From positions 1 through 33,622 of the forward strand of contig PWNJ01000259.1 of assembly GCA_003558985.1 (NCBI GenBank): DNA of 33,622 nucleotides, in the 5' to 3' direction. The DNA is from a candidate division CSSED10-310 bacterium (lineage in GTDB: Bacteria > CSSED10-310). The notes under the pieces are model-generated. The model had not been told where the DNA came from. It saw only the letters and a program-made list of their open reading frames with translations, and did no database searches. The number at the start of each line of letters is the position of its first letter. The first letter of the stretch is position 1. The position numbers and the translations under genes are program-made. Shown piece after piece: positions 1 through 33,622 of this stretch.

Positions 1-1101
1 GATCAATGGATCGAATTGTTCAACGCATCAAACCGAACGCTTGACCTGACCGAATGGCGACTTGAGATTGTCAATGGGGATAAGACGGTCACCCATGTTA
101 TCGGCTCCGGTCAAGGTACCGAAGTCGTATCACCGGACAGAGCTGACGTCAGGCATTTCAAACCGGGCGCATATCTGGTGATCGGCAATCTTCCGGTTGC
201 TATCGGCTGTGAAAGTTTGGTTGTTTTGCGTGATCCATCCGGTCTGGCAACCGATCGCGTGGATATCGACAAGATTCGGCGGGCAGAGTCACACCGCCTT
301 GTGTCAGGTCAATATACGACGTTGGTCTCTGAATCACTTGCCCGAGCGCCCAACGGCGCGTGCACCGGAAACAATGCGGTCGATTTCAGCAGGCAATCAG
401 CCACTATCGGCCACTCAAATGCCGGAGCATACGGATTTGGCACGTATGCCGGTTACTGGGGCGCCGGCGTTGGTCTGGTCGGTATCGGCGGAATCGCCGC
501 GGCCGGTCCGGCTCCAGATGAACCGGCCTATATGAGCCAACTGGCTTTTGCGACTCATACCGAACAGGGGCTGGTATATGCGATCGATCTGGATAACGGT
601 CCATACGTTGTGTATGACGGTTCCAGTACGCCGATGGCAATTGAATTTGTGCCATACTATGAAAATGGAAACCCTGTGCCCGGCAAGGGATATCTGTTTG
701 TGACCGACCCGGAAAACGGTAATGTGGCCCGAATACGTTTGAAACCGTCCGGTCCGATCGGACATCCCAACACGCGTTCTGTCGTGGACACCTCCACTGC
801 GAATCATGTTGTCATCTACAGTTTTGCCCAAATGCAAAATCCGGTGGGTATCGCCTATTCAAACCAGCATGACACACTGTTTATCGCTGCCCGGGGCAAT
901 GGACTTGTTCTGGAAATGACACGCGACGGCAAACTGAAAACTATTTTCGATACCGGGCTGGGCGCTAATGCGCTGGGAGGCATTGACGTTGGTGATATGG
1001 GCAACGGCGATGTTGTGTTTATTACCAATACCGGCGGTGACAGGGTTGGACCCGGCGATGCAAACAGAGGGTCCGTAATGTATTTTCATCCGCACCCATG
1101 A
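1..1101 (+). CDS. Exported lamin-tail-domain protein, C-terminal part (5' truncated by window edge)
   Basis: The reading frame is open from base 1, so this is the end of a longer gene; the TTG at 16 is not a credible start. The first residues (DQWIELFNAS, then LTEWRLEIVNG) match the start of a lamin-tail (LTD) beta-sandwich, a domain common in secreted bacterial proteins, running to about residue 85. The remaining 250 residues are Gly/Asn/Asp-rich, with recurring strand-turn units such as GYLFVTDPENGNVARIRL and DTLFIAARGNGLVLEM. These resemble NHL or SMP-30 type beta-propeller blades. There is no membrane anchor or sorting signal at the C-terminus. I infer an extracellular or periplasmic binding role; the substrate is unknown. 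The adenosine-specific kinase gene follows after 27 bases with its own ribosome site. Confidence 0.85.
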   Translation, partial: DQWIELFNASNRTLDLTEWRLEIVNGDKTVTHVIGSGQGTEVVSPDRADVRHFKPGAYLVIGNLPVAIGCESLVVLRDPSGLATDRVDIDKIRRAESHRLVSGQYTTLVSESLARAPNGACTGNNAVDFSRQSATIGHSNAGAYGFGTYAGYWGAGVGLVGIGGIAAAGPAPDEPAYMSQLAFATHTEQGLVYAIDLDNGPYVVYDGSSTPMAIEFVPYYENGNPVPGKGYLFVTDPENGNVARIRLKPSGPIGHPNTRSVVDTSTANHVVIYSFAQMQNPVGIAYSNQHDTLFIAARGNGLVLEMTRDGKLKTIFDTGLGANALGGIDVGDMGNGDVVFITNTGGDRVGPGDANRGSVMYFHPHP

Positions 1102-1128
1102 AGATCTGAATGCAAGGAGGATAAAATT

Positions 1129-1617
1129 ATGAGATTTGACACAGTGGATATACACAATCCGGACGAACTGAATCTGATTTTCGGAATGTCTCATTTTATC
1201 AAAACCGTTGAGGATATTCATGAGGCGATCGCGCAGACTCAGCCGTCCATGCAATTCGGTCTGGCGTTCTGCGAGGCCAGCGGCCCCCGGCTGATACGCC
1301 GTTCAGGCAATGATGATGCGTTAATACAACTGGCCGTTGATAACGCTGTCAAAATCGGCGCCGGACACAGTTTTATCATTTTTATGAAGAATGGTTTTCC
1401 CATCAATATTCTGAATACCGTCAAAATGATACCGGAAGTATGCCGGATTTTCTGCGCGACCGCCAATCCGGTCCAGGTGGTCATTGCTGAAAACGACCAC
1501 GACCAGCGAGGTGTAATGGGTGTGCTGGACGGATTCAAACCGCTGGGCGTCGAAACAGAAAAAGACATTGCCGACAGAATCGGGTTTTTGCGAAAGATCG
1601 GCTACAAGATCGGTTAA
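1129..1617 (+). CDS. Adenosine-specific kinase family protein (DUF355/PF04008)
   Basis: This 162-residue protein matches the adenosine-specific kinase family over its whole length. Diagnostic segments are MSHFIKTVEDIHEA (about residues 20-34), FGLAFCEASGPRLIR (44-58), NAVKIGAGHSFIIF (72-85), EVCRIFCATANPVQVV (104-119) and GVMGVLDGFKPLGVE (129-143). The family is small, best known from archaea and thermophiles, and one archaeal member was characterised structurally as an adenosine-binding kinase. The physiological role in bacteria is not settled. A strong ribosome site (AAGGAGG at about 1114-1120) precedes the ATG. The gene ends just before a bidirectional terminator, so it is the last gene of its transcript. 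The assignment is by recalled family sequence, with high confidence in the family and less in the biochemical function. Confidence 0.93.
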   Translation: MRFDTVDIHNPDELNLIFGMSHFIKTVEDIHEAIAQTQPSMQFGLAFCEASGPRLIRRSGNDDALIQLAVDNAVKIGAGHSFIIFMKNGFPINILNTVKMIPEVCRIFCATANPVQVVIAENDHDQRGVMGVLDGFKPLGVETEKDIADRIGFLRKIGYKIG

Positions 1618-1636
1618 ACACAGACAATCAGACAAT

Positions 1637-1676
1637 AAAAAAGCCGCGCCGTTTAAAACGACGCGGCTTTACTTTT
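1637..1676. terminator. Bidirectional intrinsic terminator
   Basis: An inverted repeat with arms AAAGCCGCG at 1640-1648 and CGCGGCTTT at 1662-1670 extends inward through CGTTT/AAACG with one mismatch. It is flanked by an A-run on the left and TTT-A-CTTTT on the right, so it can terminate both converging genes, the kinase (+) and the large prepilin (-). Confidence 0.85.
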
Positions 1677-1686
1677 GATGCTGTTA

Positions 1687-4449
1687 TTAATCCGTGAGCG
1701 CGTTGCGTGTAGATGTAATAGCATTCACATTGTCATTGTGTATTATCAATTGAGACGAGTCTGCTTGGCAAGGTGATACTGGTTGTGAAATGACCGGATC
1801 TTTTATCACAACAAGACGTGTTTGAGTTGAAAGGTTTAGAGCAGATACCAGATAATTCGCAACCTGATTTGTCTCTTGATATCTAACCGGAACATACACA
1901 AAATTTGAAAAACCGAAATGGGATGGCCCTACAGCCCCGGACGCCTCCTCCTTGTAATCCGGATGAAAATCTATTGGATCTTTCATATTGTAATGCGCAA
2001 TGTAAGGTTCACCCATTAGAGTAAGGCCAGCAATTGCCAGAACCGGATAATACTGATCCTGATCGTTGATATTTGCATCATAAACGACTGCATCGACAAT
2101 GCTGCTGAAAAGCGCCTGGAATGTCTCAGATTCTGTTGGTGATATTGGATGAAAATACTGGCCCAGGTCTTGATTTTTCAAGACCACAAAGTGACCATTT
2201 TCCGCGACCACAATCAAATCTGATGGATAAGACGGAGAGTAGGAATAGACGACGCCGGTTACCAGTTTTGATGCGTTAAACTGAATATCGGGGATATATT
2301 CCGGCTGAATGGTGATATTCATAGGATTGCCCCATTTAATATCCGGGTCATCCATGTTTTTGAATATTTTGACTTTTGTATGACCATTATTGTGATTTTT
2401 AAGCAACACAGCCAGTTCGCCTTTATTGTTACCGGTAAAATCGGCGATGGTCATATCAAGCACTCTGTAACCGTGAGTCAGATTGTATTGCGGCATTGGT
2501 ATAAGGTCCTCACCGCCGACTGGTGGTGTCGGCATTAAATCATCGCAGGGATTATTCAGGGCCAAGACGTGCAGATAGAATTGCGAATAATCAGAATTAC
2601 GTAACGCAACCACGACTTCATCGAAATGAGACGGCACGCCGCCGAATTCCCCGAGGTTTCCGGCCGCCAAATGGGTTATAGTAGCGCCAATTGGTCCCAC
2701 AAAAACTTCAGCTTGTTTTTCCATGACATCAATTCCGGTTACCGGGGGGTTTTGGTAATAGAATACATTTGATGCTCCGGTTGAAGCGGATGTAGCAATC
2801 ACCAGGTCCTTGTGTGAGGAGTGTGGATTACACAGATATGCGGAGGTCATGGCTTCAATCGAATCATGCGTCCATTCATAGTCAGCAGCATCCATATTCC
2901 AGCAGACCTGTGGAGTATCGTGCAGATGATGGTCAATGGATCGTCCGTAAAACGAGGTGTTTCCACCGATGAAAATCTGTCCGTCATCCGGATGAAAAAC
3001 GGGGTGGGCTGTTGGTGTTGGTGTAATCGTCGGTGTGGGTTCATCCGGATCGTGTGTGGGTGTTACGGTTGGAATGTAGGGTGTCGGGGATCCCGGAGTC
3101 GGAGTATATGTAACCGCCGGTGTTGGCGTCACAGTTGCGGTTGGTATTGGTGTAATCAAATCCATATCGAATTCCGGCGATCCTTCGTACATCAGGTTTC
3201 GCGGGTTGATCTCAAGTGAAATTTCGAAATCCTGATAATAGTAATAGACAGGATTATTCGGATTACTCAGATCCGATCGATCCAGATTGGGTCGGTCTGT
3301 TGTCGGTTCGCTGGACTCTATCAGTATATTGACACCAATTCTTCGAATGAACTGGTCCAGGCGATTTTCACCTGGAATACCATTGCCGTTTTCGTCGCCA
3401 AATTCGCTTTCGCCGGCGCGGCCGGTAATGTAACTCATGTAGTTCAGGTTCACTTCGGCCCAGTATGGATTGTTTAACATGTTTCGTATTTCATGCGGAT
3501 CCAGGACACCGTTTCTGGCGCCGTCGGGTCCGGGTCCGGCGGGTTGTATAAGTGGAACCCGGCTGTCTGGCAGGTTGCCCCAGTCGCCCCATAGTTTCAG
3601 GGGTTCCCCGGGCCAGTCAGGGTCACCCGGATCCGGTAATCCCTGAGTTCTCCAGAAATGACCCCAGTAGGTAAACAAAACCGGCGGATATTCATCATTC
3701 GGATACTTGAATCGTTCGACGGATTCCGGTGTAACACCGCCCTGTGGATTGTAAAACATACCTCTGACATTAAATGCGACCGGATGGACGCCGGAATGTT
3801 GATTGGCATAGCCGGTTTCTGTTTTGACGCATCCCCACCATTCCTTGAAAAGCCAGAAATCATTTGGGTTTTGAGTGCGTTGCCGTGTGCCTTCAAACAG
3901 CAAATTGTCTTCCAGATCAAGATTGTTGATGACACCATCAGAATTGGAATCCAGCGAATATCGAACAATTTCAGCGCCTATATTGCGATATCCGTAGGCA
4001 GCATCCTGATCCCAGCCTGTATATCGCATATCGTCCGGTATCGCCGGATCATACAGGAAATACAATGGGCGAAAGGGTGAGCCCGGCCCGAACGACATGG
4101 AAAGCGTTGGATCAAGACTTCCGTAACGTCTGTCAGGATTGCGTATTTCCCGGTCCAGGTCGGCGACAAAAATCAGATCAAACATACCGGCTCTTAAAAT
4201 CTGCGGTTGCTCGTGTTCCGCATCACGTCCGACACCAATCTGATATAAATCCTTGCGCAGCGCATTCACCGCTGACTGAGCATTATCTGTCAGCGCCAGC
4301 TCAAGTTCAGCATCTGACAAATCGCGTCTGGTCTGCAACAGAAATGTATAAATAATTCCCATCACGACGCTGAAAATAACCATTGAGATCAGCATTTCGA
4401 TTAATGAGAATCCCTTTGAGCGGTTTTTTAACTTAACAATCATGTTCAT
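1687..4449 (-). CDS. Prepilin-type protein with very large Thr/Pro-linked C-terminal domain
   Basis: The N-terminus has a class III prepilin signal: basic KLKNRSKG, cleavage before Phe, then FSLIEMLISMVIFSV with Glu at position +5 of the mature protein, followed by a hydrophobic helix. The next 400 residues resemble PilW-like minor pilins. A linker rich in TPTPT/VTPTPA follows at about residues 433-485. The last 430 residues contain repeated strands such as DLVIATSAS, GELAVLLKN and DLIVVAENG, like FG-GAP or VCBS propeller repeats. Usual minor pilins are 150-350 residues, so 920 is exceptional. I chose ATG 4449 over TTG 4455 because AAAGGG lies 8 bases upstream of it. It follows the other prepilin gene after 27 bases and probably forms an operon with it. 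The role is inferred as a surface-exposed pseudopilus or pilus-tip component. Confidence 0.88.
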   Translation of the reverse strand: MNMIVKLKNRSKGFSLIEMLISMVIFSVVMGIIYTFLLQTRRDLSDAELELALTDNAQSAVNALRKDLYQIGVGRDAEHEQPQILRAGMFDLIFVADLDREIRNPDRRYGSLDPTLSMSFGPGSPFRPLYFLYDPAIPDDMRYTGWDQDAAYGYRNIGAEIVRYSLDSNSDGVINNLDLEDNLLFEGTRQRTQNPNDFWLFKEWWGCVKTETGYANQHSGVHPVAFNVRGMFYNPQGGVTPESVERFKYPNDEYPPVLFTYWGHFWRTQGLPDPGDPDWPGEPLKLWGDWGNLPDSRVPLIQPAGPGPDGARNGVLDPHEIRNMLNNPYWAEVNLNYMSYITGRAGESEFGDENGNGIPGENRLDQFIRRIGVNILIESSEPTTDRPNLDRSDLSNPNNPVYYYYQDFEISLEINPRNLMYEGSPEFDMDLITPIPTATVTPTPAVTYTPTPGSPTPYIPTVTPTHDPDEPTPTITPTPTAHPVFHPDDGQIFIGGNTSFYGRSIDHHLHDTPQVCWNMDAADYEWTHDSIEAMTSAYLCNPHSSHKDLVIATSASTGASNVFYYQNPPVTGIDVMEKQAEVFVGPIGATITHLAAGNLGEFGGVPSHFDEVVVALRNSDYSQFYLHVLALNNPCDDLMPTPPVGGEDLIPMPQYNLTHGYRVLDMTIADFTGNNKGELAVLLKNHNNGHTKVKIFKNMDDPDIKWGNPMNITIQPEYIPDIQFNASKLVTGVVYSYSPSYPSDLIVVAENGHFVVLKNQDLGQYFHPISPTESETFQALFSSIVDAVVYDANINDQDQYYPVLAIAGLTLMGEPYIAHYNMKDPIDFHPDYKEEASGAVGPSHFGFSNFVYVPVRYQETNQVANYLVSALNLSTQTRLVVIKDPVISQPVSPCQADSSQLIIHNDNVNAITSTRNALTD

Positions 4450-4476
4450 TCCCAAAACCCTTTCAAAAGAAGCTGA

Positions 4477-5220
4477 TTAAACAGGCTCTCTGATAACTTC
4501 TATTTTTTGACTCATAACGCGAATAAGTCGTAAATGTGCAAGATTATCCAATGTGTTCAGTTCCGGCCGAAAATGATGGTTGGACATATAAATATGAGCC
4601 GGGTCTTCTCGACGTTCCTCATCTCTAATTGCCCGGTTAACCGGAACATTCATACCATGCCAATACATATACGGCATGCGATGACTGAAAACAATTCGTA
4701 CAGGTGTATCCTGAAGCTCGCGTCGTTGCTGAAAAAATACCGATCGTCCCAGTTTAATGGGTCCGCGAAACAATTCACGCGATTCAATCATATTGTTATT
4801 TCGCCAGTTTTGTCTGTAATCCGGTTTGTCGGGAATCCACTCAGCGCGAAATTCCGGTGTTGTACCGTCATGACGGGTATGAACATTGTAATTACGCGTC
4901 ACGCTAACACCGGACGGATCCCAGCCGTCATCATTGACCAGCACATATGAATTATCCGGAAACCGAAGCGTTATATCGTCGTTAGTACGATAAATACGCT
5001 CCGCGAAGTTCAAAAGCACAAAAAACTCATTTTTCTGGTTATGCGCTCTAAGCATACACAATTCCAGAGCATCCCCCAGACCTTGTGCAGAGCCGTTCAG
5101 GGCAATGGATGGACCGGATGCATTCCATGCAATAATTGAGATTGTTGACAGCACAAGAAAAACACCGATCACTGCAAGCAATTCAATCAGGGTAAATCCA
5201 CATTCATTATCAATTTTCAA
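4477..5220 (-). CDS. Prepilin-type N-terminal cleavage/methylation protein (GspH/FimT-like)
   Basis: The start MKIDNECGFTLIELLAVIGVF is a textbook type III signal peptide: a short leader ending in Gly, mature Phe+1 and Glu+5, and a hydrophobic helix continuing to about residue 30. The conserved region after the helix (LGDALELCMLRAHNQKNEFFV) resembles GspH/FimT pseudopilins, which cap the pseudopilus of type II secretion or initiate type IV pili. The length of 247 residues is at the upper end of the family. The start codon is TTG at 5220, with GGAGG five bases upstream; the ATG nearer that site is out of frame and runs into a stop. It precedes the giant prepilin gene in what looks like a two-gene operon. 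No prepilin peptidase, ATPase or secretin lies in the window. Confidence 0.9.
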   Translation of the reverse strand: MKIDNECGFTLIELLAVIGVFLVLSTISIIAWNASGPSIALNGSAQGLGDALELCMLRAHNQKNEFFVLLNFAERIYRTNDDITLRFPDNSYVLVNDDGWDPSGVSVTRNYNVHTRHDGTTPEFRAEWIPDKPDYRQNWRNNNMIESRELFRGPIKLGRSVFFQQRRELQDTPVRIVFSHRMPYMYWHGMNVPVNRAIRDEERREDPAHIYMSNHHFRPELNTLDNLAHLRLIRVMSQKIEVIREPV

Positions 5221-5423
5221 AACATCCTCCGATCATTATGCGACATTTGCCAGGTCGCTCGGGTACGTATATCAGGTTTTAGCAAGAAATATACCATATT
5301 AACAATAGCGGATTTCCGGGCTGAATGGATGGGATGAATCAGATGTGAGGTATAAGGTAACAATATAAGAATCAAATTACTTAAAGTTTACAGAGTTACA
5401 CTGGTAATAATTTGCAGCAGATT

Positions 5424-5939
5424 TTATTCCTGCAACTGATAAACGATTTTTCCATTAACGATTGTTGTAACGCATGACCCTCTAAGGCTTAAGCCGCCAA
5501 ACGGCGTATTTCTTGATTTTGAGTGAAAGGCCTGTGGGTCTACCATCCAGAACCGGTCAGGATCAATAACGGTAATATCAGCGGGAGATTCCCGTTTTAG
5601 TGAGCCGGCGTTTATTCCAAGGATATTTGCCGGGTTGGAACTCATAACCTGCACCATTTGCATGGGAGACATTTTTTTTGTATGCACCAGTCGTGTCAAC
5701 ATCAGACTCAGCGCGGTTTCCAGGCCGATAACGCCATTGGGAGCGAAGCTGTATTCCACCTGTTTTTCTGTTTCGGTATGTGGAGCATGGTCTGTTGCCA
5801 CACAATCGATAATTCCGTTTATCAGGGCATCTTCAAGAGCGGCCCGGTCTTCTTCATTGCCCAGCGGCGGGTTCATTTTGGTATTTGTATCAAATGATTT
5901 TACAACGTCATCGTTAAGGAAGAGATGATGGGGTGTCAC
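5424..5939 (-). CDS. pyrC: Dihydroorotase, C-terminal fragment after frameshift
   Basis: This is the downstream part of the dihydroorotase gene, which closes carbamoyl-aspartate to dihydroorotate in pyrimidine synthesis. It begins with TPHH (normally preceded by E-V in one chain) and contains VATDHAPH, the catalytic Asp segment of type I amidohydrolase dihydroorotases. It also has the NPFGxxLxG-like block near the end (TPFGGLSLRG). It is in the -1 frame relative to the upstream fragment; the two overlap in GTGA at 5936-5939, and the only in-frame start is GTG with no ribosome site. Restoring one G after the GCC codon at about 5945 would join the two as ...VTAEVTPHH..., so this is a broken or mis-sequenced single gene rather than a separate protein. 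Confidence 0.9.
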   Translation of the reverse strand: MTPHHLFLNDDVVKSFDTNTKMNPPLGNEEDRAALEDALINGIIDCVATDHAPHTETEKQVEYSFAPNGVIGLETALSLMLTRLVHTKKMSPMQMVQVMSSNPANILGINAGSLKRESPADITVIDPDRFWMVDPQAFHSKSRNTPFGGLSLRGSCVTTIVNGKIVYQLQE

Positions 5940-6709
5940 TTGGCAGTAACGTTTACATTTCGTTCTTTGGCTTCTTTGATCAGTCTGACGCTTTCTTTTG
6001 TTGAAATATGAGCGATATGAATTTTACCTCCGGTATATTCGGCAAGTCTGATATCCCTGGCGACCATCAGGTCTTCTGCGGGCGCCGGGACAGGTGTGAA
6101 GCCAAGGGATGTGCAGACAAATCCTTCACGCATCACACCGCCTTGTGCCATGTCATGGTCTTCGCAATGCTCAATAATCAGGCCGTTATTAATTTTCAGG
6201 TAGTCCAGCGCTTTTCTTAACAGATCGGCATTTTGCAGACAGCGGCCGTCATCCGAGAATGCGACAGCGCCTGACTCGGCTAACTCGATCATATCGGTCA
6301 GAAGTTTACCTTCCAGCCCTTTTGTAATGGCAGCGACAGGATAGACTTTTGCGGTGCATGCCAGCGCTTTTTCTTTTATAAAGCGTGTCACTGCGGCATT
6401 ATCGTTTACCGGATCGGTGTTTGGCATGGCTGTAATCGAAGTGTATCCGCCGGCAACGGCGGCGTTGCACCCTGTTTCAATCGTTTCTTTATCTTCGCGG
6501 CCGGGTTCACGTAAGTGGACGTGCATGTCAACCAGTCCTGGAACGCACCATTTTCCTGTGACATCCAACGTGGGAATATCTTTGGGCAAATCGTCCGGCA
6601 ACTGCCCTGTAGATACGATACGGCCATTACGAATCAGGATGTCGGCCTGTGTATCCATGTTTTGAACGGGATCAATTATGCGTCCGTTTTTCAGTATCAA
6701 ATCAGTCAT
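5936..6709 (-). CDS. pyrC: Dihydroorotase, N-terminal fragment ending at frameshift
   Basis: This is the first 257 residues of a type I dihydroorotase. Metal and catalytic positions are present: DMHVHLREPG (His63, His65), AFSDDGR (Asp153/154), IIEHCED (His181) and IHIAHIST (His234). The chain stops at NVTAK, exactly where the family continues with E-V-TPHH, because one base is missing at about 5940-5945. Without the downstream half it lacks the catalytic Asp loop and would not fold as a full TIM barrel. The start ATG has AAAGGG eight bases upstream and lies 21 bases after pyrB, consistent with a pyrR-pyrB-pyrC operon. pyrB and pyrR are intact, so I favour a sequencing or assembly indel, but a recent real mutation cannot be excluded. 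Confidence 0.92.
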   Translation of the reverse strand: MTDLILKNGRIIDPVQNMDTQADILIRNGRIVSTGQLPDDLPKDIPTLDVTGKWCVPGLVDMHVHLREPGREDKETIETGCNAAVAGGYTSITAMPNTDPVNDNAAVTRFIKEKALACTAKVYPVAAITKGLEGKLLTDMIELAESGAVAFSDDGRCLQNADLLRKALDYLKINNGLIIEHCEDHDMAQGGVMREGFVCTSLGFTPVPAPAEDLMVARDIRLAEYTGGKIHIAHISTKESVRLIKEAKERNVNVTAK

Positions 6710-6730
6710 CGGTTCTACCCTTTCAAAAAA

Positions 6731-7669
6731 TTACCGTTTTTCAGTCAGTTCTTTTCTTCCTGCGAACAGAAACAGCAGCGCCATTCTGACGGCGACGCCA
6801 TTTGAGACCTGTTCAAGTATCACGGAGTGATCACCATCAGCGATCTTTGGATCAATTTCGATACCCCGGTTGATTGGACCGGGATGCATCACAACAGCAT
6901 TTGGTCGCGCCTGTTTCATGCGTTCCGGTGTCAGAGAGTACAGTTTGGCATATTCACGCAATGAAGGCAGACAGACTTTGCCCTGTCGTTCCAGTTGAAT
7001 TCGCAAAATCATAATAACATCGGCCTGATCGATCACATCATCCAGTTTATAGCTGATTTCGACCCCCATTTTTTCGATATCCACAGGTATCAATGTTGGC
7101 GGTCCGACCAGAATAACCCGGGCGCCCATTGTAATGAGTCCATAAATATTTGAACGGACGACTCTGCTAAAGGCGATATCACCAACAATTACCACCGTAA
7201 TACCATCCAATTTTCCAAGATGTCGTTTGATAGTAAACATATCCAGCAAGGCCTGAGTGGGATGTTCATGTGCTCCGTCCCCGGCATTGATAACCGCAGC
7301 ATCCAGATGTTGGGCGATAAAATGTGGCGCTCCGGGAATGCCATGACGCATAACGATAACATCTGCCTGCATGGCTTCCAGGTTTTTCACTGTATCCAGA
7401 AGTGTTTCTCCTTTGGAAAAGCTTGAACCTGATTTCGAAAAATTAACGCCATCGGCGGACAATCGTTTGGCTGCGATTTCAAAAGAAATTCTGGTTCGTG
7501 TGCTTGGTTCGTGAAAAAAATTGATAATGGTTCGGCCTCGAAGTGTCGGCACTTTTTTAATAGATCGTTCAGACACCTCATGAAATGATTCAGTGGTATC
7601 CAATATCAAATTGATTTCTTCACGGCTGACACCTTCCAAACCCAATAAGTCTTTGCTTTTCAACTGCAA
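6731..7669 (-). CDS. pyrB: Aspartate carbamoyltransferase catalytic subunit
   Basis: The enzyme condenses carbamoyl phosphate with aspartate, the committed step of pyrimidine synthesis. Visible signatures are the carbamoyl-phosphate loop STRTR (residues 56-60), SKGE (85-88) from the neighbouring subunit's active site, HPTQ (136-139) and the C-terminal MHPGPINRG aspartate-binding block. The length of 312 is normal. The start is TTG at 7669; GGAGG lies eight bases upstream inside the end of pyrR, whose stop codon is only three bases before it, indicating translational coupling. No pyrI regulatory subunit is present in the window, so the enzyme is probably the unregulated trimer or associates with dihydroorotase. 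It is followed by pyrC after 21 bases. Confidence 0.96.
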   Translation of the reverse strand: MQLKSKDLLGLEGVSREEINLILDTTESFHEVSERSIKKVPTLRGRTIINFFHEPSTRTRISFEIAAKRLSADGVNFSKSGSSFSKGETLLDTVKNLEAMQADVIVMRHGIPGAPHFIAQHLDAAVINAGDGAHEHPTQALLDMFTIKRHLGKLDGITVVIVGDIAFSRVVRSNIYGLITMGARVILVGPPTLIPVDIEKMGVEISYKLDDVIDQADVIMILRIQLERQGKVCLPSLREYAKLYSLTPERMKQARPNAVVMHPGPINRGIEIDPKIADGDHSVILEQVSNGVAVRMALLFLFAGRKELTEKR

Positions 7670-7672
7670 TGC

Positions 7673-8218
7673 CTAATCCTCCCTGATTAACATAACCTGA
7701 TCAACAGGTTCATTTTCTTCGGTCAGTTTAACGACTATCGTTTCCCCTGAAATTGTTTGAATTTCTTTCCCTGTAAAATCAGGACGTATTGGAAATTCAC
7801 GTAGTCCTCTATCAACCAGCACAGCCAATGCGATACGTTTCGGGCGGCCGAAATCAATCAGCGCATCCAACGCGGCCCGAACTGTTCGTCCGGTATACAA
7901 TACGTCGTCAACCAGAATTATTTCTTTGTCATTTACCTGAAACGGAATATCTGTTTTACGGACAATTGGCTGATTCTTTTCCAGCGCCAGATCGTCCCGA
8001 TACAATGTGATATCCAGAATTCCAAAATCAAACGTCCGATTCTCAAGCTTTTCAAGCTTTGTGACCAGTCGTCGGGCCAAATGAGCGCCTCCAGTCTGAA
8101 TTCCCACGACAGCCAGATTTTCCCGGTTCGGAAACCTTTCAAGAATCTCATACGCAAATCGTGACATGATGCGATCTATATCTTTGGACTTCATGACAAC
8201 GCGTTTTGCACTATTCAT
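7673..8218 (-). CDS. pyrR: PyrR bifunctional regulator / uracil phosphoribosyltransferase
   Basis: PyrR family proteins bind pyr-operon mRNA in Firmicutes and also make UMP from uracil and PRPP. The PRPP-binding motif ILVDDVLYTGRT (about residues 101-112) is intact, as are VVGIQTGGAHLARRL near the N-terminus and DITLYRDDL in the flexible loop. I chose ATG 8218 rather than ATG 8233, because the GGAGG that serves it (eight bases upstream) lies inside the longer reading frame and the longer version has no ribosome site. That gives 181 residues, the usual length. It is the first gene of pyrR-pyrB-pyrC. The 185-base leader shows no convincing PyrR-binding antiterminator, so the RNA-binding role here is unproven. 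Confidence 0.95.
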   Translation of the reverse strand: MNSAKRVVMKSKDIDRIMSRFAYEILERFPNRENLAVVGIQTGGAHLARRLVTKLEKLENRTFDFGILDITLYRDDLALEKNQPIVRKTDIPFQVNDKEIILVDDVLYTGRTVRAALDALIDFGRPKRIALAVLVDRGLREFPIRPDFTGKEIQTISGETIVVKLTEENEPVDQVMLIRED

Positions 8219-8359
8219 AACAGCGTCCTCCATATCCGGGTGCCGGCAGATAATCTGACGAATACACCACCATTATCCTGATTTGCAAAATACCGTCTGC
8301 TTCATTCAGAAACAAAGCAATCAAATCCGGATTCTGCTTTCACCAAAAACTGATGATAA

Positions 8360-8382
8360 CCGGCTTTGAACATAAAAGCCAG
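8360..8382 (-). other. Hairpin between thioesterase and pyrR, weak terminator or leader element
   Basis: On the minus strand, CTGGCTTT (8382-8375) pairs with AAAGCCGG (8367-8360) around a seven-base loop, with one G-T pair. A run of five T follows only after about ten bases, so as a terminator it is weak. Its place upstream of pyrR makes it a possible element of the pyr leader, but no competing antiterminator or PyrR site was recognised. Confidence 0.3.
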
Positions 8383-8403
8383 AAAGAAATTTGAAAGTCA
8401 GGA

Positions 8404-8841
8404 TTATTTTTTCAGGTCTGGCAGATAGTAACGGATTGTTCCGGAAGTAAACACCATTTTGGTATCTGAAGAACGCAATACTACATCGGTTGCAACAATG
8501 CGCCGCCTGATATCTCCAACGCATCCAATCGCCTCAAGCAAATGATCTGTTGGACATTTTTTTCTGTATTTCACCGATAAATCATATGTGAACCCAATTT
8601 GATGGTAACATGCCTGAATACCCCAGAATGCTATTTCGTCAAGAATCGTCGCCTGAATTCCTCCGTGTAAAATACCGGGAAACCCCGCAAACAGTTTATC
8701 TGAGTGAAACGTTGATGATATTTCACGGATATCAGGATCGAAGCAAAACTCCAGATGAAGGCCAAATGGATGCTTCGGACCGCAGGCAAAACAATTGTCA
8801 CCTCCAGTCAAATCATATGTTTTTTTAATTTTTTGACGCAT
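8404..8841 (-). CDS. PaaI-like hotdog-fold thioesterase
   Basis: The 145-residue protein has the 4HBT/PaaI pattern: NCFACGPKHPFGLHLEF near the start (a Cys-x-x-Cys-Gly plus NP-G-L-H-type block), then GILHGGIQATILDEIAFW (about residues 56-73), the hotdog active-site helix with the conserved HGG and DE. Such proteins hydrolyse acyl-CoA thioesters; the substrate here cannot be read from sequence. It lies 12 bases after the small beta-grasp-like gene and is probably cotranscribed with it and infA. I see no clear ribosome site before ATG 8841, so translation may depend on the upstream gene. Confidence 0.9.
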   Translation of the reverse strand: MRQKIKKTYDLTGGDNCFACGPKHPFGLHLEFCFDPDIREISSTFHSDKLFAGFPGILHGGIQATILDEIAFWGIQACYHQIGFTYDLSVKYRKKCPTDHLLEAIGCVGDIRRRIVATDVVLRSSDTKMVFTSGTIRYYLPDLKK

Positions 8842-8853
8842 GACAGAGTTTCA

Positions 8854-9174
8854 TTACTGGTATAACAGAATATCACCGTTGCCGCTGTTGCGATCGTTAT
8901 CGGAAAGACTGACCGATACCACATCATGAGCATCCAGAAGTGCATACGGGTTCGGGGTTTTTCCATTGATCTCAAACCCCACAAGATTATACGCATAATT
9001 TCGGGCCAAATCCGGATAACTGTCCAGCACAGCATGCAATAACATGACAAATGGTGTTCCTTCTGTCATCTCAATTGAAGTTTGTGTGACACCTGTGATT
9101 GGTTGAAGGCGCGGATCAAACTCAAGAAATACAGTAACGGACTTGAGTTTACTGTCGTTATTCTGTTGTCTCAT
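8854..9174 (-). CDS. Small conserved-looking protein, possible MoaD/ThiS-type beta-grasp
   Basis: I do not recognise this 106-residue protein with certainty. The central part has the order seen in ThiS/MoaD ubiquitin-like carriers: a strand (SVTVFLEFD), a helix after GTPFVMLLHAVLDSYPDL, then VGFEINGKTPNPYALLDAHDVVSVSL, which resembles the V-N-G-K...L-x-D-G-D-x-V block. The C-terminal Gly-Gly needed for adenylation and sulfur transfer is missing; the chain ends DILLYQ, so it would not be a normal sulfur carrier. It starts five bases after infA and precedes the thioesterase by 12 bases, so all three are likely cotranscribed. There is only a weak ribosome site inside the end of infA. Confidence 0.75.
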   Translation of the reverse strand: MRQQNNDSKLKSVTVFLEFDPRLQPITGVTQTSIEMTEGTPFVMLLHAVLDSYPDLARNYAYNLVGFEINGKTPNPYALLDAHDVVSVSLSDNDRNSGNGDILLYQ

Positions 9175-9179
9175 TATAA

Positions 9180-9398
9180 CTACTTAGACCTGTATGTTAT
9201 CAACCCTTTGGTGGGATCATGCATGGATACACCGACTGTAACGTAATCTCCCAACACGATACGGATATTATTGGAACGCATTCGTCCGGAGATTCGCGCC
9301 ATGATAATATGTCCAGAATCCGTCTTGACTTCATAAAAACCACCCGCAAGAACTTTGGATACTCGCCCCTGCGTCAAAATAAGGTCATCTTTTGACAT
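9180..9398 (-). CDS. infA: Translation initiation factor IF-1
   Basis: The 72-residue S1/OB-fold protein matches IF-1 throughout: MSKDDLI at the start, GRVSKVLAGGFYEVKTDSGH, then IMARISGRMRSNNIRIVLGDYVTVGVSMHD and a short basic end (LITYRSK). IF-1 binds the ribosomal A site during initiation. I chose ATG 9398 because it gives the family's normal N-terminus and GGGAG lies six bases upstream; the longer TTG start adds seven unlikely residues. infA usually lies in ribosomal-protein operons; here it leads a transcript with a beta-grasp-like protein and a thioesterase. A 19-codon reading frame with a stronger ribosome site overlaps its start. Confidence 0.95.
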   Translation of the reverse strand: MSKDDLILTQGRVSKVLAGGFYEVKTDSGHIIMARISGRMRSNNIRIVLGDYVTVGVSMHDPTKGLITYRSK

Positions 9399-9444
9399 AA
9401 CATACTCCCTGAATCTCAATACCGTTACATTTCACTTCTTTCAT
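9385..9444 (-). CDS. Possible 19-codon leader peptide overlapping the infA start
   Basis: An ATG at 9444 is preceded by a near-perfect AAGGAGG (9455-9449) at four bases' spacing. It opens a 19-residue frame beginning MKEVKCNGIEIQ that ends with TGA at 9387-9385, 14 bases inside infA in another frame. The ribosome site is better than that of infA itself. It may be a regulatory leader peptide whose translation is coupled to, or competes with, IF-1 synthesis. No homologue is known to me. Confidence 0.35.
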   Translation of the reverse strand: MKEVKCNGIEIQGVCYVKR

Positions 9445-9538
9445 TCATCCTCCTTAAAAGTCAATAACCGGCCCATCCGGTATTTCCCCCTATACTATCG
9501 GTAATAATTCACAAGAATCAATACTATTCATTCATTTC

Positions 9539-9567
9539 TGGAAAAAACAAGGCATCTGATTTATAAT
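9539..9567 (+). promoter_or_regulatory. Sigma-70-type promoter for the peptidyl-prolyl isomerase gene
   Basis: A consensus -10 box TATAAT at 9562-9567 lies 17 bases after TGGAAA (9539-9544, four of six matches to the -35 consensus). Transcription would start near 9574, giving a leader of about 45 bases to ATG 9620. Confidence 0.6.
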
Positions 9568-9619
9568 CGTGGTGATTTGAATGCTGAATGTAATTTCAAA
9601 AAGTCATTTGGGAGGTCCA

Positions 9620-10246
9620 ATGAAACAAGCAGCAATTATTATCTGTATACTCATAATATTTGCGGCTATCTATCCCGCCAATGCTGAAGAGTCGCTGGAA
9701 GAATTGAAAAAACAGATGGGAGATATCACAGTTGTAACTATGGAAACTTCCAGAGGTACAGTCAAACTGGCATTGTTTGATTCAAAATCTCCGGTGACTG
9801 TCAAAAACTTTCTGCAATATGTTGACGAAGAGTTTTATGACAGCACGATTATTCACAGGATTATTCCGGGCTTCATTATTCAGGGAGGAGGATTAACGGC
9901 TGAGTTCGAATTGAAAAAGACCCATGACAGCATAAAAAATGAGGCTGTCAACGGGTTGAAAAACAAACGCGGGACTATAGCCATGGCACGCACGGGTATT
10001 ATTGATTCAGCAACCAGTCAGTTTTTTATTAACCTGTCAGATAATGATATTCTTGATCATAAAAACGATACTCCCACCGGCTACGGTTATGCTGTTTTCG
10101 GCAAGGTTGTTTCGGGTATGGATGTAATAGATGATATTGCCGATCAGCCCACAGGCGAAAAATTTATGGATCCGGAAAACAAACGCGGATTGTATTATGA
10201 TGTTCCTGTTGAAACAATTTTGATCCGTTCGATACGGCGTCAATAG
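9620..10246 (+). CDS. Secreted cyclophilin-type peptidyl-prolyl cis-trans isomerase
   Basis: The enzyme speeds proline isomerisation during folding of exported proteins. Residues 1-22 form a signal peptide (MKQ, hydrophobic core, cleavage after ANA), so it acts in the periplasm. The cyclophilin domain follows: ETSRGTVKLALFD (about 42-54), FYDSTIIHRIIPGFIIQGG (72-90) with the catalytic Arg/Phe/Gln region, and SQFFINL (133-139). The length and a short-loop layout resemble PpiA-type single-domain enzymes. I chose ATG 9620 because GGGAGG lies just upstream; the earlier ATG 9581 lacks a site and would bury the signal peptide. It stands alone between divergent infA and the convergent ATPase gene. 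Confidence 0.95.
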   Translation: MKQAAIIICILIIFAAIYPANAEESLEELKKQMGDITVVTMETSRGTVKLALFDSKSPVTVKNFLQYVDEEFYDSTIIHRIIPGFIIQGGGLTAEFELKKTHDSIKNEAVNGLKNKRGTIAMARTGIIDSATSQFFINLSDNDILDHKNDTPTGYGYAVFGKVVSGMDVIDDIADQPTGEKFMDPENKRGLYYDVPVETILIRSIRRQ

Positions 10247-10270
10247 TTCTGCCGGACAGACCAACAGGCA

Positions 10271-13200
10271 TCAGGTATCAAATCGAATCCACTCATCATC
10301 GTTACAATTGTTAAAACGTTTCAAAAGAGCTCGGAATTTTTTGCGAACATCCCTGGCTGTCATTGTGCAGCCGTTGAATTCACAAAACATATCTTCAAAC
10401 GAAACAACCATATCCGGAGTTTTAATGTCAGCCAGCCGGTTGATCATACCAATCATATCAGCCGTTAAAAGCGTGTCCAGTGAACTGACAAGGGTTGAAT
10501 GCCGGGTATCAAGAGACATAATCTCGTTTAATGCCTGCACCTGTTGCTCAGGAATTTTCATGTCATGTGCAACTGTTTCAGGAGTCAGAAGAAATGCCTG
10601 AGTCTGCAGAACTGAAAAAGCCCGGAAAATTCGTTTTTGAAATCTTTCTTTCCAGGTTTCAGCAGATACGGTTGTGAATACTGTTCCCAACTTGAATCCG
10701 CAACTGCAGACCGGAAAGATATCCAGAGCTGTTTCGGGATTGTGATGACATATCAGGTGGTTTATCTGTTTGATTGATTCATTGTAGTCGTGTAATTCTG
10801 CAATATGCTTTAAAAAGTGAATATCGTTCATGCGCTGCAGTACCCGATATTCCACTGAGGATGTTATTTTTCCGGAATCGAAATGTTTTAATTTATTCGA
10901 CTGGGTTTCATGTTCTTTCAGATATTGCTGTTTGTATTTTACTCTGAACGTGTCAAATTGCTTCAAAACAACTGCCAGTTCGTTTTCAATCACGATATCA
11001 TCAGTTAATCCGACATTGTTTGAAAGCAGTTCAAACAGACTTTTCAAAACACTGTATTGCGGGTCGTCCGGTATCATTGATTGAAGTTTTGAAATATATG
11101 ACCGGACGGATGTCAGGGACTCATAACCCTTATCAACAAACCCTTTCATTTGTTTCATAGCGCTAAACAACGCATCCGGGTTTTCAATCGCGTCAAATTG
11201 ATGCAATACCGAATGCCAGCGCTGTATTGTATTCAGGTTCTCCTGTTCCAATGTCAGAACAAGGGATTCAGCATGTTTTAATATTCTGTACGTGTCTGTC
11301 AGGTTATTGGCACATGAACTAAACTGATTGTTCCAGGTTGTTACCAACTCACAAAACTGCTCAGCAGTATTTTTCCAGGATTGAAACAGGGGCTGAATTT
11401 TTTTCCATAAAACATCCTGGATATCCAGATCAATATCGTTCAAAGCACGATTGTAAACCAGTTTATACAACCGAAAAAAGGCGGGTCGGTATTGATCGGA
11501 AATTAACTCACCGCGCTGCAGGGTATCGATTTTTCCTGTGAGGGGCAGGTTCAAATCGTACAGATTCAGTATTTTGCCTGATTTTAAGGGTGTAATATAT
11601 CCTTTTCGCACAAGAGTCAGCAGAGCCAGTTCGAAGACGGGGCGACTCATTCCAAGGGGTGGTTTGGCAGAATTCATCAAAGCTCTGCCTGCCGAGACGG
11701 AGTCATTTTGTGTTTTTCCCGGCAGTTGTTCCATAACAGATTTGGCTGCTTTGGATTTTGTCGGATTTCCGGCAAGATGCCAAACACCGCCTTTTTTGGT
11801 GGCGAGCCCGAGTGGACGGGCAATTTTTTCTATTGCATCCAGTGTTAAATCATCTTTTCCCGGGATCAGGTGGATGCTGTTTCCCGGCCGAATAAACTTG
11901 TCCAGCAGTAATTCCTGAATGATTTTACTTTGGCAATCGATTTCCGGTGCGACGGTGATATGTTCGGGAAAGCGGTTATTGAGCGCCGGTTTCAGAACAA
12001 GTCCCAGCCATTTGTCAAAATGATCGCATTGTGTGTGATCAGGCATTTTGTACTGACCTGTTGACAGAATCAGAGTTCCTTCAAGATACGCTTTTTGAAG
12101 TTCTTCAGAAGCTGCGGCAATACTGTTGTCAAGACGTATATTCAGTTTGTCCAGAATCGGAGTTGCATCGTCATTGTCTGGATCACTTAACACATCACTT
12201 ATCATAATTTTACATGCCTGGATTTCCAGCATTGCATCATTAAATGATTTTGAATCTGGAATTTTCGGAAGAATAAATCCTGCGCCTGATACTGTTATTT
12301 GTGATTCAACAGTCAGAAATTTTTGTATTATCAATAGGGTATTCGGGTTTGTTTCAGGAAAAACCGGTATAAGTGCGAAATCGATTTTTCCGGTTGACAG
12401 CGTTTTTTTCAGTTCTTGTAAAAAGCCGCATTCCAGTTCAGATGAGCTGGCCACTTTAACTGCAATCCGTCGTCTGGTGTTTTGCCAGATAACGGAATCT
12501 CTGATGGACACCTTGTCAAGGCATGTTGCCAGCGGGAGTATTCCGGTACTCATGGATTGTATCAGCAGTGTAAAGGTTGCTTTATCATTCGGTGCAAGAT
12601 TTGATTTGATACGATCAAGCCTGTTATCTATGCCAGATATCGGATCACCATCAACGGATATTTGATACACATCATCCAGAACATGTTTTCCGGGAATACG
12701 CTTGAGGTGTCCGACTTTTTGATACAGCTTTCGCAGAATGTGCTCCTCAAACCATTCATAATTGGCTTCATCCGTAACTATCCCGGTTTCAAAAACCCGA
12801 TATAAAATCATATTGGCCAATTCTTTAACGGTTCGTTTATGGTTCAGGGGAGTGATAGCAAGCAGGATCAGTATTTTTATTGTTTTAAGCGCAGTAACGC
12901 AGTCATTTTGGTTTTCGAACCGGTATTGTGCCACAGGCAGAAAATGATTTTTGTACAGATGGTAATATACAAAGTGTTTGTCAGATTCTGCCAGTTGATC
13001 CTGAAAATGGTCGAAAATCACATCGGGTGTCAGCAGAGTATGACAGGGTTGGTCCAGGATGCCAGTTATCAAGGTTTCAGGCTTTCCGCGAATGCGTGTG
13101 GACAGGAAATCGACCAGCCCCCGATGCCTGCTGAACAGATCAATATTCAAATTCAATATTTCCAGGGTTTCAGGATGGATGGGATATAACGCGATAAAAT

Positions 13201-14290
13201 CAGCTTTTTTTATAGGAATACCGGCGAATGCATTATGCAGGTCATTATAAATCTGTTCGATGCATTTAATTGAATGATCATCATTACGCGGCAGTAATCT
13301 TTCGGAAATAAACTGCTGTAAATGACCGGTGCTCAATTTCATATGCTGATACCGCTCTTTGATTTTTCTGAATACGTTCGTGGAAATACTCTGATTCATA
13401 TCCAAAGATTCCTGAACGGCAGCAATTACCCATACCGGATGTGATTTAACAGACTCACCCAGAAACTGTAAAAACCGTGTATCTTCATGAAGCATTTGGA
13501 CAACAGGTTTGGATTTTAGAAATTCTGATAGTTCGTCGATGATGAAAAATACGCCTTCCCAGCCCCCGGCGGTGATGCTTTGAATCAGTTCATTCAGCAA
13601 CTTTTTTCTGTCGGTATTGGACGCAACCGGTATTTTCAGTTTTGAATGTTCTGAGAACTGATTAATAATCGTATGAGCAGATGCAGGGTCATCCCGATGT
13701 ATTTGTTCCCATGTAATGTCACCAAAACGTTTATTGATATAATCCCGAAATTCTGTTTCGTGTTCTTTCAGGACGTATCGGTTAAACGTTTCTATTGTTC
13801 GCCGGGTTGATGACAGAGTTAATGGAATACCTGCTGTCGCTGCTGCATTTTCTGCGGATTCCAGGATAATTTCTTCCAGCGGCTTGTCTGCCGCATACTC
13901 AGTTAGCGGAACCAGAACCGGAAGATATTTGTGATATCGTTCAGCTTTATTTGAATATAATGTGCCGAATTTGGATTCCAGAGCTTTTTGGGCCCATATA
14001 TATCGCGCAGTCAGGCCGAGAATTCCCAGCAAATGGCTTTTGCCGGCGCCATAATTGCCGATAACGAAAAAACCTTGTCCTTGTTTGCGTTGCAGATATC
14101 CAAATACAATAGTTAAAATGCTTCGGATATCATCCGTAATGACAAAGGAATGACCCAGGTTTTCAAGTGCAACACGATTCTGGGGATCATCAGGATCCAA
14201 ATCCCGCACTTCTGCAAGATCGATAACCGTCTCAACTTCGGGAACATGAATCAAGTCTCCAATCCGAAGATCAGGAAGGTTATCCAGCAT
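10271..14290 (-). CDS. Giant BrxC/PglY/DUF6079-like P-loop ATPase
   Basis: This is a 1339-residue protein with a RecA/AAA-like NTPase near the N-terminus: Walker A GNYGAGKS (residues 78-85), Walker B VFFIIDELSEF (247-257) with Asp252-Glu253, and a sensor-like WVIAAVQE (287-294). The opening (RIGDLIHVPEVETVIDLAE, then SFVITDDI before the P-loop) is the layout I recall for BrxC of BREX, PglY, and DUF6079 proteins. Long helical regions follow, and near residues 1178-1197 there is a possible zinc site (CHH then CSCG). No BREX partners (pglX methylase, pglZ phosphatase, brxA/B/L) are nearby, so it is not a standard BREX locus. ATG 14290 has CGGAG seven bases upstream. The gene follows a membrane-anchored protein by 17 bases, suggesting they work together. 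Its role is unknown. Confidence 0.88.
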   Translation of the reverse strand: MLDNLPDLRIGDLIHVPEVETVIDLAEVRDLDPDDPQNRVALENLGHSFVITDDIRSILTIVFGYLQRKQGQGFFVIGNYGAGKSHLLGILGLTARYIWAQKALESKFGTLYSNKAERYHKYLPVLVPLTEYAADKPLEEIILESAENAAATAGIPLTLSSTRRTIETFNRYVLKEHETEFRDYINKRFGDITWEQIHRDDPASAHTIINQFSEHSKLKIPVASNTDRKKLLNELIQSITAGGWEGVFFIIDELSEFLKSKPVVQMLHEDTRFLQFLGESVKSHPVWVIAAVQESLDMNQSISTNVFRKIKERYQHMKLSTGHLQQFISERLLPRNDDHSIKCIEQIYNDLHNAFAGIPIKKADFIALYPIHPETLEILNLNIDLFSRHRGLVDFLSTRIRGKPETLITGILDQPCHTLLTPDVIFDHFQDQLAESDKHFVYYHLYKNHFLPVAQYRFENQNDCVTALKTIKILILLAITPLNHKRTVKELANMILYRVFETGIVTDEANYEWFEEHILRKLYQKVGHLKRIPGKHVLDDVYQISVDGDPISGIDNRLDRIKSNLAPNDKATFTLLIQSMSTGILPLATCLDKVSIRDSVIWQNTRRRIAVKVASSSELECGFLQELKKTLSTGKIDFALIPVFPETNPNTLLIIQKFLTVESQITVSGAGFILPKIPDSKSFNDAMLEIQACKIMISDVLSDPDNDDATPILDKLNIRLDNSIAAASEELQKAYLEGTLILSTGQYKMPDHTQCDHFDKWLGLVLKPALNNRFPEHITVAPEIDCQSKIIQELLLDKFIRPGNSIHLIPGKDDLTLDAIEKIARPLGLATKKGGVWHLAGNPTKSKAAKSVMEQLPGKTQNDSVSAGRALMNSAKPPLGMSRPVFELALLTLVRKGYITPLKSGKILNLYDLNLPLTGKIDTLQRGELISDQYRPAFFRLYKLVYNRALNDIDLDIQDVLWKKIQPLFQSWKNTAEQFCELVTTWNNQFSSCANNLTDTYRILKHAESLVLTLEQENLNTIQRWHSVLHQFDAIENPDALFSAMKQMKGFVDKGYESLTSVRSYISKLQSMIPDDPQYSVLKSLFELLSNNVGLTDDIVIENELAVVLKQFDTFRVKYKQQYLKEHETQSNKLKHFDSGKITSSVEYRVLQRMNDIHFLKHIAELHDYNESIKQINHLICHHNPETALDIFPVCSCGFKLGTVFTTVSAETWKERFQKRIFRAFSVLQTQAFLLTPETVAHDMKIPEQQVQALNEIMSLDTRHSTLVSSLDTLLTADMIGMINRLADIKTPDMVVSFEDMFCEFNGCTMTARDVRKKFRALLKRFNNCNDDEWIRFDT

Positions 14291-14307
14291 TTATCAACTC
14301 CGTTGTA

Positions 14308-15003
14308 TTACCGCGGGTTTAATATTTCTTCAAATGGATTTCGCGGCGGTTCATCACGATTAAAATCGCGAGGATTTTCTGCCTGACGCCGGCTTGCTTC
14401 ACGCAGAGCGCGAATCAGGGGATTATCGTCCAGTTCCGGATCATTAATATCCGGTATATGCCGTGGTTCCTCATCAGGTTCATAATAATCGTCATACTCA
14501 TCATAATCAGCATCAAAATCCTGATTATGTCTTGTTGCCGGAAATGCTGGTCCGCGATGAACAGGTGGCTCATCGCGAGAGGTTGATGTACCCCGTGATT
14601 GTCTGGCTGGTCTGCCGGAAGCTGTTTGTCCGGCCTGAGCGGATTGTCGTTGGGGTGGCTGTTCCGTTCTGGTTGTGCCCGCCGGCCTTTCAGCTTCTGA
14701 TCGTGTTTGGTCTACGGCATCAGAATTATCTTGATGACGCTGTCCGCCAGCCGGTTGTGATAGTTGCTCCGCAGGAGATGTTCCATTGGTTTTTGATGTA
14801 TCCCCATACATGGCTGTATCGGAGATTTTAAACGAAAAATTTATTTCCGGTGTCGGCTGACTTTGTAATTCAGCGATATGCAGTTCATAGTTATGAATGC
14901 GATTTTGATACACCCCGAAATACAATACAATCAGTCCAAATGTTATTGTTCCAATTGCAGTAACGATAAAAGGTCCGATTATTGATGTCTGTTTTGATGC
15001 CAT
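14308..15003 (-). CDS. Single-pass membrane protein with long disordered tail, partner of the giant ATPase
   Basis: No family is recognised. From ATG 15003 the protein has 231 residues. There is a short basic start (MASKQTS) and one membrane helix (about residues 8-31, TAIGTITFGLIVLYFGV). A probable short coiled coil follows (NRIHNYELHIAELQSQ), then 150 residues of low complexity: Gln/Arg/Ser/Pro-rich, then acidic (DADYDEYDDYYEPDEE), ending with a possible short helix (NPLIRALREASRRQAENP) and NPFEEILNPR. I chose this start because AAAGGA lies seven bases upstream. The upstream ATG 15165 also lies inside a consensus -10 box, so it would not be in the transcript. It is 17 bases before the giant ATPase gene and may tether that ATPase to the inner membrane. 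Confidence 0.8.
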   Translation of the reverse strand: MASKQTSIIGPFIVTAIGTITFGLIVLYFGVYQNRIHNYELHIAELQSQPTPEINFSFKISDTAMYGDTSKTNGTSPAEQLSQPAGGQRHQDNSDAVDQTRSEAERPAGTTRTEQPPQRQSAQAGQTASGRPARQSRGTSTSRDEPPVHRGPAFPATRHNQDFDADYDEYDDYYEPDEEPRHIPDINDPELDDNPLIRALREASRRQAENPRDFNRDEPPRNPFEEILNPR

Positions 15004-15163
15004 AAAACTATCCTTTGTGAATACTCGGTAAAACAATCCCTGTGCCAATAAGAAAAACAATTCATGGTCATTAACGGTTCCATATTCAGTTTCGACTCCT
15101 GTCCGCCCGTTCAAATAGCATTTGCGTAAGTGTGCCAGGTTCGTTCGGGCCAGACCAAATCCC

Positions 15164-15192
15164 ATTATACCTGAAATCTTTTTTTATGAAAG
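15164..15192 (-). promoter_or_regulatory. Promoter for the membrane protein-ATPase operon
   Basis: On the minus strand a consensus TATAAT lies at 15169-15164, with a poor -35 (CTTTCA) 17 bases upstream. Transcription would begin near 15157, leaving a leader of about 150 bases before ATG 15003. I see no recognisable riboswitch or gene in that leader. Confidence 0.5.
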
Positions 15193-15217
15193 TACGGAAA
15201 ACCAGTATGAAAGATTG

Positions 15218-15254
15218 TTGTCAGCGTAAAAGAAAATCAATACTATAAGTCTTT
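15218..15254 (+). promoter_or_regulatory. Promoter placed to give a leaderless transcript
   Basis: TTGTCA (15218-15223, five of six) and TACTAT (15241-15246, four of six) are 17 bases apart. Only eight bases separate the -10 box from the ATG at 15255, so the transcript should begin at or within about three bases of the start codon. No ribosome site is present, which fits. Confidence 0.55.
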
Positions 15255-16838
15255 ATGAGTCTTCGGGATAAAATACTTGCAGCAACTATTCTTTCATTAC
15301 TTTGGAGTCTTCCTGTTTTTTTCGGATATCTTGACACACCGAATGACGATGATTTGTCGCCGACATTTTTGGGCTGGATACGTTCCGATGATTTTCACAG
15401 ATATGGCTCCTTCATCGATCAGACCCGATATCAGAATCGGATTTTGTATATGGATTATTCGGCTGTTGAAACGCAATCACCTCGTATGATCGCCGTATAT
15501 TTCCTGGTATTGGGTTTTGTGGGCAAATTGATTCCGTTGCAGGCCCAGACACTGTGGCTTTTGTCGTTGTGGGCAGTTTCCTTTTTGTTTGTTTTTGTGT
15601 TGTCCCATTTTTTATCGCGTTGGGCTTCAAATTTGCGTCAGGTATTTTATGCCATGGTTTTGATCCTGTTTTCCGGAGGTCTGGAGTTTATTGTACACCG
15701 GACAAGTTTTGCTCTGCCGCGACAAAATAACTTCTGGATGGATGGATTTTCAACATTTTGCACCTTTCACAATCCATTGAAAATAGCAGGGATTACCAGT
15801 GTTTTGCTGATAATATTTTTCTGGGCTTCCTGGCTGGAAAAAAAACGAACGTCACATTTGATAGTTGTCATAGCCCTTATTCTTTTATCATGGGCCATCC
15901 ATCCCAACAGCGCTATACCCGGATATATCGCAATTGTCATACCTGTATTTTTTGCCTCAAAATATTTGCAGAAACCATTCCGGTGGCACATACCGGTTTT
16001 CAGACATGCACCACTGATAATCCCGTTTGGGATTATTCTGATGTACATAGTCTGGATGCGAACTGATGCAACAACAGCCAATATCATTAACCAGTATCAT
16101 ATTCCGTGGCTGGTTGAACCGTTTCGTTATTATCCCATTCGCTATGGGCTTGTATTGCCTCTTGGCATTGCAGGTGTCTTCGGTTGTGTTCGCAGAGGTG
16201 GTCTGTTCGACATAATGATTGCCGGCTGGTGGCTGGGCGCGGAGATGTTTGCTCATTTTTCAAACATGTCCGGTCTTTTGTTTCAACACATGGTTCATTT
16301 ACCCATGGCATTGTTTGCTGCCTGGACGCTTGAGAAAATCATGTCGGGTTCCACAAAAGTCAAGTGGATTGTGATCGCTTTGATTGCTTTCAACTCAGTT
16401 TTTCAGCATGGATATGTGATTAACAAAGTGATTCATCAGACGCGTCAGGATGTCTGGCCGACCTCACTATACTGGACTCAGGGTGAAATACAGGCGGCCC
16501 GTAAACTCAGGGGATTTCCGCAGGGTAATGTTCTGGTATCCAGAAACTCCGGGAACAAAGTGGCCTGGCTGGCGTTACAACCGGTATTGCTGGGTCATTG
16601 GGGTACAACACCGTCAAGGCGAGAAAAAGAACAGGCGCTGAAAGATTTTTTTGATAAAGAAACACCTATGCTAGAGAGGCATGAGATAATAAACCGCTAT
16701 GCAATTGATTACATCTGGTATGGTCCTGATGAGCAGCAGATTGGTGATCTGGATGTGGACTTGCTACTGGATGAGGTTATCAAAAACAGCGCTGTGACGG
16801 TTTACAGGGTACTTCACATTCGGGGTTCTGAGGACTGA
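15255..16838 (+). CDS. Polytopic membrane protein, GT-C glycosyltransferase-like
   Basis: The protein has 527 residues with about ten to twelve hydrophobic segments in the first 390 (for example VYFLVLGFVGKLIPL, LWAVSFLFVFVLSHFL, VVIALILLSWAIHP). A soluble C-terminal part of about 130 residues ends near a strand-rich segment (IDYIWYGPDEQQ). The first loop is acidic (DTPNDDDLSP, then RSDDF), as in GT-C enzymes that take sugar from polyprenyl-phosphate donors outside the inner membrane. The C-terminal sequence (QAARKLRGFPQGNVLVS, then LGHWG) also resembles the extracytoplasmic domain of such proteins. The substrate cannot be told. There is no ribosome site, and the ATG lies eight bases after a good -10 box. 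It converges on the serine hydrolase gene with five bases between the stops. Confidence 0.82.
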   Translation: MSLRDKILAATILSLLWSLPVFFGYLDTPNDDDLSPTFLGWIRSDDFHRYGSFIDQTRYQNRILYMDYSAVETQSPRMIAVYFLVLGFVGKLIPLQAQTLWLLSLWAVSFLFVFVLSHFLSRWASNLRQVFYAMVLILFSGGLEFIVHRTSFALPRQNNFWMDGFSTFCTFHNPLKIAGITSVLLIIFFWASWLEKKRTSHLIVVIALILLSWAIHPNSAIPGYIAIVIPVFFASKYLQKPFRWHIPVFRHAPLIIPFGIILMYIVWMRTDATTANIINQYHIPWLVEPFRYYPIRYGLVLPLGIAGVFGCVRRGGLFDIMIAGWWLGAEMFAHFSNMSGLLFQHMVHLPMALFAAWTLEKIMSGSTKVKWIVIALIAFNSVFQHGYVINKVIHQTRQDVWPTSLYWTQGEIQAARKLRGFPQGNVLVSRNSGNKVAWLALQPVLLGHWGTTPSRREKEQALKDFFDKETPMLERHEIINRYAIDYIWYGPDEQQIGDLDVDLLLDEVIKNSAVTVYRVLHIRGSED

Positions 16839-16843
16839 AAATG

Positions 16844-17932
16844 TCAACTGGATATAATATTGTGCAGTTGTGCTCTGACAGAGTTAAAATCGTTGCCTTT
16901 GTTTTGAAAATAAACGCGATTGGTAAGAAACACAAAAATCTTCATGTGTATGGGATCAATCCAGAGACTCGTACCGGTAAAACCGTTATGTCCGTATGCC
17001 GAATCAGGTAAAATACCTTGCGTTGCAGAGCTTGAGGATGCCATTTGCCAACCGAAACCTCTTTGAGCATTCAGTGCGCTGGTTTGGTTGATCACAGCAA
17101 GGCGTTTTAAAGCCGGACTTAAAATATGCGGAAATTTATCAAGCTCCAATAAAAAACGCCCAAACCGAATCAAGTCAGAAGCGGTGCTGAATAAACCTGC
17201 ATTGCCGCCTTCACCATTGGCAGCCCAGGCATTGCTGTCATGTACTTCTGAGTGAATCAGGTTGTTTCTGATACGTGTTATTTTGTATCCGGCGTTCTGG
17301 GCCAATAGCAGTTCATGACGGTTGCCTTTTTCGGTTGGCACAATTCCATTTTTTAACTCCGGACCGGGATTGAACAGGGTTTGAGTCATCTGAAGAGGAT
17401 CAAAAATTCTGCTTTTGCAGAATTTACTTAATGACTGATGTGTAAGCCGTGAAACAATTTCTGCCAGCAGTACAAAGCCCATACAACTGTATTCAACTGT
17501 TGTGCCCGGTGATGTCTTCAATGGTTGACTGGCAAGAAAGGTAATCATATCTGTTCTTGACATGCAGAACTGAAACAAGGGCAGCCATGCCGGCAAACCG
17601 GATGTGTGAGTCATAAGGTGACGTATTGTTACGTTTTTTTTATCAGGGTATTGGGAAAACTCATGCAAATATTCACTGACCGGTTTTTCAATATTCAGGA
17701 TGTGTTGATCATGCAATATCAGAATGGCAGTTGTTGTTGCCACCGGTTTGGTAATAGAAGCAATATCAAACATGGTATTTTCATTTACATCACCAGTATT
17801 CATTTCGGGATGTACCGGGCCTGAGTTAACATAAACAGTCTTGTTATTACGATAGACCGCCACCGATGCGGATGGAAACAACTGATTACGACGGGACTGC
17901 AACAGAAAATCGGAGATTTCTGAAATGTCCAT
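16844..17932 (-). CDS. Beta-lactamase-fold serine hydrolase (class C/esterase family)
   Basis: This 362-residue enzyme has the motifs of the penicillin-binding/beta-lactamase superfamily: the SxxK nucleophile SITK (Ser59-Lys62), YSC at about residue 148 in place of Y-x-N (YSCMG, common in esterase-like members), and HNGFTG near the C-terminus in place of KTG. The segment TIRHLMTHTSGLP is also characteristic. There is no signal peptide from the chosen start, so it may be cytoplasmic or exported otherwise. Members include D-aminopeptidases, esterases and peptidoglycan-recycling enzymes, and a true antibiotic-degrading role is not indicated. I chose ATG 17932 because it lies four bases after the transporter gene's stop, with GGAG nine bases upstream inside that gene. 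The longer frame overlaps the transporter. Confidence 0.92.
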   Translation of the reverse strand: MDISEISDFLLQSRRNQLFPSASVAVYRNNKTVYVNSGPVHPEMNTGDVNENTMFDIASITKPVATTTAILILHDQHILNIEKPVSEYLHEFSQYPDKKNVTIRHLMTHTSGLPAWLPLFQFCMSRTDMITFLASQPLKTSPGTTVEYSCMGFVLLAEIVSRLTHQSLSKFCKSRIFDPLQMTQTLFNPGPELKNGIVPTEKGNRHELLLAQNAGYKITRIRNNLIHSEVHDSNAWAANGEGGNAGLFSTASDLIRFGRFLLELDKFPHILSPALKRLAVINQTSALNAQRGFGWQMASSSSATQGILPDSAYGHNGFTGTSLWIDPIHMKIFVFLTNRVYFQNKGNDFNSVRAQLHNIISS

Positions 17933-17936
17933 CACA

Positions 17937-18308
17937 TCAGACTCCGGTAGTATTGGATGCCAGCAGAGTAACTCCAACCAGGATGAAGACTGTACCGACA
18001 ACCTGTGCAAAAGACAGGCGTTCATGGAACAGAAAATAGCTTGTGATACCGATTATGGCGAAACCTGTGCCGACCATTATTGGATAGGCGACGGAAAGAT
18101 GCATTTTTGACAGCGCCACGGTATAGCAAAGCAGGTTCAAGCCAAACAGGATCAATCCTGTAATAAAGGGCCATGACAGGTACAGACTGAAGACTCTGTC
18201 GGCCAGTCCGGCATTATCGGTGGCGCTACTTTTAATACTGGCCAGTTTCATAAGAATATTGGCCATAGCATTGAACATCAATGCGAAAATAAGGAAAAGG
18301 ATATGCAT
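17937..18308 (-). CDS. Small four-helix transporter, SMR/EamA-like
   Basis: The 123-residue protein has four hydrophobic helices: about residues 2-22, 46-66, 72-92 and 98-118. The last two carry VAYPIMVGTGFAIIGITSYFLFHERLS, a pattern typical of small multidrug resistance and half-size EamA proteins, including the helix-ending E-R. Such proteins dimerise in the inner membrane and export or flip cations, guanidinium, polyamines or lipid-linked sugars (as ArnE/ArnF do). It lacks the canonical membrane Glu of EmrE in helix 1, so a lipid-linked or other substrate is more likely than classic drug efflux. GGAAG lies six bases before the ATG. It is coupled to the following serine hydrolase. Confidence 0.88.
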   Translation of the reverse strand: MHILFLIFALMFNAMANILMKLASIKSSATDNAGLADRVFSLYLSWPFITGLILFGLNLLCYTVALSKMHLSVAYPIMVGTGFAIIGITSYFLFHERLSFAQVVGTVFILVGVTLLASNTTGV

Positions 18309-18490
18309 AATTCACTTCCTTCAGGCAACTGTTCGTCAACTGAACCTGTTACTCACCACCGTTCAGTATAGTATCTTATGTTTTAAAATAGAATCAGATT
18401 TTTTAAAAAGCGCTGGTGTTTTTTTGATTCGACAGAATCAATGAAGATGTTTTAATTAAAATAATGGTATAGTGTTTTAAAAGGACAGTT

Positions 18491-19423
18491 TCAGGAAATG
18501 GAGGTTTTGGGAACCGACGAGGTTGCTGCAAGCCCCCATTGTCGAATTCTGTGACGAATTGTTGAGTCCTGAGTTTGGAGCAGATCCGGTGTTTTCAGAA
18601 GGTGTTCTACGAACTGGGCATGCAGGCGGTGACCAGCTTTGTATGCTTTGACATTGGCAATCAGCGGATGCCCCAGCAATACGATATCCCCCCAGAAATC
18701 CAGAATTTTGTGCCGAACAAACTCGTCTTTGAAACGCAACCCCTCGGATATAATCCGATGATCATCCATAACAACAGCATTGTGAAGATTAGCGCCTCTG
18801 ATCAGTCCCCGGGAACGCAATATTTCAACTTCGCGAAGGAAACCGAATGTTCTGGCAGGAGCAACAAGGTGCGCAAAAAGATGTGTATCACTTGTAAAGC
18901 GAGTTGACATCATGCCTATGCTGGGGTGGTCAAAATCAATTGTATAATCAATGCTTAACGTATTATTTTGTGCGGGGACAGCTTCGATCCACATTTGATT
19001 GTCACCCACCCGTACGGGCCGGGTCAGGCGAACAAAACGTCTGGGAGTATTGAGTTGGACGATGCCGGCTTCGGTCAGAAGCAGCACAAATGGAGCAGCG
19101 CTGCCGTCCATTACCGGTATTTCCGTATCGTTCAATCGAATCACACAATTGTCCACGCCGAATCCATGAAGCGCTGCCAGAATATGTTCGACTGTCATAA
19201 TTGTCCCGCCATCTGCCGATAAAGTTGTATTATAGGACAGTTCCGAAACATTTTTATGTCTGGCTTCGATGCGGGAAGTATTACCATTCGGATGATCCAG
19301 CAGAAACACTATACCGGTATCCGCGGGGGCCGGATTCAGCTTGCAATTGACTGTTTTACCGGAATGCAAACCAATTCCAGAAAAAGTAATTGATTTTGCC
19401 AATGTTCGTTGCAGTTCCATCAT
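18491..19423 (-). CDS. lpxC: UDP-3-O-acyl-N-acetylglucosamine deacetylase
   Basis: LpxC is the zinc enzyme that commits the cell to lipid A synthesis. Zinc and catalytic residues are visible: His80 in MTVEHILAALHG, His238 and Asp242 in VRHKILDFWGD, and the general acid His265 in AGHRLHA. The start segment QRTLAKSITFSGIGLHSGK is also typical. The length is normal at about 310, and there is no fusion to FabZ. Its presence shows the organism makes lipopolysaccharide or a related lipid A. Two adjacent ATGs (19423, 19420) exist. GGAG is well spaced for the second, but a strong promoter would start the transcript only a few bases before the first, so the choice is open. It is not in an lpx or fts cluster here. 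Confidence 0.96.
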   Translation of the reverse strand: MMELQRTLAKSITFSGIGLHSGKTVNCKLNPAPADTGIVFLLDHPNGNTSRIEARHKNVSELSYNTTLSADGGTIMTVEHILAALHGFGVDNCVIRLNDTEIPVMDGSAAPFVLLLTEAGIVQLNTPRRFVRLTRPVRVGDNQMWIEAVPAQNNTLSIDYTIDFDHPSIGMMSTRFTSDTHLFAHLVAPARTFGFLREVEILRSRGLIRGANLHNAVVMDDHRIISEGLRFKDEFVRHKILDFWGDIVLLGHPLIANVKAYKAGHRLHAQFVEHLLKTPDLLQTQDSTIRHRIRQWGLAATSSVPKTSIS

Positions 19424-19432
19424 TATCTCCAG

Positions 19433-19461
19433 ATTCTAACCAAATCCAAACAAATAGTCAA
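19433..19461 (-). promoter_or_regulatory. lpxC promoter
   Basis: On the minus strand TTGACT (19461-19456, five of six) and TAGAAT (19438-19433, five of six) are 17 bases apart. Nine bases separate the -10 box from ATG 19423, so the lpxC message should have a leader of only about zero to six bases. Confidence 0.6.
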
Positions 19462-19477
19462 GCATACAGAAAAACGA

Positions 19478-19507
19478 TTGTCCAGTATTTTTAAAAAATT
19501 GTATGAT
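19478..19507 (+). promoter_or_regulatory. Possible promoter for the Ppx/GppA gene
   Basis: TTGTCC (19478-19483) and TATGAT (19502-19507) are 18 bases apart. This is the best promoter seen in the 256 bases between divergent lpxC and the phosphatase. It would give a leader of about 165 bases with no structure I recognise. Confidence 0.35.
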
Positions 19508-19679
19508 TCATTGAACTTGTTCAGTGGTTTCTTTGCGAATCATCGTTCGTATAGTTTTGTTTGTGGCTACCGGCCATTAAAGGAACGGGAACCGGGAGTG
19601 ATACGGGCAATGGACAGCAGGTTGGTGCTTTTTGGACAACATCTTGCTATAAACCTGTTGATGTCTGGAAGGTTACTTT

Positions 19680-20615
19680 ATGCAAAACACATCCAAACAA
19701 GCATTTGTCCTTGATATTGGTTCGGCGTCTGTGCGGCTGATTGTTGGTGAACCGGGCAAATCGGGACAAATTAAAATATTAAATAACAGTGGCTGTGTCA
19801 CGAACTTGTTACGTAATAGTGGCATATCGGGTTTTTCTGCAGATTCCGAAGCTGTTCGATTGGTGTTGTCAGTAATTAAAAACCTTGTCAGTAATGTTGT
19901 AGGTGGTTTACCGAAACAAGGGGCTGTTTTGTGTACTCAGGCGATTCGACAGGTTGCGGACAGCGAACATTTTTTAAACTGTCTTTACAGTTTGACTGGT
20001 ATTTTTCCTGAGGTATTGACCGGTGAGCGCGAAGGGCAACTGGCATTAAAGGGGTCTGAACACCTGGTTGGCAAGAATGGTATTCTAATAGATTTGGGGG
20101 GTGGTTCGACCGAGATCATCGTACGGGAACACGGTGTTGCTGATCGGATTCAGAGTTTTCCTGTTGGCGCTGGCGTCATGCCAAAAACCGAAACACCAAA
20201 GGTGAAAGGACTCTCGGATCATATTTCAGATTATCACAGACATTGGTCAGAGTACTGGGAAGAAATGTTACAGACCTTCAGATTTCCGGACATCAACGTG
20301 TGTGTTGTCCTGGGTGGCACAGCATCAAACTTGATCTCGATCTATTATGGATACAGGCCGCGGGACCCAGAGTCGTTTGATGGGAAAACCATATCATTAC
20401 GGGAATTGCAGACCACGGCTTCAGTTTTAACGTGTTTGAGCGAAGCGGAACGATCCGATCTTCCGGGTCTTGAGAAAGGCCGTGAAAGCATTATTGTCAA
20501 CGGCGCTTTTATTTTAATCTCTTTATGCGAAATGTTGGGTGTTGAGTCAGTAACAATCAGTGAGCGTGGTATTCGTTATGGGCGTCTGATTGAACTTCTT
20601 CAGGCCGAATTCTGA
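19680..20615 (+). CDS. Ppx/GppA family phosphatase
   Basis: The 311-residue protein has the ASKHA-fold motifs of exopolyphosphatase/guanosine pentaphosphatase. These are phosphate-1 FVLDIGSASVRLIVGE (residues 9-24), CTQAIRQVADSEHFL with the catalytic-loop T-x-A-x-R, and phosphate-2 GILIDLGGGSTEII (about 135-148). It also has the adenosine-type block VVLGGTASNL and a final SERGIRYGRL. The length matches the short, single-domain form without the HD domain, which hydrolyses polyphosphate or pppGpp. In the first motif Ala-Ser replaces the usual N-S/T, a minor deviation. GGAAGG lies seven bases before the ATG. Its last 16 bases overlap the convergent FmdB-type gene. Confidence 0.94.
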   Translation: MQNTSKQAFVLDIGSASVRLIVGEPGKSGQIKILNNSGCVTNLLRNSGISGFSADSEAVRLVLSVIKNLVSNVVGGLPKQGAVLCTQAIRQVADSEHFLNCLYSLTGIFPEVLTGEREGQLALKGSEHLVGKNGILIDLGGGSTEIIVREHGVADRIQSFPVGAGVMPKTETPKVKGLSDHISDYHRHWSEYWEEMLQTFRFPDINVCVVLGGTASNLISIYYGYRPRDPESFDGKTISLRELQTTASVLTCLSEAERSDLPGLEKGRESIIVNGAFILISLCEMLGVESVTISERGIRYGRLIELLQAEF

Positions 20616-20851
20616 TTAGCAGGGCAACAGGTATCACATACGCCATCGCATTTTTCTTTATTTTTATCGGGAGCGGGTTTACTATCTTTTGCATACCACC
20701 CGCTGCCTTTTAGAATAAACGAACCCAGTGAAAGCTGACGTCTGGCATTAGTGCCGCAAACCGGACATTTGCTGACGGACTCAGCATTAAAAGATTCAAG
20801 TTTTTCAAATTTGTGATTGCACTTATTACATTTGTACTCATATATGGGCAT
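20600..20851 (-). CDS. FmdB/CxxC_CxxC_SSSS-type zinc ribbon protein
   Basis: The 83-residue protein begins MPIYEYKCNKCNHKFEKLE, the hallmark of FmdB-family regulatory zinc ribbons, with the second pair CPVCG at residues 29-33. The mid part (SLGSFILKGSGWYAKD) is also family-typical. It has an unusual Cys-rich tail (CDGVCDTCCP), which may bind a further metal. FmdB was named from the formamidase operon; the general role of the family is not known. I chose ATG 20851 because GGGAGG lies five bases upstream and it gives the standard start. The 3' end overlaps the phosphatase gene by 16 bases on the opposite strand. Confidence 0.93.
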   Translation of the reverse strand: MPIYEYKCNKCNHKFEKLESFNAESVSKCPVCGTNARRQLSLGSFILKGSGWYAKDSKPAPDKNKEKCDGVCDTCCPANQNSA

Positions 20852-20952
20852 GGTCACCTCCCTGACAAAATATCCGGTCAGTTAAAATCCGTTCAAGGAA
20901 ATAAAACTTATGAAAACCAATGTCAAGAGAAAATTTTTTCGGGTATTGTGTT

Positions 20953-20981
20953 TTGCAAGGAACTATGTTAATTAATATATT
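20953..20981 (+). promoter_or_regulatory. Promoter of the rimP-nusA-infB operon
   Basis: TTGCAA (20953-20958) and TATATT (20976-20981, five of six) are 17 bases apart. The predicted transcription start is near 20988, about 14 bases before the terminator hairpin and 65 bases before rimP. Confidence 0.6.
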
Positions 20982-20990
20982 TAGAAATGG

Positions 20991-21036
20991 ACCTGTTTGG
21001 CAGTGGGCAATTTGCCCACTCTTTTTTTCGGCAGGT
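20991..21036 (+). terminator. Intrinsic terminator in the rimP-nusA leader (probable attenuator)
   Basis: Perfect seven-base arms AGTGGGC (21002-21008) and GCCCACT (21014-21020) around a five-base loop are followed by C and seven T (21022-21028), a classic intrinsic terminator. It lies between the promoter and rimP, not after a gene read on this strand. ACCTG (20991-20995) can pair with CAGGT (21032-21036) around it. A terminator in this position is known in Bacillus subtilis, where NusA attenuates its own operon, so the same role is inferred here. Confidence 0.8.
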
Positions 21037-21052
21037 TTAGGGAGATGTACTG

Positions 21053-21505
21053 ATGGAAATGATTGAGCAGAAAGTGGCTGCTCTGGCATCATCAACAGCA
21101 GAATCGATGAATTTGGATATTCTTGAGATTCGTCTGGTCAGTTTCAGCAAGCGGCTGGAGTTACGAATTACTCTGGATCATCCTCAGAATCCCATATCCA
21201 TTTCTGATTGCACCGAATTCAGTCGGAAGCTTTCGCGAGCGCTGGATTTGGAGGATCCTATTTCTGGACCTTATACGATAGAGGTGTCTTCGCCTGGTTT
21301 CAGGCGAATCATACGGGTGCCTGATGATTTGGCGCGATTTGTCAATCGGCGAGTCAAGGTGCGTTTGACGGAGCCGGTTCAGGACCGTCAGGTATGGTTG
21401 GGCATATTAAAGAATTCTTCTGATCCGTTATGCATTGGAACAGATGAGGCTGGAGAAGTGCAAGCGCCTTTTCGGATAATCAAACAACTGAATCTTCACG
21501 AATAA
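21053..21505 (+). CDS. rimP: Ribosome maturation factor RimP
   Basis: RimP assists maturation of the 30S subunit. The 150-residue protein has the two-domain pattern of the family: an N-terminal alpha/beta part (EIRLVSFSKRLELRITLDHP), ISISDCTEFSRKLSRALD, the signature YTIEVSSPGFRRIIR (about residues 73-88), and a C-terminal SH3-like part with KVRLTEPV. GGGAG lies eight bases before ATG 21053. It is the first gene of the rimP-nusA-infB operon and follows the leader terminator. nusA begins 35 bases later. Confidence 0.94.
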   Translation: MEMIEQKVAALASSTAESMNLDILEIRLVSFSKRLELRITLDHPQNPISISDCTEFSRKLSRALDLEDPISGPYTIEVSSPGFRRIIRVPDDLARFVNRRVKVRLTEPVQDRQVWLGILKNSSDPLCIGTDEAGEVQAPFRIIKQLNLHE

Positions 21506-21540
21506 AGGATCGTTCAGTTTTCTGAATGAGGAGAAACAAG

Positions 21541-22932
21541 ATGAATGAGCATAGTGTTGGAATGCTGCAGGTAATTGACCAGTTAGGTCGTGAGAAGGGG
21601 ATTGACCGGGAGGTTTTAATTGAAGCGATAGAGGCATCTATTGTACATGCTGCCAAGAAGCATTTGGGCAGCAATGAAACTCTTGAAGCGCATTTGAATC
21701 GGGAGTCTGGAAAAATTGAATTGTATTCATTAAAGACGGTTGTTGAAGAAGTCACGGACAATGACACCGAAATTTCTTTGGAAAAAGCCCGTGAAATTTT
21801 TGCTGATGTTGAGCCTGGTGAAGAGATTGAGATTCGTCGTGATTTTGCTGATTTGGGCCGAATTGCTGCTCAAAGCGCCAAACAGGTTATCATGCAGCGT
21901 GTCAGGGATGCAGAACGTGAAATTGTATATGATCATTACAAGAGTCGTGTAAACGAACTGGTTAACGGAATTGTGCTTCGTGTGGAGAGAAACAATGTGT
22001 ATGTTGATCTTGGTAAAGGTGAAGCTGTCTTGCCCAAAAGCGAACAATCACCTCGTGATCATTTCAGACGTGGTGACAGAATCAAAGCGTTGCTTATTGA
22101 GGTCAGAAAAGACAAACCGGGCTCTCAGTTGTGGCTGTCACGTTCATCTTCAGACCTTATCAACAAGCTGTTTGAAAACGAAGTACCAGAAATATATGAT
22201 CGGATTGTTGAGATCAAATCATGTGTCCGTGAAGCCGGCGGCCGCTCAAAAATTTGCGTGGTTTCTCATGATTACAATGTTGATCCGGTGGGAGCCTGTG
22301 TCGGTATAAAAGGGGCTCGTGTTCAAGCTGTGGTCAGGGAACTGCGCGGTGAAAATATTGACATTATTCCATGGACGGAAGACCCTGTTATTTTTATTTC
22401 CCATTCACTGTCACCCGCTCAGGTCAGTCGCGTCGAAATTCATCCGGCAAACAGGGCCGCAACGGTTGTAGTTTCCGATGATATGCTGTCACTGGCTATC
22501 GGGAAAAAGGGCCAGAATGTGCGATTAGCGGCAAAACTGACGGGGTGGAAACTTGAAATCCAGAGTGAGTCCGACATGGAACGCTCCAGGGAATTGCTGA
22601 AGCTCCGAAAAGAGGAAGCAGTCGAAAAATTCAAATCACTGGATGGAGTTTCCGAATCGATTGCTCATCTTTTAACAGAGCAGTATCTGAATTTTTCAGC
22701 ATTGGCTGAAGGAGATATTGATTGGATTGCGCAACTTCCGGATATTGGTGAACAGACGGCGGAGTCCATCATAGATCAGGCGCTTGAGAGAGCGAAATCT
22801 GAGGAAGATTATGAAGAGGATGACTATGAAGATAACTATGAAGATGTCGATGAGGAAGACATTGGCGAGGATATTGCAGATGATTCAGACGAAATGGTTG
22901 ATGATGATCAAAAGCAGAATTTGTCTGAATAG
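21541..22932 (+). CDS. nusA: Transcription termination/antitermination factor NusA
   Basis: NusA binds RNA polymerase and nascent RNA, stimulating pausing and hairpin termination. Domains in order are the N-terminal polymerase-binding part (to about 125), S1 ([18 protein letters not shown]), KH1 with [15 protein letters not shown], and KH2 with [20 protein letters not shown] helix-hairpin-helix repeat follows ([16 protein letters not shown]). The final 40 residues are almost all Glu, Asp and Tyr, an acidic tail. I chose ATG 21541 because AGGAG lies seven bases upstream; the ATG at 21526 overlaps that site. YlxR, often found next, is absent. Confidence 0.96.
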
Positions 22933-22989
22933 TTTGCGTTGCTGAAATTGCCGGATATAATGCGGAGCAGGTTGTGAGGTTGATTAGTT

Positions 22990-24963
22990 ATGAAAGTTAG
23001 TGAACTGGCAAAAGAACTTGGAATAGCGGGTAAAGACCTTCTTTCCAGACTGAAGGCTGAGGGGATTTCTGTTAAGCGACAGACTGATGTTTTGGATGAG
23101 GACACGATAGCGTATATCAGGGAAATGGTGTCGGAAGACGATACGAAGAGTACCGGGGCGGAATCTTCTGCTGAAGTCGTGACTGAGCCGAATCTGGAAA
23201 CGACAGACACCCGTCAGCGTATAGAGATTATTGGTGACGAGATTCTTCTGGAAGGCACGGTTACGCTTCAGGAGTTTGCCGAAGCGTTGGGAAAGACAGG
23301 TCCTTCGATACTTCAAACGCTTGTAAAAATGGGGAAAATGGTGCCATTAACGGCGACATTGGATGATGAGACTGCTGAGGCGTTGGCAGAGAAGCTGGGA
23401 TATAAACTTGTTATTGTAGAAGATGAGCCGGTTGAGGAGATTGATGAGTCATTATTGCAGCGCAGACCTCCGGTTGTAACGGTTATGGGCCATGTTGATC
23501 ATGGCAAAACGTCACTTCTGGATGCTATTCGGACAACCCAGGTGGCCGAACGCGAAGCTGGTGGTATAACGCAACACATTGGCGCATCAGTAGTTGATTT
23601 GAAAGACGGACAAATTGTTTTTCTGGATACGCCCGGTCACGAAGCGTTCACTCAGTTACGTGCGCGGGGCGCTGGAGTAACTGATATAGTGATACTAATT
23701 GTTGCTGCTGACGATGGTATTATGCCTCAAACTGTTGAGGCAATTGACCATGCTACCGCAGCCGGTGTTCCGATCATTGTCGCCATAAACAAGATTGACA
23801 AGCCCAATGCCGACATTGAAAAGGTGAAAACCAGTCTTGTGGCGCACAAACTTGTGCCGGAAGAATGGGGTGGTGAGACCCAGATAGTGGAAATATCAGC
23901 CACTAAGGGAACGGGTATACCGGAACTTCTGGATGTTGTTCTGGTGCAGGCCGAGGTTATGGATTTGAAAACGATATATGAATCACCGGCTGAAGGTGTG
24001 GTAATAGAATCAAGACTTGACAAGGGTAAAGGTCCGGTGGCCACAGTGCTTGTCAGTCAGGGAACCTTGAAAGTTGGGGATGCCATTGTCTGCGGTCATC
24101 GATCCGGAAAAATAAGAGCGCTTCTGGACTGGTGCGGGGCAAATGTATCTAACGCAACACCGTCCATTCCGGTAGAAATACTCGGTATCGCGGAACTTCC
24201 ATCTGCGGGTGATGTCTTTAAAGTTGTTGAAAACGATAAAGCTGCTCGAGAAATCGCTGAAAACCGACAGGAAGAAATGCAGGAAAAAAGCAAACCGCAA
24301 ACCACCAAAATTTCATTTGAAGATTTGTTTGCCAAAGTTCAAACCGGCGCTGTTAAAGAATTAAAAACTGTTTTGAAATCCGATGTTCAGGGTTCTTTGG
24401 AAGCCATTACCGACTCATTGACAAAGATTGATGTGGGCGATGTAAAGATAAAAATCATTCACAAAGGGATCGGTGCGATCACCGATAATGATGTCAATCT
24501 GGCATCTGCATCCGAAGCGGTTGTTATCGGTTTTAATGTAAAGGCTACCGGCGCTACTCAAAAACTGGCCGCAAAAGAACGGGTGGAGATTCGCACATAT
24601 CGGGTTATTTATGATTTGATTAATGATGTCAAGGCTGCCCTGGAAGGAATGCTTGAACCGGAATACAGAGAAGTGATTCTTGGTAATGCTGAAGTCAGAC
24701 AGGTATTTCAGGTATCCAAATCAGGCGCTATTGCCGGATCATACGTCACTTCCGGAAAAATACAACGTACAGCTTCTGTTCGTTTGATTCGGGACGACAC
24801 GGTTCTTTGGGAAGGTAAAATAGCTGCATTGCGGCGATTCAAGGATGATGTCAGGGAAGTTCTTCAGGGTTATGAATGCGGTATCAGTCTGGATGGTTTC
24901 AATGACATTCAGGTTGGAGACATCATCGAGTGTTATGGAATGGAAGAAGTTGAACGCAGTTAG
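22990..24963 (+). CDS. infB: Translation initiation factor IF-2
   Basis: IF-2 is the GTPase that brings initiator tRNA to the 30S subunit. The N-terminus (MKVSELAKELGIAGKDLL) is the usual IF2-N domain, followed by only a short linker and a second IF2-N-like domain (VTLQEFAEALGKTGPSIL). The GTPase motifs are G1 GHVDHGKT (167-174), G3 DTPGH (213-217) and G4 NKID (267-270). Domains II, III (KSDVQGSLEAI) and IV follow complete. At 657 residues it is shorter than the enteric protein because the low-complexity linker is missing. It starts 57 bases after nusA with a GAGG ten bases upstream, and its stop precedes the DUF503 gene by five bases. Confidence 0.97.
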   Translation: MKVSELAKELGIAGKDLLSRLKAEGISVKRQTDVLDEDTIAYIREMVSEDDTKSTGAESSAEVVTEPNLETTDTRQRIEIIGDEILLEGTVTLQEFAEALGKTGPSILQTLVKMGKMVPLTATLDDETAEALAEKLGYKLVIVEDEPVEEIDESLLQRRPPVVTVMGHVDHGKTSLLDAIRTTQVAEREAGGITQHIGASVVDLKDGQIVFLDTPGHEAFTQLRARGAGVTDIVILIVAADDGIMPQTVEAIDHATAAGVPIIVAINKIDKPNADIEKVKTSLVAHKLVPEEWGGETQIVEISATKGTGIPELLDVVLVQAEVMDLKTIYESPAEGVVIESRLDKGKGPVATVLVSQGTLKVGDAIVCGHRSGKIRALLDWCGANVSNATPSIPVEILGIAELPSAGDVFKVVENDKAAREIAENRQEEMQEKSKPQTTKISFEDLFAKVQTGAVKELKTVLKSDVQGSLEAITDSLTKIDVGDVKIKIIHKGIGAITDNDVNLASASEAVVIGFNVKATGATQKLAAKERVEIRTYRVIYDLINDVKAALEGMLEPEYREVILGNAEVRQVFQVSKSGAIAGSYVTSGKIQRTASVRLIRDDTVLWEGKIAALRRFKDDVREVLQGYECGISLDGFNDIQVGDIIECYGMEEVERS

Positions 24964-24968
24964 TGATT

Positions 24969-25250
24969 ATGCCGGTAGGAATTTGTTATCTGCAATTTCA
25001 GATAGTTTCATCTGATTCATTAAAAGACAAGCGTCGTGTAGTCAAATCACTCAAAGATCGCCTGAAAAATCGATTTAATGTATCGATTGCTGAAATGGGT
25101 TGTTTGAATACATTTCGCATGGGAGAGCTTGGTTTCGCATGTATCAGCAATGATCGTGCCTATCTTGAGGGTATGATGTCCGGCGTTATTCGCATGGTTG
25201 AAGGCGATACCAGAATCGTTCTGACTGATATACACACTGAAATTGTCTGA
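24969..25250 (+). CDS. DUF503 (YlxP-like) protein
   Basis: The 93-residue protein matches the DUF503 family: VGICYLQFQIVSSDSLKDKR, VVKSLKDRLKNRFNVSIAEM and VIRMVEGDTRIVLTDIHTEIV. The family is a ferredoxin-like fold protein found almost always between infB and rbfA, as here, and is called YlxP in Bacillus; it is thought to act in ribosome assembly or translation but is not fully defined. I chose ATG 24969 since family members begin M-x-VGI; a GTG at 24963 overlapping the infB stop by one base is the alternative. Translation is probably coupled to infB. Confidence 0.92.
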   Translation: MPVGICYLQFQIVSSDSLKDKRRVVKSLKDRLKNRFNVSIAEMGCLNTFRMGELGFACISNDRAYLEGMMSGVIRMVEGDTRIVLTDIHTEIV

Positions 25251-25275
25251 TACATAGTATGGAAAGTAAATCATT

Positions 25276-25638
25276 ATGAAAAATTATCGTTGTGAGCGGG
25301 TTGCGGATTTGATAACCCGAGAAATAGCTCAAATTATTGAAAAAAAAATTTCAGACCCTCGTTTGCATTTAATAACGATAACTGCCACAAGAGTGACCCG
25401 TGATATTCGGATTGCTTACGTGTATTATACTGTCAGACCTGTTGATGTGGAACTGGCAGAAATACAAGCGGCATTAAAAAATGCGACGGGTTATATCCGA
25501 CGTGAAATGGGACAGGTTCTGGAGCTGCGTTATATACCCGAACTGAGGTTTGAATTTGACAAATCGCTGGACTATGGGAATCGTATCTGGGATCAGTTAG
25601 AGGCTTTGGAAGATGATGATACTTTGGATACGGAGTAA
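25276..25638 (+). CDS. rbfA: Ribosome-binding factor A
   Basis: RbfA is a KH-fold protein needed for late 30S assembly and 16S processing. The sequence starts with the typical RCERVADLITREIAQIIEKK, then ISDPRLHLITITATRVTRDI and AYVYYTV, and ends with LELRYIPELRFEFDKSLDYG, all conserved family blocks. The length of 120 is normal, with a short acidic tail. GGAAAG lies nine bases before the ATG. The next gene, truB, starts three bases after its stop, and the ribosome site for truB lies in its last codons. Confidence 0.96.
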   Translation: MKNYRCERVADLITREIAQIIEKKISDPRLHLITITATRVTRDIRIAYVYYTVRPVDVELAEIQAALKNATGYIRREMGQVLELRYIPELRFEFDKSLDYGNRIWDQLEALEDDDTLDTE

Positions 25639-25641
25639 TTA

Positions 25642-26577
25642 TTGAAAGCGCGTCATGTCAGCGACATTCATGGTTTTGTTTTACTGGACAAACCTGAGAA
25701 TGTAACCTCCCGGCGCTGCGTTGACGCGGTACAAAGAGTCTTTTCCAAAGTTAAGGCCGGGCATGCCGGCACACTTGATCCGTTCGCGTCGGGTTTACTT
25801 CCAATTTGTGTTGGAAGAGCGACCAAACTGATTGAATATCTTCAGAACAGCCACAAAACATATGTTGCTGTATTGCGTTTGGGCACGTCTACTGATACTC
25901 AGGATATTACTGGACAAGTGATCAAAGAAACGCCGGTAAATCCGTCAATAACAATGAATCATATACAAGCTGTCTGTGATACGTTTTGTGGTGATATCAG
26001 TCAGATTCCTCCTATGTTTTCATCAGTAAAACACAATGGAAAACGACTGTATACGCTTGCCAGACAGCAAATTGAAGTCGCTCGAAAACCGCGAAAAGTG
26101 CATATTTATTCATTGACTGTTCTTGAATATAACCGTCCTGAAGTTAGTTTTTCTGTCAAGTGTTCAAAGGGAACTTATATCAGGACTCTTAGTGTTGATA
26201 TTGCTGGAAAACTGGGGTTGGCAGGAATGCTGACAGAGTTAAGACGAATGCAAATTGGTCATTGGCATGTCGATGATGCGGTGTCGTTGAAATCACTAAA
26301 AAAGACGGATGTTGAAAAGCAGGACTTTCTGCTTCCAGCCAGTCTGATAACGTCTCATTTGCCGACTGTCAGAATTTCTGCCGAAGGGGAGCAACGGTTT
26401 CGAAACGGCTCTTTTCTTTCAGATGAACATTATATTGATGACGGTGTTTTTGATGATCGGAACCCGATACTGAATGTTTTTGGTGAATCCGGACGGTTTT
26501 TGGGGCTGGCCAGATATTGTGGACGCGACAAAAACAGCAAATCAGTTTTGAAAATTATGCGATTAATTGATATATGA
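25642..26577 (+). CDS. truB: tRNA pseudouridine-55 synthase
   Basis: TruB makes the universal pseudouridine at position 55 in the T loop of tRNA. The catalytic Asp46 is in AGHAGTLDPFASGLL. Other conserved blocks are GFVLLDKPENVTS at the start, KTYVAVLRLGTSTDTQD, QIPPMFSSVKHNGKRLYTLAR and VKCSKGTYIRTLSVDIA. A C-terminal PUA-like part of about 75 residues follows. The start codon is TTG at 25642 with GGAG six bases upstream, within the end of rbfA. RibF, often between truB and rpsO, is not here. Confidence 0.96.
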   Translation: MKARHVSDIHGFVLLDKPENVTSRRCVDAVQRVFSKVKAGHAGTLDPFASGLLPICVGRATKLIEYLQNSHKTYVAVLRLGTSTDTQDITGQVIKETPVNPSITMNHIQAVCDTFCGDISQIPPMFSSVKHNGKRLYTLARQQIEVARKPRKVHIYSLTVLEYNRPEVSFSVKCSKGTYIRTLSVDIAGKLGLAGMLTELRRMQIGHWHVDDAVSLKSLKKTDVEKQDFLLPASLITSHLPTVRISAEGEQRFRNGSFLSDEHYIDDGVFDDRNPILNVFGESGRFLGLARYCGRDKNSKSVLKIMRLIDI

Positions 26578-26578
26578 T
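26548..26578 (+). promoter_or_regulatory. Possible internal promoter for rpsO-pnp
   Basis: TTGAAA (26548-26553, five of six) and TATGAT (26573-26578, five of six) lie at the end of truB, but with a long 19-base spacer. Transcription would begin near 26585, directly before the leader hairpin of rpsO, which supports it. Confidence 0.35.
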
Positions 26579-26589
26579 ACATGCTAACG

Positions 26590-26638
26590 TCGATCGTACG
26601 CTGCCGAACTCAAATGTAAGTTGTGCGGGGTTGATCGA
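26590..26638 (+). promoter_or_regulatory. Nested leader hairpin before rpsO, candidate S15 autoregulatory site
   Basis: Three nested pairings can form: TCGATC (26590-26595) with GATCGA (26633-26638), CGC (26599-26601) with GCG (26625-26627), and AACT (26607-26610) with AGTT (26619-26622) around an eight-base loop. S15 represses its own message in several bacterial groups by binding leader RNA of differing shapes. The position fits, but binding itself is inferred. Confidence 0.45.
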
Positions 26639-26676
26639 GCGAACAAAGAAACAATTGTTTTACAGGAGATTTTTTA

Positions 26677-26946
26677 ATGGCTCAGGATTCAAAAAAGAAA
26701 CAGGAAATCATTGCAAAGTTTGGTGATCACAAGAACGATTCGGGATCAAGCACGGTTCAAATCGCATTATTGACAGACCGAATTACTTATCTTACTGATC
26801 ACCTTAGGCAACACAAGCAGGATCAGCATTCAAGGCTTGGATTGTTAAAACTGGTTGGAAGGCGTCGTCGCTTGCTGGATTATGTCAAGCGTAATGATGT
26901 TACAAAGTATCAGAATATAATTAAGGAACTTGGGATAAGAAAGTAA
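26677..26946 (+). CDS. rpsO: 30S ribosomal protein S15
   Basis: S15 binds 16S rRNA early in assembly of the platform. The 89-residue protein matches throughout: KKQEIIAKFGDHKNDSGSS, QIALLTDRITYLTDHLRQHK, then HSRLGLLKLVGRRRRLLDYV and the basic end. AGGAG lies about eight bases before the ATG. The gene sits directly before pnp, as in many bacteria, and has a structured leader. Confidence 0.98.
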   Translation: MAQDSKKKQEIIAKFGDHKNDSGSSTVQIALLTDRITYLTDHLRQHKQDQHSRLGLLKLVGRRRRLLDYVKRNDVTKYQNIIKELGIRK

Positions 26947-26974
26947 CCAGATTCGGAAAGGGAAAGTATAAATT

Positions 26975-29200
26975 ATGGTTTATTCAGCCGAGGCAGTATT
27001 GGGCGATGGGAAGGTTGTATCCATTGAAACAGGTAAGGTAGCAAAGCAGGCTGACGGCGCGGTAGTCGTCCGTTGTGGTGGATCAATAGTATTGAGCACG
27101 GCAACTGCTGAAAAAAAGAATCGCGTTGACATTGATTTTTTTCCGTTAAATGTCGATTACCGTGAAAAAGCGTTTGCTGCGGGAAAGATTCCGGGTGGTT
27201 ATTTCAAACGTGAGGGCCGTCCTTCTGATAAGGAGACATTAACGGCGCGATTGATTGATCGTCCGATTCGACCGTTATTTGAGGACTGGTACAGATGTTC
27301 AACGCATGTAGTGAACTTTGTGTTATCTCACGATCAGATTCATGAACCGGATGTTCTGGCGGTTTTGGGATCATCATCAGCGCTGATGGTTTCGGACATA
27401 CCATTTCTGGGACCTGTTTCACCAATACGGGTTGGCAGAGTTGACGGCAAACTGATTGCGTATCCTACCTGTAATGAGCTTGAATCCAGTGATTTGAACC
27501 TGACAGTTGTCAGTTCGGAAACTGCGATTGTAATGGTTGAAGGCAGCGCGAATGAATTGTCAGAAGATGCAATTATAGAAGCGTTACAGTTTGCTTTTGA
27601 TCAGGCTCAGGTTCTGAATGCATGTCAGCGTGATTTGCTTGAAAAGGTGGGTAAAACAAAACGAATGCCGGAAGAAACGGAAGAAGTAAAGTTGTTTCGG
27701 AATGGAGAGCCGGTCGATCATGAAGCATTTTTTGTTCAACAGGAACCGCGGATTCAGGCGGCGCTTCAAAACAGTGACAAAATGCTTGTTTCTGAGAATC
27801 TTTCCAGTTTGAAGGAGGAGTTGTCAGGCCAGTTTGATTTAGAGGATCAAGCGCAGCAAGCGCTTTTCAGCGCATGTTTCAAAGAAACCGAGAAGCGGGT
27901 TGCGCGCAATCTGATCCTTAATGAAAGACGGCGCAATGATGGCCGTCAAACGGATCAGGTGCGGGAAATATCATCTGAGGTCGATCTTTTACCGGCAACT
28001 CACGGGTCGGCGCTTTTTACACGAGGGCAGACACAGGCTTTGGCAACATTGACTTTGGGAACGACATTGGATGAGCAGAAAATTGATGATCTGGAAGGTG
28101 AATCATTCAAATCATTTATGCTTCATTATAATTTCCCGCCATTTTGTGTTGGAGAAGCCGGTTTTTTGCGTGGTCCCGGCCGGCGAGAAATCGGGCATGG
28201 GAATCTGGCGGAACGATCAATCGTACCAGTGCTGCCGGATGAAGACAAGTTTCCCTACACAATTCGCATCGTTTCCGATGTAATGGAATCCAACGGCTCG
28301 TCTTCAATGGCATCCGTTTGCGGGGCAACGTTGTGTCTGATGGATGGCGGAGTTCCGATAAAAAATCCGGTGGCTGGTATTGCCATGGGGTTGATTACAG
28401 AGGATGATCAATACGCGATATTATCTGATATTTCCGGACTTGAAGATCATCTGGGTGATATGGATTTCAAAGTTGCCGGTACCACGGATGGAATAACCGC
28501 CATTCAAATGGACATCAAGCTGACAGGATTTCATTTTGAGATTCTGAAAGAGGCCCTTGAACAGGCTCGTAAAGGCAGACTGCATATTCTGGACAAGATG
28601 CTGGAAGTGATTTCAAAACCCAATCCTGACTTGAAACCGCATGCACCCCGCATACACCTTATGAAAATCAATCCGGAAAAAATTTCTGTGGTCATCGGTC
28701 CCGGCGGCAAAATGATTCGCAGTTTAACAGCGGAAACCGGAGCATCAATTGAAATAGAGGATGATGGTGTGATCAAGATTTTCAGTTCCAATCTGGACAG
28801 TCTTCAAAATGCTGTGGAACGAATCAAATCGATTACTGAGGAAGCCGAAATCGGAAAGGATTACTGGGGAGTTGTGCGTCGTGTTGAACCCTATGGAGCA
28901 TTTATTGAGATATTGCCAGGAACGGATGGATTGCTGCATGTATCCCGAATGGCCAGTTACCGGGTTGAGAATGTAACCGATGAAATGAAACTGGGTGACA
29001 AGGTGCTGGTGCGGGTTGCCGAGATAGATTCGATGGGCAAAGTAAAACTGACTCGTGAAGAGTTGATGCGAGAAGGCAAAGTTGAAGCGAAAAAGGAACC
29101 TGAAGAAAAACCCAACACGGATCGTAACCGGAATAGACCTCCCAGACGGGATGATAACCGTCGGTTTTCGCGGTCAACACACAAAAAACGACGTGACTGA
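26975..29200 (+). CDS. pnp: Polynucleotide phosphorylase
   Basis: PNPase degrades RNA from the 3' end with phosphate, usually in the degradosome. Visible parts are the first RNase PH domain (FFPLNVDYREKAFAAGKIPGG, then GRPSDKETLTARLIDRP) and the helical linker. The second, catalytic RNase PH domain includes ALATLTLGTTLDEQ, NFPPFCVGEAG, GPGRREIGHGNLAERS and MESNGSSSMASVCG. The KH domain has VVIGPGGKMIRSL and the S1 domain has VEPYGAFIEILPGTDGLLHVS. The 741 residues end in a basic, Arg/Asn-rich disordered tail (about 40 residues), which may bind RNA or RNase E. AAAGGGAAAG lies upstream of the ATG. The operon ends in a terminator 30 bases later. Confidence 0.98.
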   Translation: MVYSAEAVLGDGKVVSIETGKVAKQADGAVVVRCGGSIVLSTATAEKKNRVDIDFFPLNVDYREKAFAAGKIPGGYFKREGRPSDKETLTARLIDRPIRPLFEDWYRCSTHVVNFVLSHDQIHEPDVLAVLGSSSALMVSDIPFLGPVSPIRVGRVDGKLIAYPTCNELESSDLNLTVVSSETAIVMVEGSANELSEDAIIEALQFAFDQAQVLNACQRDLLEKVGKTKRMPEETEEVKLFRNGEPVDHEAFFVQQEPRIQAALQNSDKMLVSENLSSLKEELSGQFDLEDQAQQALFSACFKETEKRVARNLILNERRRNDGRQTDQVREISSEVDLLPATHGSALFTRGQTQALATLTLGTTLDEQKIDDLEGESFKSFMLHYNFPPFCVGEAGFLRGPGRREIGHGNLAERSIVPVLPDEDKFPYTIRIVSDVMESNGSSSMASVCGATLCLMDGGVPIKNPVAGIAMGLITEDDQYAILSDISGLEDHLGDMDFKVAGTTDGITAIQMDIKLTGFHFEILKEALEQARKGRLHILDKMLEVISKPNPDLKPHAPRIHLMKINPEKISVVIGPGGKMIRSLTAETGASIEIEDDGVIKIFSSNLDSLQNAVERIKSITEEAEIGKDYWGVVRRVEPYGAFIEILPGTDGLLHVSRMASYRVENVTDEMKLGDKVLVRVAEIDSMGKVKLTREELMREGKVEAKKEPEEKPNTDRNRNRPPRRDDNRRFSRSTHKKRRD

Positions 29201-29228
29201 TTCGGCATGTGCATATCAATGATTTATA

Positions 29229-29266
29229 AACCTCTTTGCAAAAAAGCAAAGAGGTTGTTTGTTTTT
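29229..29266 (+). terminator. Intrinsic terminator after pnp
   Basis: An eleven-base stem, AACCTCTTTGC (29229-29239) with GCAAAGAGGTT (29246-29256), closes a six-A loop and is followed by a T-rich run ending in five T. It ends the long operon. Confidence 0.92.
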
Positions 29267-29301
29267 ACGGCTTTTTAATAAAGAGTGGTTATCAGTAAGC
29301 T

Positions 29302-29330
29302 TTGTGAACAGGCGCTTTAAGCTATATGAT
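29302..29330 (+). promoter_or_regulatory. Promoter of the M23 peptidase and proteasome-like operon
   Basis: TTGTGA (29302-29307) and TATGAT (29325-29330, five of six) are 17 bases apart, downstream of the pnp terminator. The start would be near 29337, about 42 bases before the peptidase ATG. Confidence 0.6.
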
Positions 29331-29378
29331 TTCATTAACTATGTTTTTTGTAACCAAATCTGTCAGGGGAGATAATGT

Positions 29379-30641
29379 ATGAAGAAATGGGTTGCAATCA
29401 TTATTTTTGTACTATTGATTGTGATTATACGAAGCCAAAGCTTTACTCCAACCGGACAAGCTGAAGAGTTGACGATGGTCATGATTCGAGAGAATATCCA
29501 GCCATTAAGGCCCGGCATACCGGAACCCGGTAACAGCCGTGTGATTGGGGATGCTTTCAGAAGAGGTGATACGCTTGGGTCAATTCTGGGACGTAATGGA
29601 GTATCTGCATCCGATGTGCATGCCATTGCCACGGTTCTGGATGATGTATTGTCGATACGAAGACTCAGACTGGGCGCTGAAGTTACGGTATACAAAGATG
29701 CGAAAACAGACGAACTGACGGAAATACGAATTATTAACAGAGCGGACGAAGCGGTCAGGATAGAGCGAAATGATGATCATCAATGGGTGGTTTATCCGTA
29801 TGATCTGCATTTGTTTGACCGGATTAACCGTGGTACAGGAATTATTCAGGGTTCATTGTGGAATGCTGCAACGCGTCAGGGCGTGCCGCCGGAAACGATT
29901 CTGGACATGGCGGAACTATTCGGGTGGCAGGTTGATTTCACTTCGGGTTTACGACAGGGTGACAGTTTTGATTTGTTCTACAGCACCCGGGTCATGAAGG
30001 ATGTCGGTGATGTACCGGGCAAAATCACAGCGGCACGATTTACCAACAGAGGTAATGATTTTTATGCATTCGGATTCGCACTTCCGGATGGGTCGGTGGA
30101 GTATTATGATGAAGAAGGAAACTCTATGCGACGAACCTTTCTAAAAACTCCTCTGGAATACAGACGGATCAGTTCCGGGTTTACTCATCGACGTTTTCAT
30201 CCAATACTGAAAGAATATCGGCCTCATTTGGGTATAGACTATGCCGCCCCTCGAGGCACTCCGGTTAGCGCTCTGGGGGACGGTGTTGTGATTTTCAGAG
30301 GTTGGCGAGGCGGTTTCGGCAATTATGTCGAGATTCAGCATGGAGATGCCTATGTGACTTGTTACGGTCACCTGGACAGATTTGGCGAAGGAATACGCAA
30401 GGGTGTCCAGGTGCGACAGGGGCAGGTTATCGGTTATGTTGGTTCCACAGGCCTTGCAACCGGGCCTCATCTGGATTTTCGAGTACGGTACAGAGGCACA
30501 TACATTAATCCTGATACTGTAGAGTCCGAACCGGCTGAGCCCGTTCCGGATGATTTTCGGGATGAGTTTTTTGATATGGTTACAGAATGGAAGAACCTGT
30601 TTGCTGAGATAGAAGAAGGAGAAGACGATGTCATTGGTTAA
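29379..30641 (+). CDS. M23 (LytM) family envelope metallopeptidase with variant zinc motif
   Basis: M23 peptidases cut peptidoglycan cross-bridges or act as activators of amidases. A single N-terminal membrane helix (residues 4-17) is followed by an OapA/LysM-like region (RRGDTLGSILGRNGVS, about 61-76) and a linking domain. The peptidase domain includes HLGIDYAAPRGTPV (His283, Asp287), GNYVEIQHG and the catalytic YGHL (His331). The last motif, normally H-x-H, is HLD (364-366), so Asp replaces the second His, a zinc ligand in LytM. This may be a ligand variant or a non-catalytic regulator. GGGGAG lies seven bases before the ATG. The gene overlaps the first proteasome-like gene by 14 bases. An acidic tail ends the protein. 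Confidence 0.93.
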   Translation: MKKWVAIIIFVLLIVIIRSQSFTPTGQAEELTMVMIRENIQPLRPGIPEPGNSRVIGDAFRRGDTLGSILGRNGVSASDVHAIATVLDDVLSIRRLRLGAEVTVYKDAKTDELTEIRIINRADEAVRIERNDDHQWVVYPYDLHLFDRINRGTGIIQGSLWNAATRQGVPPETILDMAELFGWQVDFTSGLRQGDSFDLFYSTRVMKDVGDVPGKITAARFTNRGNDFYAFGFALPDGSVEYYDEEGNSMRRTFLKTPLEYRRISSGFTHRRFHPILKEYRPHLGIDYAAPRGTPVSALGDGVVIFRGWRGGFGNYVEIQHGDAYVTCYGHLDRFGEGIRKGVQVRQGQVIGYVGSTGLATGPHLDFRVRYRGTYINPDTVESEPAEPVPDDFRDEFFDMVTEWKNLFAEIEEGEDDVIG

Positions 30642-31707
30642 TTTTCTGAAATTCAATAATGACGCTGGAGCGATAATTTCTGATGAAGAGTACTGGAATG
30701 TGTTTTTTCGTAAGCGCATGCATGGCGACAATCTGCACCGTTTATTGTCACCGGAGCAGTCTGAAACACTTGGGATTCAGGTTGTTTACGGTGGTGTAGG
30801 ATATCCGGCAGTGCATCGGGATGTGATTGAAAATACCCGTCGGATTATCCAGGATACAATTGACGAGAAGGGGGTTTCGTCTATTCAGCGTGTTAAGGAT
30901 GTAGCGCGGATTGCTTTTGACTGTTTACAGATAGCCATTCGTCGTCGCATTGATCAAAAACTGAAGTTTTATTATGGTTTCCAAACACAGGATTTAAATG
31001 CCTGCCGATTCAGGGTTGATGATGAAACGTATCCGATTGAGTCAACACTGGTTATGGACAATGCCCGAAAATTGGCTTCTCGCGAAACTCAGGACACTTT
31101 GCTGAAGGCGGCTATGGATGCCAAAGCGGCTGTTTTCGGATACGATACAGATGGAATGACAGGATATTATCTGTCCGGAGAAAACTCGATTATGGGATAT
31201 GTTCATGAAGGTTTTGAGGCGATTGGAACAGGGAAGTATGCGTCAGGACTGGTGTTTGGCCAGGATTTCAAGGCAAAGACACTCAAGATGAGACAGAACG
31301 GGTATGAGCCGGCGGAAGGACTGTATGCGCTTATTGATTCCGCTTTTTTAGCTGGAGAACATTTCAAGGAAGTTGGAGGTAACTACAACATTGTTATCGT
31401 GAACCGGGCTGCTTCCAAAGCGACGGATCGATACAGACAAATATTTGATGATAATGCCAGACTGGCCACTGAAATTGTCAGAGCTGTTCGCAGCGGGTAT
31501 TTGAGGAAAGAACAGGCAGTACACCTTATTGATGAAATGGTATTTCAGAATAAATCATTACAGGCAACTGAAAAGAAACTGTTTCAATTATCTGAAAACA
31601 GCGACGCACTGATGTTTATTTTACGTGGATACAAGCAGAATGAGGTGGTGGAAATGTTTGCTGACATCAAGACATCCAGGAGTACCGGAAAAGGAGCTCA
31701 ATCATGA
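30628..31707 (+). CDS. Divergent proteasome-like Ntn-hydrolase-fold subunit, probably inactive
   Basis: I know no named family for this 359-residue protein. Residues 2-22 (SLVNFLKFNNDAGAIISDEE) have the length and pattern of the first proteasome beta strands, with Asp19 where the catalytic Asp17 sits. Residues 50-60 (IQVVYGGVGYP) resemble the turn before the first helix, which runs 61-78. Residues 170-210 read FGYDTDGMTGYYL, then YVHEGFEAIGTGKYASG, very close to the D-x-D-G...A-I-G-S-G-x-x-Y-A segment of HslV and 20S beta subunits. The N-terminal residue after Met is Ser, not Thr, and no Lys is found at the position of Lys33, so it may be inactive. About 90 extra residues lie before the second half, and the C-terminus is paralogous to the next protein. 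AAGGAG lies six bases before the ATG. Confidence 0.85.
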   Translation: MSLVNFLKFNNDAGAIISDEEYWNVFFRKRMHGDNLHRLLSPEQSETLGIQVVYGGVGYPAVHRDVIENTRRIIQDTIDEKGVSSIQRVKDVARIAFDCLQIAIRRRIDQKLKFYYGFQTQDLNACRFRVDDETYPIESTLVMDNARKLASRETQDTLLKAAMDAKAAVFGYDTDGMTGYYLSGENSIMGYVHEGFEAIGTGKYASGLVFGQDFKAKTLKMRQNGYEPAEGLYALIDSAFLAGEHFKEVGGNYNIVIVNRAASKATDRYRQIFDDNARLATEIVRAVRSGYLRKEQAVHLIDEMVFQNKSLQATEKKLFQLSENSDALMFILRGYKQNEVVEMFADIKTSRSTGKGAQS

Positions 31708-32744
31708 CATCAATTAATGCGTTACGACTGGATTTTCATTCCGGATTAATGCTGTGTGATGAAGCGCGTTACTGGAATCCGGAATGGATGATATTCTATA
31801 CTCCAGAGAAAATACGACGAGTGACCAATGCAAAAATTATCGCTGATACGGTCATGTTTATGGGACAGACTGGAACCAGTTCTATTGGTGATGAGTGGAT
31901 TATGGAAATTGAACGCGCTGTTACCGGGCTGTATCGGAAAATGGTGGATCAAAACAAGGTTTGTCGTGACAATCCGTTGGGATTGAATGAAGTTGTCAAG
32001 ACCGCGTTTGACACTATTATTCGTATCAAACAAATGCATATTGATGATTTTCTTGTTGGCAAATTCGGTTTTAAGGCCACGGATTTAATTCGCGGTTATT
32101 CGTTGACCAAAGACAATCAAAAAGAGGCAATCAGTAATCAGGATCAGATCAAGGCGGCGTTGGACTATATGACATTTGCAAAAAATCCGGATGAGGTAAA
32201 AGGCATATTCGGGAATTCCCAGGTTCTGGCGGGTTATAACCGGAAAGATGGTTTCAGAATGTATTACATGACGGAACGCTGGCCTGTTTGTGAAGAGGTG
32301 CATGAGATATTTATCGCTCAGGGATCCGGACGAGACACATGTGATTTGAACTATGCCCGGTTTGCCGACAGATGCCGTTTGGCTGAGCGGCGTGGGGAAC
32401 AACTGATACCCAGGCAAAAGGGTTTGTACGCATTATTGAAAGGACTTCACCAGGCCTTAAATCAGACAGCGGGCATAGGAGGATATCCCAAGATAATTTA
32501 TGTTAATGGCCATGAAAAAGATTCATCCGAATGGGTTTCAGAAATATCAGACTGCCGTTCAAAATTGGCGTTGGAAATCACCGGAGCTTCAGTTGATGGG
32601 TTTATCAGGCAGGAAGACGCCGAACTGCTGATTGAAGACCTTGTTTTTCAGGGAGTTGATATTTTCGAAATGAATGAGCAGTTTATGAAGCTTGCCGCAG
32701 ACCGGAAACGGCTGGAGAAATATTTGCGACGTTATTCTGTGTAA
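31704..32744 (+). CDS. Divergent proteasome-like Ntn-hydrolase subunit with Thr, Asp and Lys triad
   Basis: This 346-residue protein is a paralogue of the preceding one and overlaps it by ATGA. Its first residues, MTSINALRLDFHSGLMLCDEAR, closely follow the pattern of Anbu and HslV-type beta subunits. Removing Met exposes Thr2; Asp19 and Lys36 (in TPEKIRRV) stand where the proteasome triad Thr1-Asp17-Lys33 is expected. TVMFMGQTGTSSIGDEW (49-65) corresponds to the G-x-G turn before helix 1, and VHEIFIAQGSGRDT (199-212) to the GSG motif. Shared blocks with the paralogue are GLYAL, IGG...YVN and GFIRQEDAELLIEDLVFQ. HslV is about 175 residues, so this form is twice the size. The ribosome site AAGGAG is strong. 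No HslU, ClpX or Mpa-type unfoldase is next to it. Confidence 0.87.
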   Translation: MTSINALRLDFHSGLMLCDEARYWNPEWMIFYTPEKIRRVTNAKIIADTVMFMGQTGTSSIGDEWIMEIERAVTGLYRKMVDQNKVCRDNPLGLNEVVKTAFDTIIRIKQMHIDDFLVGKFGFKATDLIRGYSLTKDNQKEAISNQDQIKAALDYMTFAKNPDEVKGIFGNSQVLAGYNRKDGFRMYYMTERWPVCEEVHEIFIAQGSGRDTCDLNYARFADRCRLAERRGEQLIPRQKGLYALLKGLHQALNQTAGIGGYPKIIYVNGHEKDSSEWVSEISDCRSKLALEITGASVDGFIRQEDAELLIEDLVFQGVDIFEMNEQFMKLAADRKRLEKYLRRYSV

Positions 32745-32755
32745 AAGAATGACGT

Positions 32756-32792
32756 AAAAAAAGCGGCTGGTTACTAACCAGCCGCTTTTTGC
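32756..32792. terminator. Strong bidirectional terminator
   Basis: A perfect stem of 12 or more bases, AAGCGGCTGGTT (32761-32772) with AACCAGCCGCTT (32776-32787) around ACT, is flanked by five A and five T. It serves both the proteasome-like operon (+) and the converging cohesin-like gene (-). Confidence 0.93.
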
Positions 32793-32803
32793 ATCAGTTA
32801 CGT

Positions 32804-33622
32804 TTATTGATCGGTATATCCGAACACAACATATCCGAAATCACCAAACAGATTGGTCATATCGGGTGTCAGCATAGCCGCATAAAATTCCAGACCGGTC
32901 ACGTGACCTCCAACAGTTGGCCATGTGAACGGTTCCAGACCGTAGAATGTCGTCAGGCCAGGTTCGAAATCCATCATCATCAGGTCAAATTCCATTTCCC
33001 ATGATGGCCAGAACCAGAATTCGCCATACACACCCAGCAGAACAGCGGTGGGCACATTATAGATAACTGCTTCCACGCAGATGTGGCATCTGAGCCAGAA
33101 CTCGTCACCGGCGCGATACAGATCATCCTGTGACAGTTCCAGTTGAGCGCCGAACCAGTCGCATTCTTCAGGAGGAGTCGGTGTTGGTGTGGGTTCTTCA
33201 GGTTGCGTTGGGGTAGGTGTTGGTTCTTCAGGTTGTGTTGGAGTAGGTGTTGGAGTGAATGTTGGTGGAATGGTAGTTGGTGTATGGGTTGGTGTACTGG
33301 TTGGAGGTAGTGGAGTATCTGTGGGTTCTGGTGTTGGGGTCGGGTCAGGCGGACAGATGAAAGTGAACATACCATTGATGATGTCAAAGCCGGCGATATC
33401 ATCGCGGAGATTATCCGGAATCAGTTCGCTGGTATCGCCTTCATCACAGTCGTTACAAGTGATATTGAACACAAGAATCGCCAGGACACCTTCGCTGCCG
33501 GCAGGAATTTCATTCGGTGGAAGCGAGAAACCGGCTACTGTGATAACACCGGGTTCCGCTTCGTTGGCGCCGAACATGGTCCAGCCCGGATCCAGATCGC
33601 CTGCGATGCCTTCAACAAAATC
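32804..33622 (-). CDS. Exported cohesin-like protein with Thr/Pro linker, C-terminal part (5' truncated by window edge)
   Basis: The frame is open from the window end, so the ATG at 33577 is internal. The first about 95 residues (GDLDPGWTMFGAN, ITVAGFSLPPNEIPAGSEGVLAILVFNITC, then GFDIINGMFTF) resemble the second half of a type I cohesin-like beta-sandwich. A linker of about 60 residues, mostly TPTPTP with PEE breaks, follows. The final about 120 residues form a separate domain, strand-rich and aromatic (AGDEFWLRCHICVEAVIYNVPTA, then GEFWFWPSWEMEFD). The ending GDFGYVVFGYTDQ is typical of beta-sandwich tails that I have seen at the C-terminus of exported proteins but cannot name. The similarity of linker type to that in the giant prepilin suggests a common surface-protein design. 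No anchor is visible. Confidence 0.82.
   Translation of the reverse strand, partial: DFVEGIAGDLDPGWTMFGANEAEPGVITVAGFSLPPNEIPAGSEGVLAILVFNITCNDCDEGDTSELIPDNLRDDIAGFDIINGMFTFICPPDPTPTPEPTDTPLPPTSTPTHTPTTIPPTFTPTPTPTQPEEPTPTPTQPEEPTPTPTPPEECDWFGAQLELSQDDLYRAGDEFWLRCHICVEAVIYNVPTAVLLGVYGEFWFWPSWEMEFDLMMMDFEPGLTTFYGLEPFTWPTVGGHVTGLEFYAAMLTPDMTNLFGDFGYVVFGYTDQ
33192..33251 (-). repeat. Tandem 30-base repeat in the Thr/Pro linker
   Basis: Two nearly identical 30-base units (33192-33221 and 33222-33251, two differences) encode EEPTPTPTQP-type decapeptides. A partial third unit lies at about 33164-33191. It is a coding minisatellite that could vary in number between strains. Confidence 0.85.

Follow-up and report, generated by a model that had tools for sequence, protein, structure and literature searches.

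To our knowledge, the 20S core is the only characterised proteasome-type enzyme built on a split between inactive and active subunits. In archaea and Actinobacteria, its alpha and beta subunits (PF00227) are paralogues of the same fold, with the Thr-Asp-Lys triad in one of them. They form a seven-fold alpha7-beta7-beta7-alpha7 barrel, in which alpha carries an N-terminal helical extension and beta a propeptide. HslV, of about 175 residues, starts with Met-Thr and has a Thr/Asp/Lys triad and a GSG loop; it is a homomeric PF00227 protein whose gene neighbours hslU. The subunits of Anbu assemble into a split ring through a long C-terminal helix. A single protein makes up this homomer, and its operon also encodes a transglutaminase, an ATP-grasp protein and an Alpha-E protein (PMC5666114). 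Connectase, an archaeal ligase of the same fold with the same triad and no propeptide, is monomeric and lacks helices H1 and H2. Finally, 22 uncharacterised proteasome homologues, including PHI, PMI and PHD, have been listed (Fuchs et al., 2021; PMC8665760); these are divergent and carry insertions, some at the pore-loop site.

Here we describe two adjacent genes, A and B, in a stretch of 33,622 nucleotides (the window) from a candidate division CSSED10-310 bacterium (contig PWNJ01000259.1). The two genes probably encode the subunits of a heteromeric proteasome-type hydrolase in which B carries a Thr site and A is the pseudo-enzyme partner. The pair resembles the 20S subunits in combining an inactive and an active paralogue of one fold, but A, which starts with strand S1 at residue 3 in its AF2 model, lacks the N-terminal helix of alpha subunits, B is made without a propeptide, neither matches PF00227, and both carry an added insertion and, at the C-terminus, a four-helix extension. 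In 13 carrier genomes, no proteasomal ATPase (PF16450) was found. B shares the Met-Thr start, the triad and the GSG loop with HslV, whereas A and B are about 350 residues long, are paired, and do not lie near hslU, which is found on another contig or locus. Anbu is among the top structural matches (5nyw, 5nyg) and likewise has no propeptide and a C-terminal helical extension; in contrast to its operon, Alpha-E was found in only 1 of the 13 carrier genomes and ATP-grasp beside only some pairs. Compared with connectase, B has the same fold and triad and no propeptide, but keeps both H1 and H2 and has a near-constant partner. The preliminary description of this DNA knew of no bacterial system like it, a statement that stands with qualifiers: the bacterial 20S alpha/beta subunits are also an inactive/active pair, and the 22 homologues of Fuchs et al. 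(2021; PMC8665760) are a possible home for A and B, although, compared by description only, none is presented there as such a gene pair.

Two overlapping genes encode paralogues with a predicted proteasome-type fold

Gene A (positions 30628-31707, forward strand) is an open reading frame (ORF) of 359 residues for a predicted inactive proteasome-like paralogue, and gene B (31704-32744, forward strand) is an ORF of 346 residues for a putative proteasome-like Thr hydrolase subunit without propeptide. An ATGA at 31704-31707 on the forward strand (-4 nt) holds both the stop codon of A and the start codon of B, and translational coupling through this overlap is likely. On rereading the sequence, coordinates, lengths and motifs of both ORFs were as previously given: B begins MTSINALRLD...GLMLCDEAR with T2, D19 and K36, and A begins MSLVNFL (Ser2), has Asn at the Lys position and contains AIGTGKYASG. 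The paralogy of A and B, earlier noted for a C-terminal block, extends over the full length (BLASTP, 24% over 364 columns, E=8e-18; profile-profile comparison, E=4.5e-78 over 344 columns).

Scans of A and B against Pfam, NCBIfam, PADLOC and PHROGs gave no usable match; a PADLOC 'Orf5' match was weak, covered 77 residues and was dismissed. No member of either family reached the PF00227 cut-off (best B member, E=0.041), and single-sequence searches of the PDB returned chance matches only. Profile searches of the PDB ranked proteasome subunits first, weakly (E 0.012 for the B family and 0.052 for the A family). Since comparing the profiles with a shallow set of HslV sequences gave no match, the homology of A and B to proteasomes rests on the fold together with this weak profile evidence. 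Viral contigs held no A/B relative, and the viral structure library gave one match at E<=1e-3, a 289-aa phage protein with a low TM-score.

The fold was modelled with AF2 (B, pLDDT 85.0 and pTM 0.84; A, pLDDT 85.1 and pTM 0.82), and at E<=1e-3 Foldseek returned 660 PDB matches for B and 1121 for A; among the matches listed, all were 20S or Anbu subunits with a probability of 1.00 for both proteins. Both models have a four-layer Ntn-hydrolase core with proteasome topology, so that by AF2 and Foldseek the two proteins are proteasome-like and the sandwich fold anticipated in the preliminary description is predicted for each. Confidence is low in both models for residues 20-35, the S2-S4 connection that immediately precedes Lys36. 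Helices 59-82 and 94-121 of B correspond to H1 and H2. The inserted segments that had been proposed for both proteins are borne out by the models: about 49 residues, at residues 122-170 of B (32067-32213, forward strand), in the pore-loop position that separates helix H2 from strand S6, and in the same place at residues 117-165 of A (30976-31122, forward strand). An insertion after H1/H2 is a feature of PHI, whereas the H3/H4 insertion of PMI-2 to PMI-6 is absent from both models, and in B only a short loop joins helices 215-229 and 237-254. Common to both proteins is also a four-helix C-terminal extension, at residues 284-341 of B (32553-32726, forward strand), which is the paralogous block noticed earlier, and at residues 274-331 of A, followed by a low-confidence tail at 336-359 (together 31447-31704, forward strand).

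Predicted catalytic positions are invariant in B and degraded in A

Homologues were collected from CSSED10-310 and from sporadic carriers in other phyla, giving 39 distinct B and 35 A proteins; about 22 of the 39 B proteins came from whole-genome searches that did not require Thr2. Aligned A proteins numbered 32 at the N-terminus, Asp and Lys positions and 34 at the loop Ser. In B, Thr2 (codon 31707-31709), the predicted N-terminal nucleophile after Met removal, is Thr in 39/39 homologues and never in A, and is immediately preceded by Met in all 39, with no beta-type propeptide. Asp19 (31758-31760; the proteasome Asp17 position) is found in 39/39 B and 32/32 A proteins, while Lys36 (31809-31811; the Lys33 position) is kept in 39/39 B and 0/32 A. 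Gly57 (31872-31874), at the end of strand S5 (residues 49-56 in the B model), is invariant (39/39) and a candidate for the Gly47 oxyanion position, an equivalence assigned by position. The Gly207-Ser208-Gly209 stretch (32322-32330) aligns with the GSG loop of the 20S catalytic site and is likewise present in 39/39 B proteins. All these codons, like those of A below, are on the forward strand.

The counterparts in A have changed. Ser2 (30631-30633) replaces Thr1, and position 2 of the A homologues is Ala in 19, Ser in 7, Gly in 6 and Thr in 0. Asn35 (30730-30732) stands in place of the catalytic Lys (N16 H6 S5 C2 F1 Y1 A1, Lys 0), and the GSG loop is degraded to Gly200-Thr201-Gly202 (31225-31233), its Ser being kept in 1 of 34 A proteins. 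Judged from these alignments, the catalytic set is complete in B and lost from A, and B, but not A, carries the Thr1-Asp17-Lys33 and Gly47 residues that characterise the family of Fuchs et al. (2021), again with equivalence by position. With an invariant triad in 39 distinct B proteins and consistent degradation at the matching A positions, the pattern greatly exceeds what chance would give. The active/inactive pairing suggested by the preliminary description gains support, and the conservation of Thr2, Asp19 and Lys36 on which it depended is complete in B.

A and B are inherited together as matched pairs

A lies directly upstream of B in 36/39 cases, and the spacing is -4 or -1 nt in 20 of the 35 pairs measured; such overlaps are enriched among genes for subunits of heteromeric complexes (PMC10666635). 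In the tree, A and B each form a single clade (support 100/99) with mirrored subtrees. Distances between partners correlate with r=0.82, a value reached by 0/2000 shuffles, and none of 2000 partner swaps within genomes, which hold up to five B genes each, reached the observed correlation. The joint inheritance of A and B as partner-matched pairs in several bacterial phyla suggests a two-part machine for cutting proteins, with an origin separate from that of the classical two-part proteasome. Mirrored trees and adjacency could also result from operon co-inheritance without physical contact, a consideration that speaks against a heteromer. B may work alone in places: the B gene at L106 (genome G387), which branches at the base of the B clade, is without an adjoining A, and at L044 a transposase occupies the position where A is expected.

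A putative heteromeric hydrolase and its alternatives

The data are best read as an obligate A-B heteromer with a Thr protease or amidase site in B; the heteromeric ring proposed in the preliminary description would be one arrangement of it. Removal of Met from B would expose Thr2 as the N-terminal nucleophile with no need of a propeptide, Asp19 and Lys36 would complete the triad, and Gly57 and the GSG loop would form the oxyanion and loop environment. A would be made in coupled, roughly equal amounts with B and serve as a structural or gating partner, much as alpha subunits do for beta subunits in the 20S core. Contacts between subunits, or restricted access to the site, are the probable roles of the pore-loop insertion and C-terminal helices that both proteins share, which makes a plain HslV-like homomeric double ring unlikely. 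Several pairs in one genome may act on different substrates. Since A and B share the extra insertion and C-terminal extension, their split is best read as a duplication inside the A/B family, independent of 20S alpha/beta.

Membership of A and B in one of the 22 listed homologues, which would leave only the pairing new, is somewhat unlikely. The phyla overlap, but PMI-2 to PMI-6 also carry the H3/H4 insertion that the A/B models lack, PHI is strongly connected to proteasome clusters while A and B match no Pfam model, the survey (PMC8665760) gives no genomic context or co-occurrence that would hint at a function, and most carrier genomes, as inferred from accession prefixes, appear later than it. 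We regard it as unlikely that, instead of a protease, B is a ligase with narrow specificity or an amidase of small molecules. The same triad does serve ligase activity in connectase (PMC8665760), one subtype (L054, L059) is flanked by an M20 peptidase gene and a gene for a circularly permuted ATP-grasp protein, and in Bacteroidota the pair lies inside a kynurenine-type gene cluster; however, B has both helices that the monomeric connectase lacks as well as its near-constant partner, and neighbours vary by lineage, none being a good guide.

Separate action, in which B would be an HslV-like protease assembled from copies of itself and A a pseudo-enzyme, regulatory or without contact to B, that operon inheritance retains next to it, would accommodate the B genes without adjoining A, but is decidedly improbable given near-universal adjacency, short overlaps and co-evolution that is partner-specific even among paralogous pairs within one genome. 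Very improbable is a role of A-B as the peptidase that has newly taken up partnership with the HslU ATPase in families that have lost HslV (G000-G003). These keep a full-length HslU while HslV and any PF00227 protein are absent, the xerC-hslV-hslU locus shows a clean loss of hslV, the HslV-docking tail of HslU is replaced, and no proteasome-type peptidase other than A-B was found there. Against this, the new tail ends K-V-G-F (K-P-G-F in G003), and VGF is a ClpP-docking motif of Clp ATPases (PMC8745299); the KVGF tail points the orphan HslU to ClpP instead of A-B. An unrelated HslV-less genome (G092) has the KVGF tail and no A-B, and A-B also occurs in genomes that have HslVU (G005, G388) and where no HslU was found (G386, G391). 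ClpP is present in all these genomes.

Returning to the A-B heteromer, we lean slightly towards a second, independently evolved two-subunit machine of the proteasome type with inactive A and active B, undescribed so far, distinct from 20S, HslV and Anbu, and spread over several uncultured phyla with multiple B genes in some genomes. If the heteromer is real, the inactive/active division of labour evolved at least two times from the same fold, and A-B would offer a small, testable system and a natural comparison for asking what a catalytically dead partner contributes, be it gating, assembly or specificity. The partner-matched pairs within one genome would be a ready set for the study of subunit specificity.

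Genomic neighbourhood

No conserved neighbour or ATPase pointing to a substrate was found in the flanks of the pairs. M23, M20, M29, Memo, polyprenyl synthase, ATP-grasp and kynurenine genes were considered as conserved partners; because each goes with one subtype only, none is claimed. In the window, an M23 peptidase gene (29379-30641, forward strand), whose orthologous neighbour at L031:3670-4950 is PF01551, overlaps the start of A and is probably in the same transcript as A-B; it is missing upstream of most other pairs and is not a conserved partner. Downstream of B, an inverted repeat, AAAAAGCGGCTGGTT-ACT-AACCAGCCGCTTTTT (32758-32790, no strand assigned), was read directly from the DNA, the scanner having listed only other weak sites, and is a probable bidirectional terminator.

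Organization and paralogy of the A and B genes

The two proteasome-like genes, A (30628-31707) and B (31704-32744), are co-directional ORFs that overlap by the sequence ATGA and are the last genes of the operon in the window. Just before them, the 3' end of an M23 peptidase gene overlaps the start of A, and 3' of B lies an inverted repeat (32758-32790) with perfectly matching 15-bp arms. The two proteins are paralogous from end to end (24% identity, E=8e-18), and a profile-profile comparison of the two families gave E=4.5e-78 across 344 columns. No model from Pfam, NCBIfam or the defence library covers A or B. Proteasome subunits ranked first when the PDB was searched with the B profile (E=0.012) or the A profile (E=0.052), and the two true bacterial 20S beta subunits, with their GSG loops aligned, ranked first when the B profile was run against the ORFs of proteasome-bearing loci. 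On sequence alone, the evidence for proteasome kinship is only suggestive.

Predicted fold and catalytic residues

AlphaFold2 models were built on 19 homologues for B (pTM 0.84) and 17 for A (pTM 0.82), with low confidence at residues 20-35 of both. Foldseek searches of the PDB (E<=1e-3) returned 660 matches for B and 1121 for A; among the matches listed, all were 20S proteasome or Anbu subunits with a probability of 1.00 and target-normalised TM-scores of about 0.5 to 0.8. Compared with a 20S beta subunit, both models are enlarged in two places: about 49 residues are inserted at the pore-loop site, between H2 and S6, and four helices extend the C-terminus. These additions account for a length double that of HslV.

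Thr2, Asp19, Lys36, Gly57 and the loop Gly207-Ser208-Gly209 are invariant in all 39 distinct B proteins. The pattern of our first collection scan contained MT[SV][IV]NA; B proteins from later searches free of this requirement have the same catalytic residues. B has no propeptide: its Thr comes immediately after Met. The usual trimming of the initiator Met by methionine aminopeptidase would therefore leave this Thr as the N-terminal nucleophile. Among A proteins covering the respective regions, position 2 is Ala (19), Ser (7) or Gly (6), the catalytic Lys is substituted in 32/32 and the loop Ser is retained in only 1 of 34, with Asp19 kept in 32/32. Having neither the Lys nor the loop Ser, the window's A is unlikely to use its Ser2 as a nucleophile. 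B is predicted to have a competent Thr hydrolase site, and A is probably a dead partner produced in step with it.

Distribution and history of the pair

In a broad sample of 386 genomes, B genes were found in seven, all from the phylum of the window (CSSED10-310); B also turns up sporadically in genomes that bear the labels Wallbacteria, Schekmanbacteria, Planctomycetota, Bacteroidota/Ignavibacteria, Eremiobacterota and Bacillota. Of the 39 B genes, 36 have an A immediately upstream. The other three are the second B of an A-B-B' cluster (L004), a B preceded by a transposase gene (L044) and a solitary B that is basal in the B clade (L106). The spacing, measured for 35 pairs, is -4 nt in 16 and -1 nt in four, and overlaps this short are characteristic of heteromeric complexes whose subunits are translationally coupled (PMC10666635).

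A tree built from 71 sequences separates every A from every B (100/99 support), and the branching within one group mirrors that within the other. Distances between partners correlate (r=0.82), a value equalled by none of 2000 shuffles and none of 2000 partner swaps confined to paralogous pairs within one genome. The duplication was therefore a single event that predates the spread across phyla, and each A has kept to its own B since then. As A and B have the insertion and the C-terminal helices in common, the simplest reading is a duplication distinct from the 20S alpha/beta split.

The solitary B of L106 (genome G387) may show the unpaired ancestral state. Two loci (L033, L041) of DYIT01, titled Candidatus Kuenenia, carry a B 54% identical to that of the window; this assembly may be misnamed or mis-binned and not a genuine Kuenenia.

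Relation to known systems

By the features tested, A-B is not a member of the 20S, HslV or Anbu groups. It may be one of the 22 uncharacterised homologues of Fuchs et al., 2021: its insertion lies where PHI and PMI-3/4 have theirs, but neither A nor B has the H3/H4 insertion of PMI-2 to PMI-6. A and B may assemble as rings, mixed rings or smaller particles. In other homologues, insertions at the pore-loop site were argued to hinder plain rings or form caps, and the main text of that paper describes no active/inactive gene pair apart from the 20S (PMC8665760). The nearest functional analogy would be the 20S core, in which the inactive subunit gates and organises the active one.

We considered HslU as a partner of A-B. 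In four carrier genomes (G000-G003), hslV is cleanly lost from the xerC-hslV-hslU locus with full-length HslU retained (G000:C124:15552-16916 [L112], L113, L114, L115; compare L116, L152), and the HslV-docking tail ...DLSRYIL is replaced by a conserved ...RKKxKVGF (KPGF in G003). The usual aromatic-hydrophobic ending is found in 79 of 85 HslU tails read; the six atypical ones are from G000-G003, G011 and G092, none with HslV beside HslU. The tail of G092, an unrelated HslV-less genome without A-B, ends in KVGF followed by a short extension. Clp ATPases dock to ClpP through tripeptides that include VGF (PMC8745299), and ClpP is present in all these genomes. The tail and the presence of ClpP suggest that orphan HslU was re-directed to ClpP; HslU as the A-B partner is not supported. 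In G011, the HslU tail (...LERAKMMV, L150) is non-canonical without HslV, and a different 285-aa PF00227 protein (L069) has an ADKI motif.

Genes around the pair

No neighbour of the A-B pairs is conserved beyond subtypes: M23 in the window's subtype, M20 together with a circularly permuted ATP-grasp gene in another, Memo, M29 or prenyl synthase in others and kynurenine-type genes in Bacteroidota. At L047, L052 and L056 (Bacteroidota/Ignavibacteria), A-B is flanked by a putative cyclase (kynurenine formamidase family) on one side and by kynureninase on the other, and an FAD monooxygenase lies downstream. The permuted ATP-grasp genes lie downstream of some pairs (L054:7123-8523, L059:4517-5917, L060:8608-9975), and CSSED10-310 genomes each hold several diverged copies. 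In the window, a Pro/Thr-rich linker protein with TPTPTP repeats (32804-33622, minus strand, open at the window end) is convergent with B; similar repeats occur at 1687-4455, and a large 1339-aa protein (10271-14290, minus strand) has a Walker A-like GNYGAGKSHLL motif.
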